From positions 1-60,982 of the IMG/VR virus record IMGVR_UViG_3300044695_002809: DNA of 60,982 nt. The stretch is one strand, 5' to 3'. The notes under the pieces were generated by a model. It had not been told where the DNA came from and ran no database searches. It saw only the letters and a program-made list of their open reading frames with translations. The position numbers were made by a program, and so were the translations under genes. Source of the DNA: a virus. Positions 1-60,982 of the stretch are shown here, piece by piece. How positions within the stretch are numbered: the first letter of the stretch is position 1; every line of letters begins with the position of its first letter.

Positions 1-2
1 TG

Positions 3-254
3 CCGGTAGAACTGATCAAAGAGAATTCTGCTATGATTTATTACTCAGACATCATCACTGTTGTTGAACCAAAAGAATCAATGATAAGATACTATGATAA
101 ACTTGTTGAACGCACAGTAAATGAGATGGCAGATTCGGACAAGATGCTTGAAGGTTTGTTAGATGAACAAGAGCAAGAAGAAGATGTGCAACATCAAATC
201 ATAGAGGAAGTAATTCAAAGCATACACGAAGCGAAGAATAAAAAACTTCATTAA
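3..254 (+). CDS. Unknown protein, 5' end cut by the window edge
   Basis: The reading frame is open from base 3 with no stop before the first internal ATG at 33, so this is most likely the C-terminal part of a gene that begins outside the window. The visible 84 residues are acidic and probably helical, with a run of Glu/Gln near residues 55-63. No catalytic motif or membrane segment is seen. It is followed 14 bases later by the radical SAM gene. I do not recognise the family. If translation really began at ATG 33, the product would be 73 residues. Confidence 0.6.
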   Translation, partial: PVELIKENSAMIYYSDIITVVEPKESMIRYYDKLVERTVNEMADSDKMLEGLLDEQEQEEDVQHQIIEEVIQSIHEAKNKKLH

Positions 255-268
255 TAGGAATTTTTGTT

Positions 269-1780
269 ATGTCAAAAGTGGTGACATTTGTTATACCAAG
301 CAGTGCTGCACAAGCATATCAAGCACTTGCTGATAAGTATTCTGCTATTGAACCCCCAACATGGGCATTGCTCTTGGCGAATGCTGTTCGTGTTGAAGGT
401 CATGATCCATGCATTTTAGATTTTGATGCAGACCCATCACCAGACCTAGAGCATTCGGCTCATCGTATCTCTGCTACAAATACTGACATAGCAGTGTTTG
501 TTCTCTACGGGCAAAATCCAAACTCAGGCACCACAATGATGATTGGTGCATCAAGACTAGCAAGACAACTCAAACTCATAAGACCATCAATTAAAATTGT
601 ATTCATTGGCTCTCATGCATCTGCATTACCATATGAAGTAATTGGTTTATCATATGTCGATTTTGTTTTCATCAATGAAGGTGTATATGGTCTGCTAGAT
701 TTATTACAAACAAATTATGTTGATCATCTAGATAAAGTTCGCGGTCTTGTATATAAGAAACATGGTTTTGCTGCAATAGGTGCACCAGGAGAACTTGTAA
801 AAACAGAAGACATGGATCGTGTGATGCCTGGTTATGCATGGGATTTACTGCCTGGTGGATTCAATAAGTATCGCGCACATTATTGGCATTCAAATTTTCT
901 TGATGAAGGTCGTACACCATTTGCAGCAATCTCTACATCATTAGGATGTTCGTTTGGTTGTAACTTTTGTATGATTAATATTGTGAATCGCACATCTTAT
1001 GCAAAAGACACAGTATCATCAGACTCACGAGGAATGCGTTTCTGGTCACCTGAGTTAATGCTCAAAGAGTTTGAGTATCTGTGGGAAAGAGGTGTACGCA
1101 CAGTTCGGTTAACTGATGAGATGTTTTTTCTGAATAAAAAATATTATGTGCCTATTTTACAAGGTCTTGTTGATCGCGGTATGAAGTTTAACTTTTGGGC
1201 TTATGCAAGAGTTGATTCTGTACGCAAAGATCAATTGGAATTATTTAAAGAAGCTGGCGTCAATTGGCTTGCATTAGGCATTGAAGCTGGCAATCCACAA
1301 GTTCGTTTAGAGATTGATAAAGGTCGATTCAAACAAGTTGACATCCGTGAAGTCGTTCAAGATATCAAAGATGCGGATATTAGTGTTCTTGGAAATTACA
1401 TGTTTGGTTTTCCAGAAGACACGCAAGAGACAATGCAAGAGACACTTGATCTTGCATTAGAGTTGAATTGTGAACATGCAAATTTCTATGCAGCAATGGC
1501 ATTACCAGGCAGTCCACTTTACAAAGAAGCAGTCGATAATGGCTGGGAATTACCTCAGACATTCGAGGAGTTTGCTTTCTTTTCCTATGATTGTAAGCCA
1601 TTACGCACCAAGAGTTTGACTGGTGCGGAAGTATTGAAGTTTCGTGATGATGCATGGAACAAATACTTCACACACAAACCATTTTTAAATCTGGTAGAAA
1701 AAAAATTTGGTTTACAATCTAGAAAGAACATCGAAGATATGTCCAAGATTAAATTGAAAAGGAAAATACTAGGTGACTAA
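269..1780 (+). CDS. B12-binding-type radical SAM protein
   Basis: Predicted cobalamin-type radical SAM enzyme. The N-terminal ~180 residues look like the Rossmann-type B12-binding domain seen in this superfamily. The radical SAM core follows, with the CxxxCxxC cluster motif at C227, C231 and C234 (sequence GCSFGCNFC), which ligates the 4Fe-4S cluster that cleaves SAM. A GIEAGN segment and a YMFGFPEDT segment later in the core are typical of B12-binding family members. Its reaction cannot be read from sequence; such enzymes methylate or rearrange unactivated carbons. It overlaps the next gene by 8 bases and heads a cassette with TPP, GHMP-kinase, PMP-dehydratase and SDR genes, so a sugar or small-molecule tailoring role is likely. 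AGGA lies upstream of ATG 269. Confidence 0.85.
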   Translation: MSKVVTFVIPSSAAQAYQALADKYSAIEPPTWALLLANAVRVEGHDPCILDFDADPSPDLEHSAHRISATNTDIAVFVLYGQNPNSGTTMMIGASRLARQLKLIRPSIKIVFIGSHASALPYEVIGLSYVDFVFINEGVYGLLDLLQTNYVDHLDKVRGLVYKKHGFAAIGAPGELVKTEDMDRVMPGYAWDLLPGGFNKYRAHYWHSNFLDEGRTPFAAISTSLGCSFGCNFCMINIVNRTSYAKDTVSSDSRGMRFWSPELMLKEFEYLWERGVRTVRLTDEMFFLNKKYYVPILQGLVDRGMKFNFWAYARVDSVRKDQLELFKEAGVNWLALGIEAGNPQVRLEIDKGRFKQVDIREVVQDIKDADISVLGNYMFGFPEDTQETMQETLDLALELNCEHANFYAAMALPGSPLYKEAVDNGWELPQTFEEFAFFSYDCKPLRTKSLTGAEVLKFRDDAWNKYFTHKPFLNLVEKKFGLQSRKNIEDMSKIKLKRKILGD

Positions 1781-2372
1781 AGAAGAACTCAGAGAATTCG
1801 AAGAAAAAATGGCAGACCATTTCAATAATGGTCGCATTCGTGCGCCTGTGCATCTATACTATGGCAACGAAAGTGAGATGATTAAATTTTTTAGAAGAGT
1901 GCGACAGAACGATTGGGTATTTTGTTCTTGGCGTTCACACTATCAATGTTTACTCAAAGGTGTACCGCAAGATGTTCTTGAGAAAGACATTTTAGAAGGC
2001 AAATCTATTTCTCTTTGTTATCCAGAATACAACATTTATTCATCAGCGATTGTTGGAGGAAACATACCTGTTGCTGTAGGTGTTTCAATGGCATTAAAAC
2101 TAAAAAGAATTGATTCAAGAGTGTATTGTTTTGTTGGTGATATGACTGCTGAATCTGGTATCTTTATGGAAAATTTAAAGTATAGCATGGCAAATCAATT
2201 ACCGATCACATTCATAGTTGAAGATAACGGCAAGTCTGTTTGCACAGATACTATGAAAACATGGAACATGAAAGAGTCAACGTACAAACATTTAGATGAT
2301 GAGTACATATACTATTATGAGTATGAAACAAAATATCCACATGCGGGTGCAGGAAAGAGGGTACAATTTTGA
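1773..2372 (+). CDS. Thiamine-pyrophosphate enzyme, alpha-type (PP domain) subunit
   Basis: Resembles the E1-alpha subunit of 2-oxoacid dehydrogenases and the N-terminal half of transketolases. The TPP/Mg signature is visible as GDMTAESG (122-129) with EDN at 150-152. SWRSH (52-56) matches the E1-alpha segment that contacts the cofactor pyrophosphate. At 199 residues it is much shorter than a full E1-alpha (~350-400). GTG start at 1773, 8-base overlap with the radical SAM gene. It should pair with the next gene, which supplies the pyrimidine-binding domain. In this setting it may transfer a two-carbon or acyl unit to a sugar rather than feed a dehydrogenase complex; no E2 or E3 gene is present. 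Confidence 0.75.
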   Translation: MTKEELREFEEKMADHFNNGRIRAPVHLYYGNESEMIKFFRRVRQNDWVFCSWRSHYQCLLKGVPQDVLEKDILEGKSISLCYPEYNIYSSAIVGGNIPVAVGVSMALKLKRIDSRVYCFVGDMTAESGIFMENLKYSMANQLPITFIVEDNGKSVCTDTMKTWNMKESTYKHLDDEYIYYYEYETKYPHAGAGKRVQF

Positions 2373-2899
2373 AATATTCTGATGAATTGAAAGCAGCAAT
2401 GAACATGCTTGCGAAAGATTCGCAAGTGATTTTTTTAGGTCAAGCAGTAGAATATCCAGGAACTGCTATGACAAATTCACTACAAGAAGTGTCTAGGAAA
2501 CAATTACTGGAATTGCCTGTATTTGAAGACACCCAAATGGGCATGACACTTGGATTAGCACTTGCAGGATACATACCAGTCAGCATCTATCCACGTTGGA
2601 ATTTTTTGATTTGTGCAACGAATCAACTTGTCAATCATGTTGATAAGATTACGATGATGTCTGATTATAAGCCAAGAATTATTATTCGCACAAGCATCGG
2701 ATCCGAAAGACCCTTACATCCACAACATCAACATGTCGGTGATTACACGGACGCATTCAAACTTATGTGTTCAAATGTCGAAGTCATAAGATTAGAGGAA
2801 CCAGAAGACATTATACCTGCATATACAAAAGCATATGAACGAAGAGATGGTAAAGCTACCATACTTGTAGAATATGGAGACTATCATAACGAAAAATGA
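2369..2899 (+). CDS. Thiamine-pyrophosphate enzyme, beta-type (Pyr domain) subunit
   Basis: Matches the pyrimidine-binding domain of E1-beta/transketolase proteins. FEDTQMGMTLGLALAG (about residues 52-67) carries the Glu that activates the TPP aminopyrimidine, and the following IPV and later IRTSIGS segments fit the fold. At 176 residues the C-terminal transketolase domain is absent, so with the preceding gene the pair forms a minimal PP-plus-Pyr enzyme. TTG start at 2369 overlapping the upstream TGA, which implies translational coupling and equal amounts of the two subunits. Substrate unknown; in sugar pathways TPP enzymes can build branched chains (precedent: YerE in yersiniose synthesis), but this is inference. 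Confidence 0.75.
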   Translation: MKYSDELKAAMNMLAKDSQVIFLGQAVEYPGTAMTNSLQEVSRKQLLELPVFEDTQMGMTLGLALAGYIPVSIYPRWNFLICATNQLVNHVDKITMMSDYKPRIIIRTSIGSERPLHPQHQHVGDYTDAFKLMCSNVEVIRLEEPEDIIPAYTKAYERRDGKATILVEYGDYHNEK

Positions 2900-3879
2900 T
2901 TATATCTAAAACACCATATCGTCTTTCCTTGTTTGGTGGTGGTACTGACTACCCCGCATGGTATAAAAATAAACCTTCAAAAGTAATTTCTGCTGGTATG
3001 GCACATTATTGCTATATAAGTTTTAAGAAGTTACCGTCTTACTTCGATTATGTAAATAGAGTTATTTACTCTAAAATAGAAAGTGTATCAGACGTTTCTC
3101 AAATAGAACACCCGTCAGTAAGAGAGTGTTTGAAATATTACGGAGTGTCAAATGGAATTTCTATTTCTCATGATGGTGATTTGCCTGCTCGTTCTGGTAT
3201 TGGATCTAGCTCTTCGTTTACTGTTGGACTAATTCATGCAATCACAAATTATCAGAACAAATTATACACACCATATGGATTAGCTGTTGACGCAATCAAT
3301 ATAGAACAAAACTATATTGGCGAATCTGTTGGAGTACAAGATCAGATTATAGCTGCATATGGTGGCGTTCGTGTTATCGAACTGAACGATAACGACATTG
3401 TTGTTCGTGATCTTAAAGTACCACAAAGTTATTTGGACGGTCTAGAAAGTTATATCATGCTAGGATTTTCTGGCATCGATAGACTATCAGACATTCACGC
3501 AAAGCAACAAGTTGAAAAAATCAAAGCAGGAAAAAACAATGCATTGCTTGAGGGCATAAGCAATATTGCTGAGTCTGCTTTGACTGCTTTTGAGAACCGA
3601 GCGTCATATAAAGAGATTGGTCGTTTGCTCAGAGAACAATGGGTTCTCAAAAGATCATTAACAAACGACATAACATCCGATTACATAGATAACATATACA
3701 ACAAAGCAATAAACGCTGGCGCGTATGGTGGTAAATTGATGGGTGCTGGTGGTGGTGGTTTCTTTATGTTTATTGCATCACCAGATACGCATGAAAAAAT
3801 TAAAATAGCATTACCCGAAATTAATGTATGGGTGCCATTTAAGTTTGATTATAATGGCTCACAAATTATCATGGAGTGA
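2896..3879 (+). CDS. GHMP-family sugar kinase (heptose 7-phosphate kinase-like)
   Basis: A GHMP kinase. The N-terminus has the sugar-binding segment PYRLSLFGGGTDYP (7-20). The ATP-binding loop PARSGIGSSSS is at 97-107, and the C-terminal glycine-rich motif GGKLMGAGGGGF is near 279-290. The layout is that of D-glycero-D-manno-heptose 7-phosphate kinases (HddA) and related fucokinase-like enzymes, which phosphorylate the anomeric hydroxyl of a sugar. Full length (327 residues) with all three motifs, so probably active. 4-base ATGA overlap with the upstream TPP gene. It probably makes a sugar 1-phosphate or 1,7-bisphosphate for nucleotide activation; the exact sugar is uncertain. Confidence 0.85.
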   Translation: MIISKTPYRLSLFGGGTDYPAWYKNKPSKVISAGMAHYCYISFKKLPSYFDYVNRVIYSKIESVSDVSQIEHPSVRECLKYYGVSNGISISHDGDLPARSGIGSSSSFTVGLIHAITNYQNKLYTPYGLAVDAINIEQNYIGESVGVQDQIIAAYGGVRVIELNDNDIVVRDLKVPQSYLDGLESYIMLGFSGIDRLSDIHAKQQVEKIKAGKNNALLEGISNIAESALTAFENRASYKEIGRLLREQWVLKRSLTNDITSDYIDNIYNKAINAGAYGGKLMGAGGGGFFMFIASPDTHEKIKIALPEINVWVPFKFDYNGSQIIME

Positions 3880-3881
3880 AA

Positions 3882-5057
3882 ATGAAGTATCCTTTAATGT
3901 CAGACAATATTACTAGAGAAGATTTAGATTTGGTAATAGAACATCTTAAAAAAGATAATCCTAAACTTACAAACGGACCAGAATGTCGTGCTTTTGAAGA
4001 AGCATGGAGTAAATGGCTTGGTGTAAAGTATTCCGTGTTTGTCAACTCAGGAGCATCAGCGAATCTACTGTCAATGACGATGTTGAAGATCAAACATCCA
4101 GAAGGTGGAGAAGTGATTGTGCCACCATTTACATGGGTTTCTGATATCGCATCTATCCTTCAATGCGGTTTTACGCCTGTGTTTGTTGATATTGATTTAG
4201 ACACACTTGGCATGAGCGAATATGGTATACTGAATGCCATCACAGATAAAACACGCGCAGTTTTTGTTACATATGCACAAGGATTCGATTGTCTATCTGA
4301 TAGGGTATTAGAAGTTTTGCGTCATCGTAATATACCTTTAATTGAAGATGTGTGTGAGTCACATGGTGCAACACACAATGGCAAATTGTTAGGTAGTTAT
4401 GGTTGGATGTCTAACTTCTCTTTCTACTTTGCACATCACATGTCTACCATTGAAGGTGGTATGGTATGTACAGATGATCCTGAAGTATATCATACAGTTC
4501 GAATGCTTCGTTCACACGGTATGGTTCGTGAGTGTGGTGATTGGATAATGTCTGAAAAATACAAAGCAGAAAATCCAGAGTTGAATCCAGATTTTATTTT
4601 TGCATACCCAGCGTACAATATGCGTAACAATGAAATTGGTGGTATACTTGGTCAAAATCAGTTGAAACATTTGGATGAAAATGTTAAAATAAGAAATGAA
4701 AATCTGTTTTACTTCTTATCTAAATTAGATCAGAAAAAATATAAGGTTGATTTTAGATTGATTGGATGCAGCAATTATGCATTCAACATTGTGTTGCAGC
4801 CAGAGTATGCAAATAAAGAATTCGTGGATAGACTAATGGGCAAGATGCGCGATGAGGGAATAGAATTCCGTCGCGGTTCAGCAGGTGGTGGTAATCAATT
4901 AAGACAGCCTTATCTGAAGGGAATTGTGCCTCAAGATTACTACAAAAAGTTTTTAAATACTGAACACATGCATTTTTATTCATTCTACATTGGTAACTAT
5001 CCAACTTTGAAGAAAATGGCAATTGATGAAATAACAAATATATTGAATAGGGTGTAA
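3882..5057 (+). CDS. DegT/DnrJ-family PMP-dependent sugar dehydratase (RfbH/ColD-like)
   Basis: Fold-type I sugar enzyme. The usual PLP-anchoring Lys is replaced: the stretch AHHMSTIEGG has His185-His186, with the first His in the Lys position. That substitution defines the C3-dehydratases E1/RfbH (CDP-6-deoxyglucose 3-dehydratase) and ColD, which use PMP to remove a hydroxyl rather than transaminate. The PMP phosphate segment NSGASANLLS and the aspartate-containing LIEDVCESHG segment are present. Start taken as ATG 3882, 5 bases after GGAG (3873-3876); GTG 3876 is also possible. E1-type enzymes need an Fe-S reductase, and none is visible here. It suggests that the sugar made by this cassette is 3-deoxygenated. 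Confidence 0.85.
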   Translation: MKYPLMSDNITREDLDLVIEHLKKDNPKLTNGPECRAFEEAWSKWLGVKYSVFVNSGASANLLSMTMLKIKHPEGGEVIVPPFTWVSDIASILQCGFTPVFVDIDLDTLGMSEYGILNAITDKTRAVFVTYAQGFDCLSDRVLEVLRHRNIPLIEDVCESHGATHNGKLLGSYGWMSNFSFYFAHHMSTIEGGMVCTDDPEVYHTVRMLRSHGMVRECGDWIMSEKYKAENPELNPDFIFAYPAYNMRNNEIGGILGQNQLKHLDENVKIRNENLFYFLSKLDQKKYKVDFRLIGCSNYAFNIVLQPEYANKEFVDRLMGKMRDEGIEFRRGSAGGGNQLRQPYLKGIVPQDYYKKFLNTEHMHFYSFYIGNYPTLKKMAIDEITNILNRV

Positions 5058-5058
5058 T

Positions 5059-5991
5059 ATGAAAATATTAGTGACTGGTGGTGCTGGCTATATTGGCTGC
5101 ATTTTGACTGAGTATTTGTTGCAGATGAATCACGAAATAACTGTGATTGACAACTTCATGTATAGACAAACAGGATTAAATCATCTTTGTGAAAACAAAA
5201 GATTTTCTATTGTGAATGGCGACATTCGCAATCCAAATCATATGACACCTCTACTCAAAGATGCAGATGTAGTTATACCTCTTGCGGCACTTGTTGGTGC
5301 GCCTTTGTGTAATAAAGACATTGTTGGTGCTGACACGACAAATAAAGATGCGATGTTTTGGTTATTGAACAGCTTATCAAAAGACCAGCGTATCATTATG
5401 CCAACAACTAACTCCGCATATGGCACAGGGGACGAAAATAATTTCTGTACAGAAGAGTCTCCATTACGACCGATGTCGAAATATGCTGTAGATAAAGTGG
5501 CAGTAGAACAGCGTTTAATGGAACATGAAAACGCAATTAGCTATCGTCTTGCTACCGTGTTTGGCATGTCACCACGTATGCGTACAGATTTGTTAGTAAA
5601 TGATTTGACATATCGTGCAGTCAATGATGGATATGTCGTTATCTTTGAAGGACATTTTAAACGAAATTACATTCATGTACGCGATGTTTGTGAAGCGTTT
5701 TTACATGCAATTTATCAATTCGATGAAATGAAAGGTAACATTTATAACGTAGGTCTTTCGTCCGCAAACTTGTCTAAATTAGAACTTTGTGATATAATCA
5801 AGACACACATTCCTAATTTTACAGTAGTAGAGGGTGATATCAAAAAAGATCCTGATCAACGTAATTACATTGTCTCTAATGAAAAATTAGAGAAGACTGG
5901 TTGGGTACCATATTTTACACTAGACGACGGCGTAAAAGAACTCATCAAAGGATACACATACTTAAAGAATAATATTCACGGTAATGTATAA
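5059..5991 (+). CDS. NAD-dependent epimerase/dehydratase (extended SDR)
   Basis: Extended short-chain dehydrogenase of the nucleotide-sugar epimerase/dehydratase group. The N-terminal GGAGYIG (7-13) binds NAD(P). The catalytic YxxxK is YAVDK (Y142, K146), preceded by the Ser-containing TTNSAYG segment near 119-125. Length (310 residues) is usual. It begins two bases after the upstream stop. It probably epimerises, reduces or dehydrates an NDP-sugar made by the preceding kinase/dehydratase genes. It is the last gene of the first sugar cassette, and its stop overlaps the start of the late sigma factor gene. Confidence 0.85.
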   Translation: MKILVTGGAGYIGCILTEYLLQMNHEITVIDNFMYRQTGLNHLCENKRFSIVNGDIRNPNHMTPLLKDADVVIPLAALVGAPLCNKDIVGADTTNKDAMFWLLNSLSKDQRIIMPTTNSAYGTGDENNFCTEESPLRPMSKYAVDKVAVEQRLMEHENAISYRLATVFGMSPRMRTDLLVNDLTYRAVNDGYVVIFEGHFKRNYIHVRDVCEAFLHAIYQFDEMKGNIYNVGLSSANLSKLELCDIIKTHIPNFTVVEGDIKKDPDQRNYIVSNEKLEKTGWVPYFTLDDGVKELIKGYTYLKNNIHGNV

Positions 5992-6533
5992 TGACAACTG
6001 CAAATCATTACGTTAATAACGCAGACTTTCTTGCTGCACTTATCAAGTATAGGGCTGATTGTGAAAAAGCAAAAGAAGATAAGACTCAAGAACCAAAGAT
6101 ACCAGACTACATTGGTGAATGCTTTCTGAAGATTGCAGAACATCTATCACGTAAGCCAAATTTTATCTCATACACATATCGTGATGAAATGATATCAGAC
6201 GGTGTAGAAAACTGTTTGATGTATTTTCGTAACTTTGATCCAGCAAAGTCTAAAAATCCATTTGCTTACTTTACACAGATAATTTACTATGCATTTCTGC
6301 GTAGAATTATGCGTGAAAAGAAACAATTGTATGTCAAGTATAAAGCAACACAACAGTTTGGATTATTAGATGAAGGTGAGATGTTCGAAGATGAAAATGG
6401 TAATATGAAACAGTTTGAGTTGTACGATAATATATCAGAGTTTATACACAACTTCGAAGAGAATAAAAAGAATAAGAAAAAGAAAAAAGCAGAAGGTCTA
6501 GAACAATTTATTGACGAAGATTTAGAAGATTAA
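5991..6533 (+). CDS. 55: Late-transcription sigma factor gp55
   Basis: Homologue of T4 gp55, the phage sigma factor that directs host RNA polymerase to late promoters. The diagnostic region YTYRDEMISDGVENCLMYF (about 56-74), followed by FDPAKSKNPFAYFTQIIYYA, corresponds to sigma region 2 of this family, which reads the -10-like box. A lysine-rich linker (about 155-168) leads to an acidic/hydrophobic tail, LEQFIDEDLED, that may be the clamp-binding epitope; in T4 the C-terminus of gp55 binds gp45. The window also encodes gp45 and contains CTAAATA/TATAAATA boxes at virion and lysis genes, consistent with this role. No gp33 co-activator was recognised. Confidence 0.93.
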   Translation: MTTANHYVNNADFLAALIKYRADCEKAKEDKTQEPKIPDYIGECFLKIAEHLSRKPNFISYTYRDEMISDGVENCLMYFRNFDPAKSKNPFAYFTQIIYYAFLRRIMREKKQLYVKYKATQQFGLLDEGEMFEDENGNMKQFELYDNISEFIHNFEENKKNKKKKKAEGLEQFIDEDLED

Positions 6534-6534
6534 T

Positions 6535-7611
6535 ATGAAAATATGTGTGCTTGGTGATACTCACTTCGGTATGAGAGGTGATTCTTTGGATTTTCATAAA
6601 TACTTGGATAAGTTCTATACGAACACATTCTTTCCATATCTAAAGGATCACAATGTTACAACCGTTGTACAACTTGGTGATCTTTTCGACCGCCGTAAGT
6701 TTATTAACTTCAATTCACTCTATCTGTCTCGTAAATATTTCTTTGATAAACTTGCAGAGAACAACATCACATTCATCACGTTCCTTGGTAACCATGATGT
6801 ATCGTTCAAAAACACCCTACAAGTTAATTCCTCACAGTTACTTTTAGATGGCTATGATAATATTACTGTACTGGATACTTTTAATACAATGCAGTTTGAC
6901 GGCATTGATATCGATTTGGTACCTTGGATATGTGATGACAATCAAGAAGAAATCTACCAAAAAATAAAAGATTCTAAATCACAAATTGTTTTCGGACATT
7001 TTGAGATAGCTGGTTTTGAAATGGATCGTGGCTCAATTTGCCATGAAGGTATTGACAAAGCGATGTTTAACAAGTATGATGTTGTTTTGTCTGGTCACTT
7101 CCATCATCGTTCAGATGATGGGCATATTTACTATGTCGGCACACCTACAGAAATGACATGGGCAGATTACAATGATCCACGTGGCTTTGTTATCTTTGAT
7201 ACTCAAACACGCGAACAAGAGTTTGTTCAAAATCCATACAGAATGTTTTACAAGTTGAACTACAATGATGAACATGAACACTTTGCTGAAGGTTATAAAT
7301 CTTCATTTATGGATTATTCAATCTATGAAGGTTGCTATGTCAAAGTTGTTGTAATCAATAAATTAAATCCATTCTTGTTTGATATGGTAATAGATAATTT
7401 GTACAAGGTTGGTGCTGCCGATATTTCCATCGTAGAAGACTTTACCGACATGCCAATTGTTACGGATGACGAGTTGGTAGATCAAGCAGAAGATACGGTA
7501 ACAATACTATCGAAGTACATTGATAACTTGACATTAAATGTTGACAATGATAAACTGAAAAATCTCATGCGCGAACTTTATGTGGAAGCATTAAACACCC
7601 AAATTGAATGA
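6535..7611 (+). CDS. 47: Recombination endonuclease subunit gp47 (Mre11-like)
   Basis: Calcineurin-like metallophosphoesterase, the nuclease subunit of the T4 gp46/gp47 (Rad50/Mre11) complex that resects DNA ends for recombination-dependent replication. The ordered metal motifs are all present: GDTHFG (7-12), GDLFDRR (near 48-54), LGNHD (near 85-89), and GHF/SGHFHHR (near 155 and 187-193). Length (358 residues) is normal. It starts one base after gene 55 ends and overlaps gene 46 by four bases, the usual 47-46 order in T4-like phages. Confidence 0.95.
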   Translation: MKICVLGDTHFGMRGDSLDFHKYLDKFYTNTFFPYLKDHNVTTVVQLGDLFDRRKFINFNSLYLSRKYFFDKLAENNITFITFLGNHDVSFKNTLQVNSSQLLLDGYDNITVLDTFNTMQFDGIDIDLVPWICDDNQEEIYQKIKDSKSQIVFGHFEIAGFEMDRGSICHEGIDKAMFNKYDVVLSGHFHHRSDDGHIYYVGTPTEMTWADYNDPRGFVIFDTQTREQEFVQNPYRMFYKLNYNDEHEHFAEGYKSSFMDYSIYEGCYVKVVVINKLNPFLFDMVIDNLYKVGAADISIVEDFTDMPIVTDDELVDQAEDTVTILSKYIDNLTLNVDNDKLKNLMRELYVEALNTQIE

Positions 7612-9317
7612 TATTATTTAAAACTTTACGTTGGAAAAATTTACTCAGTACAGGCAACTATTTTACAGAACTAAAATTAAATAGTAATGCCAATACATTA
7701 GTTGTAGGTACAAATGGTTCTGGTAAATCTACAATGCTAGACGCATTGTGTTTTGCTTTGTTCGGTAAACCATTTCGCAATATTAACAAACCCAATCTCG
7801 TAAATTCAATAAACAATCGTGATTGTGTGGTTGAGATTGAATTCGATATTGGCAACAAACAATACAAGATTGTTCGTGGCATTAAACCGAACATCTTTGA
7901 GATATATCAAGATTCAGTTTTGCTGAACCAAGATGCGGCTGTAAGAGATTACCAAGACTACTTAGAGAAGTTTATTCTCAAACTAAACTACAAGTCTTTC
8001 ACGCAGATTGTTATTCTTGGTTCAGCATCCTTTACTCCGTTCATGCAGCTATCTGCTGCTGATCGTCGAGCAATCATTGAAGATTTGTTAGACATTCAAA
8101 TCTTCTCCACAATGAATAGCCTTGTCAAAGACAGACTTTCAATCAACAAAGACGTAATTGTTGGACAAAAAAACGAAATCGTTGTACTCAATCAACGATA
8201 TGAGTTGAAGAAGGAACATCAAGACAAACTCAATCAAGATAATGAAGCAAAGGTAAAAGAATATGAGAGTGAGATTCAAAGTAGTAGAGAAACCATTGGC
8301 ACCTTATCTAATGAAATTGACTTGTTGGGCAAACAAATCGCCACATTGGATGCCATCGTGGCAAAAGCACCTGAAAATGAGAAGAAGATTGCGGCGCTTA
8401 GAAAGATTGAATCGCAAATTGAAAGCAAGATATCCAAAGTGGCATCAGATAAACATTTCTATGAACACAATGCTGATTGTCCAACGTGCAGGCAAGCCAT
8501 TACCCTGGAGTTTAAAGAGGGACAACTTGGGGAAATTTTATCAAAGGAGCAGGAACTTACTGGCGGTCTAACTGAACTCTGTGAAAAAATAGAAACACAA
8601 CAAAAGATACTAGATGAAATCAGAGCAAGTGAAAAAGTTTTACAAAAAGTTCGTATTGAACTAGCCACAAAACAAACAGGTAAATCTGGTTTAGAATCTG
8701 CTATAAAAAAGCTAGAAAAACAAATCCAAGATTTGAAAAAACCTATATATGAAAATACAGATGGTAACGAACTTGAGATTCTACAAAAACAAATTGATGA
8801 AGCACATAATATTTTGAAGCAGCTATTAGATGAAAAAACATATTTTGATGTTGCGGCAAGCTTGTTGAAAGACACAGGAATAAAAACAAATATCATCAAA
8901 CAATATTTGCCTGTAATCAATAAGTTGATCAACAAGTATTTGTCAAGTATGGACTTTTTTGTAAACTTTAATCTTGATGAGTCATTTAAAGAAACAATTA
9001 AGTCTAGACATCGTGATGATTTTGGATATCACAATTTTTCAGAAGGTGAGAAACAGCGTATTGATATGGCATTGATGTTGACATGGAGATCGGTAGCTAA
9101 ATTGAAAAACTCCACGAACACGAATCTTTTAATACTCGATGAGGTGTTTGATTCGTCTTTGGATATTACAGGTACGGAAGAGTTAATGAAGATTCTTCAT
9201 GCGCTTGATGATGTAAATCTGTTTGTTATCAGCCACAAAGGTGATATACTACAAGATAAATTTGCAAACACAATTAGATTTGATAAGATTAAGAATTTTT
9301 CAAGGATAGTGACATGA
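7608..9317 (+). CDS. 46: Recombination endonuclease subunit gp46 (Rad50-like ATPase)
   Basis: SMC/Rad50-type ABC ATPase, partner of gp47. Walker A is GTNGSGKST near 34-42; coiled-coil arms follow, with a zinc-hook CPTC at C291-C294 between them. The C-terminal lobe holds the signature FSEGEKQRIDMAL and Walker B NLLILDEVFDSSLD near 505-518. Its ATP cycle controls the gp47 nuclease during end resection and recombination-primed replication. 569 residues is typical for the phage family. The 4-base overlap with gene 47 implies coupled synthesis. Confidence 0.95.
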   Translation: MILFKTLRWKNLLSTGNYFTELKLNSNANTLVVGTNGSGKSTMLDALCFALFGKPFRNINKPNLVNSINNRDCVVEIEFDIGNKQYKIVRGIKPNIFEIYQDSVLLNQDAAVRDYQDYLEKFILKLNYKSFTQIVILGSASFTPFMQLSAADRRAIIEDLLDIQIFSTMNSLVKDRLSINKDVIVGQKNEIVVLNQRYELKKEHQDKLNQDNEAKVKEYESEIQSSRETIGTLSNEIDLLGKQIATLDAIVAKAPENEKKIAALRKIESQIESKISKVASDKHFYEHNADCPTCRQAITLEFKEGQLGEILSKEQELTGGLTELCEKIETQQKILDEIRASEKVLQKVRIELATKQTGKSGLESAIKKLEKQIQDLKKPIYENTDGNELEILQKQIDEAHNILKQLLDEKTYFDVAASLLKDTGIKTNIIKQYLPVINKLINKYLSSMDFFVNFNLDESFKETIKSRHRDDFGYHNFSEGEKQRIDMALMLTWRSVAKLKNSTNTNLLILDEVFDSSLDITGTEELMKILHALDDVNLFVISHKGDILQDKFANTIRFDKIKNFSRIVT

Positions 9318-9889
9318 GTGAAATATTGACAATTGACACCTCTGCTGGCATACAACAAGTTGATCGCATCGATCCGTTGCCAGTTTTTGGTGAAGATCAT
9401 CCATTGTTGAAACAAAAAATACCTGAATACGCTGGTGGTTTTCCTTCACCAGCACTAGTCAAGTTGTCAAAGCGTTTGAAGATGACGATGAAGTTGTATT
9501 CTGGATTAGGACTTTCTGCAAATCAATGCGGCATTTCAGAAAGAATATTTGTAATGGGTACAGAAGAGTTTCAGTTAGTTTGTATTAATCCGAAGGTACT
9601 TGAACGTGGAACAGATGAAAGAGGAAAAGAAGGCTGTCTTTCTTTTCCAGGACTATTTTTGAATGTTGAACGACCTGAATGGATTGTCGTTGAATTTACC
9701 GATGAAAATGGTACGGTAAATCAAACAAGACTTGAAGGTATTTCTGCACGTTGTTTCTTGCATGAACTTGATCATTTGAATGGAATCAAGTATACTGAAT
9801 TAGTGAAACCACTTGCGTTGAAAATGGCAAGACAAAAAGCAAACAAGATCGTAAAGAAGATTGTTAGGGGTCAAAAGAATGGAAAATAA
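9314..9889 (+). CDS. def: Peptide deformylase
   Basis: Removes the N-formyl group from new proteins. The three family motifs are present: GLGLSANQCG (64-73), EGCLS (106-110, with the metal-ligand Cys) and HELDH (150-154, two ligand His and the catalytic Glu). 191 residues is near the bacterial size. Phage deformylases are known from cyanophages, where they are thought to support synthesis of short-lived or abundant phage and host proteins. Overlaps gene 46 by ATGA. An N-terminal extension of about 25 residues precedes the core. Confidence 0.93.
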   Translation: MSEILTIDTSAGIQQVDRIDPLPVFGEDHPLLKQKIPEYAGGFPSPALVKLSKRLKMTMKLYSGLGLSANQCGISERIFVMGTEEFQLVCINPKVLERGTDERGKEGCLSFPGLFLNVERPEWIVVEFTDENGTVNQTRLEGISARCFLHELDHLNGIKYTELVKPLALKMARQKANKIVKKIVRGQKNGK

Positions 9890-10235
9890 TCAAGTCAAAG
9901 AATCTAGTTCTTATGAAAACTGCATGGAGTTGCTGACTGATGAGTATCAGCCGCCAACTCTTAATCGTTTTTTTGGTGAGAGTGATGAAGAAGATGATCA
10001 AGGTGGTGTTGATGTTGACAATGTTGAATGGAAAAAACATTGGACTGGTATGCCAGAGTATGAGCAGAACAATAAGAAAACATATAAAACAATCTATGTA
10101 CATTTTCGTAACAAAGAAGACTACGAAGATTTTGCGAAACTCATTGAACAAAATCTGAGTGAGAAAACAAAGTCTATTTGGCATCCAAAACTTGAACGTG
10201 ATCAGAACATGTTGAAAAGATGGATTGAAGAGTGA
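9879..10235 (+). CDS. Conserved-looking phage protein of unknown function
   Basis: 118 residues from ATG 9879, chosen because AGGGG (9866-9870) lies 8 bases upstream; a TTG at 9861 is possible but has no ribosome-binding site. The N-terminal half has an acidic run (about 32-45). The C-terminal half has the pattern IYVHFRNKEDYEDFAKLIEQ followed by TKSIWHP, which I recall as recurrent in unassigned phage proteins, but no function is known to me. It overlaps def by 11 bases and the next glycosyltransferase-like gene by 4. The DYxxF/TKSIW element could be a small ferredoxin-like domain; this is only an impression. Confidence 0.75.
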   Translation: MENNQVKESSSYENCMELLTDEYQPPTLNRFFGESDEEDDQGGVDVDNVEWKKHWTGMPEYEQNNKKTYKTIYVHFRNKEDYEDFAKLIEQNLSEKTKSIWHPKLERDQNMLKRWIEE

Positions 10236-11077
10236 TCGAACGCATTTATATTCCAACGATTCGTCGTGCGAATAAACAATTTACGTTTGAAGATTTACCT
10301 AAAGAATTACAACAAAAAGTTGTGATGGTAATCGACTCAAGTGAGCGTTCTCAATACGAGTATCCTTGCGAATATTTGGAATTACCTAAAGAAATTATCG
10401 GACAATGGACACAATTGTCTCAAACACGAAAATTTATTCATCATCACGCGGGCAATATTAAGTATGCAATGATCGATGATGATTTGATCGTTTACAAAAG
10501 AAATCGTAAATATTTTACGAATGTGTCTGATATGGATAAATCAAAAAGAAAAGCAACCCAAGAAGAGATTCTTAGATTGTTTGAATCAGCATCGACATGG
10601 TTAGATGAAGAAGATATAGGAATTGTTGGTTTATCAGATGGCATGGTGCCACCTGCTGCAACAGAATATTCTGATACTAAAGGTGTGTTTGGCTATCTTT
10701 TCTTTGATGGCAAAAAACTTTCAAAAGTAATCGAAAAAATGGACACATCTATTCGTGTTGCGGAAGATTTATTATTTCTGTTTGAGTGTTTGTATAACGG
10801 CATCAACACCAGAATGTCAAATGAATTTTTATACATTAACAAAAGTGCGTCAGAAGAACTGAAAGGCAAAAGACCTATCTGGGAAGAGATGCAAGATTCA
10901 TCAACTAAAAGTGTTTTTCAATTAGGAGAACACTACGATGCCCTTCGATACATTCAACAGAAATTTCCAGACGGCATTACAATTTTTGAAGAAGATGGAA
11001 TCATGAAGAATGTGAAACATTGGAAAAAAGTTTATAGACCATTTACACAATCTAGCTTAGAGAATTTTTTTGTATGA
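10232..11077 (+). CDS. Putative glycosyltransferase (TET-associated type, divergent)
   Basis: 281 residues, GTG start overlapping the upstream TGA. The N-terminus (IYIPTIRRANKQFTFEDLP, then PCEYLELPKE) and a D-D-D motif in AMIDDDLIVYKRN (near 84-96) fit a GT-A fold with a metal-binding acidic loop. A second acidic segment, RVAEDLLFLFECL, lies near 177-189, where such enzymes carry a substrate-binding Asp/Glu. The next gene has the same plan with clearer family marks, so the two look like paralogues. TET-associated glycosyltransferases add sugars to hydroxymethyl-type bases in phage DNA; whether this protein acts on DNA is not shown. Confidence 0.6.
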   Translation: MIERIYIPTIRRANKQFTFEDLPKELQQKVVMVIDSSERSQYEYPCEYLELPKEIIGQWTQLSQTRKFIHHHAGNIKYAMIDDDLIVYKRNRKYFTNVSDMDKSKRKATQEEILRLFESASTWLDEEDIGIVGLSDGMVPPAATEYSDTKGVFGYLFFDGKKLSKVIEKMDTSIRVAEDLLFLFECLYNGINTRMSNEFLYINKSASEELKGKRPIWEEMQDSSTKSVFQLGEHYDALRYIQQKFPDGITIFEEDGIMKNVKHWKKVYRPFTQSSLENFFV

Positions 11078-11970
11078 CTAATCCAACACATCCAGTTTAT
11101 ATTGTATCTAAAGGTCGTTCAGATTCGATGATTACATCCAAATCATTATCTAGAATGAAAGTACACCATTACATAGTAATTGAACCACAAGATGAAGAGC
11201 CTTATGAGAAAGCGTTGGACAAATTTAAAATTCGTGACTACGTTACACTAATCGTAGCACCATTTAGCAATCATGGTGATGGTCCTGGTCGTGCAAGAAA
11301 CTTTGCATGGGATCATTCTATTTCCATTGGTGCCAAAAAACATTGGGTGCTTGACGATAATATTGCAGACTTTTATCGTCTTCACAAGAATGAACGAATT
11401 CGTGTTGAGTCTGGTGTAATTTTCAAAGCGGCAGAAGATTTTATTGATCGATTTGAAAATGTGCCAATCTCTGGCTTTCAGTACAGATTCTTCATTGCAC
11501 CAAATCAAAGTTATCCACCGTATGTAAAGAACACGCGAATATATTCCACACTACTCATTTCAAATGATTGCAAACATCGTTGGCGTGGTCGTTACAATGA
11601 AGACACCGATATCTGTCTGCGTGTATTAAAAGATGGTGATTGTACAATTCAGTTCAATGCATTTCTACAAGGTAAAGCAGCAACACAAACTGTCAAGGGT
11701 GGTAATACCGAAGAGTTCTATCACAAAGAAGGTCTAGAGAAAAACTTTTGGACAGAGGGCATCAACTCAGAGGGTACAAGAAACAAATCAGAGATGTTGG
11801 TTCGTATGCATCCTGATGTTGCGCGAATGGTGTGGAAGTATAAACGATGGCATCATTATGTTGACTATTCTCCATTCAAGAAAAACGAACTGCGTTACAA
11901 AAAAGATATTACTTTGACTAAAGATGTCAACAACTATGGTATGAAATTAGTAACAAATTTTAAAGCTTGA
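11074..11970 (+). CDS. TET-associated glycosyltransferase-like protein
   Basis: 298 residues. The N-terminus PVYIVSKGRSDSMITSKSL, followed by YIVIEPQDEEPYE, matches the TAGT family described next to phage TET/JBP dioxygenases. GPGRARNFAWDHS leads to the acidic metal motif WVLDDN (D94, D95); YNEDTDICLRVL (about 174-185) supplies a second acidic site. The family is proposed to glycosylate oxidised or hydroxymethylated bases. No TET/JBP enzyme or hydroxymethylase lies in this window, so the acceptor is open. It ends just before a sigma70-type promoter and is probably the last gene of the 6-12 kb run. Confidence 0.75.
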   Translation: MTNPTHPVYIVSKGRSDSMITSKSLSRMKVHHYIVIEPQDEEPYEKALDKFKIRDYVTLIVAPFSNHGDGPGRARNFAWDHSISIGAKKHWVLDDNIADFYRLHKNERIRVESGVIFKAAEDFIDRFENVPISGFQYRFFIAPNQSYPPYVKNTRIYSTLLISNDCKHRWRGRYNEDTDICLRVLKDGDCTIQFNAFLQGKAATQTVKGGNTEEFYHKEGLEKNFWTEGINSEGTRNKSEMLVRMHPDVARMVWKYKRWHHYVDYSPFKKNELRYKKDITLTKDVNNYGMKLVTNFKA

Positions 11971-11995
11971 CAGTCTTTTTTCTCCATGATATCAT
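11967..11995 (+). promoter_or_regulatory. Sigma70-type promoter
   Basis: TTGACA at 11967-11972, a 17-bp spacer, and TATCAT at 11990-11995. The -35 is a perfect match and the -10 is 5/6. It overlaps the end of the upstream gene and would start a transcript near 12002 that covers the 23-codon ORF and the HEVGH/VWA gene. It is one of two tandem promoters here. Confidence 0.75.
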
Positions 11996-12024
11996 TGCTA
12001 CATGATGATTGATTGGAGAAAAAG

Positions 12025-12096
12025 ATGTCAATTATGCAACAAATCACAACGGACTTGACAAAGCCCGTTCCTTCATATATAATGATTGTTCAATGA
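12025..12096 (+). CDS. Possible 23-residue leader peptide
   Basis: Short frame ATG 12025 to TGA 12094-12096, preceded by GGAG at 12014-12017 (7 bases upstream of the start). It lies wholly downstream of the first promoter (11967-11995) and contains the whole second promoter/hairpin (12048-12083). The peptide has no recognisable motif. Translation here would carry ribosomes through the hairpin. It may be a leader peptide or chance; the good ribosome-binding site is the main support. Confidence 0.35.
   Translation: MSIMQQITTDLTKPVPSYIMIVQ
12048..12083 (+). promoter_or_regulatory. Hairpin with embedded sigma70-type promoter
   Basis: Perfect consensus promoter: TTGACA 12055-12060, 17-bp spacer, TATAAT 12078-12083. 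The -35 sits at the tip of an imperfect hairpin: arms 12048-12056 (AACGG, A, CTT) and 12061-12069 (AAG, C, CCGTT) pair around the loop GACA, with one A/C mismatch. The predicted start is near 12090, giving a short leader before ATG 12113. The same design recurs at 14408-14444 and 15683-15722. Confidence 0.8.
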
Positions 12097-12112
12097 TGAT
12101 TGAGGTTATCTA

Positions 12113-14401
12113 ATGAGCAATATTCAAAATCAAAAGTCTGGGCTTGCCAAACTGATGGCAACCGAGAATCTTACTGTTCAACATGCCAAAGTACCTACGG
12201 CATCATTCGATCCTAAAAATCGTGTTCTGACTTGTCCTATCTGGGAACAAATGTCTGGTGATCTTTATGACTTACTAATGGGTCATGAAGTTGGTCACGC
12301 TTTAGATACACCTGCCGATGGCTGGCATGGTGCTGTTCATGATCGAGGTGTAAACTACAAAGGCTTTTTGAATGTAGTTGAAGATGCACGAATTGAAAAA
12401 CGCCAAAAGCGCCGTTACCCTGGTTTACGCCGTTCATTTGTGAACGGCTTCAATGAACTCATGGACAAAGACTTTTTCGGTCTGCGTGGTCGTACAGTCA
12501 ATACACTACCGTTCATTGATCGTTTGAATATTTACACAAAATCTAGTTACTCTTTGCCTGTTGCATTCAATGCAAAAGAACAAGACTTTGTTGATCGGGT
12601 TCAAGCTTGTGAAACTTTTGAAGAAGCTTTGAAACTGACCGACGAAATTTGGGACTATTCAAAAGAAGAACAGGCTCAGACTAATACGCCTGAAGATAGT
12701 TTCGGGTATGATGAAGATGAAGACGGTGACGATTACGAAACCGAGTCTGGTTCAAATGAAGGTGATGATGAAACAGACGGTGAAGGTAATGAGCCATCTA
12801 AATCTACACAAAAGGGTGAAGATGGCGATGAAGAAAAAGAATCGGCATCAAACTCTGATGAAGAATCGGATGAAGATGGTGATGATGAAGATGAAACAAA
12901 GAATGATATTAACCGATTCAAAGAATCAGAAAGCGTAAACGAGGATCAAACACCTGAACCTCGGTGTGAGACTGATGAAAACTTTCGTCAGAATGAAGGC
13001 AAACTTATTGCAAAACATGCCCGTGAGTATGTGTATGTGAATGTACCAAAACCTAATCTGAAAAAGATTATCACTCCTGCAAAACGTGTGCAACAAATTC
13101 TGACTGAAGAATTTACTGAACAATTGCCTACTTACGAACAAATTGCCAGTAATTTGTACAATGATTTTCGTCGTAAAAACGAACGATTCATTTCATTGTT
13201 AGCAAAAGAGTTTGAGATGCGTAAAGCGGCTGATAAATTTGCAAAAGCAAAAGTATCATCCACTGGTGACATTGATGTAAGTCGTGTGTTCAAATATCAA
13301 ATCGATGATGCGATTTTCAAAAAAGTCATGCGTATACCTAAGGGTAAGTCTCACGGCTTGATTCTGTTACTAGATAAGTCTGGCTCAATGTCTGACAATC
13401 TATCTGCATCATATGAACAAATTTTGATTCTGGCTACATTCTGTCGCAAAGTAAACATACCGTTTGCTGCATATGGTTTCGGTAATGCTGATCATATTCG
13501 TGACAAAGATTTTCCGAATGAGCCGACTCATTATGATATTCATGATAGCAAATCATATGGTTGCTTTACTGAAAACAATCAAGAGATGTCATTATCTTCC
13601 GTATACTTGCGTGAGATGATTAACTCAAAAATGAGTAACTCAGAATTTTCAAAAGCAGTAAAAAATATTCTGTGTCTCATGGATGCATGGTCGTGCCGTT
13701 ACGGTAGTCGTAGTAATTTCTATCGACCACCATCAGATTCATTGTCGAACACACCATTGACTGAGGCAATGATTGCTTGTCAACCACTGATTAATGAATT
13801 CAAGACGGTAAACAATCTTGATATTGTAAATCTGTGTGTGGTACACGACGGTGATGCTGATGAGATTAATGCCTTTGTATCGAAAGGTGCTATACAAAAT
13901 CGAACTTATTTCAGCACAGGTTATCAAAATGTTTTTCTGTGTGATAAGAAAAATAAAGTGCAGCAAGAAGTTCCTGGTGGCGATGATGGTGTACGAATCG
14001 CTATCGGTAACTGGTTGACAAAAACAACTGGTGTGAAAATCATTGGCTTTTATCTTGCACCAAAATCTACTCTAAAAAATGCAATGCGCCGTCGTTTGTT
14101 CAATTCTGAAATAAACGAACTACGCAAAGAAGAACGAGCAAAATGGTACGAATTGAAAGATGCGTATGCAAAGTATGCCAAAATTTTGCGTAAAGAAAAA
14201 TTTCTTGAATCAAAAAACCCTGGCTACGAATCTTTCTTTCTTTTGCCTGGCGGTAATGATCTAGATGTTGATGATGAAGACTTTGAAGCACCAGAAAAAA
14301 TTACCACAGCCTCTTTGACAAAAGCGTTTTCTAAGTTTACGAAAACCCGCCAAGTCAATCGTGTTCTGGTTTCACGTTTCATTGGTATGATAGCAATTTG
14401 A
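12113..14401 (+). CDS. Metallopeptidase-like / VWA-domain protein (CobT-like)
   Basis: 762-residue multidomain protein. The N-terminus contains HEVGH (58-62), a zinc-peptidase motif, with NVVEDARIE about 25 residues later as a possible third ligand. Residues ~195-290 are very acidic and low in complexity. A VWA domain follows with the MIDAS motif DKSGSMS (near 420-426). The acidic linker plus C-terminal VWA resembles CobT, the large subunit of cobaltochelatase, and the next gene is the CobS-like AAA partner. CobT itself has no HExxH, so a MoxR/VWA-style chaperone or protease pair is as likely as chelation. Driven by the promoters at 11967 and 12055. Confidence 0.8.
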   Translation: MSNIQNQKSGLAKLMATENLTVQHAKVPTASFDPKNRVLTCPIWEQMSGDLYDLLMGHEVGHALDTPADGWHGAVHDRGVNYKGFLNVVEDARIEKRQKRRYPGLRRSFVNGFNELMDKDFFGLRGRTVNTLPFIDRLNIYTKSSYSLPVAFNAKEQDFVDRVQACETFEEALKLTDEIWDYSKEEQAQTNTPEDSFGYDEDEDGDDYETESGSNEGDDETDGEGNEPSKSTQKGEDGDEEKESASNSDEESDEDGDDEDETKNDINRFKESESVNEDQTPEPRCETDENFRQNEGKLIAKHAREYVYVNVPKPNLKKIITPAKRVQQILTEEFTEQLPTYEQIASNLYNDFRRKNERFISLLAKEFEMRKAADKFAKAKVSSTGDIDVSRVFKYQIDDAIFKKVMRIPKGKSHGLILLLDKSGSMSDNLSASYEQILILATFCRKVNIPFAAYGFGNADHIRDKDFPNEPTHYDIHDSKSYGCFTENNQEMSLSSVYLREMINSKMSNSEFSKAVKNILCLMDAWSCRYGSRSNFYRPPSDSLSNTPLTEAMIACQPLINEFKTVNNLDIVNLCVVHDGDADEINAFVSKGAIQNRTYFSTGYQNVFLCDKKNKVQQEVPGGDDGVRIAIGNWLTKTTGVKIIGFYLAPKSTLKNAMRRRLFNSEINELRKEERAKWYELKDAYAKYAKILRKEKFLESKNPGYESFFLLPGGNDLDVDDEDFEAPEKITTASLTKAFSKFTKTRQVNRVLVSRFIGMIAI

Positions 14402-14407
14402 TAATGC

Positions 14408-14444
14408 ATCGCCACTTGACAGAGTGGCGATATTCTTTTATAAT
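14408..14444 (+). promoter_or_regulatory. Overlapping terminator hairpin and sigma70-type promoter
   Basis: A perfect 9-bp stem, ATCGCCACT (14408-14416) with AGTGGCGAT (14423-14431), loop TGACAG, followed by a T-rich stretch (14431-14439): a plausible terminator for the VWA gene ending at 14401. The same bases form a promoter: TTGACA 14416-14421 in the loop, 17-bp spacer, TATAAT 14439-14444, start near 14451. This matches the promoter-early stem-loop (PeSL) cassettes described for T4-type phages. Confidence 0.85.
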
Positions 14445-14474
14445 GATAGTTCCTAATGTGATGGAGTTTATATT

Positions 14475-15662
14475 ATGACAAGTCGTGCTAACAAACGCCA
14501 AGCTTTTATTGATGCACTTATTGCAACTGGCAAATCTGAAGTTACCCGTGATGATGTTCGTGCCGTTGTAGAGAAGACAGGAATAAACTGGCCACAATGG
14601 TTTTTTAAAGAAGAAGCATACAAGCTAAAGCGTGGTGTGTTCCGCGTTCCTGGAGTCTCCAACGCTGCTCCAGCAGCAAATATTAATATGGTTGCTCAAG
14701 TAATACCTATGACAAAAACCGATGTCTTGCCTGGCAATCGTATTGCGAATGTGACAACTGATCTTGAACTTGAGAATCTGATTCCTTCTCAATATAGCAA
14801 CTATGTTCCTTTTGGCAACTTTGAAGATGTGTTGTCAATTGTGAAATCTAATCAGTTCTTTCCTGTGTTTATTACTGGTCAGTCTGGTAACGGTAAAACA
14901 ATGTCAATCGAACAGGCTTGTGCAAAAGCAAAACGCAAGTTCGTTTGCGTATCAATGACACCAGATACCGACGAGGGTGATCTTCTTGGTAACTATGTTC
15001 TAATCAACGGTCAGATGGAATGGCGTGACGGTCCTGTGACTGTAGCAGCCCGTCAGGGTGCTGTTCTCTGTATTGATGAGATCGACTACGGCGCACAAAA
15101 TCTTTCGTGCTTGCAGCGGGTACTTGAGGGTAAACCATTCTTGCTGAAGAAAAAGAATGAATTGGTAACACCTGCACCTGGCTTTACTGTGTTCGCTACT
15201 GCTAACACAAAGGGTAAAGGTTCCGAAGACGGTCGCTATATGTTTACCAACGTATTGAACGAAGCCTTTCTTGAGCGTTTTCCTAACACAATGGAACAAG
15301 AATGGCCACCAGTTCGTGTTGAAGAAAAAATTATCGGTAAAGAACTTGATTCAGTCGGTCGCTCTGATGAAGTGTTTGCCAAAAATCTTGTGTCTTGGGC
15401 AAATGTAATTCGTAATACTTTTGCTGATGGTGGCTGTGATGAAGTTATTTCAACACGCCGTCTGGTACACATTGTCAAAACATTTGGTATCTACGGCGAT
15501 AAGAAAAAAGCGATTGACTATTGTTTGAATCGTTTTGATGCTGATACTAAAGCTACCTTCTTCGATTTGTATACCAAAATTGATGCGGGTATTGATCCTT
15601 CCGTAAAAGCAGAAAAAACTGCTGTTGAGCCTACCAAAAATACCGAAGAGATTCCATTCTAA
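14475..15662 (+). CDS. MoxR/CobS-like AAA+ ATPase
   Basis: AAA+ ATPase of the CobS/MoxR group. Walker A GQSGNGKTM is at about 135-143 and Walker B VLCIDEID near 195-202. A sensor-type FATANTKGKG segment follows near 239-248, and STRRLVHI supplies a sensor-2 Arg. The N-terminal ~80 residues probably form a helical DNA- or partner-binding domain. CobS-like genes are common in marine T4-like phages. Its neighbour with an acidic linker and VWA domain is the expected partner. Substrate unknown; a metal-insertion role is only one option. Start ATG 14475 with GGAG at 14462, driven by the hairpin promoter at 14416-14444. Confidence 0.88.
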   Translation: MTSRANKRQAFIDALIATGKSEVTRDDVRAVVEKTGINWPQWFFKEEAYKLKRGVFRVPGVSNAAPAANINMVAQVIPMTKTDVLPGNRIANVTTDLELENLIPSQYSNYVPFGNFEDVLSIVKSNQFFPVFITGQSGNGKTMSIEQACAKAKRKFVCVSMTPDTDEGDLLGNYVLINGQMEWRDGPVTVAARQGAVLCIDEIDYGAQNLSCLQRVLEGKPFLLKKKNELVTPAPGFTVFATANTKGKGSEDGRYMFTNVLNEAFLERFPNTMEQEWPPVRVEEKIIGKELDSVGRSDEVFAKNLVSWANVIRNTFADGGCDEVISTRRLVHIVKTFGIYGDKKKAIDYCLNRFDADTKATFFDLYTKIDAGIDPSVKAEKTAVEPTKNTEEIPF

Positions 15663-15682
15663 GGTAGTCTTTCACATTTACC

Positions 15683-15722
15683 TAGGGTGTGTGTTGACAC
15701 ACCCTATTTTTTTTTATACAAT
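15683..15722 (+). promoter_or_regulatory. Overlapping terminator hairpin and sigma70-type promoter
   Basis: A perfect 9-bp stem, TAGGGTGTG (15683-15691) with CACACCCTA (15698-15706), loop TGTTGA, then nine T (15707-15715): a textbook intrinsic terminator for the AAA gene. TTGACA (15694-15699) lies in the loop and descending arm, with a 17-bp spacer made largely of the T run and a TACAAT -10 (15717-15722). It both ends one transcript and starts the next, near 15729. Confidence 0.88.
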
Positions 15723-15731
15723 GATAATTAT

Positions 15732-15781
15732 GTAGAGAAAAGTCGCCTCTACTTAATATTTTCTAGTGCGACTATTTTTTT
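15732..15781 (+). promoter_or_regulatory. Candidate attenuator: two mutually exclusive hairpins
   Basis: Directly after the predicted transcript start. Hairpin 1: GTAGAG (15732-15737) pairs with CTCTAC (15747-15752). Its loop contains AGTCGC (15741-15746), which can instead pair with GCGACT (15768-15773), followed by A and seven T (15775-15781), an intrinsic terminator. The two cannot form as simple nested hairpins. The leader ends 14 bases before the winged-helix gene, so read-through would control that gene. Confidence 0.55.
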
Positions 15782-15795
15782 ATGGAGTAAATTGA

Positions 15796-16059
15796 ATGTC
15801 TGCGAAACAGAAAATTCTTAACTACCTTTCTAAAGAAGGTCCTTATAACACGTTGACTGTTGCTCAAGCAAAAGCACGTTTCGGTATCAGCAATGTCGGT
15901 GCCCGTATTGAAGAACTTCGTGCAGAAGGCCACTGCATCTATACCAACAAGAAAAAACTCGACAACGGTCGTACTATCACATACTACCGTCTAGGTAAGC
16001 CAAGCAAAGAAATGGTCGCTATGGCACATGCAGTTCTTGGTGCTCAAGCTTTTGCCTAA
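15796..16059 (+). CDS. Winged helix-turn-helix DNA-binding protein
   Basis: 87 residues, basic, with a predicted helix-turn-helix: KILNYLSKEGPYNTLTVAQA, then ARFGISNVGARIEELRAEG as the recognition region, then a beta-wing KLDNGRTITYYRL. It resembles small winged-helix regulators found in T4-like marine phages. It is a single-gene transcription unit: a promoter (15694-15722), a structured leader (15732-15781), GGAG before the ATG, and a terminator (16077-16115). This isolation suggests independently controlled, possibly autoregulated expression. Its operator is not identified. Confidence 0.75.
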   Translation: MSAKQKILNYLSKEGPYNTLTVAQAKARFGISNVGARIEELRAEGHCIYTNKKKLDNGRTITYYRLGKPSKEMVAMAHAVLGAQAFA

Positions 16060-16076
16060 AAAAAGCTAAAGAATTG

Positions 16077-16115
16077 AGTGAGAGCATATATATACTATGT
16101 GTTCTCACTTTTTTT
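16077..16115 (+). terminator. Intrinsic terminator after the winged-helix gene
   Basis: AGTGAGA (16077-16083) pairs with TCTCACT (16103-16109), with CATA/TATG pairing further in, followed by seven T (16109-16115). It ends 13 bases before the next gene's start. No good -35/-10 pair was found, so unlike the two hairpins upstream it appears to be a terminator only. Confidence 0.75.
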
Positions 16116-16127
16116 CATGGATAAATT

Positions 16128-16943
16128 ATGCAGATACAAGTCAATCTTGAAGAGTTAAGAAAAAACAAATTGTTCGTGGCTACACCAATGTATGGTGGTA
16201 TGAATCACGGACTCTATATGAAATCGTGTCTTGATCTACAGACCGTGATGATCAAATATGGCATTGAAGTCAAGTTTTCCTTCCTCTTTAACGAATCTCT
16301 AATCACAAGAGCAAGAAATTACCTCGTAGATGAATTTCTACGCACAGACTACACACACTTGATGTTCATCGATTCTGATATTCACTTCGATCCGAATGAC
16401 ATCGTAGCATTGATGGCACTAGACAAAGATGTAATTGGTGGACCTTATCCTAAAAAATCAATTAATTGGGGTAACATTGCTGACACAGCAAGACGTAATC
16501 CTGATTTAAATCCAAGAGAACTTGAGAATCTAGTTGGAGAATATGTCTTCAATGTGGTAAAAGGGACAGAACAGTTTCAAGTATCTGAACCACTTCAAGT
16601 TATGGAAATTGGTACAGGTCACATGATGATCAAACGCCATGTATTTGATAAAATGGCAGAAGCATTTCCACAAATTCGTTACAAACCAGACCATGTTGGT
16701 CAAGAACATTTTGATGGATCACGATATATTCATGCATACTTTGATACGGTAATTGATACTGTCAATAGTTATACTGGTGGTGGTTCTGATCGTTATCTAT
16801 CAGAAGATTATATGTTCTGTCAGATGTGGCGTAAACTTGGTGGACAAGTTTGGTTGTGTCCATGGATGCGTACTCAACACATTGGTACATATGCATTTAC
16901 TGGTAACATGCCAGCAGTTGCTCAGTATACGGGACGCTTGTGA
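16128..16943 (+). CDS. Glycosyltransferase family 2-like protein
   Basis: 271 residues with a GT-A-type plan. FVATPMYGG near the N-terminus starts the nucleotide-sugar fold. LITRARNYLVDEF precedes the metal-binding DSD motif in HLMFIDSDIHFDP (D82, D84). A later SEDYMFCQMWRKLGG segment has the acidic residues used for acceptor binding or catalysis. The family is frequent in T4-like phages; acceptors may be DNA bases, phage proteins or host surface glycans. It lies just upstream of the replication block. Donor and acceptor unknown. Confidence 0.8.
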   Translation: MQIQVNLEELRKNKLFVATPMYGGMNHGLYMKSCLDLQTVMIKYGIEVKFSFLFNESLITRARNYLVDEFLRTDYTHLMFIDSDIHFDPNDIVALMALDKDVIGGPYPKKSINWGNIADTARRNPDLNPRELENLVGEYVFNVVKGTEQFQVSEPLQVMEIGTGHMMIKRHVFDKMAEAFPQIRYKPDHVGQEHFDGSRYIHAYFDTVIDTVNSYTGGGSDRYLSEDYMFCQMWRKLGGQVWLCPWMRTQHIGTYAFTGNMPAVAQYTGRL

Positions 16944-17209
16944 TCAATTACAAGTATAGTGAAGACCGTATTCTTAAAGAAATACAAGAGTATGTTAATA
17001 AGACATACGGACAACATTACTCACAAAACAAATTTCAAGCATCAGAATTTATCATGGACAGCGGTCATGGTGAAGGATTTTGTATTGGAAATATTATGAA
17101 GTATGCACAGCGTTACGGCAAAAAGAACGGCTATAATCGTGATGACTTGATGAAAGTCGTTCATTATGCTATAATGGCTTTACACAATCATGATTTGACA
17201 AGGAAATAA
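16940..17209 (+). CDS. DUF3310 (SaV-like) protein
   Basis: 89 residues from GTG 16940, overlapping the upstream TGA. The pattern ASEFIMDSGHGEGFCIGNIMKYAQRYGKK, then a histidine-containing HYAIMALHNH helix, is that of the DUF3310 family, small phage proteins often found among replication genes and sometimes called nucleotide-kinase-like. No biochemical role is established. A sigma70-type promoter (17147-17175) lies inside the 3' end of this gene and serves the clamp gene. Confidence 0.75.
   Translation: MINYKYSEDRILKEIQEYVNKTYGQHYSQNKFQASEFIMDSGHGEGFCIGNIMKYAQRYGKKNGYNRDDLMKVVHYAIMALHNHDLTRK
17147..17175 (+). promoter_or_regulatory. Sigma70-type promoter for the sliding clamp
   Basis: TTGATG 17147-17152, 17-bp spacer, TATAAT 17170-17175; expected start near 17182. 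It lies inside the end of the upstream gene. The leader would be about 30 bases with AAGGAA before ATG 17213. It could give the clamp its own early transcript. Confidence 0.65.
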
Positions 17210-17212
17210 ATT

Positions 17213-17899
17213 ATGAAACTTTCTGGTGATACAATTAACATTCTTAAAAACTTTGCGACAATCAATCAAGGTATTCTTTTTAGAAAAGGTAAAACACTTC
17301 GTACCGTTTCTTCACGAAAGAATGTAATGGCTGAAGCGGTCATCTCTGAAGAAATTCCAGCAGAGTTTGGTGTATACGATCTTAACAACTTTTTATCTGT
17401 ACTAACTCTACACAAAGATGAACCTGTGATTGAGTTTGACAATAATGATGTTTTGATTTTTGGTTTAAAAGGTCGCAGCAAAATTAGATATCGCTTCTGT
17501 TCGCCTAACTTGATTGTTGCCGCATCAGACAAGCCTATTGCCATGCCAGAATCTGAGATAAATCTTGTGCTTAATCAAGCAGACTTCGATTGGATTATGA
17601 GTGCAGCAAATGTATTGTCTTCGACGTATGTTGCGATTGAATCCGATGGAAACAAAGTATTCATCAATGCACTTGATATGACGAATGATGCAGCACACAC
17701 AGACTCACTTGAAATTGCTGAGGGTAATGGTGACAAGTATACGATGATTTTTAAAGTCGAAAACTTGAAGATGATATCTGGTTCATATGAGGTAAAAGTT
17801 TCTTCACAGGGTATTTCAAACTTTAAACATAAAGACCTAAACTTGCAATATTGGATTGCAACGGAAACTGGTTCAAAATATGAGAAAGGTTCAGTATGA
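17213..17899 (+). CDS. 45: DNA polymerase sliding clamp gp45
   Basis: Homologue of the T4 trimeric sliding clamp, 228 residues (T4: 228). The N-terminal pattern MKLSGDTINILKNFATINQG is characteristic, as is the spacing of beta-strand segments to the C-terminal YWIATE. It tethers gp43 to DNA and, in T4, also activates late transcription through gp55 and gp33. Its position directly upstream of genes 44, 62 and regA is the T4 order, interrupted by small phage-specific genes. Confidence 0.95.
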   Translation: MKLSGDTINILKNFATINQGILFRKGKTLRTVSSRKNVMAEAVISEEIPAEFGVYDLNNFLSVLTLHKDEPVIEFDNNDVLIFGLKGRSKIRYRFCSPNLIVAASDKPIAMPESEINLVLNQADFDWIMSAANVLSSTYVAIESDGNKVFINALDMTNDAAHTDSLEIAEGNGDKYTMIFKVENLKMISGSYEVKVSSQGISNFKHKDLNLQYWIATETGSKYEKGSV

Positions 17900-18105
17900 G
17901 TAAGTTCATTTATTTTACCAATGCAGAACCTACATTTGATGGTGATTCAATTGCTATCAACGTAGATGCAATTACTTCTGTTTTTGAATTGAACAGTCCA
18001 AATAAAGATATTAGATCACGGACTGTTCTACAAGGCGTTAATGGCATTGACTGGCAAGTAAAAGAAAATTACTTGGATGTTGTTGCACGATTGAACGCTG
18101 ACTGA
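17896..18105 (+). CDS. Small unknown protein between clamp and clamp loader
   Basis: 69 residues, ATG overlapping the clamp gene's TGA. Predicted mostly beta, with a pattern of INVDAITSVFEL and later RTVLQGVNGIDWQVKENYLD that could form a small beta-barrel. No known motif. The position inside the 45-44-62 cluster and the tight coupling argue for a real gene, perhaps linked to clamp or clamp-loader function. Confidence 0.65.
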   Translation: MSKFIYFTNAEPTFDGDSIAINVDAITSVFELNSPNKDIRSRTVLQGVNGIDWQVKENYLDVVARLNAD

Positions 18106-18111
18106 TATAAT
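18083..18111 (+). promoter_or_regulatory. Sigma70-type promoter for the clamp loader
   Basis: TTGCAC 18083-18088, 17-bp spacer, TATAAT 18106-18111; expected start near 18118, 24 bases before ATG 18142 with AAAGG in the leader. The -10 is perfect and the -35 is 4/6. It overlaps the end of the preceding small gene. Confidence 0.65.
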
Positions 18112-18141
18112 ATTACATTATGATTTTTGTGAAAGGTAATT

Positions 18142-19074
18142 ATGAACCATCTACTGTGGGTCGAAAAACATCGACCACGAACGGTATCAGATTGTATTCT
18201 TCCAGAAAGATTGAAAACAGTCTTTCAAGAATATGTGAATCAGAAACAGATACCAAATCTGCTTCTATCTGGTGGCGCAGGCGTGGGCAAGACAACAATC
18301 GCCAAAGCGATGTGCAACGAAATAGATTGCGATTACATGATAATCAATGGTTCTGATGAATCAGGCATTGATGTATTCAGAAACAAAATTAAAAGTTATG
18401 CTTCATCGATGTCATTTTCGGGTGGTCGAAAAGTTATCATCATCGATGAAGCAGACTACCTAAATCCAAACTCAACTCAGCCAGCACTCCGTAACGCAAT
18501 TGAGGAGTTTGCGTCCAACTGTTCTTTCATCTTTACTTGTAATTACAAAAATCGAATTATTGATCCTTTACATTCACGATGTGCAGTAATCGATTTTAGT
18601 TTACAAAATGGTGAAAAAGCGCAAATGGCATCTGCGTTTCTCAAGCGCATTGAGTTTATTCTAGATTCGGAAAAAGTTGACTACGATAAGAAGGTTGTTG
18701 CTGAACTTATCAAAAAACATTTTCCAGATTTTCGTCGTGTTATTAATGAACTACAACGCTACTCTCAACTCGGCAAGATTGATGTAGGCATACTCTCTCA
18801 GATTGGTGATATTTCCATCACACAGATTGTCAAACATCTGAAAGAAAAAGACTTTACATCCGTCCGTAAATGGGCAGCAACAACTGAAATTGATAACACG
18901 ACATTCTTTCGCAAACTTTATGATTCGTTATACGATGTCTTAAAGCCTCAGAGTATTCCACAAGTTGTCATTATTCTTGCCGACTATCAGTATAAGCAAG
19001 CATTTGTTGCTGATGCTGAAATTAATCTTGTTGCTTGTCTGACAGAAATTATGGCTAATGCGGAGTTCAAATGA
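18142..19074 (+). CDS. 44: Clamp loader large subunit gp44
   Basis: AAA+ ATPase that loads the sliding clamp with gp62. LWVEKHRPRTVSDC at the N-terminus is the universal clamp-loader start. Walker A GGAGVGKTT lies near 44-52 and Walker B VIIIDEADYL near 98-107, and an arginine finger is probably in HSRCAVIDF (near 149-157). 310 residues compares with 319 in T4. ATG 18142 chosen for its ribosome-binding site and family N-terminus. Confidence 0.95.
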   Translation: MNHLLWVEKHRPRTVSDCILPERLKTVFQEYVNQKQIPNLLLSGGAGVGKTTIAKAMCNEIDCDYMIINGSDESGIDVFRNKIKSYASSMSFSGGRKVIIIDEADYLNPNSTQPALRNAIEEFASNCSFIFTCNYKNRIIDPLHSRCAVIDFSLQNGEKAQMASAFLKRIEFILDSEKVDYDKKVVAELIKKHFPDFRRVINELQRYSQLGKIDVGILSQIGDISITQIVKHLKEKDFTSVRKWAATTEIDNTTFFRKLYDSLYDVLKPQSIPQVVIILADYQYKQAFVADAEINLVACLTEIMANAEFK

Positions 19075-19532
19075 AACATAAAGATAAAATTGACATACTA
19101 GGAAGAATTGGTGAGAAAATTATTGTAAATTACTTTAATAGTCAAGGTCGTAAAGTTCAAGAATCAATTGATCATTTTGATCGTATGAAAGATATGATTG
19201 TTGATGGTAAAATGGTTGAAGTGAAAACTGAACAACCATTTGTTATGAAAAATGCTTTTACATTTAGAGAAAATCAACTACAAAAATGTAGGAATGTGGA
19301 TGAACTTTATTTTGTGTCCATACCACCTTTGATGAAACGAAATTACAAATGGGGAGGCTGGATTTTTAAAGCAGACCCTAAAAATTTTACCATTTCAGAA
19401 AGATACACGACAAAGTTCGGTAATAAAATGATCGTAATTCCGATTGAGCAAGATGCACTTGTTCCTATTCAAAAGCTACATCAAAGTGAAATAGATGAAT
19501 TAATTAAATATGCAGATTCAAGTTATGCATGA
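19071..19532 (+). CDS. Putative PD-(D/E)XK-type nuclease
   Basis: 153 residues. GRIGEKIIVNYFNSQG (about 11-26) provides the helix with a conserved Glu. RMKDMIVDGKMVEVKT (about 38-53) then has the D...E-x-K arrangement typical of PD-(D/E)XK nucleases (Holliday-junction or restriction-like fold). The gene lies between the clamp-loader subunits with 4-base overlaps on both sides, so it may be a replication- or repair-linked nuclease. Assignment rests on motif spacing only; activity is unproven. Confidence 0.6.
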   Translation: MKHKDKIDILGRIGEKIIVNYFNSQGRKVQESIDHFDRMKDMIVDGKMVEVKTEQPFVMKNAFTFRENQLQKCRNVDELYFVSIPPLMKRNYKWGGWIFKADPKNFTISERYTTKFGNKMIVIPIEQDALVPIQKLHQSEIDELIKYADSSYA

Positions 19533-19816
19533 ATAATTTACTTTTCAATATTTTTGATTGGATTAAAGATGATTGGAATAGCAATCGTGTTCGCTTTATT
19601 GCCGAGCTTATTGCTTGGTTTATTAGCATTGGGTGTAGTCTTACAATGGCACTTACCATACCAAACCCTCCCCTATTGGTTCTTTATCCTATGTGGATTA
19701 CTGGTTGTATTATCTGTGCCTGGGCTGCTCATAGCAGGAAATCTTTTGGCATGTTTGCTAACTACCTCCTGCTGACATCTATAGATACTTTAGGATTTGT
19801 GAGACTTTTGACATGA
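19529..19816 (+). CDS. Small integral membrane protein
   Basis: 95 residues with three hydrophobic segments (about 23-45, 48-67, 73-92) and a short charged N-terminus. It overlaps the neighbouring genes by 4 bases at each end. The placement of a membrane protein between genes 44 and 62 is unusual for T4 itself. Function unknown; it might anchor replication proteins or alter the host inner membrane. An alternative frame over the same DNA (19554-19775) is less likely because it does not fit the overlaps. Confidence 0.65.
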   Translation: MNNLLFNIFDWIKDDWNSNRVRFIAELIAWFISIGCSLTMALTIPNPPLLVLYPMWITGCIICAWAAHSRKSFGMFANYLLLTSIDTLGFVRLLT

Positions 19817-20199
19817 TTAAACTCTTTGACTATGTGAACGCCATCCTACAGAGTAAAAATCAACTCATTGTGGACGAGATCACGGAGAAGAACTATAATC
19901 CGTTTCTGACCAACCGAGCCTTATCTTATCACAAAGACTGTGTTCTGTTCGCAAATGAGATGAATTGCCTTCATGGACTTGACAAAAAGATGCAAAATGA
20001 CTTTTTGCTAAATACTGTCAGGTCTATGAAACGACCTTTTGCGAAGTGGGCAAAGTCGGAAAAAAATGATGATTTGGAATGTATCAAAATAGTCTTTGGA
20101 CTATCCGACTCTAAAGCACAAGACGCTTTACGCCTTCTGAGTAAAGAACAAATCCAACAAATAAAAGAACAAACCCAGAAGGGTGGATTAGGAAAATGA
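19813..20199 (+). CDS. 62: Clamp loader small subunit gp62
   Basis: Homologue of T4 gp62, the non-ATPase subunit that joins the gp44 tetramer. The pattern LFDYVNAILQSKNQL, then EKNYNPFLTNRALSY and FANEMNCLHGL, is diagnostic. 128 residues is shorter than T4's 187 but typical of marine T4-like phages. It overlaps the upstream membrane-protein gene by four bases and lies directly before regA. Confidence 0.88.
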   Translation: MIKLFDYVNAILQSKNQLIVDEITEKNYNPFLTNRALSYHKDCVLFANEMNCLHGLDKKMQNDFLLNTVRSMKRPFAKWAKSEKNDDLECIKIVFGLSDSKAQDALRLLSKEQIQQIKEQTQKGGLGK

Positions 20200-20200
20200 C

Positions 20201-20602
20201 ATGGTGGATATATCTAAGTTTGTTGAAGTCGTTCTTGTAGAAGAGGATGACTTTCTAAAAGTACGCGAAACATTAACACGCATCGGTGTATCGTCAAGAA
20301 AAGAGAGGGTTCTGTATCAATCTTGCCACATTTTACATAAACAAGGCAAGTATTATATTGTTCACTTTAAAGAACTTTTTGCACTAGACGGTAAACCATC
20401 AACAATTACCGAAAACGATATACAAAGACGAAACGCAATTGCCAATTTACTTGAAGAGTGGGGCTTGATTAAAGTGATTAATCATGATATAATCAAAGAT
20501 AACATGGCACCAATTCATCAGATTAAGATTATTTCCTTTAAGGAAAAAGACAATTGGGAATTGATTGCCAAGTATAACATAGGTAAAAAGAAAAAAGATT
20601 GA
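20201..20602 (+). CDS. regA: Translational repressor RegA
   Basis: Homologue of T4 RegA, which binds start regions of early mRNAs and blocks their translation. The pattern VEVVLVEEDDFLKVRETLTRIGVSS, then LYQSCHILHKQGKYYIVHFKELF, is family-specific, and the HFKELF segment is part of the RNA-binding surface. 133 residues (T4: 122). It has the conserved position after gene 62. The lysine-rich C-terminus (KKKKD) may add RNA affinity. A promoter-like pair (TTGATT 20465, TATAAT 20488) lies inside the gene. Confidence 0.92.
   Translation: MVDISKFVEVVLVEEDDFLKVRETLTRIGVSSRKERVLYQSCHILHKQGKYYIVHFKELFALDGKPSTITENDIQRRNAIANLLEEWGLIKVINHDIIKDNMAPIHQIKIISFKEKDNWELIAKYNIGKKKKD
20465..20493 (+). promoter_or_regulatory. 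Possible internal sigma70-type promoter in regA
   Basis: TTGATT 20465-20470, 17-bp spacer, TATAAT 20488-20493. It could serve the small gene at 20615 and hsp20. It lies inside coding sequence, so chance in AT-rich DNA is a real alternative. Confidence 0.35.
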
Positions 20603-20614
20603 TGCCAATTTATC

Positions 20615-20797
20615 ATGAACAAAGTGAAAAACAATGTGGTAAAACTGATAAATAAATATACTAAAGAAGAAGTATATACACGGGATTATGATAAGGTAAT
20701 TAAAGAAGGCAATAATGAGTTCATTCAAGTCTTCAATCAAAATAATCCCAACAGAACTTATCTTGTCAATCGCACAGCATTTGTGATTGTCAAGTAA
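20615..20797 (+). CDS. Small basic protein of unknown function
   Basis: 60 residues, basic N-terminus (NKVKNNVVKLINKYTKEEVY), ending in a hydrophobic strand. No known motif and no strong ribosome-binding site. It is followed by a hairpin at 20800-20820 and then hsp20, so it probably ends a transcript that starts upstream. The length and Asn/Lys-rich make-up are ordinary for small early phage genes. Confidence 0.5.
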   Translation: MNKVKNNVVKLINKYTKEEVYTRDYDKVIKEGNNEFIQVFNQNNPNRTYLVNRTAFVIVK

Positions 20798-20799
20798 GT

Positions 20800-20820
20800 C
20801 GTGATGCCTTCGGGGTCACG
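20800..20820 (+). terminator. Hairpin, possible weak terminator
   Basis: CGTGA and TCACG pair around GCC-TTCG-GG, giving an imperfect stem with a UUCG-type loop, followed by AATTTTAA. The U-tract is weak. It separates the replication genes from hsp20 and may end transcription or protect an RNA end. Confidence 0.45.
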
Positions 20821-20853
20821 CAATTTTAACTTGCTTATTCAAGGAGAATAACT

Positions 20854-21339
20854 ATGACATTAACTCGTATTAGTCCTTTACTACATCAAACTCTTGGGTT
20901 TGACCGCTTCTTTGATGATATTGAAAAAGTATTGAATATGACACCATCACAACAAAATGGTTCATCATATCCATATCATAATATTATCAAAGTGGATGAA
21001 AATCGATACATTGTTGAACTTGCAGTTGCAGGATTTAGCAAAGACGATATTGAAATCACAAGAGAAAAAAATACTCTTGTAATTAAAGGCAGCAAAACTG
21101 CTGAAGATATGGGTAATGCACAATATCTGTTCCAAGGTATTGCTGCACGTAACTTCACAAAAACAATTACCATTGCTGATACTATTGAAGTACATAGTTC
21201 AGAACTCAAAGATGGTATTTTGCGTGTGGGTCTTATCAATATTATCCCAGAGCATCAAAAGCCAAAACGCATTGAGATTGGTAATGAATTGAAATTCTTT
21301 GAGCCTACTCTTCTACAAGAAGAAAAGAAAGCTGCGTAA
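20854..21339 (+). CDS. Small heat-shock protein (Hsp20/alpha-crystallin)
   Basis: 161 residues. The N-terminus ISPLLHQTLGFDRFFDDIEKVL and the alpha-crystallin core (about 45-140, with VELAVAGFSKDDIEITRE and a later strand ELKDGILRVGLI) identify the ATP-independent holdase family. The C-terminal I-x-I is replaced by RIEIGNEL. Hsp20 genes are a hallmark of aquatic T4-like phages and may stabilise phage proteins during assembly. AAGGAG precedes the ATG, and a strong terminator follows. Confidence 0.93.
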   Translation: MTLTRISPLLHQTLGFDRFFDDIEKVLNMTPSQQNGSSYPYHNIIKVDENRYIVELAVAGFSKDDIEITREKNTLVIKGSKTAEDMGNAQYLFQGIAARNFTKTITIADTIEVHSSELKDGILRVGLINIIPEHQKPKRIEIGNELKFFEPTLLQEEKKAA

Positions 21340-21342
21340 CCA

Positions 21343-21365
21343 ATGGGGGCTTGTCCCCCATTTTT
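21343..21365 (+). terminator. Intrinsic terminator after hsp20
   Basis: ATGGGGG (21343-21349) pairs perfectly with CCCCCAT (21355-21361), loop CTTGT, followed by TTTT. TTGACC overlaps the T run (21364-21369), but no -10 lies 17 bp further on, so this is not a promoter hairpin of the type seen at 14408 and 15683. Confidence 0.85.
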
Positions 21366-21378
21366 GACCGTTTAGATT

Positions 21379-21543
21379 ATGAAAAGAACCTCAAACTTTA
21401 AAATGCCTAAGTCTTTGAAGATCGCATTGATCAACATGGACAAATCACTACGCAAAGAATATAAAGATCGTTCTATTGCTGCCATTCTTGAACCTACCAT
21501 AGAATTCAAGAAAAAGAAAAGAGAAGAAAAATCTGATGAGTGA
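21379..21543 (+). CDS. Small basic protein, 54 residues
   Basis: ATG 21379 to TGA 21541-21543, overlapping the next gene by 8 bases. The product is Lys/Arg-rich (pI probably above 10), with an amphipathic middle (FKMPKSLKIALINMDKSLRK) and a charged tail (KKKKREEKSDE). Such small basic phage proteins often bind nucleic acid, but no family is recognised. The 8-base overlap with the DUF4422 gene supports its being translated. Confidence 0.5.
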   Translation: MKRTSNFKMPKSLKIALINMDKSLRKEYKDRSIAAILEPTIEFKKKKREEKSDE

Positions 21544-22381
21544 CATTTTGATGTTAAGTCACTTTCATAGTGATTTTCCTTTTAATCCTCTTTCATCTTG
21601 GATAAAAGTGTCACATGCGGGTGATGTTGAATTTCAACAACCTCTGTTAAGTCAAATTTCAATCAACACTTCTTTAGAAGATGATCGAATTCAGACATAT
21701 CAAAAGTATTATCCTGATATTTCCGAAAAAGATTTTTTGAAAGCAATGGGACAACAGTCAACAGAATATTGGTTGTGGAAACATTGTGAAGCTGATTATA
21801 TCGGTTGCACGACTTATCGCAGATATCTCATGATCTTCAACAATGAGTCGGAAGATGTTGCTAAAATTGTCTATCCAACTGATTACGAGTTGGTTAACTT
21901 TCTTTCATCCGATCTACACAAAGAAAAAGCACTTGAGTATTTGAAAGATTATGATATAATCACTAATGTACGATCCGCTATTCCATGGTCTGTTGAGAGG
22001 CAATATCTTGCATCTGAACCTAGAGAATATTGGGATTTATTCATGCAAGGTATTGTTGAGTTGATACCAGAATATAGAAAACATATGCATTGGTTTCAAG
22101 GCAGCGTAGTAAACTTTGAAACAACGTATGTCATGCGTAAAGAGTTTTTTAAAAAATACGTTAGCGAATATTTTGCAATAATGGAATATGTCTGGCAGAA
22201 TACAGACAACACATACCCATCACATGAGTATCTGGTGCAAAACAACAAAGAAGTTGGCTGGTGGAATCCACAAGGTAATCCCTGGCGTTATCCTGGTTTT
22301 TTAGGCGAAAGATTCTTTCCGTTTTTTATTTACGCTAACAATATGAATGCGAAATATGTTCCCTTAGTTTTACTCACTTGA
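21536..22381 (+). CDS. DUF4422-type putative glycosyltransferase
   Basis: 281 residues. The pattern LWKHCEADYIGCTTYRRYLM (about 77-96) matches the core of DUF4422, a family found in capsule and O-antigen loci and assigned to GT-A-like transferases. A later FNMRKEFFKKY-like element and the terminal GNPWRYPGFLGER segment also fit. It is a further sugar-modifying enzyme outside the two main sugar cassettes. No metal-binding DxD is clear, which is usual for this family. Confidence 0.7.
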   Translation: MSDILMLSHFHSDFPFNPLSSWIKVSHAGDVEFQQPLLSQISINTSLEDDRIQTYQKYYPDISEKDFLKAMGQQSTEYWLWKHCEADYIGCTTYRRYLMIFNNESEDVAKIVYPTDYELVNFLSSDLHKEKALEYLKDYDIITNVRSAIPWSVERQYLASEPREYWDLFMQGIVELIPEYRKHMHWFQGSVVNFETTYVMRKEFFKKYVSEYFAIMEYVWQNTDNTYPSHEYLVQNNKEVGWWNPQGNPWRYPGFLGERFFPFFIYANNMNAKYVPLVLLT

Positions 22382-22432
22382 TTTGAAAAAACTTCGGATG
22401 CATTTTTTCGTCGTGTCCTTATATGCGAGTGA

Positions 22433-22942
22433 GTGCTTACTTCTATGCAGCAAAAATACATTAAAGCCCATATGAAAACAGCAAGTGTTTATGCTGAACT
22501 GTCTTCGGCAGTCAGACTACATGTAGGTTGTGTAATCGTCAAAGACAACACAATTATTGGTATTGGTTACAATGGTATGCCATCTGGTTGGGACAACAGT
22601 TGTGAAGAACTTGAATATGTATTAAAATCGGAGTGTCCAGAGAATGACGAATGGATGATACGAAACGGTTTTAATGAAACTGCACATGGTTGGTCAAAAT
22701 TGAAATCCAAACCAGAGGTGCTTCATGCTGAAACAAATGCAATTGCAAAAGTTTCTCGGTCAACAAATTCTAGCGATGGTGCAAGTCTCTTTGTTACCCA
22801 CGCACCATGCTTAGAATGTGCTAAAATAATACATCAAGCAGGAATCAAGGAGGTCTATTACAAGAACGATTACAGAAGTGATGCAGGAATTAATTTTCTA
22901 AAAAAATGTGAAATTCAAGTTATTAAGTGTGACGAGGAGTAA
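22433..22942 (+). CDS. Deoxycytidylate (dCMP) deaminase
   Basis: Converts dCMP to dUMP, feeding the ThyX reaction encoded at 54.2 kb. The zinc site is HAETNAIAK (His and catalytic Glu) and PCLECAKII (two Cys) near 98-106 and 125-133, with the nucleotide-binding GCVIVKDNTIIGIGYNGMP segment. 169 residues is usual. GTG 22433 is the longest start; ATG 22445 is an alternative, and neither has a strong ribosome-binding site. T4 has the same activity (gene cd). Confidence 0.9.
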   Translation: MLTSMQQKYIKAHMKTASVYAELSSAVRLHVGCVIVKDNTIIGIGYNGMPSGWDNSCEELEYVLKSECPENDEWMIRNGFNETAHGWSKLKSKPEVLHAETNAIAKVSRSTNSSDGASLFVTHAPCLECAKIIHQAGIKEVYYKNDYRSDAGINFLKKCEIQVIKCDEE

Positions 22943-22944
22943 TT

Positions 22945-23175
22945 ATGAACAATATCACAAAAGTAGGAAAGCAATTGGCTGAAGCAAATGCCAAACTTCC
23001 TAAAGCATACAAGTATGATCTTGTAATGCGTGAGTTCGACAACAAAGTTGAACTAATTGGTCTTGTTGATGACCCAACATACAGCATCGACGACTTTCGC
23101 GGTCGTGAGATGTTATTTCCCAAAAAATGGGTAACACTAGAAGTTTTTGAACCAACTAAAGAGGTAATTATATGA
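22945..23175 (+). CDS. Unknown 76-residue protein
   Basis: Starts two bases after the dCMP deaminase stop, with GAGGAG as ribosome-binding site. Mixed alpha/beta make-up with TKVGKQLAEANAKLPKAYKY and a C-terminal strand pair (WVTLEVFEPTKEVII). It ends in a 4-base overlap with the next gene. No family recognised. The tight coupling to the next small gene and to the polymerase suggests a replication-linked role, by position only. Confidence 0.65.
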   Translation: MNNITKVGKQLAEANAKLPKAYKYDLVMREFDNKVELIGLVDDPTYSIDDFRGREMLFPKKWVTLEVFEPTKEVII

Positions 23176-23480
23176 ACGAAGTAAAATGTTTCACTTTTAA
23201 AACACACCAAACTATCATGGGTGAGGTAACTGATGATGGTGATGTCGGCTTCACACTCAAAAATCCAATGCAAGTAGTTGCTGTACCACCACGTTCCGCA
23301 AACGATCCAGGTGGTGTTGGTTTTGCACCGTATCTTGCATTTGTTGAAGAGTTTGACAAAGGAATTAATTTCAAGTATGATGATATTTTGACAGTCAACA
23401 CACCTGTTTCTGATTTACTAGAACAATATCGCAGAATGTTTAGTTCCATTGAAATCGCACCAGCTGGCTTAAAAATTTAA
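23172..23480 (+). CDS. Sm-like-fold candidate protein upstream of DNA polymerase
   Basis: 102 residues, predicted mostly beta. The start KCFTFKTHQTIMGEVTDDGD followed by FTLKNPMQVVAVPP resembles the Sm1 portion of small Sm/LSm-like phage proteins that sit near polymerase genes. The PGGVGFAPYLAF segment would be the second half of the barrel. If correct it may bind RNA or DNA ends. It overlaps both neighbours (4 bases upstream, 1 base with gene 43). Function not established. Confidence 0.6.
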   Translation: MNEVKCFTFKTHQTIMGEVTDDGDVGFTLKNPMQVVAVPPRSANDPGGVGFAPYLAFVEEFDKGINFKYDDILTVNTPVSDLLEQYRRMFSSIEIAPAGLKI

Positions 23481-26011
23481 TGAGTAAATATTATACGAAT
23501 GTTTGTGTTCATGGCAATCACATTCTTTTTCGTGGTGTAAACAATGGTCGGAGAGTAAAGAGCAAAGTCAAATACTCTCCGACTTTGTTTTTACAGTCAA
23601 ACAAACCGTCACAATGGCGTTCATTATTCAATGAGCCATTGGAACCTATGACATTTGATACTATTCGGGAGGCACGTGATTTCGTCAAACGCTATGAAGA
23701 AGTTGCAAACTTTAAAATCTACGGTAATTCACGCTATGAATACGCATTCATTGCTGATACTTTTAGAGGCATTGTTGATTGGGACATTTCTCATCTCAGT
23801 ATTGCTTTCATAGACATTGAAGTTGGCTCAGAGAACGGATTTCCTGATCCATACAGAGCAACTGAACCTATTACTGCAATTGCCATTCATCAATTGAATG
23901 GCGGCACTACAGTTTATGGGTATGGTTCTTACGAAAATAATGATGAGAGCGTGACTTATGTTCTTTGTGAAGATGAAATCGATTTGTGTGAACGGTTTCT
24001 TGCTGATTGGGCAAGCAATCATCCTGACGTTCTTACTGGTTGGAATATCAAGTTTTTTGATGTTCCTTATATTGTCAATCGTTTCACACGCATTCTAGGC
24101 GAAGACGATACAAAGAAACTTTCGCCTTGGGAAGTTTTATCACAGAGAAAAACTACATTTAAGGGCAAAGAACAAACGATCTATGATTTAGTCGGTGTTT
24201 CTGTACTGGACTATTTTGAGTTGTATCAATGGTACGCACCTGGTGGTAGAAACATTGAGAACTATCGCCTCGATACAGTTGCAAGCGTTGAACTTGACGA
24301 GAGAAAATTATCGTATGATGAATATGACAGTCTACATCAATTGTACAAGTTAGATTATCAAAAGTTTATCGACTATAACATCAAAGATGTGAGATTGGTT
24401 CTTAAACTTGAAGATAAGTTGAAGTTGATCGAACTTGCATTAACTCTGGCTTATGATACAAAAACTAATTATGACGATGTTTTTGCACAAACCAGAATGT
24501 GGGATGCTCTGATTTACAATTATTTGCTTGATAAAAAAATTGTTGTGCCGCCACGTCGAGTATCGAAGAAAAATGAAGCGTTTGAGGGTGCATACGTTAA
24601 AGATCCACAGATCGGATTACACCATTGGGTTGCATCATTTGACTTGAATAGTCTGTACCCACACTTAATCATGCAATACAACATTTCGCCAGAAACACTT
24701 GTAGAGACTTCAGAATACACCAATGACATGCGTGATCTTGCAATTAACGCATCCGTTGAAAATCTGCTTAATCGTAAACTAGATACAAGCGTTTTAAAAA
24801 ATGTGACTATCACACCAAACGGACAATTCTTTCGTACTGATAAACAAGGTTTTCTTCCTGCGATGATGATTGAAATGTATGATGATCGTAAAAAGTTCAA
24901 GAAAGAGATGCTGAAAGCACAACAAGAATATGAAAATGAAAAAGATCCAGCAAAACGAAAAGAAATCGAAAAATTAATTGCACGATATAATAATCTACAA
25001 CTTGCAAAGAAAGTCTCATTGAACTCAGCTTATGGCGCAATGGGTTCTCAGTATTTCAGATTTTATGATTTGCGCCAAGCACTTGCTGTTACACAAGCAG
25101 GTCAATTGTCTATTCGTTGGATTGAAAACAAACTTAACGAATATCTGAATAAAGTATTGAAAACTGAGAGAGATTATGTTATTGCTTCAGATACAGATTC
25201 GATTTATCTCAATCTTGGTCCATTGGTTGATTCTGTGTATCAACAGAAGCCAGATGCTACGAAAATTATCTCCTTCATGGACAAAATCTGTGAAGAGAAA
25301 ATTCAACCTTATATTGACGAAAGTTATCAGAAGCTTGCTGAATATGTTCACGCATTCGATCAAAAAATGCAAATGAAGCGTGAAGGTCTTTCTGATAAAG
25401 GTATTTGGACTGCGAAGAAAAGATACATTTTGAATGTATACAACAATGAAGGTGTGCAATATGCCAAACCAAAGCTCAAAGTCATGGGTCTAGAAATGGT
25501 CAAGTCATCAACACCTGTTGTTGTTCGTGATAAAATGTATAAACTTGTTGATCTGATTGTGAATACCGATGAAGAGACTGTACAGAAGTTTGTGGCTGAT
25601 TTCCGAGAAGAATTTCGTAGATTGCCTGTTGAAGATATTTCTTTTCCACGAGGCTGTAATGGCTTGAAAGAATATGCGGATTCTGTTACAATATACAAGA
25701 AGGGTACACCGATTCATGTAAAAGGTGCAATTCTATATAATCACTTTCTCAAGCAACACAATTTGACAAACAAGTATCCTTCAATAAAAGAAGGTGAGAA
25801 ACTGAAGTTTACTTATCTCAAGACACCAAATCCGTTCAGAGATATGGTAGTTTCATTTCCAACTAGATTGCCGAAAGAATTTGAATTACAGAAATACATT
25901 GACTATGAAACACAATTTGAAAAAACTTTTCTTGAACCAATTAAATTAATTCTTGATTGTATCGATTGGAAAACAGAAAAGCAATCCACATTAGAGAGTT
26001 TCTTTTCATGA
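23480..26011 (+). CDS. 43: Family B DNA polymerase gp43
   Basis: Replicative polymerase, 843 residues (T4: 898). The 3'-5' exonuclease motif I is FIDIEVGSENGF (near 112-123), and a later WNIKFFDVPYI segment is exo II. Polymerase motif A is SFDLNSLYPHLIM (near 389-401), motif B KVSLNSAYGAMGS (near 510-522) and motif C ASDTDSIYL (near 569-577). The C-terminus TLESFFS matches the clamp-binding tail used by T4 gp43. Every catalytic Asp is intact, so it should be a proofreading polymerase. Confidence 0.97.
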   Translation: MSKYYTNVCVHGNHILFRGVNNGRRVKSKVKYSPTLFLQSNKPSQWRSLFNEPLEPMTFDTIREARDFVKRYEEVANFKIYGNSRYEYAFIADTFRGIVDWDISHLSIAFIDIEVGSENGFPDPYRATEPITAIAIHQLNGGTTVYGYGSYENNDESVTYVLCEDEIDLCERFLADWASNHPDVLTGWNIKFFDVPYIVNRFTRILGEDDTKKLSPWEVLSQRKTTFKGKEQTIYDLVGVSVLDYFELYQWYAPGGRNIENYRLDTVASVELDERKLSYDEYDSLHQLYKLDYQKFIDYNIKDVRLVLKLEDKLKLIELALTLAYDTKTNYDDVFAQTRMWDALIYNYLLDKKIVVPPRRVSKKNEAFEGAYVKDPQIGLHHWVASFDLNSLYPHLIMQYNISPETLVETSEYTNDMRDLAINASVENLLNRKLDTSVLKNVTITPNGQFFRTDKQGFLPAMMIEMYDDRKKFKKEMLKAQQEYENEKDPAKRKEIEKLIARYNNLQLAKKVSLNSAYGAMGSQYFRFYDLRQALAVTQAGQLSIRWIENKLNEYLNKVLKTERDYVIASDTDSIYLNLGPLVDSVYQQKPDATKIISFMDKICEEKIQPYIDESYQKLAEYVHAFDQKMQMKREGLSDKGIWTAKKRYILNVYNNEGVQYAKPKLKVMGLEMVKSSTPVVVRDKMYKLVDLIVNTDEETVQKFVADFREEFRRLPVEDISFPRGCNGLKEYADSVTIYKKGTPIHVKGAILYNHFLKQHNLTNKYPSIKEGEKLKFTYLKTPNPFRDMVVSFPTRLPKEFELQKYIDYETQFEKTFLEPIKLILDCIDWKTEKQSTLESFFS

Positions 26012-26553
26012 AAAATATACGAGTCATTAAAACTGGAATTAATGTTTCTAAGATAGTTAAACAGTTAAATGAAAATCCTGGAGACTGGAACTATCAACAG
26101 AAACTTCCTGAAAGTAAAGTTTTAGATCCGCATGTTTACATTAGTGAAGCTGCGGTTCTTCAGCTTGTTATCGGCACAATAGAAAATCCTGATGAATATG
26201 TTTTTGACGCGGAAGGATGCATGCCAGCACCAGCCTATTACAGACACACGGCTGCTGTTGCCTTCTTAAAAAGACACTTCAAAGATTTTAAACGCGCAGG
26301 ATTTCTTGCGTTGCCTCCAGGTGGTGTGACTGGAAAACATATTGACTTTGGAAACTATTATTTGACCAAAGATAGATATCATCTATCAATTCAAGGTACA
26401 TATGAATACAATGTAGAAGATGAATCAATTATTGTTGAGCCGGGCACATTGTTTTGGTTTGATAATAAGAAAGAACATTCAGCGAAAAATATAGGAAACG
26501 TGGATAGAATCACATTAGTATTTGATGTGCCACATTCTAAAGACAATCCATGA
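26008..26553 (+). CDS. Aspartyl/asparaginyl beta-hydroxylase-like 2OG oxygenase
   Basis: 181 residues. ATG 26008 overlaps the polymerase stop. FLALPPGGVTGKHIDFG (about 104-120) contains the H-x-D metal pair, and LFWFDNKKEHSAKNIG carries the distal His, giving the H-D-H Fe(II) site of 2-oxoglutarate oxygenases of the AspH group. RITLVFDVPHS follows as the closing strand. It could hydroxylate a phage or host protein, or possibly a small molecule; TET-type activity on DNA is less likely because the fold is AspH-like. Substrate unknown. Confidence 0.75.
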   Translation: MKNIRVIKTGINVSKIVKQLNENPGDWNYQQKLPESKVLDPHVYISEAAVLQLVIGTIENPDEYVFDAEGCMPAPAYYRHTAAVAFLKRHFKDFKRAGFLALPPGGVTGKHIDFGNYYLTKDRYHLSIQGTYEYNVEDESIIVEPGTLFWFDNKKEHSAKNIGNVDRITLVFDVPHSKDNP

Positions 26554-27467
26554 TACATGTAATACTGCCATTTATAACTGCACTTGCGCTGTCTGGTATT
26601 GCAGCGTATTACTCAGTTATTGGTCTTGCACAAATCTTTCCCGGTTCATACTGGCCAATTATTATCATGGGCACAGTATTAGAAGCAGCAAAACTGGTAA
26701 CTGTATCATGGGTGTATAATCATTGGAAAACAACATTCTCTGCACTCAAACTTTATTTTCTGATTGCAGTCGTGTTGTTGATGGGTATTACATCGATGGG
26801 CATATTTGGTTATCTGTCAAAAGCACACATTGAACATTCAAGCACAATAGCACCACAAGCGGCAAAGGTAGAAATCTATGATGAAAAGATCAAAGTTATT
26901 CAATCGCAAATTGAGAGGAACAACAAAAACCTTAGTCAGTATGATGAGGCTGTCGATCAAATTATGGGCCGCTCGAAAGATGAGAAAGGTGCCGAGAGGG
27001 CGAACCAAGTTCGTAAAGCCCAACAGAAAGACCGTGAGAGAATCATTGCTGAGACTAAGAGGCTTCAAAAAGAGATACAGACACTCACAGAGGAAAAGCT
27101 CCCTTTATCCTTGGAAGTTAAAAAGGCTGAATCGGATTTGGGACCTATAAAATATGTGGCTGAAGTTGTTTATGGTACACATGATCGTGACTTGATAGAC
27201 AAAGCAGTTAGACTGGTAATCTTTATCATTATCATTGTATTTGACCCACTGGCTGTGTTATTATTGATAGCAGCAAATCAGACATATAAACGACACAAAG
27301 AGAATGATACCGAAAAACAAGTCATCAAAAAGAAAAAGAATGATATTGTAAAAAGTAAATGGACAGCACCGAGTAGAAGTTTGGAATCGTTCTTTGTAGA
27401 CGATAAGCATGAAGTAATACCTAAAGACAAAATTGCAGATATTGGAGAAATGAATGAGCGTACTTGA
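26550..27467 (+). CDS. Membrane protein with long cytoplasmic or periplasmic coiled coil
   Basis: 305 residues. Three hydrophobic segments in the first ~95 residues (about 4-26, 33-54, 68-90), a charged coiled coil (about 105-200), and a very hydrophobic segment (about 221-245) before a Lys-rich tail. A similar protein is found near uvsX in other marine T4-like phages, but its role is unknown. The C-terminal tail has the clamp-like sequence SLESFFVDD near 285-293, similar to the polymerase tail TLESFFS. The gene overlaps uvsX by 14 bases. Confidence 0.7.
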   Translation: MIHVILPFITALALSGIAAYYSVIGLAQIFPGSYWPIIIMGTVLEAAKLVTVSWVYNHWKTTFSALKLYFLIAVVLLMGITSMGIFGYLSKAHIEHSSTIAPQAAKVEIYDEKIKVIQSQIERNNKNLSQYDEAVDQIMGRSKDEKGAERANQVRKAQQKDRERIIAETKRLQKEIQTLTEEKLPLSLEVKKAESDLGPIKYVAEVVYGTHDRDLIDKAVRLVIFIIIIVFDPLAVLLLIAANQTYKRHKENDTEKQVIKKKKNDIVKSKWTAPSRSLESFFVDDKHEVIPKDKIADIGEMNERT

Positions 27468-28518
27468 TAAATTAAAAAAAGCTTCAACGATTAAAGACAG
27501 TTCAATACTTTCTAAGTCAAAGTTTTTTACCGAAAAAGATATGATACAAACGGATGTACCAATGATAAATGTGGCACTTTCTGGTTCACTTGATGGTGGT
27601 ATCACACCAGGTCTGACGATGTTCGCTGGTCCATCAAAGCACTTTAAGACTGCGTTTGCCTTATTGATGGCATCTGCATACATGAAAAAATATCCTGATG
27701 CTGCTGTTCTATTCTACGATTCTGAATTTGGCACACCACAAAAATATTTTGAAACATTTAACATCAATATGGACAATGTACTACATACACCTATTACTGA
27801 TGTTGAACAGTTGAAACATGATATCATGAGTCAGTTACAAAATGTTGAGAAAGGTGATCGTGTTATCATCGTACTTGATTCAATTGGTAATCTAGCATCA
27901 AAGAAAGAAGTTGAAGATGCGATTGAAGGTAAGTCTGTTGCTGATATGTCACGCGCAAAACAGATCAAGAGTTTGTTCCGAATGATTACACCACACCTGA
28001 CACTCAAAGATATACCGATGGTTGTTGTGAATCACACATATAAAGAAATTGGTATGTTCCCTAAAGACATCGTTGGCGGCGGTACAGGTTCTTATTACTC
28101 AGCAGACACAATCTGGATTCTCGGTCGTCAACAAGAAAAAACCGGCACAGAGTTGACTGGTTATAACTTTATCATCAATGTAGAAAAATCAAGATATGTC
28201 CGTGAAAAATCTAAAATACCTGTTACTGTATCTTTTGATGGTGGCATCAATAAGTGGTCTGGTCTATTGGATATTGCACTCGAAAGCAATTTCGTAACAA
28301 AACCAAGCAACGGTTGGTATGCTAAAGTTGATCAAGAAACTGGTGAAGTGTTAGATAAAAAACGATTTGATGATACTCAAACTGAAGAATTCTGGAAAGA
28401 CATTCTTGCGGATGAAAGATTCAGAGAGTTCGTAAGGAAAAAATATGAAATCACTTATAGCTCCATTATGGGAGAAGATGTCGTTTTGGAACAAGAAGAT
28501 GAAGAAGCCTCAGCATGA
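27454..28518 (+). CDS. uvsX: UvsX, RecA-like recombinase
   Basis: Strand-exchange protein for recombination-dependent replication and repair. Walker A is GPSKHFKT (59-66), and Walker B is VIIVLDSIGNL (near 137-147). The L1/L2 DNA-binding region corresponds to HTYKEIGMFPKDIVGGG (near 198-214). The Asp/Glu-rich C-terminus resembles the acidic tail of RecA proteins. 354 residues compares with 391 in T4. Position before the helicase gene is conserved. Confidence 0.95.
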   Translation: MSVLDKLKKASTIKDSSILSKSKFFTEKDMIQTDVPMINVALSGSLDGGITPGLTMFAGPSKHFKTAFALLMASAYMKKYPDAAVLFYDSEFGTPQKYFETFNINMDNVLHTPITDVEQLKHDIMSQLQNVEKGDRVIIVLDSIGNLASKKEVEDAIEGKSVADMSRAKQIKSLFRMITPHLTLKDIPMVVVNHTYKEIGMFPKDIVGGGTGSYYSADTIWILGRQQEKTGTELTGYNFIINVEKSRYVREKSKIPVTVSFDGGINKWSGLLDIALESNFVTKPSNGWYAKVDQETGEVLDKKRFDDTQTEEFWKDILADERFREFVRKKYEITYSSIMGEDVVLEQEDEEASA

Positions 28519-28819
28519 GATTGATTATGTCCTTATAGATTCTGATGATAAGACAAAAACTGGCATCGGAATCAAAACAGGTAAATTTGCTGGAGTATTA
28601 TACCACTACGGAAAAGCAAGAATTACTGAAGAAGAAACTCACGCTAAGATGAGTTTCAGCTACACAATCATTTCTTCACCCGTAATACCTATCAACGAAC
28701 TCATACAGAGCGAAGAATTTCATACGTTGATAGGAGATATTTTAACAGAAATTTTAATGAGTCAGGCAAGGGCAAATGAAGAGATTAGAATCAATAATAC
28801 TGAAGAATTTGATATTTAA
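28499..28819 (+). CDS. Unknown protein between uvsX and helicase
   Basis: 106 residues from ATG 28499; ATG 28445 or 28478 would extend it further into uvsX. It is mostly beta with a central GIGIKTGKFAGVLYHYGKARI and a helix SEEFHTLIGDILTEIL near the end, and its 3' end overlaps the helicase gene by 44 bases. The double overlap suggests a real, coupled gene. No motif identifies it. A recombination mediator role (T4 has UvsY near here) would be speculation. Confidence 0.6.
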   Translation: MKKPQHEIDYVLIDSDDKTKTGIGIKTGKFAGVLYHYGKARITEEETHAKMSFSYTIISSPVIPINELIQSEEFHTLIGDILTEILMSQARANEEIRINNTEEFDI

Positions 28820-30188
28820 TGAAGACTATGCCAGAAAAATACTTCCATTCATAAAAACAGAATATTTCACAGACAGTACAGAAAAAAACCTGTTTGAAGA
28901 AATCGATACGCATATTCATCAATTCAAACATCTTCCTACCTACGAATCACTTGTAATTAATTTTACAGAATCTAAGAATCTGACAGATGATCAGGTTCGA
29001 AGTGCTGTTCAAATGATTCGTGAAATCAACGCCGACAAAGAAGAACCCACAGATACAGAGTGGCTCATCAAACAAACTGAAAAGTTTTGTCAAGATAGAG
29101 CAATCTACAATGCTATCATGAAATCTGTCAAAATTCTTGATGACAAGAATCATAAAGAAGACAAGGGCATGATACCAAAACTATTGAGTGATGCACTTGG
29201 TGTGTCGTTCGATAGGTCTGTTGGTCATGATTATATTGATGATTCTGATACTCGGTTTGATTTTTATCACAGACACGAAACAAAAATACCTTTCGATCTA
29301 GACTTGTTCAACAAGATTACAAAAGGTGGTTTGCCAAAGAAGACTTTGAATATCGCACTTGCTGGTACGGGTGTTGGTAAATCTTTGTTTATGTGTCATG
29401 TTGCAGGTTCTTGTTTATCTCAAGGTCTGAATGTTTTGTATATCACAATGGAAATGGCAGAAGAGAGAATTGCTGAACGTATTGATGCAAATTTACTGAA
29501 CATTGACATTGCCGATCTAAATGCAATTTCAAAGCAAGATTATGACCGAAAGTTTTCCGCACTCAAAGTCAACACACAGGGTAAGCTTATCATCAAAGAA
29601 TATCCTACCGCAGCAGCATCAGCATTGCATTTTCGCGCATTGTTAAATGAATTGCAACTTAAAAAGAGTTTTCAACCCGACATCATTTTCATTGACTATC
29701 TTAATATTTGTGCAAGTGCTAGAATCAAGCCTGGTGCTAACGTAAATAGTTATTCTTATATTAAGGCTATTGCAGAAGAACTGAGGGGTCTGGCCGTTGA
29801 GTTTGATGTACCGATAGTATCTGCCACTCAGACTACCCGAAGCGGCTTCACCTCCAGCGATCCTGGGCTTGAGGATACGTCAGAATCATTTGGTCTTCCA
29901 GCTACAGCAGACTTTATGTTTGCTCTGATAAGTACCGAAGAGTTGCAACAATTGAATCAGATAATGATTAAGCAACTAAAGAACAGATACAATGATCCTA
30001 GCTATTTCAAACGATTTGTGGTAGGTATTGACAGAGCCAAGATGAAACTGTATGATGTAGAACAGTCAGCACAAGATGATCTGGTAGACTCAGGACAAAG
30101 TTATCAGGATGATAAGCCACTCAATACATTCGGTGATCGTGAGCGTCAATCTGGAACGAAAAACAAGTTCGGAGGCTTTAAAGTATAA
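28776..30188 (+). CDS. 41: Replicative DNA helicase gp41 (DnaB-like)
   Basis: RecA-fold hexameric helicase of the DnaB family, 470 residues (T4: 475). Walker A AGTGVGKSLFM lies near 202-212, Walker B IIFIDYLNI near 304-312, and SATQTTRSGF near 347-356 corresponds to the Gln-containing motif H3. A DnaB-type N-terminal helical region precedes it. The partner primase (gene 61) is at 52.3 kb. Start ATG 28776. Confidence 0.95.
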   Translation: MKRLESIILKNLIFNEDYARKILPFIKTEYFTDSTEKNLFEEIDTHIHQFKHLPTYESLVINFTESKNLTDDQVRSAVQMIREINADKEEPTDTEWLIKQTEKFCQDRAIYNAIMKSVKILDDKNHKEDKGMIPKLLSDALGVSFDRSVGHDYIDDSDTRFDFYHRHETKIPFDLDLFNKITKGGLPKKTLNIALAGTGVGKSLFMCHVAGSCLSQGLNVLYITMEMAEERIAERIDANLLNIDIADLNAISKQDYDRKFSALKVNTQGKLIIKEYPTAAASALHFRALLNELQLKKSFQPDIIFIDYLNICASARIKPGANVNSYSYIKAIAEELRGLAVEFDVPIVSATQTTRSGFTSSDPGLEDTSESFGLPATADFMFALISTEELQQLNQIMIKQLKNRYNDPSYFKRFVVGIDRAKMKLYDVEQSAQDDLVDSGQSYQDDKPLNTFGDRERQSGTKNKFGGFKV

Positions 30189-30191
30189 ATA
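30184..30191 (+). promoter_or_regulatory. T4-type late promoter box TATAAATA
   Basis: An exact T4 late -10 box at the end of gene 41, 22 bases before ATG 30213. It would be read by the encoded sigma-55 with the clamp. It starts the run of genes at 30.2-33 kb, whose products include one with a capsid-targeting-like N-terminus. Confidence 0.7.
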
Positions 30192-30212
30192 CTCTAATAA
30201 ACTGGAGGATTT

Positions 30213-30968
30213 ATGGCGGCACAACAAGGCTTTTTATATGAAAAAAATGCAGCAATGGAACTGAAAAAATTTGGTCTTGTTCCTAAGTCTTTTGTTCCAG
30301 CAGGAGCAGGACATGATCAACCAGATTTGATGTTAGAATACAAAAAGAAAAAGGCAGGTTGTGAATTAAAAATTACAGCAGCATCAGCAGGTTCTCTTGT
30401 CATGAAATATGATAGAGAAGATAAAAAAAATCCTTGGAAATTTGGCGACATCAAAAAAGATGACGATGAAAAATTGTTCATTAAAGATTTAGCATATGAA
30501 GTAGGATTATTTGACATTATCAGTAAACAATGGAAACAAGTCCCATATAAAAGGGAAAAAGACGATAAGTGGGAAGCAACTGCAGGTAAATTAACACCAC
30601 AACAACGATATGAACGTGACCGTGATACATTCAAAGATATTCGTGGAGAAATACCTGCATCAAAAATTGAACAGTATTATAACAAAAAAGACACCTATTA
30701 TGTAAATGTTGGAACACATGGTTTTTATTTGATGGGTTCAAAAAATCCATTGAAACTTGCAGATGTGCCGATGTTTGGTAAATCCGCAAAAGCAAGTTAC
30801 AGAGCAAGAGTTCAATATAAAGGAAGTGGTAATTATCAATTTACGTTTGAAATGCAATTTTCAATTCCCGCAAATAGAAAATCTCCATACAATATTGCTC
30901 CCGTAAATGGCAAAAATGTTACAATAATAAAAAAAGACCTCAATCTAAGTTGTTTTCCCGAACTATGA
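30213..30968 (+). CDS. Putative PD-(D/E)XK nuclease-like protein
   Basis: 251 residues. GHDQPDLML (33-41) followed by GCELKIT (49-55) has the spacing P37-D38 ... E51-L-K53 of a PD-(D/E)XK active site, as in restriction and resolvase-type nucleases. The rest is Lys-rich and beta-strand-rich near the C-terminus. GGAGG lies before ATG, and a TATAAATA box is at 30184. The adjacent gene encodes a KxDG ligase-like protein, overlapping by 4 bases, so the pair may cut and seal nucleic acid. Nuclease activity is inferred from motif spacing. Confidence 0.6.
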   Translation: MAAQQGFLYEKNAAMELKKFGLVPKSFVPAGAGHDQPDLMLEYKKKKAGCELKITAASAGSLVMKYDREDKKNPWKFGDIKKDDDEKLFIKDLAYEVGLFDIISKQWKQVPYKREKDDKWEATAGKLTPQQRYERDRDTFKDIRGEIPASKIEQYYNKKDTYYVNVGTHGFYLMGSKNPLKLADVPMFGKSAKASYRARVQYKGSGNYQFTFEMQFSIPANRKSPYNIAPVNGKNVTIIKKDLNLSCFPEL

Positions 30969-32188
30969 AATTCATGGATTATCTAAGAGAAAGTAAAGAA
31001 GGAAAGAATGTTCATTTGGAACATTTGGAAGATAATGTACTGAACGCTGGCGTATCTGGTGCGCGTGAAGCAATTGAGTTTCTCCGTTCTTTGCGTAATA
31101 TGCTTGCTGGTCATACTGGCTCAAAAATAAATGTGACCACAAAATGGGATGGCGCACCTGCTATCTTTGCTGGCACAAATCCAGAGAATGGTAAATTTTT
31201 TGTTGGTACTAAATCAGTATTTGCAAAAAATGCAAAATTGAATTATACTGACGAAGACATCGATGAAAATCATCCGAGTGGTGGTTTGAATGAAAAACTC
31301 AAACTTGCCCTAGCGTTCTTGCCTAAGTTGGGCATCAAAGGTGTGCTACAAGGCGACATGATGTTTTCAAAAGGAGATATTCAAACCGAAACAATTGAGG
31401 GTGAAGATTATATTACATTTCAACCAAATACAATCGTGTATGCTGTGCCAACCAAATCAAAGTTAGCACAAACGATGCTTACTGCACAAATTGGTGTTGT
31501 GTTTCACACATCGTATTCGGGTAAAACATTAGAAACGATGAAAGCATCATTTAATATTGATATCGGACATTTGAAGCCAACAAAAGACGTTTGGTTTCGT
31601 GATGCTGCGTTTACTGACGCATCTGGTTCAGCAACATTCACACAAGAAGAAACAGCAGCAATTACATCAATTTTGTCTAACGCGGGTCGTGTGTTTCAAT
31701 CGATACCTGCATTGACATTAAATCGTATTGCTGCGTCGGATGTTTTCTTGACACAAATCAAAACATTCAATAACACAAAAGTTCGTGAAGGCAAAAAGAT
31801 TGCTGACACAAGAGTTCACACACAAGAACTCATCAATTATGTTGAGGCAAAGCTAAACAAAGAAATACTAGCAGCAAAGAAAGATGACACAAAACAGAAA
31901 CGCATCAAAGAGAAAAATGAAGTGATGCGTTTTTATCGGTCAAATGCCATTCAGTTGAAACAAATATTTGATTTGATGAATCTGATTGTCGATGCAAAGT
32001 TGATGATCATTCGTAAGTTGGAAACAATTAAAAACATAGGCACATTTGTTCGTACAGAAGATGGATTCAAGATTACGGCACCAGAAGGATTCGTCGCAGT
32101 TGATCATGTAGGCAAAGCGTTGAAACTAGTAGATAGACTAGAATTCAGTCACAAGAATTTTACAGCACAAAAGGCATGGGACAAATAA
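30965..32188 (+). CDS. KxDG nucleotidyltransferase/ligase-like protein (DUF6267-type)
   Basis: 407 residues from ATG 30965; a TTG at 30950 is less likely. TKWDGAPAIFAG contains K60-W-D-G63, the catalytic KxDG of DNA/RNA ligases and capping enzymes. FFVGTKS (78-84), GVLQGDMMF and IGVVFHTSY follow in the order expected for later ligase motifs, so it is a plausible divergent ligase. The start MKFMDYLRE resembles the T4 capsid-targeting sequence with an LxE cleavage site, suggesting packaging in the head. I recall this family as DUF6267 in T4-like phages; its biochemistry is unassigned to my knowledge. Confidence 0.65.
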   Translation: MKFMDYLRESKEGKNVHLEHLEDNVLNAGVSGAREAIEFLRSLRNMLAGHTGSKINVTTKWDGAPAIFAGTNPENGKFFVGTKSVFAKNAKLNYTDEDIDENHPSGGLNEKLKLALAFLPKLGIKGVLQGDMMFSKGDIQTETIEGEDYITFQPNTIVYAVPTKSKLAQTMLTAQIGVVFHTSYSGKTLETMKASFNIDIGHLKPTKDVWFRDAAFTDASGSATFTQEETAAITSILSNAGRVFQSIPALTLNRIAASDVFLTQIKTFNNTKVREGKKIADTRVHTQELINYVEAKLNKEILAAKKDDTKQKRIKEKNEVMRFYRSNAIQLKQIFDLMNLIVDAKLMIIRKLETIKNIGTFVRTEDGFKITAPEGFVAVDHVGKALKLVDRLEFSHKNFTAQKAWDK

Positions 32189-32460
32189 TGGAATACGATA
32201 TTAATAAAATTTTAGCAGAATATGCAGACGATGATTTTGGTTTTAGTACCGTAGATGAGGTAGAATATCAAGCAGTCATTGCAGAGAAAGATGAAACTGT
32301 TGAAGAATACAAAGCACGACTTCAGCAAGTAGAAAAAATTATCATGCCATTTTTGACGAATCTGTATAAAACTGCAAGTCAACCATACATTCATTGGCCA
32401 AATCGTGGACCAATCATTGAAAAACAAATGCAAAAAATTCTGACATTGACGAGGGGATAA
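32188..32460 (+). CDS. Conserved-looking phage protein of unknown function
   Basis: 90 residues from ATG 32188, overlapping the upstream TAA by one base; GGGA lies 5 bases upstream. Acidic helical N-terminus, then [28 protein letters not shown], a pattern I recall from several T4-like phages. It ends in a one-base overlap with iscA. No function is known to me. Confidence 0.7.
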
Positions 32461-32783
32461 TGATTACGATATCAGCTTCAGCACTAAAGAAAATCAAATC
32501 AATCATCAACGAAGAAAGTCCTGATCTAAAATTGAGGGTGTTCGTTCAGGGCGGTGGTTGTTCTGGATTTCAATATGGATTTACATTAGAAGAATTGCCT
32601 GCGGCAGACGATGACTTTACTTTTGAAAAAGATGGTGTTGGTGTTGTTGTTGACAGTATGAGTATGCAATATATGAATGAAGCTGAAATTGATTATAAAG
32701 AAGATTTGATGGGCGCATCATTCACAATCAAAAATCCAAATGTAACTGCAACGTGTGGTTGTGGTTCATCATTCACGATATGA
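32460..32783 (+). CDS. IscA/ErpA-type iron-sulfur cluster assembly protein
   Basis: 107 residues, A-type Fe-S carrier. The three conserved cysteines are in [11 protein letters not shown] (near 35-45) and the terminal CGCGSSF (near 98-104). It delivers Fe-S clusters to apo-enzymes. IscA-like genes occur in marine and freshwater phages as auxiliary genes; here one could serve Fe-S-dependent phage enzymes such as the radical SAM protein at 269-1780. ATG directly overlaps the upstream TAA. Confidence 0.92.
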
Positions 32784-32965
32784 GAACTTTCAAAGACTTT
32801 TTAAAGGCAAACAAAGATCAAAGACAGGAGTTTGTGTCTAAAGCTGGTGCTGGAGAATGGGGAAGACCAGAACTGACTACTAAATATCTTGATGATACGC
32901 CTGGTCAGAGTCAACAACAATATAAAAAATACACAGGAAACTGGGCAACGACGGACATAAAATAA
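32780..32965 (+). CDS. Small protein with capsid-targeting-like start
   Basis: 61 residues from ATG 32780, overlapping the iscA TGA. The N-terminus [11 protein letters not shown] resembles the T4 internal-protein targeting sequence (MKTYQEFIAE), but the residue at the expected cleavage point is Ala/Asn rather than Glu. The remainder is polar with several Gly/Gln. It may be a head-packaged peptide; this is inference from the first ten residues. Confidence 0.5.
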
Positions 32966-32980
32966 ATTACTGGAGATATT

Positions 32981-33820
32981 ATGAAGGACTGTATTGTGGG
33001 TTGTTCGACCAATTATGACTGGTCGAAACTAAAATATTGGGTAAATTCAATCAACGCATCAGGCTTTGAAGGCGACAAAGTTCTGATTCTAATGAACTGC
33101 GACAAAGAGACTACAGAAAAAGTAACTGACGCAGGCTTTTCAATTATAGCATTTAATCAAGATGCTGAAGGCAATCTTTTGTATGAATCAAATGTAATGG
33201 TTCATGTGGAAAGATTTATTCACATCAACAGACTTCTAGCACAAAATGATTACCGTTATGTAATCACAACAGACGTTAGAGATGTAATTTTCCAAAAGAA
33301 TCCTATCACTTGGATTGAAGAGAATCTTCACGAAAATGAAGATTTAATTTTTTCTTCAGAAAGTATAAAATATAAAGATGAACCATGGGGTCGTGAAAAC
33401 ATATCACAATGCTATGGACTAGGAATTTATGAGCAGTATAAAAATAATACAATTTTCAATGTCGGTGTGATTGCTGGTCGTGGTCATGCGATGAGAGACT
33501 TAGCTTTACAAATTTTTCTAAACAGCATTAATCGACCGATTCCAATCGTGGATCAAGCTGTGTTTAACGTGATGATTTCAAGACATCCATATTTGAAGAA
33601 TTCTTTATACACTAAATCGGAAGATGGATGGGCGTGTCAATTGGGCACAACCGCTGATCCAAGCAAAGTTCATTTATTCAGACCCGATCTTTTAGAACCA
33701 TCACCAAAATTAGAGAACGATAAAGTTGTAACTTCAACAGGAATAGAGTATACTATTGTACATCAGTATGATCGTGTGCCAGAGTGGCGTAACGTGATAG
33801 AGGCAAAATATGACAAATAA
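32981..33820 (+). CDS. Putative glycosyltransferase (GT-A-like)
   Basis: 279 residues. YVITTDVRDVIFQKNP (near 90-105) is the strand-plus-acidic-loop expected of a GT-A transferase; a later FNVGVIAGRGHAM and IPIVDQAVFNVM contain the usual substrate-binding elements. First gene of the second sugar cassette (32.98-39.37 kb), with GGAGA before the ATG. Overlaps the methyltransferase by 11 bases. Donor and acceptor unknown. Confidence 0.65.
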   Translation: MKDCIVGCSTNYDWSKLKYWVNSINASGFEGDKVLILMNCDKETTEKVTDAGFSIIAFNQDAEGNLLYESNVMVHVERFIHINRLLAQNDYRYVITTDVRDVIFQKNPITWIEENLHENEDLIFSSESIKYKDEPWGRENISQCYGLGIYEQYKNNTIFNVGVIAGRGHAMRDLALQIFLNSINRPIPIVDQAVFNVMISRHPYLKNSLYTKSEDGWACQLGTTADPSKVHLFRPDLLEPSPKLENDKVVTSTGIEYTIVHQYDRVPEWRNVIEAKYDK

Positions 33821-34487
33821 AATTAAAGAATTATTCTGGGAACTTGGAAAGCAGTCCACTAAATGGTCAGGTTATTTTGATGTATATGAGAGACATCTTA
33901 GTAAATTTGTAGGCAAAAAGCCAAGAATCTTAGAGATTGGTATTCTTGGTGGTGGCTCAATAGAGTTGTGGTTAAAATATTTTGGTGAAGGCACAAGTGT
34001 TGTAGGACTAGATATTGAGCCTAAATCTTTAGAACACAAATATGATGGAAATGTAATAATCGTTATTGGTGATCAAAGTGATCCAGTTTTTTGGGATCAG
34101 TTTCTTCCTACACAAGAAAAATTTGACATTGTAATTGATGATGGTTCTCATATTATGAATCATCAAATTCTCACATCAAATAAAATATTTCCACACATAA
34201 AAGAAGGTGGTGTTTTTATCTGTGAGGATACACATACAAGTTATTGGCCACACCATTGGGGCGGATCATTCAGAGGTGCTGGAACTTTCATTGAACACTC
34301 AAAGCGTGTTACTGATATTGTCAATCATCAACATTTTCAAGGTTCACCTATCTCAAATGAAGCACTAGAGGTGTATAAAAATCTTTACTCAGTATCATTC
34401 TATAATAGTATGGTCGTTATGGAAAAAGAAGAATTGAAGCCGTTTGGTATTACTGATAACAAAGCAAACATTGGACGTGATCTATGA
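33810..34487 (+). CDS. SAM-dependent methyltransferase (class I)
   Basis: 225 residues. Motif I is RILEIGILGGGSIELWL (near 35-51), followed by VGLDIEP (near 60-66) for the ribose-binding acidic residue and FDIVIDDGSHIM (near 100-111). HHWGG near 146-150 lies where sugar O-methyltransferases of the macrocin/TylF type bind metal or substrate. Its place between two glycosyltransferase-like genes suggests methylation of a sugar, but a protein or small-molecule substrate is possible. Confidence 0.8.
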   Translation: MTNKIKELFWELGKQSTKWSGYFDVYERHLSKFVGKKPRILEIGILGGGSIELWLKYFGEGTSVVGLDIEPKSLEHKYDGNVIIVIGDQSDPVFWDQFLPTQEKFDIVIDDGSHIMNHQILTSNKIFPHIKEGGVFICEDTHTSYWPHHWGGSFRGAGTFIEHSKRVTDIVNHQHFQGSPISNEALEVYKNLYSVSFYNSMVVMEKEELKPFGITDNKANIGRDL

Positions 34488-35197
34488 GAATAGCATTGTG
34501 TATTTCTGGTCAACCACGAATGTGGGAAAAAGGATTTGAGTATCATTATAAAAATATTATCAGCGGAAATGATGTAACGGTATTTTTACATTCTTGGGAA
34601 ATGCCAGGAACACAAATCCATGAGATATCTGAAAAATATGGTGCTTATAGTTTTGTAACATCACCTAATCCAACAGTTGATTTATCAAAATATAAAAACA
34701 CTCCAGCGCCATCGATAAACTGGAAAGTAAAAGATGGCCGCATGTCAACGTATGCACAGTTATATGCTATCAAAGAGTGTATGCAGAGTAAATGTGAATA
34801 TGAAAAATACACAAATATGAAATTTGATTGGGTTGTTCGTTCACGTTTTGATTTTGCTGTTAATATTCGCATACCGTTCGACACTTTAAATCCTAACAAA
34901 TTATACGTACCGAATTGTCGTGTGACACCGAATCGTGATTTTGGTAATGATCAATTTGCGTTTTCTTCTTCCGAAAACATGGACAAGTATGCAGATGCAT
35001 ATAATCATATTGATGAGTTCTATAATTGTGGTGTGCCTTATATGATGGAAGATTTCATGAGTGCTAATTGGAAATTACATGGTCTTGTTGGTAAAAATCT
35101 TGTATATTGTGACTTTAATCATCCGTTTCCACCAGGACCATACAACAGCACATGGCATTCATTACTCAGAGAAGACTTTGAAGAGTGGCTAAAATGA
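34484..35197 (+). CDS. Putative glycosyltransferase of an unassigned family
   Basis: 237 residues. Starts MRIALCISGQPRMWEKGFEYH, a pattern seen in glycosyltransferase-like proteins of capsule loci. WVVRSRFDFAVNI (near 115-127) has an R-x-R-x-D acidic segment comparable to a donor-binding site, and FGNDQFAFSS lies where an acceptor loop would be. The product fits a GT-A fold but shows no clear DxD. Overlaps the methyltransferase gene by ATGA. Confidence 0.6.
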   Translation: MRIALCISGQPRMWEKGFEYHYKNIISGNDVTVFLHSWEMPGTQIHEISEKYGAYSFVTSPNPTVDLSKYKNTPAPSINWKVKDGRMSTYAQLYAIKECMQSKCEYEKYTNMKFDWVVRSRFDFAVNIRIPFDTLNPNKLYVPNCRVTPNRDFGNDQFAFSSSENMDKYADAYNHIDEFYNCGVPYMMEDFMSANWKLHGLVGKNLVYCDFNHPFPPGPYNSTWHSLLREDFEEWLK

Positions 35198-35916
35198 ATC
35201 TGATAATTTGCATGGCAGGTTATAACACACGTTTTCACGATGTGGGTTTTGATATACCCAAATATCTTTTGCCATGGAATGACAAGACAATCATATATGA
35301 GATTTTAAAAAATCTTGGTTGGGTTACGCAACTTATCCTTGTGGCAAACAAAAGAGATGTTTACTTCAAAGATCAACTTGAAGAGGCAATCAAACCACTA
35401 GGCTGGAATGAAAGTAACATTTTGTATATTGGCGATACAAAAGGTCAAGCACACACAGCAGCGATTGGTATTGAACAACTCAACAACAAAAATTTACCAA
35501 CATTCGTTCACAATGCAGATACCATCATCAAAGGTCGTCGTATAGATTTTATTGCTGACGATTTGACTGCAAAGTATGATGCATACATTGATGTATTTGT
35601 GGGCAACTCACCAAAGTATTCTTACGTTCGTGCATATGAAAATATAATTACGGAAATTGTAGAGAAAAAACAAATATCACCATATGCATCATCTGGTTTT
35701 TACGGCTTTTTAACAGGACATCTTTACCTAGAATACTACAACAAATTAATTCAAACTGATGGTGAATTGTATATTGCAAATGTGATTCAAAGTATGATAG
35801 AATCTAATAAACAAGTGTTTATGAATCCTCTAGGTAACAACCAAGAGACTATTGTATTAGGCAGTCCACAAGAATATGGCATAGAGATAGCAAGACAAGC
35901 ATTGGGTGCAAAATGA
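35194..35916 (+). CDS. Sugar-phosphate nucleotidyltransferase
   Basis: 240 residues from ATG 35194 (ATGA overlap); GTG 35185 is a less likely alternative. The start NLIICMAGYNTRFHDVGFDIPKYLLP is the variant G-x-x-T-R-F...K nucleotidyltransferase signature, followed by FVHNADTI (near 103-110) for the metal-binding Asp. It should couple a sugar 1-phosphate to a nucleoside triphosphate, giving an NDP-sugar or NDP-cyclitol. The sugar is not determined; the neighbouring C7 cyclase suggests a cyclitol phosphate as one candidate. Confidence 0.8.
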   Translation: MNLIICMAGYNTRFHDVGFDIPKYLLPWNDKTIIYEILKNLGWVTQLILVANKRDVYFKDQLEEAIKPLGWNESNILYIGDTKGQAHTAAIGIEQLNNKNLPTFVHNADTIIKGRRIDFIADDLTAKYDAYIDVFVGNSPKYSYVRAYENIITEIVEKKQISPYASSGFYGFLTGHLYLEYYNKLIQTDGELYIANVIQSMIESNKQVFMNPLGNNQETIVLGSPQEYGIEIARQALGAK

Positions 35917-36866
35917 AATCGATATCATTAAAAGGAGGTTCACTTAGCAAGACTTATTGGATGCCAAGTGAAAAAATTGTTCGTAAAGAAGTTTCAAGAA
36001 TACAGAATCGTGAGTACGGTTTCATGCGTTGGTACTCACAATTGAAAAAGTTACAAGAATACAATACTCTGTATCCTGGATTGTTTCCTAAAGTTGTGAA
36101 TGTTGGTTCTGATGCGAAGACTGCATGGTTCGATCTTGAATATCTTGAAGGTTTTCGTGATATCAAAAGCATTCTCAGTAAAGACATATTAAACGAAGAG
36201 CAAATCTTCAAAATGAGTAAGGCAGTTTGGAAAGGACTGAACACAATTCATTCAGTCAAAAAAGAACCAATTAAAGGTGCGCCAAGTTTATATTTCGAAG
36301 AAGAGATACAACAAAAGATTGATGATGCAATTAAGATACCTTCATTCCAAGAATTTTTTTATCGTGGCTCATATGGCCTAAACAACAAAGTTGTAATTGG
36401 AATTGCTGGTTATTTGTATGATCTTCATAACTACTTCAATGAACTAGAAAATGATGAAGAGTGCAACATACATGGCAATCCAACACTTGAAAACATCATG
36501 TATTCATTCGAAGAAGACCGTGTGGTTTTTATTGACACATATGATGAGAGTATGTGGAACACCAAGTATCTTGATTACGCACAGGTGTTGCAATGCTCAC
36601 GCAGTCACTATGGTTTTATTAATGACCGCGATGTTCGTGTGACGGGTATCGATTTCTTCAATCCAAATAGAGGTACAGAACACTTCGATACATTCAATAA
36701 ACACTTTATCTCTGAGTTGCCAGAAGATAAAATGAAACTCATAGATATATTAGAAGCATCACAGTTTATTCGTATGCTGCCATTCAAGTTAATTGCTGGC
36801 GACATCAACAAAGCAAAATATTTTTATGTTCATGCATGTGAATTGTTTGGTAAGGTAATGAGATGA
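35913..36866 (+). CDS. APH-like phosphotransferase with altered catalytic motif
   Basis: 317 residues of the aminoglycoside-phosphotransferase/choline-kinase type. The catalytic loop is HGNPTLENIM (H187 to M196): the usual HGDxxxxN has Asn (N189) in place of the catalytic Asp, while the metal-binding Asn is kept. VVFIDTYDES supplies the second metal Asp. The change could make it a weak or pseudo-kinase. In its cassette it would be expected to phosphorylate a cyclitol or sugar before nucleotidylation. Overlaps both neighbours by four bases. Confidence 0.65.
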   Translation: MKSISLKGGSLSKTYWMPSEKIVRKEVSRIQNREYGFMRWYSQLKKLQEYNTLYPGLFPKVVNVGSDAKTAWFDLEYLEGFRDIKSILSKDILNEEQIFKMSKAVWKGLNTIHSVKKEPIKGAPSLYFEEEIQQKIDDAIKIPSFQEFFYRGSYGLNNKVVIGIAGYLYDLHNYFNELENDEECNIHGNPTLENIMYSFEEDRVVFIDTYDESMWNTKYLDYAQVLQCSRSHYGFINDRDVRVTGIDFFNPNRGTEHFDTFNKHFISELPEDKMKLIDILEASQFIRMLPFKLIAGDINKAKYFYVHACELFGKVMR

Positions 36867-37999
36867 GTTTAGACTTTATGATGGATTATGACAAGTTCAA
36901 ACGAACTTGGTCGGTAAAAACAGAACTACCTGTAGAATTCAAACTTACATATTCTGCTGATATCTTTAGCCCAGGTAATCAAGATATTGTAAACATCACG
37001 AATAGTGAACGTAGAATTATCGTCATTGATTCTGAAGTACATGATTTATACAAAGACAGTATCGCAGCATATTTTGGTGCAGTCAAATTGAGTTGTAAGA
37101 TATTATGTGTAGACTGTAAAGAAGAAAACAAGAATTGGAAAAATGTTGATCGTATTTTGGACTTTTTTGAACAATATGGAGTATTGCGCCGTGAACCTAT
37201 TATCGCAATTGGCGGAGGTGTTCTGCTGGACATTGTTGGTTTTGCTTGTAGCATATACCGTCGTGGAATTCCCTACGTTAAGATTCCCACAACACTTCTT
37301 GCCATCGTTGACGCTTCTGTAGGCTCTAAAGTCGGAGTCAATCATATAGGTAGACGCAATCGTATTGGTGCATACTATCCACCACTTGCGACATACATTG
37401 ATAAAAAGTTTATTAAGACGCAAAGTGAACGAGAAATCATCAATGGTATTGCAGAAATATTCAAACTTGCAGTCATCAAATCGCCAGAATTGTTTCATCT
37501 ACTAGAAGAGAACGCAGAGATATTAATTGATGAAAAGTTTCAATATGGTGCTGTGCCAGTTCGTGTAATCAATCTTGCTATTACAGACATGATTGCAGAG
37601 TTAGGACCAAATCTGTGGGAAAAACGATTAGATCGCTGTGTAGATTTTGGTCACACATTCAGTCCTATAATTGAGATGGCCAATATACCAGAGTTGTTGC
37701 ATGGTGAAGCAGTAGCATTGGATTGTTTGTATAGTTCGTGCATTTCATTCATTCGTGGTTATATCGATACAGTTCAATTGAAACGAATTTTTGATGTTGC
37801 AAAGAGATTGAAACTAAAAACATTTCATAAAGATTTTACCAACATGAAGTATTTGTTAGAGAGTCTGCGTGACGCAACTAAACATCGTAATGGTAATCAG
37901 TATGCACCATTGCCTATTGCAATTGGTAATTACAAAATTGTGAATGATCTTACTGAAGGTGAAATGAAACTTGCGATTGATGTTTTTGAGGAGATGTGA
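36863..37999 (+). CDS. Sedoheptulose-7-phosphate cyclase-type enzyme (DHQ synthase superfamily)
   Basis: 378 residues. GGGVLLDIVGFACSIYRRG (about 117-135), KIPTTLLAIVDASVGSKVGVN, and NRIGAYYPP are shared by the superfamily. The metal-site His is in FGHTFSPIIEM (H264) and the next in LLHGEAVALD. FSP after GHT, rather than the FGHxxE of DHQ synthase, is the pattern I associate with 2-epi-5-epi-valiolone synthases. It would cyclise sedoheptulose 7-phosphate to a C7-cyclitol. Start ATG 36863; GAGATGTG links it to the next SDR. A true DHQ synthase is the main alternative. Confidence 0.8.
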   Translation: MSLDFMMDYDKFKRTWSVKTELPVEFKLTYSADIFSPGNQDIVNITNSERRIIVIDSEVHDLYKDSIAAYFGAVKLSCKILCVDCKEENKNWKNVDRILDFFEQYGVLRREPIIAIGGGVLLDIVGFACSIYRRGIPYVKIPTTLLAIVDASVGSKVGVNHIGRRNRIGAYYPPLATYIDKKFIKTQSEREIINGIAEIFKLAVIKSPELFHLLEENAEILIDEKFQYGAVPVRVINLAITDMIAELGPNLWEKRLDRCVDFGHTFSPIIEMANIPELLHGEAVALDCLYSSCISFIRGYIDTVQLKRIFDVAKRLKLKTFHKDFTNMKYLLESLRDATKHRNGNQYAPLPIAIGNYKIVNDLTEGEMKLAIDVFEEM

Positions 38000-38673
38000 T
38001 GCGTAAAGTTGCTGTGGTGACTGGTTGTAGTTATGGTCTTGGTTATGATATTGCAAACAGATTGATTGATGAAGGTTACTTTGTATACGGTATTTCACGC
38101 TCAGAGCCATCGCCGAATCTTTCGGCATATCCAGATACATTTCAATGGATAGAATGTGATATCTCAAACGCACAAGAAGTTAATATGGCATTTAGAGAAA
38201 TTGGCACATACATTGATGTTCTCGTAAATAATGCTGGTGTATATGGTTGGGGCGTATTTAAAACTGATTCCACAGTTAAGATGATTGATAACATAATTGA
38301 TTTGAATGTCAAAGGCACGATGTATGTGACAAGAGAAGCTCTCCAACTCATGAACAAAGGTAGCGATATAATTTTTATTAACTCCGTTGCAGGTCTTGCT
38401 GAAATGGAATTGGAAGCAATTTACTCTGCATCTAAACACGCAATTACCGCTTTTGCTGGTGCATTAGGTGCAGAATTACACACTCAAATGGATGAAATTC
38501 GTGTTACAAGTATTCACCCCGGAGGTATAAAAACACCAATGCAGGATCATCACGCATATAAAGACAAATTTATGCATCCAGAAGAAGTAACAGACGCTCT
38601 AATACATGTACTCAATTCAAAAGCAACATATAAAACAATTAAATTATTTTCGGAGTTTGAATGGCATCAATAA
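37999..38673 (+). CDS. Classical short-chain dehydrogenase
   Basis: 224 residues from ATG 37999; GTG 37996 is possible. TGCSYGLG (near 8-15) binds NAD(P), NNAG lies near 74-77, the catalytic Ser is in INSVAG and the catalytic Tyr/Lys in YSASK. IHPGGIKTPM near 167-176 completes the fold. It probably oxidises or reduces the cyclitol or sugar of this cassette. GAGG (37988-37991) is the ribosome-binding site. It overlaps the following gene by 13 bases. Confidence 0.85.
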   Translation: MRKVAVVTGCSYGLGYDIANRLIDEGYFVYGISRSEPSPNLSAYPDTFQWIECDISNAQEVNMAFREIGTYIDVLVNNAGVYGWGVFKTDSTVKMIDNIIDLNVKGTMYVTREALQLMNKGSDIIFINSVAGLAEMELEAIYSASKHAITAFAGALGAELHTQMDEIRVTSIHPGGIKTPMQDHHAYKDKFMHPEEVTDALIHVLNSKATYKTIKLFSEFEWHQ

Positions 38674-39371
38674 TACCTGATCAAAAATTATTCATCGTAA
38701 CCTCGGCGCTGAATGCAACACTAGGTAACATTACACACGAAGAGAGATTAGAACAAACCATTCAAGGACTCAAAAAACTGAGAGAGTCTGTTCCAGATTG
38801 TATTGTATTGTTTGTCGATGGATCACCTCAGAAAATTGAAAAAGAAAAGATTTTGGAAATTTCAAATTTGGTAGACTTTGTTGCTGATTTTTCAACAGAT
38901 GAAATTGTCAATAGATTTGCAAAACAAAAGAAGAAGAGTGAAGCTGAGTGTGCTTTACTCATAAAAACTTTACTGCTTTTGAAGCAAGAACCTAGCATGA
39001 TGAGAGTCCTACATTCAGTAAATCGCATTTTCAAAATATCCGCAAGAACCGATCTTTTGGAAGATTTTAACGTGTATGAACACGATAGATGGGGTAAATA
39101 TGTGTTCAAAAAACGCATTCCGACTTGGATATCAGACAGTAGAAATGAGTTTGCTACCGATCTTTTAATCACAAGAATGTTTTCTTTTTGTCCATCTTTA
39201 ATAGACGATTATATAAGAACTCTTGGTGCCAACATCAATATCATCACACAAACGGAAATTGATACAGAACACGCTCATTTTTTGAACATAAACAAAGAAT
39301 TATTGGTGGAATTAGACCAGATTCATTGTCAAGGTACCGTAGCCACCACAAAAACGCTAGAAGTTTACTAA
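38661..39371 (+). CDS. Unknown protein at end of second sugar cassette
   Basis: 236 residues. FIVTSALNATLGNITHEERLEQTIQGL and CIVLFVDGSPQKI near the start suggest a Rossmann- or GT-A-like fold, and FKISARTDLLEDFNV near 124-138 could be an acidic substrate site. No family recognised. The 13-base overlap with the SDR gene and the immediately following late promoter suggest it closes this transcription unit. A glycosyltransferase role is likely from the context but not shown. Confidence 0.55.
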   Translation: MASIIPDQKLFIVTSALNATLGNITHEERLEQTIQGLKKLRESVPDCIVLFVDGSPQKIEKEKILEISNLVDFVADFSTDEIVNRFAKQKKKSEAECALLIKTLLLLKQEPSMMRVLHSVNRIFKISARTDLLEDFNVYEHDRWGKYVFKKRIPTWISDSRNEFATDLLITRMFSFCPSLIDDYIRTLGANINIITQTEIDTEHAHFLNINKELLVELDQIHCQGTVATTKTLEVY

Positions 39372-39381
39372 ATACTAAATA
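39368..39381 (+). promoter_or_regulatory. Tandem late promoter boxes CTAAATA-CTAAATA
   Basis: Two directly adjoining copies of CTAAATA (39368-39374 and 39375-39381), the late-promoter box reported for T4-like cyanophages. They lie 33 bases before the 919-residue late gene at 39414, whose ribosome-binding site is AGAGG. Tandem placement is not seen elsewhere in the window. Confidence 0.75.
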
Positions 39382-39413
39382 ACATAAAACAACTGCTGTA
39401 GAGGCGGAAACAT

Positions 39414-42173
39414 ATGAAATTTAGCGATTTTCTGCGTGAGCAGAAAGAAAAACATGCTGTCCTAGCATTTGGACGCATGAATCCGATTACAAACGGTCAC
39501 GAAAAAGTAGTTAAAACCGTTAAAAAACTTGCCAAACAAGTTGGCGGTTCACATCATATTGTCCTGTCACACTCACAGGATGCAAAGAAAAATCCCCTTA
39601 CAGTAGAACAAAAGATCAAACATGCTAAACATGCGTTTGCCGACACAAACTTTGTAGCAGCATCCAAAGAATCGCCTACATTCTTTGATTATGCAGAAAA
39701 ACTATACAAACAAGGCGTAACTCATCTTCACATGGTTGCTGGTTCTGATCGTGCTGTTGAATATGTAAAATTACTTCAAAAATATAATGGCACACATAAA
39801 GGTGCCCGTTTCAATTTCAAATATGTTGGTGTAGAATCCGCTGGTGAACGTGATCCAGATGCAGAAGGTGCAGAAGGAATTTCTGCATCAAAGATGCGTG
39901 ACGCTGCAAAGAACGGAGACTTTGATACTTTCAAAAAAGGTGCGCCATCAACAATGTCAGTTGCTCAAGTCAAACAAATGTATAACGATGTTCGTAAAGG
40001 TATGAGACTTCATGAAGAAATACTTCGTGAAGGTGTTCATGACAAAGGTATTTTCAAAGCAGTATTTCTAGGTGGTGGTCCCGGTTCAGGTAAAGACTAT
40101 GTGTTAAGCAAAACACTTGATGGTCATGGTCTGACAGAAATCAATTCTGACAAAGCACTTGAGTATTTGATGGACAAAGAAGGTCTTGATAAGAAGATGC
40201 CTGATGATGAAGAAGCACAACGTAATGCAGTTCGCAAGAGAGCAAAAAATGTAACGGAATTACGTCAGCGCCTTGCACTTCATGGACGTAATGGATTAAT
40301 TATCAATGGTACAGGTGATGATCCAGAAAAGTATGCAAAACTTAAAGACATGCTTGAAAAGTTAGGCTATGAAACACAGATGATCATGGTCAACACAGCA
40401 GACGAGGTTTCAAAAGAAAGAAACATCGAACGTGGTCAGCGCGGTGGTCGTACTGTACCAGAAAACATTCGTAAAGAAAAATGGGATTCTGTGCAAGCAG
40501 CACGACCAATGTTTGGTAAAATATTTCGTGACAATTACATTGAGTTTGATAATTCAGAAGATTTGCGTACCGCATCTCCAGATGTTGTGGAAGCAAAGAC
40601 CAAAGAATTAGACGGCATTTTTAAGAGCGTACAAAAATTTGTTGCAAAACCACCTAAGAATGATGATGCAAAAGGCTGGATTGCTACTGAACTCGGCAAG
40701 AAAGATACCGCACCGATTCGTACCGACATGAAACCACACGCTGATGCAGGCACACATGATGACATGAACACGATGGGACTTGAATACTATGGTTTTGGTC
40801 GTTATGGTAAAGATGGTAAAGTAACACACCGTTCTGTACACGGCAGTCTTGTGCCAGTTGAGAAGATTGCAAAAACTGTTGAAACACATCAAAAGAAAAT
40901 GTCAAAAGTAAATGAGGCATTTGATAAACTCATCAATGAAGCAGTTACAGTTTCGATTACTGGCGACACAGTAGAAGAAGTTACTAAAACAATTCGTTTG
41001 CTGAAAACGGACGAAGAAGAAATGACTGAGGAAGAAGAAGTGAATACAATGTCTGATCCTGGTGCATACAATCTACTGACACTCGGTACAGGCATGATCA
41101 AAGAAGATTTGCGTAATTGGTTTAATCCAAAACATCCAGAGGGTGGTTGGAAACGAATCAATTCTAAAGGTGAAGCAATAGGTCCTTGTGCAAGAGAAGA
41201 GGGTGAACCAAAGCCAAAATGCATGTCAAATGCAAAGAGAGCAATGCTTTCTAAAAAAGAACGCGCATCAGCAGTTGCATCAAAACGCCGTCATGATCCA
41301 AATCCAGAACGCAAGGGCGAACCAATTAATGTGTCAAGTTTTGGTAAAGGCAAAATTAGTGAAGCCGCATACGAGGGCAACATTGGCATGATGGAAGTTA
41401 TGAAGTTCCATCAGAAAGCCACACCAGAACAAAAGAAAAAGTTCAAAGAACATCTTGCAAACAAAAATCACAAAGAAGCATGGAAAATGATTCAACATGT
41501 TTCTGGTACAAAGTTGATCGGTAAACAATTTGAAGAAACCGAAAAGAAGCAAAAACTGTTGACAGATAAAAATGGTAAACCAAGATTGTTTTTCATTCGT
41601 GGTTCAGCAGCAAAAGAAGCACATCAAAAAAATGGTACAGTAGCAAAAGTTGGTAAAAGATATGTCGTTAAACTAAAAGAGGACTTATATGAAGTACATT
41701 CACCTAATAATTCTGCGATTGAAGCAGTTTATGGACAGAATAACTCCACCCCGTCAGCCGAGCAACTTGGAAAAGTCAGAGCCAGTACTGGAAGAAAAGA
41801 ACGACCAGCCCTCGACAAACCCGTTGCCGAAGGAAGAAGAACAATCAGTCTTGCCAGCATCAAAGAAAACTGGCAGAAAAAAATCCAAGAGTCAATAGAC
41901 AAAGGAATAGAACCAGGCATTTCAATGGCAGGTGCTGGTGAAAGCCCTGCAAGAGATATGGGTGAGAAACCAGATCGTGATGGTAAAGCAACACAAGTTA
42001 CATGCAATGGTACAGGCGCAGGTGCAATATGTCCTAAACACGGAATGAAAAATTGCAGGCTTGCAGAATTAACTGGTGATGAAACAACAGCAAGTATCGG
42101 CGATCAAAAAGAAGATGAATTGAAGAAAAAAGGTATATCACTCACAACATTCAAGAAAAAAAATTACATATGA
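39414..42173 (+). CDS. Nucleotidyltransferase / P-loop kinase fusion with capsid-targeting-like N-terminus
   Basis: 919 residues. The start MKFSDFLRE resembles the T4 capsid-targeting sequence (MKTYQEFIAE) with an LxE cleavage site. AFGRMNPITNGH (about 18-29) and ISASKMRDAA (near 157-166) identify a nucleotidyltransferase of the HIGH type. A second catalytic domain has the P-loop GGGPGSGKD at about 220-228 and resembles zeta-toxin/kinase proteins. A long Lys/Glu-rich tail follows, with KHPEGGWKRIN and related modules I recall from other marine phages. A late promoter lies upstream. Likely head-packaged; substrate unknown. Confidence 0.7.
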   Translation: MKFSDFLREQKEKHAVLAFGRMNPITNGHEKVVKTVKKLAKQVGGSHHIVLSHSQDAKKNPLTVEQKIKHAKHAFADTNFVAASKESPTFFDYAEKLYKQGVTHLHMVAGSDRAVEYVKLLQKYNGTHKGARFNFKYVGVESAGERDPDAEGAEGISASKMRDAAKNGDFDTFKKGAPSTMSVAQVKQMYNDVRKGMRLHEEILREGVHDKGIFKAVFLGGGPGSGKDYVLSKTLDGHGLTEINSDKALEYLMDKEGLDKKMPDDEEAQRNAVRKRAKNVTELRQRLALHGRNGLIINGTGDDPEKYAKLKDMLEKLGYETQMIMVNTADEVSKERNIERGQRGGRTVPENIRKEKWDSVQAARPMFGKIFRDNYIEFDNSEDLRTASPDVVEAKTKELDGIFKSVQKFVAKPPKNDDAKGWIATELGKKDTAPIRTDMKPHADAGTHDDMNTMGLEYYGFGRYGKDGKVTHRSVHGSLVPVEKIAKTVETHQKKMSKVNEAFDKLINEAVTVSITGDTVEEVTKTIRLLKTDEEEMTEEEEVNTMSDPGAYNLLTLGTGMIKEDLRNWFNPKHPEGGWKRINSKGEAIGPCAREEGEPKPKCMSNAKRAMLSKKERASAVASKRRHDPNPERKGEPINVSSFGKGKISEAAYEGNIGMMEVMKFHQKATPEQKKKFKEHLANKNHKEAWKMIQHVSGTKLIGKQFEETEKKQKLLTDKNGKPRLFFIRGSAAKEAHQKNGTVAKVGKRYVVKLKEDLYEVHSPNNSAIEAVYGQNNSTPSAEQLGKVRASTGRKERPALDKPVAEGRRTISLASIKENWQKKIQESIDKGIEPGISMAGAGESPARDMGEKPDRDGKATQVTCNGTGAGAICPKHGMKNCRLAELTGDETTASIGDQKEDELKKKGISLTTFKKKNYI

Positions 42174-42952
42174 AAACTTTCAAACAAATGATAGATGAGA
42201 GATGTTGGCCTGGGTACAAGCCTGTGCCAGGTAAAAAACCGTATTCATTAGGTTCTTGTCAAAAAGAAGAGATTGAAGAATTGGAAGAAAAAGGTCCTGG
42301 TTTGTGGGCAAATATTCGTGCAAAGAAAGCACGAGGTGAGCGTATGAGAAAGCCAGGAGAAGAAGGTGCACCAACTGATGCTCAAATCAAATCAATTAGA
42401 GCAAGTGAAGAAGTGGAACTAAGTGAATTGTCTAAATCAACTTTAGGTTCTTATCTGGTTAAAGCAAGTACAAATGCAAGACAATTAGAAGGAAGTAGAG
42501 TGCGTGGTGGAACACAAAGAGGAAAGTTTCTTGCTTATAAAAAAATAAAAAAAGATATATCAAACAGATACGCTGGCATGGACCGTGCTATTTCAAAATT
42601 CCATTCAAAGTTAAATAAAGAAGAGTATGAACAAGATGATGGCGCATTGACTGAAGATCAACTAGAACAAATGAGAGAAGCAGCAGCATGGGAACGCGCA
42701 GAAGGTAAAAACCCAGAAGGCGGTTTGAATCGAAAAGGTATTGAATCATACCGTCGTGAGAATCCAGGTTCAAAGTTATCAATGGCAGTAACAACAAAAC
42801 CTTCTAAGCTTGACCCAGATTCTAAAGCAGCAAAGCGCCGCAAATCATTTTGTGCAAGAATGGGTGGAATGAAAAAAAGATTAACATCAGCAAAGACTGC
42901 AAAAGATCCAGATTCACGCATTAACAAAGCATTGAGAAAGTGGAACTGCTGA
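42170..42952 (+). CDS. Late protein with capsid-targeting start and DUF6321-like C-terminus
   Basis: 260 residues. MKTFKQMIDE at the start is a capsid-targeting-like sequence with IxE. EEIEELEE and EEVELSELSKSTLGSY are members of a motif family repeated in the next late genes. The C-terminal ~85 residues (WERAEGKNPEGGLNRKG, then KAAKRRKSFCARMGGMKKR, ending ALRKWNC) form a conserved Arg/Lys-rich module that I recall as DUF6321. It probably binds nucleic acid inside the head; this is inference. Overlaps the 919-residue gene by four bases. Confidence 0.65.
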   Translation: MKTFKQMIDERCWPGYKPVPGKKPYSLGSCQKEEIEELEEKGPGLWANIRAKKARGERMRKPGEEGAPTDAQIKSIRASEEVELSELSKSTLGSYLVKASTNARQLEGSRVRGGTQRGKFLAYKKIKKDISNRYAGMDRAISKFHSKLNKEEYEQDDGALTEDQLEQMREAAAWERAEGKNPEGGLNRKGIESYRRENPGSKLSMAVTTKPSKLDPDSKAAKRRKSFCARMGGMKKRLTSAKTAKDPDSRINKALRKWNC

Positions 42953-43179
42953 TGAAAACATTTAAGTCCTTCATAGTTGAAGAAAAGAAAGCAACAATAA
43001 CTAAGAAAGAAAGTTATCGTGGCAGAACAACAGCCGATGTTGAATATAATGTACATGATGAAAATGGCCGTCATATTAGAACCACAAAAACTAAAAAAGA
43101 AGCAAAAATGTGGAAAGATATGCATGAACTATCAAGGGAAGAAATGCATAAAAAATATCCGGAGTTAAAGCCAAAATAA
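42952..43179 (+). CDS. Small basic late protein with capsid-targeting-like start
   Basis: 75 residues from ATG 42952, overlapping the upstream TGA; a GTG at 42940 is possible. MKTFKSFIVE followed by basic residues is the clearest T4-like targeting and IxE cleavage pattern in the window. The rest is rich in Lys and Arg with a YRGRTTADVEYNVHDENG segment. It resembles internal-protein-type peptides that T4 packages and injects. Function after entry is unknown. Confidence 0.6.
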   Translation: MKTFKSFIVEEKKATITKKESYRGRTTADVEYNVHDENGRHIRTTKTKKEAKMWKDMHELSREEMHKKYPELKPK

Positions 43180-43196
43180 GAAAATGGAACTGCTAA

Positions 43197-44507
43197 GTGG
43201 CACAGTTTAGAACAGACCTACACAAGATAGATTCGGGACAAGTATTCACTCGGTATGAAGTGAATATGATGTCTGATCGTCTTACACCATCTGGCACAAT
43301 TACGGATGCGTTTGGTCGTCTTCGTCTATCACAACCATTTACTCTTTTTGATAGCACACATCGCTTTGCTGACAACGGACTGTGGTCAACATCAAATACA
43401 GCAGGAAATAGTTCTTATAATTTTGTAACGAATAAAAGTCTCATTGAAATGACTGTAGGAACTACAGCAAATGCTGAAGTCATTCGTGAAACAACAAGAG
43501 TGTTTTCATATCAACCAGGTAAGTCTTTGTTAATGATGTCGTCATTTGCTATGGAAACACCTAAAGCAAATGTTCGTCAAAGAGTTGGTTATTATGGTGC
43601 TGAGAATGGTATCTATCTTGAGAATGATGGAACGACTAATTATTTCGTGTTGAGAAGCAATACAACAGGTACGATTACAGAAACAAAAGTTGCACAAACA
43701 GATTGGAGTATAGACAAGTTTGACGGCACGGGTTATTCATCTCAAAGTGGTGGTGCTGAACATACTGATGGCATTGATATAAGTAAAACAAATATTCTCT
43801 GGATGGATGTTGAATGGCTTGGCGTTGGTGATGTTCGTTGTGGATTTGTGGTTGATGGTAAAATGGTTCCTGCCCACATATTTCACAATGATAATAAGAA
43901 TTTGGTTCCTTATATGACAACGGCATCTTTACCGTTGCGTTATGAAATCAAGAACACAGGTATTACAACAAGTAATTCCACACTCAAACAGATTTGTTCA
44001 ACCGTTATGTCTGAAGGTGGATATGAATTGCTTGGATCGCAGCAAGCCGTAGGCACACCAGTTACTAGCCCAATTGATTTGGCCGCTGCTGGAACATATT
44101 ATAATCTCATTTCTTTGAGATTGAAATCGGATAAATTAGATGCGATTGTCATTATTACTGCACTATCTTTATTAGCCTTAACTAACAACTCATATTATAA
44201 CTGGCAACTCAGGGCAGGTGGCACAACAACAGGTGGAACTTGGGTTAGTGCAGGAGATAATTCGTCTGTTGAATATAAATTAGATGCCGCAACAATTTCA
44301 GGTGGAAGAATATTAGCATCGGGCTTTACAACTTCTACTACACAAAGCTCTATACCAGTGGATATTCTTAGAGAAGCACTATTCAAATTTCAATTAGAAA
44401 GAAATGGATTGACCAATACACCCTTCGAACTCACATTATGCGTAGCAGCATCAGTTAATGGTTCTGATATCTACGCATCGATGGATTGGGAAGAAGTCAC
44501 AAGATAA
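43197..44507 (+). CDS. Virion structural protein
   Basis: 436 residues, beta-rich, with Thr/Ser/Gly-rich segments. FRTDLHKIDSGQVFTRYEVNMMSDRLTPSG at the N-terminus and TDAFGRLRLSQPFTLFDSTHRF next are typical of a structural protein family present in T4-like marine phages. DWSIDKFDGTG and TNILWMDVEWLGVGDVRCGF occur in the middle. The GTG start at 43197 has GGAA about 8 bases upstream. Its exact place in the particle is not known; no T4 orthologue is recognised. Confidence 0.7.
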   Translation: MAQFRTDLHKIDSGQVFTRYEVNMMSDRLTPSGTITDAFGRLRLSQPFTLFDSTHRFADNGLWSTSNTAGNSSYNFVTNKSLIEMTVGTTANAEVIRETTRVFSYQPGKSLLMMSSFAMETPKANVRQRVGYYGAENGIYLENDGTTNYFVLRSNTTGTITETKVAQTDWSIDKFDGTGYSSQSGGAEHTDGIDISKTNILWMDVEWLGVGDVRCGFVVDGKMVPAHIFHNDNKNLVPYMTTASLPLRYEIKNTGITTSNSTLKQICSTVMSEGGYELLGSQQAVGTPVTSPIDLAAAGTYYNLISLRLKSDKLDAIVIITALSLLALTNNSYYNWQLRAGGTTTGGTWVSAGDNSSVEYKLDAATISGGRILASGFTTSTTQSSIPVDILREALFKFQLERNGLTNTPFELTLCVAASVNGSDIYASMDWEEVTR

Positions 44508-44532
44508 CAAAAACTAAATCAGGAGAACAAAA

Positions 44533-46047
44533 ATGTCAATTTTTCATGACAAAAATCTAAAAAGTGTTGCGGAAGCAGCAGCAAAGATCATGGCTGAAAC
44601 AAGTCATGAATTAAAGGGCAACCAACATAAAATTGACGCCAATAAAAATGGCAAAATTGATGCTCACGACTTTAAGCTTCTGCGTGGTAAGAAAGACACA
44701 AAGAAAGACATGCAAGAAGGTGTTAAAGGTGCAGCAGTTGGTGGTGCATTAGGTGCTATGGCAGGTGGTCCAGTTGGCGCAGCAGTTGGTGGTGCATTAG
44801 GTCATGCGGCTGGTGAGGTTCTTTCAAGCGCAAAAAATAAAGCAAAAACAATGGGTCGTGTTGCTGTGGGTCCTTCAATGGCCGATAGCAAAATGAAGAA
44901 AGAAGAGATTGAGCAACTTGATGAAGTTGGTGATACACCATCAGGTAGAAAAACACTAAGCTCATATGTCAACAAAGCAATTGGTGACAAATCAAAAGAT
45001 CGCTCAAAAGGTTTGCGTAAAGCAACATCACGCCTCTACAAAGACAACTTCTACGGCAAAAAAACAAATGAAGAAGTTGAACAGATTGATGAGATCAGTT
45101 TAGATTTAGCAAAAAGAGCCAGAGATAAAGCCGAGCATATGGTTGATGCGGATCATGACGATATGAGAGATAAACCATATGGTTATAGTGAAAAGCAAAG
45201 AGTCAAGTTTCAAAAATACGTTGACAAAAAAGAGTCAAAGAAAAACGTAAAAGAAGAAGTTGAACTTGATGAAGCATTTCCAACTGTAGCAGATGCAAAG
45301 AAGCGTATGGATGCAGGTAAAACAGCAACAGGTTCAGTCACAAAAACTGCAACAGGTCTTGTTCATAAGCGTGACTACAAAGATGATGATAATGATGAAG
45401 CACCAAAAAAATCAACAGGTTATGGCGCGCGTCAAAACTACAAGCGTTCAACCCGTGTCAATGAGGCAGCATCATTTACAGAAATGCTTGAACTGTACAA
45501 TGAGCATGGTCTGAAAGTGTTAGCACCAATTGAAACAGAAGAGATGGACATTGATGGCACGATGATTGAAGTTATTGATGCAGATCAAGTGAACGGTTTC
45601 GTTCAAACTGAAATTGAGGAAGGCATCATGGACGTTGCAAAAGGTGCGGTAGGTGTAGTAAAAAATGTCATTTCAAAAGAAAAAGAGTATCAAGCACAAA
45701 AGCAGAAAAAAGCAGGCGAAGTTTTGAGAAAACTTCGTAAAGAAGAATCACTATCAGAAGAACCAACAAATGATGAGTTCACAAAAGAATATGAAGACCA
45801 AAAAGCAAGTTTTGAAGGTAAAAAGAAACAACCAAAAGTTGCTGCTGGTAAAACAACTGGTGTAAAAGAAATGCCTGAGAGTTATCAGCAAATTGATGAG
45901 CGTGAACTATCAACTGGTGAAGCCAAGAAAAAAGAAGAATATGTCAAAGGCATGAAGAAGGGTCTTTCTGGCTTTAAACAGCGTTATGGTGAACGTGCTA
46001 AATCTGTAATGTATGCAACGGCTACAAAAATGGCTAAAAAGGACTAA
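44533..46047 (+). CDS. Late protein with EF-hand-like loop, glycine zipper and repeat motifs
   Basis: 504 residues. The loop D35-A-N37-K-N39-G-K41-I-D43-A-H-D46 fits an EF-hand/dockerin calcium site. A glycine-zipper region follows (about 64-92; GALGAMAGGPVGAAVGGALG), which could associate with membrane. Three acidic motifs then recur: EEIEQLDE, EEVEQIDE and EEVELDE. The C-terminus ELSTGEAKKKEEYVKGMKK is a module I recall from other phage late proteins. Probably a virion-associated or head-packaged protein. AGGAG precedes the ATG. Confidence 0.6.
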   Translation: MSIFHDKNLKSVAEAAAKIMAETSHELKGNQHKIDANKNGKIDAHDFKLLRGKKDTKKDMQEGVKGAAVGGALGAMAGGPVGAAVGGALGHAAGEVLSSAKNKAKTMGRVAVGPSMADSKMKKEEIEQLDEVGDTPSGRKTLSSYVNKAIGDKSKDRSKGLRKATSRLYKDNFYGKKTNEEVEQIDEISLDLAKRARDKAEHMVDADHDDMRDKPYGYSEKQRVKFQKYVDKKESKKNVKEEVELDEAFPTVADAKKRMDAGKTATGSVTKTATGLVHKRDYKDDDNDEAPKKSTGYGARQNYKRSTRVNEAASFTEMLELYNEHGLKVLAPIETEEMDIDGTMIEVIDADQVNGFVQTEIEEGIMDVAKGAVGVVKNVISKEKEYQAQKQKKAGEVLRKLRKEESLSEEPTNDEFTKEYEDQKASFEGKKKQPKVAAGKTTGVKEMPESYQQIDERELSTGEAKKKEEYVKGMKKGLSGFKQRYGERAKSVMYATATKMAKKD

Positions 46048-46049
46048 TT

Positions 46050-47306
46050 ATGTCAGTCGCAGATAAATTACATCAACGACAAATGGCTCTGCGTAAGAAG
46101 TCGGGACTACCACATCCCGACTATTACAAAGAGTTGGGGCATTCATACAATATTTCTGATGATAACGAAAGACTTGCGAAGCAGGCTGAAATCAAAAAGA
46201 AATATAAAGTTGAAGAAGTTGAACAACTTGATGAGATGCCAGAGTCAAGCATGAAGACACGCGATGTTCATGCACATTTAAAAAAGTCTGGCTGGTCACT
46301 CAAACGCACAGGTGGTGGTCATGATGTTTATGCTCACCCCAAATCAGAGAAACATATTGCTGTGCCAAGACATAAACAACTCAAAGCACCATTAATTCGT
46401 GGTATTATGAAAGCATCAAGAGTTTCTGAAGAAACCGAAATTGATGAGCAACTTCACAAGAAAGGAAAGTTTGTGTCAGGTCCAGTTAAAAAACCATACA
46501 AATCACCTACCGTGGTTTCACCAATTAGAGAAGCAAAAGATTCGCGTGAGTATGATTACGAAGGCGATATGGCAATGTCACAACTTCGGTCGTTAGTTTT
46601 TAATGCAGAAGATTTGATGGAAATGATGGATGAAAACACAAATCTTCCTGAGTGGGTGCAATCAAAAATTACACTTGCTGAAGATTATATCTCTACAGCA
46701 GCAAACTATCTGCGTGGTGAATTATCGGAGTCGGTTAGTTTGAATGAAGGTCGTCCATCACAGCGTCATCCACTAGAGGGTCATGAGTATCACAAAAAAT
46801 CTAATGCCGAGTTGATTGGTATTGCTAAAGATGCACACGCTGCTGCTGAAGCAATGAAAGGACACAGTCCACGGGCAGAGAACAAATATCGTGATCAAGC
46901 AAACGATTCTGCAACAGTAAGATATTTCCGTCAAAAGAGTGGCATGCCCGACTGGTACAAGAAGAAGTATGGACATGTCAAGGAAGAAGTTGAACAGTTG
47001 GAAGAAAAGAATGTACCAACTTCACCTGAGAAGTGGGCGCAGGCTAAAGCACAAGCAAAGCAAAAGTTTGATGTATATCCTTCAGCATATGCAAATGGTT
47101 GGGCTGCAAAGAAATACAAAGAAATGGGTGGTGGTTGGAAGTCTGTAAACGAAGACACGGATGATCCAAGCGCAGCAGCAAGAACTCTGTCACGTAAAGC
47201 ACAAATCGTGAGAGATGCCGCAAAAGGAAAAAAGCAAGAACAAGAACAGGCATCGGACAAGTTTCAAAAAGACCCCGAATTGTCTAGCGATATGCAGAAA
47301 ACATAA
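46050..47306 (+). CDS. Late multidomain protein containing a HicA-like domain
   Basis: 418 residues. Residues 68-122 resemble HicA mRNA interferases: HLKKSGWSLKRTGGGHDVYAHP then KHIAVPRHKQLKAPLIRGI, with His91 in the position of the catalytic His. The domain lies between EEVEQLDE (55-62) and EETEIDE (127-133). Further modules include NTNLPEWVQSKITLAEDYIS (near 196-215), a third acidic motif EEVEQLEE (312-319) and WAQAKAQAKQKFDVYPSAYA (near 329-348). No HicB-like antitoxin is recognised in the window. The gene starts two bases after the previous stop. Confidence 0.65.
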   Translation: MSVADKLHQRQMALRKKSGLPHPDYYKELGHSYNISDDNERLAKQAEIKKKYKVEEVEQLDEMPESSMKTRDVHAHLKKSGWSLKRTGGGHDVYAHPKSEKHIAVPRHKQLKAPLIRGIMKASRVSEETEIDEQLHKKGKFVSGPVKKPYKSPTVVSPIREAKDSREYDYEGDMAMSQLRSLVFNAEDLMEMMDENTNLPEWVQSKITLAEDYISTAANYLRGELSESVSLNEGRPSQRHPLEGHEYHKKSNAELIGIAKDAHAAAEAMKGHSPRAENKYRDQANDSATVRYFRQKSGMPDWYKKKYGHVKEEVEQLEEKNVPTSPEKWAQAKAQAKQKFDVYPSAYANGWAAKKYKEMGGGWKSVNEDTDDPSAAARTLSRKAQIVRDAAKGKKQEQEQASDKFQKDPELSSDMQKT

Positions 47307-47309
47307 ATA
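47302..47309 (+). promoter_or_regulatory. Late promoter box CATAAATA
   Basis: CATAAATA differs from the T4 late box TATAAATA at the first base only. It lies at the end of the HicA-domain gene, 28 bases before ATG 47338 of a structural gene, which has AGGAG. Confidence 0.55.
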
Positions 47310-47337
47310 AACAATCAAAGATTTATAGGAGAAAAAC

Positions 47338-47916
47338 ATGCCACTTTGGGGAAATGTAGACGCATCTAACAATGCTCCAAACTTTTCGGGTTTAACTGGT
47401 TACGACACATCAACTACAGGTGAAAGTCTAGCCAACTCAGAAACATCATCAGTATTTTCAAATACTTACATGAGCGCAACCCGTACAAATGTAGAGTTTG
47501 GTGTATTTGGTATAGATACAACAGAAGAAGGACTGATTACCGATGGTCAACCAACACACGCTGGTTGGGTAGCCCGCACTAAAGGTGCTGGTCCTGTCGT
47601 ATCAGTTTCGGCAAATACCGATGCTGTAGGTCCAGCAGCATCAGCCTGCACATATACACTGGTGCTTTCAGGTGGTGGTACAAACAATACCTCTGCACAA
47701 GTCAGCGTAACTACCGCTGATACTGGTAGAGTTACAGCAGTCACAGTTACAAATGCTGGATTGTACACGGGCACACCAACAGCAAACACATTTGGTAATA
47801 CAGCATTTACCTTCACAATGGGCGGTCGTAATGGACGCACCACATTTGAAACTTTAGTAGCAATGGGTTCAATGACTGGTGATGCATCCGATGACGCTAT
47901 CGCACCTGATTCTTAA
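47338..47916 (+). CDS. Virion structural protein
   Basis: 192 residues, beta-rich and Thr/Gly/Ala-rich. MPLWGNVDASNNAPNF at the start and MGGRNGRTTFETLVAMGSMTG at the end are marks of a structural protein family present in marine T4-like phages. The central part has an Ig-like beta-sandwich composition. A late-type box and AGGAG lie upstream, and a strong hairpin lies just after the gene. Particle location not known. Confidence 0.7.
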   Translation: MPLWGNVDASNNAPNFSGLTGYDTSTTGESLANSETSSVFSNTYMSATRTNVEFGVFGIDTTEEGLITDGQPTHAGWVARTKGAGPVVSVSANTDAVGPAASACTYTLVLSGGGTNNTSAQVSVTTADTGRVTAVTVTNAGLYTGTPTANTFGNTAFTFTMGGRNGRTTFETLVAMGSMTGDASDDAIAPDS

Positions 47917-47924
47917 TTGAAATG

Positions 47925-47946
47925 GCGGCTGCTTTTGGGCAGCCGC
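47925..47946 (+). terminator. Strong hairpin after structural gene
   Basis: GCGGCTGC (47925-47932) and GCAGCCGC (47939-47946) form a perfect 8-bp GC-rich stem with loop TTTTGG. Flanking AAT/ATT can extend it past a bulged G. The T-tract is poor (ATTCATTA), so termination would be partial; RNA-end protection is an alternative. It ends just before ATG 47954. Confidence 0.65.
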
Positions 47947-47953
47947 ATTCATT

Positions 47954-48346
47954 ATGTCCTTTGAAAATCTGACTGAAGATAATATCATGTTGTATGCTGC
48001 AAAAGCGTATGATAAACCTAACTGTATCATGAGTGAATTTACTGAAGATATGAAACGTCTGAATTATCTTAAACGATTGTTCAGACGTTATCATAAACAT
48101 GGTGAGATGCGTGAGCGGTTGATACTCAATCATATCGTCGTTTTATACAACCTTTTTGGACCTGAAGCGGTTGCAAGAATACTCTTCTACAACACAAGCA
48201 AAAGTGATTATAGTGCATTAAAAACTTATCTAACTTTTTTAAATCTAATGCCAGAAAAAATTCGTGGAATTAACGGAAAAGATATACTGTCATCGGATAT
48301 TTTAATTGACATGAAAATTGCAGACGTTTTAAGAAATCTAAAATGA
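47954..48346 (+). CDS. Conserved-looking phage protein of unknown function
   Basis: 130 residues, mostly helical. MSFENLTEDNIMLYAAKAYD then RLNYLKRLFRRYHKHGEMRERL and ILNHIVVLYNLFGPEAVARILF match a protein I recall from T4-like marine phages near structural genes. It begins 8 bases after the hairpin and overlaps the next gene by four bases. Role unknown; a chaperone or assembly function is possible. Confidence 0.7.
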   Translation: MSFENLTEDNIMLYAAKAYDKPNCIMSEFTEDMKRLNYLKRLFRRYHKHGEMRERLILNHIVVLYNLFGPEAVARILFYNTSKSDYSALKTYLTFLNLMPEKIRGINGKDILSSDILIDMKIADVLRNLK

Positions 48347-49062
48347 TTATCGGACAAGGAGTATCAGTTGGTGGAGGAATTTATGTTGATGCGAAAAGTG
48401 ATAATTTTCCACCAGAAGGTGTAAATAAATTGTATTATGGAGATTTAGGCAATCTTTTTGATGCTTCAACATATAGCGGAAGCGGCAATCAATGGATTGA
48501 TACTCAGAGTGGTAACATTGCAACGCTGATTAATTCTCCAACGTACAGTACAGATTTTACAGGGTATTTCGAATTTAACGGCATCAATCAAAGAGCAACT
48601 GTTTCCGGAACGCCTTTAAATCCTGTAAGTTATACTAAGTGTGCTTGGTTTTATCTCAACGGGACTCAGGCAAATCATTTGATCAGTTTTAATGACGGTA
48701 CTGGAACTGGTCACTACATGGCGTTTAATAACACAAACAAATTATATTGTGGACATACTTCATGGCCAGGGTTTCCACTTTCGTTTGAGTCCGTAACAAC
48801 TTTCGATAATTTTGTTTGGTATTTTGTTGCAGTAACTTTTGACACAATTTCAGGAATGACGCTTTTTGTAAATGGAAGAGAAGATAGTAAATTTACCCTA
48901 TATAAAACTCCTCCTGTTGCAAGTCAAATAGGTATCGCAAGCTATGACAATTTTGGACATTTCAAAGGAAGAATCGGCAGAGTTTATATCTATAACCGTG
49001 CATTGACCGCTGAAGAAGTGCGCTGGACTTTTAATGGAACCAGATATATTTACTCAATTTAA
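48343..49062 (+). CDS. LamG-like (concanavalin-type) domain protein, possible adhesin
   Basis: 239 residues. From about residue 75 the pattern FNGINQRATVSGTPLNP, CAWFYLNG, VAVTFDTISGMTLFVNGR and FKGRIGRVYIYNRALTAEEV is that of a LamG jelly-roll lectin/adhesion domain. The Gly-rich start (IIGQGVSVGGGIYVD) is virion-like. It may be a receptor-binding or decoration protein for surface glycans. Starts in a four-base overlap with the upstream gene; the CTAAATA at 49063 belongs to the following gene. Confidence 0.75.
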   Translation: MIIGQGVSVGGGIYVDAKSDNFPPEGVNKLYYGDLGNLFDASTYSGSGNQWIDTQSGNIATLINSPTYSTDFTGYFEFNGINQRATVSGTPLNPVSYTKCAWFYLNGTQANHLISFNDGTGTGHYMAFNNTNKLYCGHTSWPGFPLSFESVTTFDNFVWYFVAVTFDTISGMTLFVNGREDSKFTLYKTPPVASQIGIASYDNFGHFKGRIGRVYIYNRALTAEEVRWTFNGTRYIYSI

Positions 49063-49069
49063 CTAAATA
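49063..49069 (+). promoter_or_regulatory. Late promoter box CTAAATA
   Basis: CTAAATA 49063-49069, right after the LamG gene stop. The following ATG is at 49075, close to where transcription should start, so the first gene would be leaderless or start-trimmed. The box may mainly serve the lysis genes beyond it. Confidence 0.55.
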
Positions 49070-49074
49070 GAACT

Positions 49075-49407
49075 ATGTCTAACGAATTCAAAAAAGAATG
49101 TGGTAAAGGATACTATTGGTGCAGTACAGATAAAGTCTGTAAGCCACTACAAGAATCTATGGAAACTACAAAGTTTTGTCCTGCATGTAATAAAACAGAA
49201 AAACGCTCTGAGTGTGCATTTGGTCCAGAGTATTTTGATAAAAATGCAAGAAGCATGAAAGAAGATATGGGAGCACCAGCAAATGCGGTTGGTGGTGGTG
49301 CTATTGCTGGTCTTGGCGTTGGACAGCAAGGTGAACCTGGTGTAAAGAAACGCAAAACTGCAACATTCATTTCATTTATAAAGAGAAAGTCAAATGTGGC
49401 TTCTTAG
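49075..49407 (+). CDS. Cys-containing late protein of unknown function
   Basis: 110 residues. GKGYYWCSTDKVCKP and FCPACNKTEKRSEC carry six cysteines arranged like a small zinc- or disulfide-stabilised domain. GAPANAVGGGAIAGLGVG, then QGEPGV, is a Gly-rich module I recall in other marine phage late proteins. A late-type box is immediately upstream. It overlaps the i-spanin gene by 14 bases. Function unknown. Confidence 0.6.
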   Translation: MSNEFKKECGKGYYWCSTDKVCKPLQESMETTKFCPACNKTEKRSECAFGPEYFDKNARSMKEDMGAPANAVGGGAIAGLGVGQQGEPGVKKRKTATFISFIKRKSNVAS

Positions 49408-49831
49408 TTTTTTGCCCAGTGGATTTCTTTTATTCATTATCAATACAGTTTTAATTTGCGGTGCTGTCGGTGCCGTAATTGGTTTTTTAGGTAGTAGGCT
49501 GCCAGTTGTTGGCAACTATGCAAACGTAATTAAATATGTTTCCATAGTATTACTCTGTATCGGCATATATTGGAAAGGAGGCTATAGCGTAGAGCAAGAG
49601 TGGCGTCAACGAGTGGCTGAATTAGAGGAGAAAGTGAAAGATGCAGAAGCGAAATCACAGCAGACAAATGTTGTTATTGAAACGAAAGTCAGAGAGAGAG
49701 TTAAGAGAGTCGTTGAAAAACGAGAGGTCGTTGTTGAGAAGATTAAAGAAGTGGAAAAAGTTATCGATGCAAAATGTGAACTTGATCCAAGCGTAGTAAA
49801 CCTTTTGAATGAAGCAGCCAAAAAGCCATGA
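49394..49831 (+). CDS. Inner spanin (i-spanin) candidate
   Basis: 145 residues. Two hydrophobic stretches (about 9-33 and 46-62) are followed by a long charged coiled coil and the Cys-containing end AKCELDPSVVNLLNEAAKKP, similar to the C-termini of Rz-type i-spanins. It should span the periplasm and contact the o-spanin encoded by the next gene, to disrupt the outer membrane at lysis. One TM is usual; two predicted segments mean that the N-terminus may lie outside. Overlaps the o-spanin gene by four bases. Confidence 0.75.
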   Translation: MWLLSFLPSGFLLFIINTVLICGAVGAVIGFLGSRLPVVGNYANVIKYVSIVLLCIGIYWKGGYSVEQEWRQRVAELEEKVKDAEAKSQQTNVVIETKVRERVKRVVEKREVVVEKIKEVEKVIDAKCELDPSVVNLLNEAAKKP

Positions 49832-50088
49832 AAAAATTACTTATAGTTTTATTGCTTACTGGTTGTAGTACAACTGTGCCAGTGGCGCGTAAATTTCCTG
49901 AAATCCCAGATTCATTCAAGAATTCTTGTGCGCCACTGGCACAAATAAAAGAAGGCACAACCAAACTGAGTGAAGTGATTACGGTTGTTGCCGATAACTA
50001 TACAGAGTATCACCTGTGTAGTGATAAAGTTGACATGTGGATAGAATGGTATAGATTACAAAAAGAGAATTTTGATTCTGTAAAATAA
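49828..50088 (+). CDS. Outer spanin (o-spanin) lipoprotein
   Basis: 86 residues. MKKLLIVLLLTGC is a lipoprotein signal with lipobox LTGC (Cys13 becomes the lipid-modified N-terminus). The mature part has the Cys residues CAPL and HLC and the Pro-containing KFPEIPDSF segment seen in Rz1-type proteins. With the upstream i-spanin gene it forms a two-component spanin set for outer-membrane disruption, which indicates a Gram-negative host. Confidence 0.85.
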   Translation: MKKLLIVLLLTGCSTTVPVARKFPEIPDSFKNSCAPLAQIKEGTTKLSEVITVVADNYTEYHLCSDKVDMWIEWYRLQKENFDSVK

Positions 50089-50103
50089 AACCTGAGGATA
50101 CAC

Positions 50104-50721
50104 ATGGAACTTACAAAAGAACAACTAAAACAATTACTACCAAAGAATCCATATATTGACCAGTGGTACAAAGCATTAAGTCAATTGCTTCCTGATTATG
50201 AAATCAATACACCACAGCGCATTGCATCGTTTATTGCACAATGCGCTCACGAATCTGGTAATTTTGTTTTTCTTACTGAAAACTTGAATTACAAAGCGGA
50301 AAGTCTGATGAAGACATTTCCAAAATACTTCAAAGATTTAGCTACAGCAAAAGCTTACGAAAAGCAACCACAAAAAATTGCGAATAAAATCTATGCAGAT
50401 CGCATGGGTAACGGTAACGAAGCATCTGGTGACGGATGGAAATATCGTGGTCGTGGATTAATTCAACTGACTGGCAAAACAAACTATACTTGGTTTGCAG
50501 CATCACTCGAAATCAGCTCAGAAGAAGCAGCGGAATATACACAAACATTTGAAGGTGCTGCACAATCAGCATGTTGGTTCTGGGAAACAAACAAACTGAA
50601 TCAATATGCGGACACAGGTGACATTCTTACAATGACGAAGAGAATTAATGGTGGGACCATAGGACTTGAGGATCGCAAGAAACATTATGCACATGCTCTT
50701 CACGTTCTAGGAGTCCACTAA
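50104..50721 (+). CDS. Endolysin, glycoside hydrolase family 19
   Basis: 205 residues of chitinase/GH19 type. AQCAHESGNFVFLTENLNY (about 41-59) carries the catalytic Glu of HESG and the second acidic residue in TENLNY. WKYRGRGLIQLTGKTNY (near 117-133) is the conserved active-site platform, and the end WETNKLNQYADTGD plus TKRINGGTIGLEDR completes the domain. It cleaves peptidoglycan. No signal peptide, so it needs a holin from the cassette. GAGG precedes the ATG. Confidence 0.93.
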   Translation: MELTKEQLKQLLPKNPYIDQWYKALSQLLPDYEINTPQRIASFIAQCAHESGNFVFLTENLNYKAESLMKTFPKYFKDLATAKAYEKQPQKIANKIYADRMGNGNEASGDGWKYRGRGLIQLTGKTNYTWFAASLEISSEEAAEYTQTFEGAAQSACWFWETNKLNQYADTGDILTMTKRINGGTIGLEDRKKHYAHALHVLGVH

Positions 50722-50945
50722 TGAAATATCTAGCACTTCTATTATTACCATTATTAGTAGCGTGTGAAGAAAACTATCGTTATCCTTGTCAAGACCCAGA
50801 AAACTGGGATACAAAACAATGTAAAAAACCATACTGTAGCGCAAACGGAACTTGTCCTGAAGATTTGACACATTACGAAAAGAATAAAGCAGGTCAACCT
50901 TCACCACAATTTCAACAGGTTCCAAGTAAAGGAGAATGTAAATGA
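50721..50945 (+). CDS. Small lipoprotein in lysis cassette
   Basis: 74 residues. MKYLALLLLPLLVAC has a lipobox LVAC (Cys15). The mature part is rich in Cys (CQDPEN, QCKKPYC, GTCPEDL, GECK), suggesting disulfides in the periplasm. It overlaps the endolysin stop by one base and the holin-like gene by four. Its role is unknown; second o-spanin or superinfection-exclusion factor are both possible. Confidence 0.7.
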   Translation: MKYLALLLLPLLVACEENYRYPCQDPENWDTKQCKKPYCSANGTCPEDLTHYEKNKAGQPSPQFQQVPSKGECK

Positions 50946-51415
50946 TTAAAGATTTATGGTCAGGAGAAAGATATACAACAGAAGAACTCAATGCACGACT
51001 GAAGTTTTTTATCGGCATTGTTTTGGGATTAACACTATTCGGTATTGTCTTTGTTGTTCTTTATAGTTTGATTTTTGTTACTCAACCGATGAACGGTATG
51101 AGTCCTGTTGACAACAAGTTTTTTGAACTTATCATTCCTATTGCCACATTCTTGACAGGTACATTGTCAGGTATCATGCTTGCAGGTGACGATAAAGATT
51201 TGAGAGCAAAAGCACTTGATGCAGCAAACAAACCATATGTGCCACCGCCACCACCTCCAGTTGTGTCTGCGCCAGTTAGCACAGGTTTCGGAGCAACACC
51301 ATCAGCAAGTCCATTTGATACTGTGGTAGATGCATTCTCATCATTTGCACCAACAGTTGCATCAGGTTTTGGTGGCAAAGATGCACCCGCACAGCCTCCG
51401 CATCCTGAAAAATGA
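50942..51415 (+). CDS. Membrane protein with proline-rich tail, holin candidate
   Basis: 157 residues with two hydrophobic segments (about 22-45 and 64-84), a run of six Pro near 100-105 and an Ala/Pro/Ser-rich end. Two TMs plus a soluble tail allow a holin or antiholin role in this lysis cassette. The Pro-rich tail is unlike typical holins and could tether partners. Overlaps both neighbours by four bases. Confidence 0.55.
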   Translation: MIKDLWSGERYTTEELNARLKFFIGIVLGLTLFGIVFVVLYSLIFVTQPMNGMSPVDNKFFELIIPIATFLTGTLSGIMLAGDDKDLRAKALDAANKPYVPPPPPPVVSAPVSTGFGATPSASPFDTVVDAFSSFAPTVASGFGGKDAPAQPPHPEK

Positions 51416-51639
51416 AAAAGTTTTTGATGCAAATGCTTACCGCTGAAGGTGAGCAACAACCTTCCAGCAAGAGAGTAATTACCTTTTTGGCTTTTATTCT
51501 ACTTGCTGTTGGGTTTATTGCCGAATTGTTTTTTGAAAGAAAGTTGAATCCATCGACGTTTGATGTTATGATGTATATTGTGCTAGGTGGATTAGGATTT
51601 ACCGCATCTGAAAAGTTTACCTCAAAGGAAGAAAAATGA
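51412..51639 (+). CDS. Two-TM small membrane protein, holin candidate
   Basis: 75 residues. Two hydrophobic helices (about 20-39 and 50-68) with Lys-rich termini (MKKFLMQML and KFTSKEEK) are typical of class II-type holins, and it lies in the lysis cassette. It overlaps the preceding gene by four bases and the following one by four. It is the best single holin candidate by size and layout. Not demonstrated. Confidence 0.6.
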   Translation: MKKFLMQMLTAEGEQQPSSKRVITFLAFILLAVGFIAELFFERKLNPSTFDVMMYIVLGGLGFTASEKFTSKEEK

Positions 51640-51833
51640 AAAAAGAAATTGCATTGATGTCGATGATTTTGGCTCTGCTTTTTGTACCACTTAGCAAAGG
51701 CGCTTTTGCTGCTGAAGAAAAGAAAGTGTGCGTCAAAGAGTATGACAATAAAACTAAAAAAGAAAAAGAAGTGTGCAAGACTATCAAAGTCCATAAGAAG
51801 TTAGAAGGCACAAAGATTCCAGAGAAGAAGTAA
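51636..51833 (+). CDS. Small secreted protein
   Basis: 65 residues. Basic start and hydrophobic core MKKEIALMSMILALLF, then GAFAA as likely signal-peptidase site (about residue 26). The mature part is short, Lys/Glu-rich and has two Cys (KKVCVKE, EVCKT) that could form a disulfide. Position in the lysis cassette suggests a periplasmic regulator such as an antiholin-like factor, but there is no direct evidence. Confidence 0.6.
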   Translation: MKKEIALMSMILALLFVPLSKGAFAAEEKKVCVKEYDNKTKKEKEVCKTIKVHKKLEGTKIPEKK

Positions 51834-51836
51834 GAA

Positions 51837-52265
51837 ATGGACGGAGAAGTAGCACTTAAAGTAGAGGTTGGCGTTCTCAAAGAGAAAGTCTATACCCTTG
51901 TAGACCTTTGTGAGAAGATGGATCGCGTTATCGAAAAACTTACTGATAACAACACAACAGTAGTCAACCAGATTTATAACGACATGGAAAAAAGAAGAGA
52001 AGATACCGCAAGTGATATCAAAGAACTTCATTCAAGAATAACTACCGTGGACAGAAATCTTTCAGATAAGATTGAGTTGACTGAGCGTAGAATTATGGAT
52101 GAAATAAAATCACTACGCGATCATATTACTGAACATAATCAAAAAGAAGAAGATGATTTACAATCACTCATGAAATGGAAATGGATGGTTGCCGGTGGTG
52201 TAGTTGTAGTTGCATGGATTGTATCTAACCTTAAATTTGAACATTTGGCAAAGTTTTTTGGATAA
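51837..52265 (+). CDS. Coiled-coil protein with C-terminal membrane anchor
   Basis: 142 residues. A long coiled coil (about 8-105) with regular heptads leads to one hydrophobic helix (about 114-132, MVAGGVVVVAWIVSNL), giving a tail-anchored layout similar to hemolysin XhlA-like phage proteins. It may assist holin function or lysis timing. GTAAGAA precedes the ATG. It ends directly before the primase promoter. Confidence 0.6.
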   Translation: MDGEVALKVEVGVLKEKVYTLVDLCEKMDRVIEKLTDNNTTVVNQIYNDMEKRREDTASDIKELHSRITTVDRNLSDKIELTERRIMDEIKSLRDHITEHNQKEEDDLQSLMKWKWMVAGGVVVVAWIVSNLKFEHLAKFFG

Positions 52266-52294
52266 TTGATTTTTGTGAGCAGTAGTGTTATAAT
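52266..52294 (+). promoter_or_regulatory. Sigma70-type promoter giving a leaderless primase mRNA
   Basis: TTGATT 52266-52271, 17-bp spacer, TATAAT 52289-52294. The normal start point, about 7 bases further on, coincides with the ATG at 52301, so the transcript would have no leader. No Shine-Dalgarno is present upstream of the ATG. Confidence 0.7.
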
Positions 52295-52300
52295 GATTGT

Positions 52301-53347
52301 ATGGCTATATACATTGATTCAAAATATGTGAGATTGGTTTCTTCACGCTTGCGTAACTTCAAGCAGAAAAACACCAATCTTTGGAACTTCTCATGCCCAT
52401 ATTGCGGAGATTCCCAGACAAACAAACTCAAAGCCCGAGGCTATGTTTATGCTAAGGGCAATGATTTATTCTATCGCTGTCACAACTGTGGAGTAGGAAC
52501 AAATGCAGCCAATTTCATCAAACATGTCGACCCATCACTACATGGAGAATATGTACTTGAGAAATACAAATCAGGTACAGGAACAGCGAACACATATCAC
52601 AGAAAAAGTAGTGATACACCAAGAATCATTACCCAACCACCCAAATTTGGTCACATCAAAAAGCGCAGTATATTTGAACATGGGGAGTGGCTCAGTAATT
52701 TACCAAGTGGACATTTTTGTCTAAATTATGCACAGAATCGTTTGATACCTGAAGAACATTATGATAAGTTGTTGTTCACTTCAAATTATAAGATATTCTG
52801 TGACACACTAATTCCCAATCACGATAAAAAACTCATTGAAGATGCTAGGCTTGTTATACCCTTCTTCAATTATCAGAATGAATTAGTTGCAGTAAGTGGT
52901 CGTGCATTAGAAACAAGTGATCGCACACTACGTTATGTTACATTGCGTACAAATGATTCGGAGAATAAACTTATCTATGGCATGGATCGTGTAAATTTAG
53001 ATGAACGTGTTTATCTTGTTGAAGGTCCGATCGACAGTTTGTTTTTGAAAAATTGTGTAGCATCTGGTGATGCAAATCTTGCGTTAACGGTGAAAAATAT
53101 TCAAGCAAAAAAAATTACGCTTGTATTTGACAATGAGCCAAGAAATAAAGAAGTATGTAAGTTGATTGAAAATGCAATCAAATCGAATCACAATGTCGTA
53201 ATTTGGCCAGATAACATTGAAGGTAAAGATATTAATGAGATGATTCTCAATGGTTTTTCATCTGGCGAAATTCAAGAGATTATAGATAGTAATACATTTT
53301 ATGGACTTGAGGCTATAGCCAAATTTACATTTTGGAAGAAATTATGA
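52301..53347 (+). CDS. 61: DNA primase gp61
   Basis: 348 residues (T4: 342). An N-terminal zinc site (C32-P-Y-C35 and C60-H-N-C63) and SQTNKLKARGYVYAKGNDLFYRC match T4 gp61. A Toprim-like segment, RVYLVEGPIDSLFLKN (near 236-251), supplies the catalytic acidic residues for RNA primer synthesis with gp41. The ATG has no ribosome-binding site and falls at the expected transcription start, so expression may be leaderless. Overlaps the next gene by ATGA. Confidence 0.92.
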   Translation: MAIYIDSKYVRLVSSRLRNFKQKNTNLWNFSCPYCGDSQTNKLKARGYVYAKGNDLFYRCHNCGVGTNAANFIKHVDPSLHGEYVLEKYKSGTGTANTYHRKSSDTPRIITQPPKFGHIKKRSIFEHGEWLSNLPSGHFCLNYAQNRLIPEEHYDKLLFTSNYKIFCDTLIPNHDKKLIEDARLVIPFFNYQNELVAVSGRALETSDRTLRYVTLRTNDSENKLIYGMDRVNLDERVYLVEGPIDSLFLKNCVASGDANLALTVKNIQAKKITLVFDNEPRNKEVCKLIENAIKSNHNVVIWPDNIEGKDINEMILNGFSSGEIQEIIDSNTFYGLEAIAKFTFWKKL

Positions 53348-53583
53348 ACGAACGAATTAAAGAATGTATGTTCAGCGCTGGTTTGAATTCTAACTACGTC
53401 GAAGGATTCGACAGCATTTATTCGAATCAACTGGAAAAGTTTGCCAATTTGATTGTTAAGGAATGTATGCGTATGTGTGAAGTTACAGAGATGAGTTTTG
53501 TGACCCATGACTGTGATGTGGAAGCATCTGGTGCAATTACTGTAAAACAGTTTATTGCAGAACATTTTGAAATTGAAGAATAA
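53344..53583 (+). CDS. Small conserved-looking phage protein
   Basis: 79 residues from ATG 53344 (ATGA overlap with primase); GGAAGAA is just upstream. RIKECMFSAGLNSNYVEGF then NQLEKFANLIVKECMRMCEV resembles a short helical family common in phages; no activity known. The acidic C-terminus AEHFEIEE follows. It is followed by the late box and HNH gene. Confidence 0.65.
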   Translation: MNERIKECMFSAGLNSNYVEGFDSIYSNQLEKFANLIVKECMRMCEVTEMSFVTHDCDVEASGAITVKQFIAEHFEIEE

Positions 53584-53589
53584 AAAACA

Positions 53590-53596
53590 CTAAATA
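53590..53596 (+). promoter_or_regulatory. Late promoter box CTAAATA
   Basis: CTAAATA 53590-53596, preceding the HNH endonuclease gene at 53626 by 29 bases; AGGAG lies in the leader. It gives the mobile gene its own late transcription signal. Confidence 0.6.
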
Positions 53597-53625
53597 ACAT
53601 TGTCACTCAAAAGGAGTCCAGTGTT

Positions 53626-54198
53626 ATGTCTAAAAAGTATGTAAAAATATGGGAAGATTATAATGGTCAAAAGTTGCCAGAAAACATGGAAATTCATCAT
53701 ATAGATGGCAATCACGACAACAATGATCCAAACAATCTATTGGCAGTAACAATAGAACAACATTTAGAAATACATCAAAAGCAAAAAGATTATGGAGCAG
53801 TACAGGCTATTTTGATGAGAATCAATAGAAGTGAAAGTGACACAAAATTGCTTACCGAATGTGCATCCAAGCATCAAAAGAAATTACTCTCTGAGGGTAG
53901 GCACAATTTTCAATTGATGACTGAAGAAAGACGCAAAGAAATAAGTTATAAAGTAGGTAATCTTACCAAAGAAAAACAAATAGGATTACATAGAATAAAT
54001 GCTGATCCTATTCTATCAAAACAAAATGCAACAAAAGCAGGTTTGACATCTAAAGAAAAAAAAGCAGGTTGGCACGATCCAGAAAAAAGTGGTAGTAATT
54101 ATGTAAAGAATACATTTTGGTGGACTAATAGCATTACAGGTGAAAGAAAAAGAAGTCAGGATTGTCCTGGTAATAATTGGAATAAAGGAATGAAATAA
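53626..54198 (+). CDS. HNH homing endonuclease
   Basis: 190 residues. The HNH core is MEIHHIDGNHDNNDPNNLL followed by TIEQHLEIH (about 21-50), giving His-His-Asn-His ligands for the metal. The C-terminal Lys/Gly-rich NUMOD-type repeats (KNTFWWTNSITGERKRSQDCPGNNWNKG) fit DNA-recognition modules of phage homing endonucleases. It is a free-standing mobile gene between the small unknown gene and thyX; its stop overlaps the thyX start by one base. It may have invaded here by homing. Confidence 0.9.
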   Translation: MSKKYVKIWEDYNGQKLPENMEIHHIDGNHDNNDPNNLLAVTIEQHLEIHQKQKDYGAVQAILMRINRSESDTKLLTECASKHQKKLLSEGRHNFQLMTEERRKEISYKVGNLTKEKQIGLHRINADPILSKQNATKAGLTSKEKKAGWHDPEKSGSNYVKNTFWWTNSITGERKRSQDCPGNNWNKGMK

Positions 54199-54851
54199 TG
54201 AGTGTGAAATTGATTGGTGTAACAGCACCTTTTGCTGGACACAATTCGGCAGAAGATATGATTGTTTATATGGCCAGAGTATCCAATCCAAAAAATCAAG
54301 ACATGGTTCGAGGTAATGAGAAATTGATTAGGTATTGTATAAAAAATCAGCATTGGTCAATTTTTGAAATGGTCAACGTTGTTATGGAAATAAGTACAAC
54401 AAGAGACATCGCAAGACAAATCTTGCGACACCGCAGTTTCTCTTTTCAAGAGTTTAGCCAACGATATGCTGACCCGACGAAAGATTTGGGATTTGATTTG
54501 CGTGAAGCAAGATTACAAGATACAAAGAATCGTCAAAACAGTATTGAAACTGATAATTATGCTCTAAAGACCTTATGGGAAGAGCAACAGCGTTTTATTA
54601 TTGATTCTGCAAAGAGTGCATATGATTGGGCAATTGAGAATGGTATTGCAAAAGAACAAGCAAGAGCAGTATTGCCAGAGGGTAACACACAATCGCGCAT
54701 GTACATGAATGGTACCTTGCGTAGTTGGATCCACTATTGCCAGTTGCGTATGTCAAATGGCACACAAAAAGAACACGCAGAGATAGCAATAGAATGTTGG
54801 AAAATCATTTCAGAAAAATTTCCAAACGTAGCGGTAGCATTAGAACAATAA
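54198..54851 (+). CDS. thyX: Flavin-dependent thymidylate synthase ThyX
   Basis: 217 residues. The signature RHRSFSFQEFSQRY (RHRxxSxxExSxRY) lies near 80-93 and binds dUMP and FAD. LPEGNTQSRMYMNGTLRSWIHYCQLR near 155-180 supplies the rest of the active site. It makes dTMP from dUMP with reduced folate and FADH2, and should use dUMP made by the encoded dCMP deaminase. T4 uses the unrelated ThyA (td); ThyX is typical of marine phages. Overlaps the HNH gene by one base. Confidence 0.95.
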   Translation: MSVKLIGVTAPFAGHNSAEDMIVYMARVSNPKNQDMVRGNEKLIRYCIKNQHWSIFEMVNVVMEISTTRDIARQILRHRSFSFQEFSQRYADPTKDLGFDLREARLQDTKNRQNSIETDNYALKTLWEEQQRFIIDSAKSAYDWAIENGIAKEQARAVLPEGNTQSRMYMNGTLRSWIHYCQLRMSNGTQKEHAEIAIECWKIISEKFPNVAVALEQ

Positions 54852-54864
54852 CAATGGAGAAGAA

Positions 54865-56658
54865 ATGGTAGATATTAGCAGCATTAAAATAGACCTAGAG
54901 AGAGATAAATTATTCGATGAACTCGGAACCAAAAGACTTAAAGAATCATACATGCGAGAAACTGAATCAAGTCCTCAAGAAAGATTCGCATTCGTATCCG
55001 CAGCCTTTGCATCCAATCCTGATCATGCTCAAAGGCTTTACGATTATTCTAGTAAGCACTGGCTTTCTTATTCTACTCCTATTTTATCTTTTGGCCGTAG
55101 TAAGCGTGGTTTGCCTATCAGTTGTTTTTTACCCTATTTGGATGATTCAGCAGAAGGTTTGGTCAATACTTTATCGGAAGTAAACTGGTTATCAATGTTA
55201 GGAGGTGGTGTTGGAATTGGATTGGGAATTCGTTCTGCTGATGATAAGTCCGTTGGTATCATGCCTCATCTTCGGACTTATGATGCATCTTCATTGGCGT
55301 ATAGGCAAGGTCGTACAAGGCGTGGCTCTTATGCTGCCTATCTTGATATCAGTCATCCTGATATTATTTCTTTCTTAGAGATGCGTAAGCCTACTGGTGA
55401 TCCAAATTTACGCACATTAAATCTACACCACGGTATTAACATCACAGATGATTTTATGCAGTTGATTGAAAAATGTATGTTAGACCACGATGCAGATGAT
55501 ACATGGGAACTCAAAGATCCGCATAGCGGTGAAGTTAAAGACAGAGTATCGGCGCGTGAATTGTGGCAGCGCATCCTAGAAACACGCATGTTGACTGGCG
55601 AACCATACATTCACTTTATTGATACAAGTAATCGGTTGATGCCAGAATTTCAAAAACAAAAAGGTCTGAGTATCAAACAATCTAATTTGTGTTCTGAAAT
55701 TATTTTACCTACAGACAAACAACGCACAGCCGTATGTTGCCTGTCGTCTGTAAATTTGGAGTATTATGATGATTGGAAAGATAATAAACTTTTTCTGCGG
55801 GACGTGGCGGAAATGCTTGATAATGTACTTCAGTATTTTATTGACAATGCTCCTGATGTTATACACAGAGCCAGGTTCTCTGCTCAACAAGAGCGCAGCA
55901 TTGGTGTGGGGGCTCTTGGCTATCACGCTCTTCTTCAGAAAAAAAATATTGCGTTCGAATCTGCGGTAGCAAAGTCATTCAATAATCAAGTATTCAAACA
56001 TATCAGAGAGAAACTAGACAATGCAAATCTTGAACTCGGTAAAATTCGTGGTGAGGCTCCTGACGCTGCTGGTACTGGCAAACGCTTTTCTCATCTCATG
56101 GCTATTGCACCCAATGCTTCTTCTTCTATTATTATGGGCAATACTTCTCCTAGCGTGGAGCCGTACCGTGCAAACGCCTACAGACAAGACACACTCTCAG
56201 GAGCATACCTGAACAAAAATAAATTCTTGGATAAAATCATCAAGGAGAAATGTGATGCAGACAGCAAATTGGACTATCAAGAAATCTGGTCATCTATCAT
56301 TGCAAATGACGGTTCCGTTCAACATTTGGACTTCTTGGATGACTATACCAAAGATGTCTACAAAACTGGAATGGAAATTGACCAAAGATGGGTTGTGGAC
56401 CACGCCGCTGACAGACAACATTACGTTGACCAAGCGCAATCCATTAACCTCTTTTTTAGACCTGATGTAAATGTTAAATATCTTCATGCAGTACATTTTC
56501 AAGCATGGAAACAAGGACTGAAAACATTATATTACTGCCGTTCAGAGAAACTAGCAAAGGCCGATAAAGTATCCAAGAAAATTGAACGTGAGATTATACA
56601 AGAGATTGATTTGAAACAATTGGCTACTGAGGAGGTCTGTTTAGCATGTGAGGGCTAA
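54865..56658 (+). CDS. nrdA: Ribonucleotide reductase class I, alpha subunit (NrdA)
   Basis: 597 residues. The catalytic N-x-C-x-E is SNLCSEI, with PISCFLP and the later VCCLSSVNLEYY giving the redox Cys pair, and TLYYCRS near the end carrying the radical-transfer Tyr pair. The C-terminus EEVCLACEG holds the two shuttle Cys. The N-terminal ATP-cone of bacterial NrdA (~760 residues) is missing, so overall dATP inhibition may be absent. Partner NrdB is at 58091 and a thioredoxin at 57853. GGAG precedes ATG. Confidence 0.95.
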   Translation: MVDISSIKIDLERDKLFDELGTKRLKESYMRETESSPQERFAFVSAAFASNPDHAQRLYDYSSKHWLSYSTPILSFGRSKRGLPISCFLPYLDDSAEGLVNTLSEVNWLSMLGGGVGIGLGIRSADDKSVGIMPHLRTYDASSLAYRQGRTRRGSYAAYLDISHPDIISFLEMRKPTGDPNLRTLNLHHGINITDDFMQLIEKCMLDHDADDTWELKDPHSGEVKDRVSARELWQRILETRMLTGEPYIHFIDTSNRLMPEFQKQKGLSIKQSNLCSEIILPTDKQRTAVCCLSSVNLEYYDDWKDNKLFLRDVAEMLDNVLQYFIDNAPDVIHRARFSAQQERSIGVGALGYHALLQKKNIAFESAVAKSFNNQVFKHIREKLDNANLELGKIRGEAPDAAGTGKRFSHLMAIAPNASSSIIMGNTSPSVEPYRANAYRQDTLSGAYLNKNKFLDKIIKEKCDADSKLDYQEIWSSIIANDGSVQHLDFLDDYTKDVYKTGMEIDQRWVVDHAADRQHYVDQAQSINLFFRPDVNVKYLHAVHFQAWKQGLKTLYYCRSEKLAKADKVSKKIEREIIQEIDLKQLATEEVCLACEG

Positions 56659-56784
56659 ATGTCATTCGAACTAAATCCAAAGAAACCAAAACCACATCCA
56701 AAGCGACCGATATACAAAGAAAAAACTCCTGCTCCGTCAAAAGAGCAGGAGAAAAAAGACAATGACAAGAACAAACAAAAGTGA
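56659..56784 (+). CDS. Small Lys/Pro-rich ORF
   Basis: 41 residues from ATG 56659, one base after the nrdA stop. The product is almost only Lys, Pro, Glu and Gln, with no fold expected. Its DNA contains a perfect 9-bp inverted repeat at 56726-56751, which may matter more than the peptide. It overlaps the next gene's GTG by four bases, the pattern of real genes here, so it may be expressed. Confidence 0.4.
   Translation: MSFELNPKKPKPHPKRPIYKEKTPAPSKEQEKKDNDKNKQK
56726..56751 (-). terminator. Hairpin that would terminate minus-strand transcripts
   Basis: CTCCTGCTC (56726-56734) pairs with GAGCAGGAG (56743-56751), loop of eight bases. Read on the minus strand, the stem is followed by six T (complement of 56720-56725). 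On the plus strand the A runs are on the wrong side. No minus-strand gene is present, so it may limit antisense transcription. TTGACG lies in the minus-strand loop, but no good -10 lies 17 bp further. Confidence 0.5.
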
Positions 56785-57419
56785 AAACCCTAGCACTATT
56801 TTTACATCAGCCGAAATGCTCTATTCAATCTGGTAACGGAATTATAAAAGCATTACACCCATTCTATAAATTTAAAATATTCACTAAACATGAAGTTGAA
56901 GACGATTTCTTTGATGACGTTGACATGGTTGTATTTCCTGGAGGTGTTGGTGATGCTGATTCTTGGGATTCTCTTCTCAAGTTTCATAAATCCAGAATAC
57001 AGAAGTTTGTTGCAAACGGTGGACGCTATCTGGGAATATGCATGGGTGCCTATTGGGCTGATCACACTTATTTTGGGCTATCTTCAGACTTCAGAGTCGA
57101 TCAATACATTACAAGACCAAACACCGATACCAAAAGACCCCATGCAAAACAAATGAAAGTTACTTGGGATAATAAACCCGAAGAACTTTTCTTTTATGAT
57201 GGGTGTGCAATTTTTGGTGATGAAACAAAATATGATGTCATAGCACGATATCCTAATGGTGATGCAATGGCAGTTATACAGAATAGAATCGGTTTGATCG
57301 GCTGTCATCCAGAAGCAGAGCAACATTGGTATGAAGATTATACATGGATGAGAAAACGATGGAACGGCAGCAAAAACTATTTGCTGCTTGATTTTGTAAA
57401 CAGATTAATGGAGAAGTAA
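56781..57419 (+). CDS. Class I glutamine amidotransferase-like (BPL_N-type) protein
   Basis: 212 residues from GTG 56781. LGICMGAYW (near 84-92) has the nucleophilic Cys of GATase1-like folds, and GCHPEAEQHW (near 170-179) the His and Glu partners. VVFPGGVGDADSW and the layout resemble the N-terminal domain of eukaryotic biotin-protein ligases (BPL_N), whose reaction is unclear. It lies within the nucleotide-metabolism block and may be a hydrolase or glutaminase for base or metabolite modification; no synthetase domain follows. Confidence 0.75.
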   Translation: MKTLALFLHQPKCSIQSGNGIIKALHPFYKFKIFTKHEVEDDFFDDVDMVVFPGGVGDADSWDSLLKFHKSRIQKFVANGGRYLGICMGAYWADHTYFGLSSDFRVDQYITRPNTDTKRPHAKQMKVTWDNKPEELFFYDGCAIFGDETKYDVIARYPNGDAMAVIQNRIGLIGCHPEAEQHWYEDYTWMRKRWNGSKNYLLLDFVNRLMEK

Positions 57420-57420
57420 C

Positions 57421-57561
57421 ATGATAGGTGAAATTATTATGTGGGGTTTCTTTTCTGCATGGGGCTGGTTTGGTGCAACATACATTAAAGAAAAAATATG
57501 GCCAGAAAAACCACCAATAGTACAAGAAGAAAAAAAGGAAACAAAGAATGAACAAAAATAA
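57421..57561 (+). CDS. Small membrane peptide
   Basis: 46 residues, ATG 57421 to TAA 57559-57561. One hydrophobic, Trp-rich segment (about 4-22) followed by a Glu/Lys-rich tail. It starts one base after the upstream stop, with GGAGAAG as ribosome-binding site, and overlaps the next small gene by 14 bases. Function unknown; the single-TM layout resembles many early phage peptides that modify host membranes. Confidence 0.5.
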   Translation: MIGEIIMWGFFSAWGWFGATYIKEKIWPEKPPIVQEEKKETKNEQK

Positions 57562-57712
57562 AGATTACAGCAATTTTGAAACACAAAAAGAAATACTGTT
57601 AGACTACTTACAAGTAATGATTGCGATTGAAGATTGGCATGGCGTATCAGATGTGGCAAATGATTTGCGCGAATTAGAAGCAAAGCAAAATTCAAACTAC
57701 AAAAGCAAATAA
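57548..57712 (+). CDS. Small helical protein, 54 residues
   Basis: ATG 57548 to TAA 57710-57712. Predicted helical (KEILLDYLQVMIAIEDWHG then VSDVANDLRELEAK), with a Lys-rich tail. It overlaps the membrane-peptide gene by 14 bases, and AAGGAAA lies just upstream. The pattern IEDWHGVSDVANDLRELE looks like a small phage family seen elsewhere, but no function is known to me. Confidence 0.6.
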   Translation: MNKNKDYSNFETQKEILLDYLQVMIAIEDWHGVSDVANDLRELEAKQNSNYKSK

Positions 57713-57721
57713 GGAGATATT

Positions 57722-57856
57722 ATGGCAAAGCAAACTGGTGTATCTAAACACAAAAAAGTACATAAACTGACTAAGCAAGGTGGACATAATAAAACATCTA
57801 GCATGAGTAAAACTGAAAAACGCTCATTTAAAAAGTACAGAGGACAAGGAAAATGA
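57722..57856 (+). CDS. Small basic protein, 44 residues
   Basis: ATG 57722 to TGA 57854-57856, with AAGGAG 4-5 bases upstream. Very basic, Lys/His/Gly-rich (KQTGVSKHKKVHKLTKQGG then SSMSKTEKRSFKKYRGQGK). I recall near-identical small proteins in other marine T4-like phages. It is coupled to the thioredoxin gene by a 4-base overlap. Nucleic-acid binding is likely from composition only. Confidence 0.6.
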   Translation: MAKQTGVSKHKKVHKLTKQGGHNKTSSMSKTEKRSFKKYRGQGK

Positions 57857-58098
57857 AGAAGATAGTTCGATTTACAGCATCGTGGTGTGGTCCCTGTAAA
57901 ATGCTGGCTAAAACACTAGAAGAAGTGGACTCAAAACTACCAATTGAAGTTGTGGATATCGATATACATCCAGAAGTTGCAGCAGAATTTGGCATTCGTG
58001 GTGTACCCACATTGGTGATTGTTGAAGATAATATACCATCAAAAAGATTAGTAGGAAATAAAACAAAACAAGAAATAGAGGCATTCATCAATGATTAA
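57853..58098 (+). CDS. Thioredoxin
   Basis: 81 residues, short thioredoxin fold. FTASWCGPCKML (7-18) is the active-site WCGPC motif, and GIRGVPTLVIVEDN (near 47-60) has the conserved cis-Pro. It lies directly before nrdB with an 8-base overlap, so it probably reduces the phage ribonucleotide reductase. The C-terminal helix is shorter than in bacterial thioredoxin (~105 residues). Confidence 0.93.
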   Translation: MKKIVRFTASWCGPCKMLAKTLEEVDSKLPIEVVDIDIHPEVAAEFGIRGVPTLVIVEDNIPSKRLVGNKTKQEIEAFIND

Positions 58099-59083
58099 AA
58101 AGCACGACACAAAACTAACAGACGAAAGAACAGCGTTCAAGCCTTTCGCATATCCATGGGCATATGAAAGTTGGCTCAAACATGAACAGAGTCATTGGCT
58201 TCATACTGAAGTACCTATGCTTGAAGATGTAAAAGATTGGAAGAATAAACTCACACAAGATGAGAAGAATTTTCTCACACACATTTTTAGATTTTTCACA
58301 CAGGGTGATATTGACGTAGCTGGTGGTTATGTAAAGAATTATCTGCCATATTTTCCACAACCAGAAGTTCGTATGATGTTGTTGGGCTTTGCGGCGCGTG
58401 AAGCATTACACATTGCAGCATATTCACATTTGATTGAAACACTTGGTATGCCAGATACCACATATACGGAGTTTTTAGAATATGAAGAGATGCGTTCAAA
58501 ACATGATTATGTTCTTGGTATTAGCACACAAAATGGCGATAGGGCTTCTACTGCTGCTCACATTGCAGTATTCTCTGCTTTTACCGAAGGAATGCAATTA
58601 TTCAGTTCCTTTATCATGTTACTTAATTTTCCACGCACAGGCAAAATGAGAGGTATGGGACAAATCATTACGTGGTCAATCGTAGATGAAACACAACACG
58701 CAGAGTCTATGATTAAATTGTTCCGTACATATATCGAAGAGAACAAAGAAATTTGGAACGATGATCTGAAAAGTAAAATTTATACCATTGCAGAGAAAAT
58801 GGTTGAACTTGAGGATAAGTTTATTGATTTGGCTTTTAACATGGGTGAGATGACTGGTCTAACAGCGGCAGATGTGAAGCAATACATTCGTTATATTGCA
58901 GATCGTAGACTGATTTCACTTGGACTCAAAGGTGTATTCAAAGTTAAAAAGAATCCACTACCATGGGTAGAAGAAATGATTAATGCACCAACACACACCA
59001 ACTTTTTTGAAAATCGCGCAACAGATTATTCAAAGGGTGCATTGACAGGTAATTGGGAAACTGTATGGGGTAAGGCAGCGTAA
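58091..59083 (+). CDS. nrdB: Ribonucleotide reductase class I, beta subunit (NrdB)
   Basis: 330 residues. The di-iron and radical site is visible: EALHIAAYSH (Glu, His and Tyr in the E-x2-H-x3-Y arrangement that in E. coli contains Tyr122) and DETQHAESM for the second Glu/His set. FTEGMQLF near 159-166 gives a further ligand. The radical Tyr is therefore kept, suggesting a tyrosyl-radical enzyme. Overlaps the thioredoxin gene by eight bases. Partner NrdA is at 54865. Confidence 0.95.
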   Translation: MIKKHDTKLTDERTAFKPFAYPWAYESWLKHEQSHWLHTEVPMLEDVKDWKNKLTQDEKNFLTHIFRFFTQGDIDVAGGYVKNYLPYFPQPEVRMMLLGFAAREALHIAAYSHLIETLGMPDTTYTEFLEYEEMRSKHDYVLGISTQNGDRASTAAHIAVFSAFTEGMQLFSSFIMLLNFPRTGKMRGMGQIITWSIVDETQHAESMIKLFRTYIEENKEIWNDDLKSKIYTIAEKMVELEDKFIDLAFNMGEMTGLTAADVKQYIRYIADRRLISLGLKGVFKVKKNPLPWVEEMINAPTHTNFFENRATDYSKGALTGNWETVWGKAA

Positions 59084-59085
59084 TA

Positions 59086-59092
59086 CTAAATA
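59086..59092 (+). promoter_or_regulatory. Late promoter box CTAAATA
   Basis: CTAAATA 59086-59092, directly after the nrdB stop, 106 bases before the pstS start. It would give pstS late expression by sigma-55. Confidence 0.5.
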
Positions 59093-59140
59093 TAAAGTCT
59101 GATTGTCTTCGGCGATTGGACTATTAAAAAAAATTCCAAA

Positions 59141-59169
59141 TTGTGACGGTTCCGTTACAGCAGAATAAT
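59141..59169 (+). promoter_or_regulatory. Possible sigma70-type promoter with dyad upstream of pstS
   Basis: TTGTGA 59141-59146, 17-bp spacer, AATAAT 59164-59169. Overlapping it is a dyad, TGTGACGG (59142-59149) / CCGTTACA (59152-59159). Read on the minus strand, 59143-59160 is CTGTAAC-GGAA-CCGTCAC, each 7-mer matching 5/7 of the PHO-box half-site CTGTCAT with the usual 4-base gap. A PhoB-controlled site is suggested; the orientation is reversed relative to the gene, and the matches are modest. Confidence 0.4.
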
Positions 59170-59197
59170 TTTAGTAGTCTAACTCAAAGGAGATAAT

Positions 59198-60220
59198 ATG
59201 AAGAAGTTTTTAGTATCATTGTTACTTTTCACAGGAGTCGCATCCGCAGCAGAATTAACTGGCGCTGGTGCGACTTTTCCATTTCCAATCTATGCTAAAT
59301 GGGCTGAAGCATACAAGGCAGCAACAGGCATAGGTCTGAATTATCAATCAATTGGTTCCGGTGGCGGCATCAAACAAATCAAAGCAAAGACAGTTGATTT
59401 TGGTGCAAGTGATATGCCATTGAAGCCTGAAGAATTAGACAAAGAAGGTCTAATTCAATTTCCAGCAGTAATTGGCGGTGTAGTGCCAGTATTCAATCTT
59501 GATGGTATATCAGCAGGTCAATTAAAATTAACACCAGAAGTTATTGCAAACATTCATCTTGGTAAAATCACAAAATGGAATGATAAATCAATCGTTGATT
59601 TGAATCCTGGTGTCAATCTACCATCATTAGCAATCACAGTTGTTCATCGTGCAGACGGTTCAGGTACTACATTTATTTGGACAAACTTTTTAGGTAAAGC
59701 AAATGCAGAGTTTGCGAAAACTGTTGGTGAAGGCACAGCAGTAAAATGGCCAGTTGGTGTAGGTGGTAAGGGTAATGAAGGTGTTGCTGTTCAAGTGCAA
59801 CGTATCAAAGGTGCATTTGGTTATGTTGAATATGCATACGCAAAAAGAAACAAAATTGCACACGCACAATTAAAGAATCGTGATGGTGTTTTTGTACAAC
59901 CAAGCGATGATTCATTCAAAGCCGCAGCAGCAAATGCAGATTGGAATAACGCACCAGGAATGTATTTGTTACTCACATGGCAAACAGGTAAAGAAGCGTG
60001 GCCAGCAACAGGCGCAAGTTTTATTCTCATGCATAAACAACAAGCAGATAGTTTAACAGGTCGTGCAGTTTTGAAATTCTTTGATTGGAGTTGGAAGAAT
60101 GGCGCCAAGATGAGTGAAGAACTAGAATACGTTCATTTACCACAATCAGTCATCAAATTAAACCAAGACAATTGGAAAAAAGACTTAAAAGGTCCTGACA
60201 ACAACCCAATTTGGAAATAA
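59198..60220 (+). CDS. pstS: Phosphate-binding protein PstS
   Basis: 340 residues. Signal peptide MKKFLVSLLLFTGVASAA, then ELTGAGATFPFPIYAKWAE, SIGSGGGIKQI and VDFGASDMPL form the phosphate-binding cleft of PstS; RADGSGTTF supplies the remaining phosphate contacts. It would capture phosphate in the periplasm for the host Pst transporter. PstS is a known auxiliary gene in cyanophages. No pstCAB in view. AAAGGAG is the ribosome-binding site; it lies 9 bases before the porin gene. Confidence 0.95.
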   Translation: MKKFLVSLLLFTGVASAAELTGAGATFPFPIYAKWAEAYKAATGIGLNYQSIGSGGGIKQIKAKTVDFGASDMPLKPEELDKEGLIQFPAVIGGVVPVFNLDGISAGQLKLTPEVIANIHLGKITKWNDKSIVDLNPGVNLPSLAITVVHRADGSGTTFIWTNFLGKANAEFAKTVGEGTAVKWPVGVGGKGNEGVAVQVQRIKGAFGYVEYAYAKRNKIAHAQLKNRDGVFVQPSDDSFKAAAANADWNNAPGMYLLLTWQTGKEAWPATGASFILMHKQQADSLTGRAVLKFFDWSWKNGAKMSEELEYVHLPQSVIKLNQDNWKKDLKGPDNNPIWK

Positions 60221-60229
60221 GGATAAATT

Positions 60230-60982
60230 ATGAAACTATTTAAAAAATTATCTATCGTAGTTGCACTTGCAGCAGTAATTCCTGCATATGCTGATGAGTA
60301 TAAAGATACATTGAATATTCTAAGAGAGAAGAATATAATCACTCAAAAAGAATATGAATCAAAACTCAATGCATATGAAGAAAAAGAAGAAAACAAAAAG
60401 TTTGCAGAACAAAGAATCGATAAAGATGTTAGTGATTCGGTCAAATATAGACAAGCAAGAGCAAACGACGGTTCAGTCACAGAAAATGGACTTGGACTCA
60501 AATCAAAAGATGGTAACAATACGGCGCAGTTTACAGGTCGAATTCACATGGACTATCGACACTACACACCAGATTACGGTGTCGGTCAAACCACGGATTC
60601 GTATCAGAACTTAGCAGAAGTTCGTCGTGCAAGATTTGGTGTTCGTGGCCAGTTTGCAAAAGACTTCAAATATCAATTACTAGCAAACTTTGGTGCAAGT
60701 GATGGCTTTAGTTCTACATCATCAACAGCAGATGAGATGTGGGTAAACTATGCAGCAAATCCAGAAATGCAATTTCAATTTGGTTTATTCAAGATGCCAT
60801 TTAGTCTTGAACAAATGACAAGTTCAAACAATCTAGATTTTATGGAACGTAGTTTGATTGGTCAGAATGATACTGAATTTATTCCTGCAAAAGAAACTGG
60901 TTTCATGTTACATGGTGTGCCAAAAGCTGGTCTTACATATGCTATAGCAGCAAGTAGAGGCAAATCCAATAAGAGCGCAGAG
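60230..60982 (+). CDS. Phosphate-selective porin (OprO/OprP family), 3' end cut by window
   Basis: 251 codons open to the window end. Signal peptide MKLFKKLSIVVALAAVIPAYA, then a short helical region with NILREKNIITQKEYESKL, then beta-barrel sequence: FTGRIHMDYRHY, RRARFGVRGQFAKDFKYQLLANFG, FQFGLFKMPFSLEQMT. This is the pattern of OprO/OprP trimeric porins. Together with PstS it would raise phosphate uptake through outer membrane and periplasm. A host-derived origin is likely. AAGGA lies upstream of the ATG. Confidence 0.85.
   Translation, partial: MKLFKKLSIVVALAAVIPAYADEYKDTLNILREKNIITQKEYESKLNAYEEKEENKKFAEQRIDKDVSDSVKYRQARANDGSVTENGLGLKSKDGNNTAQFTGRIHMDYRHYTPDYGVGQTTDSYQNLAEVRRARFGVRGQFAKDFKYQLLANFGASDGFSSTSSTADEMWVNYAANPEMQFQFGLFKMPFSLEQMTSSNNLDFMERSLIGQNDTEFIPAKETGFMLHGVPKAGLTYAIAASRGKSNKSAE

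Follow-up and report, generated by a model that had tools for sequence, protein, structure and literature searches.

How does a virus come to carry a HicA toxin domain, normally one half of a toxin-antitoxin pair, in the interior of a much larger protein with no HicB in view? The question is raised by a 418-aa ORF (46050–47306, + strand) in a 61 kb virus record, the whole of which is referred to here as the window. The DNA polymerase encoded in the window is closest to those of Synechococcus T4-like phages (about 52% identity); a DNA search with positions 44000–50000 of the window against phages gives no match, and Photo_RC (PF00124) is detected in 0 of 12 records. An earlier note on this DNA had placed a HicA-like domain between predicted prohead-protease sites (46248–46453, corresponding to about residues 67–134 of the 418-aa protein). 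The answer that we propose, and to which we assign an even chance, is that the gene product is a head-packaged polyprotein of a T4-type phage that is cut in the prohead, and that the HicA module is ejected and acts on RNA in the next host. The components of this proposal differ in strength: from the comparisons described below, the 418-aa protein is probably a cut head protein, and it is possible, at somewhat less than an even chance, that HicA is an active RNase in the host.

The presence of a HicA-type domain, as the earlier note had read it, is confirmed. A Pfam search identifies HicA_toxin (PF07927) at residues 71–122 with an E-value of 1.3e-9 and a score of 38.5 bits against a cut-off of 27, and this is the sole Pfam family in the protein at E-values up to 1; in addition, phrog_353 (“toxin”) matches residues 66–124 with an E-value of 2e-12. 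Structure prediction, which had been suggested beforehand as a check, leads to the same assignment. Modelled with AF2 from 21 distinct sequences, the module consists of a helix, three strands and a second helix, in this order, with a core pLDDT of about 90; both the predicted model and its structural matches conform to the HicA fold (dsRBD-like, alpha-beta-beta-beta-alpha). In a Foldseek search of the PDB, the top six rows comprise HicA structures, TTHA1913 and a toxin-antitoxin complex (five entries in all). In the leading row, the E-value is 1.1e-3 and the probability 1.00, and no row passes 0.001. The VIA-align Z-scores are 9.9, 9.0, 9.0, 7.9, 7.0 and 6.5 for the HicA-type or toxin-antitoxin entries and 4.3 for the next row. 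The title of one of the entries, 5yrz, mentions a toxin-antitoxin complex only, which we take to be a HicA complex. The viral structure library yields phage HicA-like proteins and a 220-aa protein, A0A7D7F2M4, as matches to the module model.

The active site is likewise recognizable. The residues Gly89-Gly90-His91 (46314–46322) correspond to Gly22-Ser23-His24 of Burkholderia HicA, and the alignments place Gly89 on Gly22 and His91 both on His24 and on a histidine of TTHA1913, so that the catalytic histidine is where the earlier note had located it; His24 of the Burkholderia protein appears as alanine in the alignment because the structure is that of the H24A mutant. In the Burkholderia protein, toxicity is lost in the H24A and G22C mutants (PMC3969222). 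Both Gly89 and His91 are invariant in the 21 modules and in 33 unique module proteins, and the VPRH loop is invariant in the latter set as well. Among 54 of the 55 modules collected from viral loci (33 unique proteins; L130 was left out for a gap), dS falls between 0.05 and 1.5 for 498 of the 903 pairs, and for these the median Nei-Gojobori dN/dS is 0.17, with no pair above 1. The invariant glycine and histidine together with the low dN/dS indicate, therefore, that the domain is kept by selection along with its active-site residues. Thus, residues 71–122 are a real HicA domain under purifying selection.

Such conservation bears directly on what the domain might do in a phage head. One alternative, which we consider rather unlikely, accepts that the module is cargo set free in the head by cutting and holds that it is a dsRBD-like, nucleic-acid-binding packing or scaffold module whose RNase activity is dead or weak. 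Its attractions are that the freed module would be basic (pI 9.8) with a fold described as dsRBD-like (PMC3969222); that the residue following His91 in the alignments is aspartate, unlike the histidine at this place in Burkholderia HicA; that most of the other modules found in these proteins show no known enzymatic family; and that overexpression of a lone HicA-like protein of mycobacteriophage LeBron is reported not to be toxic, related HicA-like proteins of other mycobacteriophages being toxic (PMC13148394). However, the invariance of the glycine and histidine needed for toxicity and of the VPRH loop across 33 proteins seems to be more than a binding scaffold would need.

The predicted product, residues 63–133 (46236–46448), comprises 71 amino acids. 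As stated in the earlier note, it is preceded by the linker EEVEQLDE, which ends at residue 62 (residues 55–62, 46212–46235, predicted cut after E62), and terminates with EETEIDE, which ends at residue 133 (residues 127–133, 46428–46448, predicted cut after E133). According to PMC9026906, the T4 protease gp21 cuts after L/I-X-E. In the model of the full-length protein, which has an overall pLDDT of 55 and is used here just for the pattern of domains and linkers, HicA is folded at residues 70–123 with a pLDDT of about 80, and both predicted sites fall in flanking stretches, 56–64 and 126–190, with pLDDT below 50.

A scan with the whole protein identifies relatives at 77 viral loci (the best 80 of 144 matches), and the HicA module is present in 30 ORFs of these loci, again among the best 80 of 144. 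A scan with the module finds it at 55 viral loci that overlap the 77-locus set and include many close relatives and near-identical members (33 unique proteins among the 54 compared). In all 55, [LI]xE lies immediately upstream of the module (LDE in 48, IDE in 3, LEE in 2, IEE and LTE in one each), against a background of 1.6 occurrences of [LI]xE per 100 residues in the same proteins. The predicted upstream site was outside the search because the module query starts at Met63, after this site. The sequences preceding the module fall into 18 groups without mutual BLAST similarity and two short ones, i.e., 20 contexts. In the two short ones, L126 and L127, the module directly follows an N-terminus resembling the capsid-targeting sequence (CTS) of T4 and an LDE; immediately ahead of the module, these proteins read MKTFKAFISEEVELLDE and MKSFTQFINEEVEILDE.

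On the other side of the module, [LI]xE is contained wholly within module positions 64–74 in 26 of the 55 cases, compared with a frequency of 14% for 11-aa windows across these proteins, and occurs within 27 residues in 41 of the 55. It is missing from the downstream place in 29 of the 55, and therefore the freed piece would often be longer. The predicted downstream site is much less constant than the predicted upstream one, so that, of the two cut sites put forward in the earlier note, the first has gained strong support and the second, just partly conserved, moderate support.

A search of 50,697 phage records with the module returns 3 weak matches at an E-value of 0.01 and, at an E-value of 10, matches in 41 records, many of which are annotated as HicA-like toxins. 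In Synechococcus phage S-M1, an 86-aa HicA-like ORF has hypothetical proteins and a helicase as its only surroundings within 3 kb.

As comparison with the relatives indicates, the 418-aa protein (46050–47306) has a mosaic, polyprotein-like organization, in which EEVEQLDE-type linkers connect modules that can be exchanged for one another. In BLAST comparisons with ORFs of the 77 loci (best 80 of 144), its parts appear permuted, split and fused to other sequences. The HicA module is followed by a possible site, IRE (residues 159–161), and an acidic helical module, AKDSREYDYEG...YLRG (residues 162–233), which ends in another possible site, LNE (together 46524–46748) and is also seen in other contexts. 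Next comes the module GRPSQRHPLEGHEY... (residues 234–319, 46749–47006), which ends with the linker EEVEQLEE, and then KNVPTSPEKW...FDVYPSAYANGW (residues 320–368, 47007–47153). The positions of candidate sites relative to these and related modules range from fixed to loose. The GRPSQ module (residues 234–319), GRPSQRHPLEGH, is directly behind [LI]xE in 55 of the 59 instances seen among unique ORFs; for the FDVYPSAYAN module (residues 320–368), all of the 14 pattern matches found in relatives show the site at a fixed distance of 3 residues; and the W-RKEGK module has it at 1 residue in 16 of 19. The REYDYEG module has [LI]xE at distance 5 in 20 of 40 cases and at distance 7 in one, with no [LI]xE within 25 aa in the other 19. 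For the RCW module, [LI]xE is found directly before it in 6 of 18 cases, at distance 2 in two and not in ten, several of which follow MxE or VxE. Some modules lie directly behind targeting-like N-termini, e.g., MKNFKTFITE-GRPSQ and MISFKEFINES-AAWQRKEGK.

The places where homology between mosaic proteins breaks off give a more diffuse signal. [LI]xE is found near 569 of 2001 breaks versus 393 expected (1.45-fold), and enrichment extends to EE (1.62-fold), [VMF]xE (1.38), Ex[LI] (1.29) and [KR]xE (1.28); [LI]xD, [LI]xK, [LI]xQ, [AG]xE and Kx[LI] are not enriched at the breaks. Given that these other acidic motifs are enriched too, what the test picks out is the whole acidic linker rather than [LI]xE. 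Pfam searches with 10 mosaic proteins detect HicA in two, Zeta_toxin in one and no family in seven. Among the proteins that contain HicA, DUF5824 is found beside it in L140, DUF6321 in L126, and a weak intein match in L142.

The gene for the 418-aa protein lies in a run of genes on the + strand. Immediately upstream is a 504-aa mosaic gene (44533–46047) with the linkers EIEQLDE, EVEQIDE, EEVELDE and TEIEE, as read from the matching 504-aa ORF of locus L001, preceded by a gene for a 436-aa virion structural (head and packaging) protein (43197–44507; phrog_1645, E-value 3.6e-135). Further upstream are a 75-aa ORF (42952–43179) with the capsid-targeting-like start MKTFKSFIVE and no Pfam family at an E-value of 0.01, and a 260-aa protein (42170–42952) that combines a targeting-like N-terminus, MKTFKQMIDE, with an RCW module and a C-terminal DUF6321 domain (residues 179–258, E-value 5.7e-18). 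ORFs that resemble the 75-aa ORF and start alike are present at loci L035 and L037. Upstream of these is a gene for a 919-aa protein (39414–42173), which has a loose targeting-like N-terminus, one residue short, followed by cytidylyltransferase-like and Zeta-toxin-like domains identified by Pfam. The Zeta-toxin-like kinase domain is a second toxin-antitoxin fold in the same gene cluster.

These N-termini can be compared with T4, where both ipII and ipIII start with MKTYQEFIAE, the CTS; residues 4 and 7 are important for the targeting of IPIII, and residues 8 and 10 for its processing (PMC9026906). The pattern used here (aromatic residue at 4, hydrophobic at 7 and 8, Glu at 10) fits 42 of 1228 unique ORFs on the + strand of the 77 loci (best 80 of 144), none of 1141 on the – strand and 1 of 5756 internal methionines; each homologue counts on its own in these figures, and the loci had been selected for containing these modules. 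In the window, the strict pattern is found at two ORFs (42170 and 42952) and the loose one at 39414, 30965 and 58709. The 418-aa protein, which starts with MSVADKLHQRQMAL, fits neither the strict nor the loose pattern, and most of the HicA-bearing proteins compared also lack a targeting-like N-terminus, those of L126 and L127 having one. The loose start at 30965, MKFMDYLRESKEGKNVHLEHLEDN, belongs to a gene at 30950–32188 (+ strand) that matches DUF6267 over nearly its full length (E-value 8.6e-116) and possibly encodes another head-internal protein; in L053, a long ORF whose start fits the strict pattern has an NVHLEH look in common with it.

A link from such N-termini to actual virions comes from the cultured cyanophage S-CREM2, the virion of which has been analysed by mass spectrometry (PMC10665884). 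Within about 143 of the 175 kb of its genome (all but 42–57 and 76–93 kb), the strict pattern is found at the annotated starts of two CDS, gp6 (SAM hydrolase) and gp154 (cytidylyltransferase), and both are in the virion table; the loose pattern adds gp136, which is in that table, and gp30, which is not. The virion protein gp154 has 33% identity over 197 aa with the 919-aa protein of the window, and a putative cytidylyltransferase is also reported from S-SM1 virions (PMC3037559). Furthermore, modules of gp137 and gp160 recur in ORFs found at the loci (64% over 97 aa and 53% over 190 aa); their coverage in the virion is low, with 4 peptides (4.1%) for gp137 and 7 peptides (13.1%) for gp160 (PMC10665884). 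The virion proteins gp137, gp154 and gp160 are homologous to other modules or to a neighbour of the HicA gene, and none is HicA. The start of gp6 (L166, record position 5081, – strand), MKDFDSFLEE, is targeting-like, and the protein was detected in the virion by mass spectrometry; this SAM hydrolase is perhaps an anti-restriction enzyme carried in the head.

The enzyme predicted to do the cutting is encoded in the larger related genomes. The T4 prohead protease family, Peptidase_S77, is found in 11 of 15 records (the exceptions are the window fragment and three others). Of 12 HicA records, 4 carry it (G002, G003, G007 and G025). Portal_T4 is detected in the same four of the 12, which are the only ones longer than 100 kb; Peptidase_S77 was not found in the window record and seven other HicA records, all of 82 kb or less. 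The N-terminal propeptide of the major capsid protein ends in [LI]xE in 9 of 9 records (8 distinct), with variable neighbouring residues, at what we take to be the place where T4 gp23 is cut. A similar site precedes an alanine in the small core protein encoded between portal and protease, presumably the counterpart of gp67/gp68, in 8 of 9 records. Among the small basic core proteins of L157–L165, EEVILDE-AS and EVEVLDE-AR come close to the linker of the mosaic proteins.

These results can be set against the possibility that the 418-aa protein remains uncut, as a multidomain structural protein of the head or neck, with HicA as one of its domains and the linkers as mere acidic spacers. Such an arrangement would fit the shortness of [LI]xE and the outcome of the homology-break test, which picks out the E-rich linker as a whole; yet it leaves unaccounted for the exact placement of [LI]xE before HicA (55/55) and GRPSQ (55/59), the similar sites that related viruses have in their major capsid and small core proteins, and the occurrence of the same modules directly behind CTS-like N-termini, and we regard it as improbable. 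The protease of the relatives, the two CTS-like fusions and the virion homologues in S-CREM2 favour a protein that is cut in the head and injected. The interpretation given in the earlier note is supported in part, and the domain that it singled out is one module of a larger, shuffling polyprotein system.

Under the proposed mechanism, small modules are strung on EEVEQLDE-type linkers that a T4-type prohead protease could cut, and the HicA module is one cargo cassette, which would be produced late, in the interior of the fusion. The fusion would enter the prohead core, where HicA would be released by a cut after E62 and, in this lineage, also after E133; the freed module would stay with the DNA, be ejected into the next host, and there bind and probably cleave RNA early in infection, in host takeover or counter-defence. 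Packaging and cutting of the HicA protein are supported at the level of sequence; we infer these two steps, together with late expression, ejection, RNase activity and control by confinement. Weighing against the account are the lack of a targeting sequence on the 418-aa protein, the inconstancy of the downstream site and the lone HicA-like protein of phage LeBron that was reported as non-toxic (PMC13148394). According to this proposal, HicB would be dispensable, the toxin being held first within the fusion and afterwards inside the capsid. A more general version, which we offer as distinctly tentative, is a cassette system in which any module behind an EEVEQLDE linker would enter the prohead within the precursor, be freed by the protease and be injected, with HicA controlled by compartment and not by an antitoxin, i.e., inert or harmless as precursor, released only in the sealed capsid and active only in the next host.

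The statement of the earlier note that no HicB is in view holds for the two HicB families searched for, PF15919 and PF05534, each with 0 matches in 16 records that are mostly fragments (the largest are 214, 172 and 133 kb). A standalone toxin-antitoxin locus was considered and rejected, with no HicB family match and with HicA lying inside a larger ORF. The same lack of a detectable HicB in the phage records would suit a module that meets the HicB of the host, either titrating the antitoxin or hijacking the regulation of host HicAB upon entry, and the fold matches do include HicA chains solved together with HicB (6g26, 4p78 and 6hpb). However, cellular genome contigs gave 23 pattern matches and no relative of the module, so that a matching HicB is not evident, and the chance of this scenario appears slim. 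Finally, translation from an internal start at Met63, which would yield free HicA with no cutting and for which one could cite a Met right after the site in 55 of 55 cases (partly by design of the search pattern), is rejected as highly improbable, since a Shine-Dalgarno-like core 5–16 nt upstream is found in 0 of the 55 loci versus 25 of 55 at the listed starts of the genes (L146 being without a start in view).

Effectors carried in virions have precedents in the T4 internal proteins, the polyvalent proteins and the MuF toxins. The first of these form a small, if classic, set, and to our knowledge not much has been learned about what environmental T4-type phages carry in their heads. With IPI-III and Alt of T4, which have a CTS, are cut by gp21 and are ejected, the system described here has in common the (L/I)xE sites, the protease and portal in the larger relatives, and CTS-like N-termini, which occur in neighbouring genes and, among relatives, on the same modules; it differs in having several modules per chain, inner sites, no N-terminal CTS on the 418-aa protein and the fold of a toxin from toxin-antitoxin systems. 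The polyvalent proteins of phages and plasmids (PMC5512222), which carry disparate enzymatic or DNA-binding domains, resemble the 418-aa protein in uniting multiple domains in a single, presumably injected chain, whereas here the modules are small and lie between predicted prohead-protease sites; the main text of that paper does not mention HicA. The MuF polymorphic toxins of temperate phages (PMC5576092) similarly place a toxin domain on a putative head protein; unlike these, the 418-aa protein has no MuF match (Pfam, E-values up to 1) and its HicA domain is internal, not C-terminal, and HicA is not mentioned in the main text of that paper either.

With the HicA toxins themselves (PF07927; Burkholderia pseudomallei, 4c26 and 6g26; Thermus thermophilus TTHA1913, 1whz), the module shares the profile, the predicted fold, the equivalents of Gly22 and His24, and the form of a small basic domain, and it differs in being flanked by predicted protease sites within a mosaic protein of virion type, with no HicB detected and no relative among the cellular genome contigs scanned. 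HicA genes are also known from phage genomes, at times without HicB, namely in mycobacteriophages (PMC13148394), Porphyromonas gingivalis prophages (PMC10367356), Paracoccus (PMC6536676) and Acinetobacter phage R3177 (PMC5795418). In the available text of these four papers and of PMC12619734, they are treated as toxin-antitoxin, antitoxin or lone toxin genes, with no HicA module as head or virion cargo. More generally, neither HicA as virion cargo nor cassettes bounded by prohead-protease sites were found in searches of the open-licence PMC literature. In the present case, the recognizable fold of a toxin-antitoxin RNase figures among a number of modules that can be exchanged and that are bordered by sites of the prohead-protease type. 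If the proposal is correct, T4-type phages would evolve injected effectors via module swapping at protease sites, a simple sequence rule (a CTS-like N-terminus and an EEVEQLDE linker) would allow head cargo to be read from metagenomes, and HicA would provide a case of a toxin tamed without HicB and a new way for a virus to use a bacterial toxin.

Several further proteins in these loci deserve mention. In L142 (2809–6213), a protein of at least 1135 aa, truncated by the end of the locus, has HicA near its N-terminus and a weak intein-splicing match with an E-value of 9e-4, below the cut-off. In L071 (5236–7266), a 677-aa mosaic protein consists of a Zeta-toxin-like kinase fused to the same module set. 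Between the mosaic genes of L067, a 197-aa ORF (8633–9226) perhaps encodes a homing endonuclease, with weak matches to HNH (E-value 5e-4, just below the cut-off) and NUMOD3 (E-value 4.5e-4, just above it).
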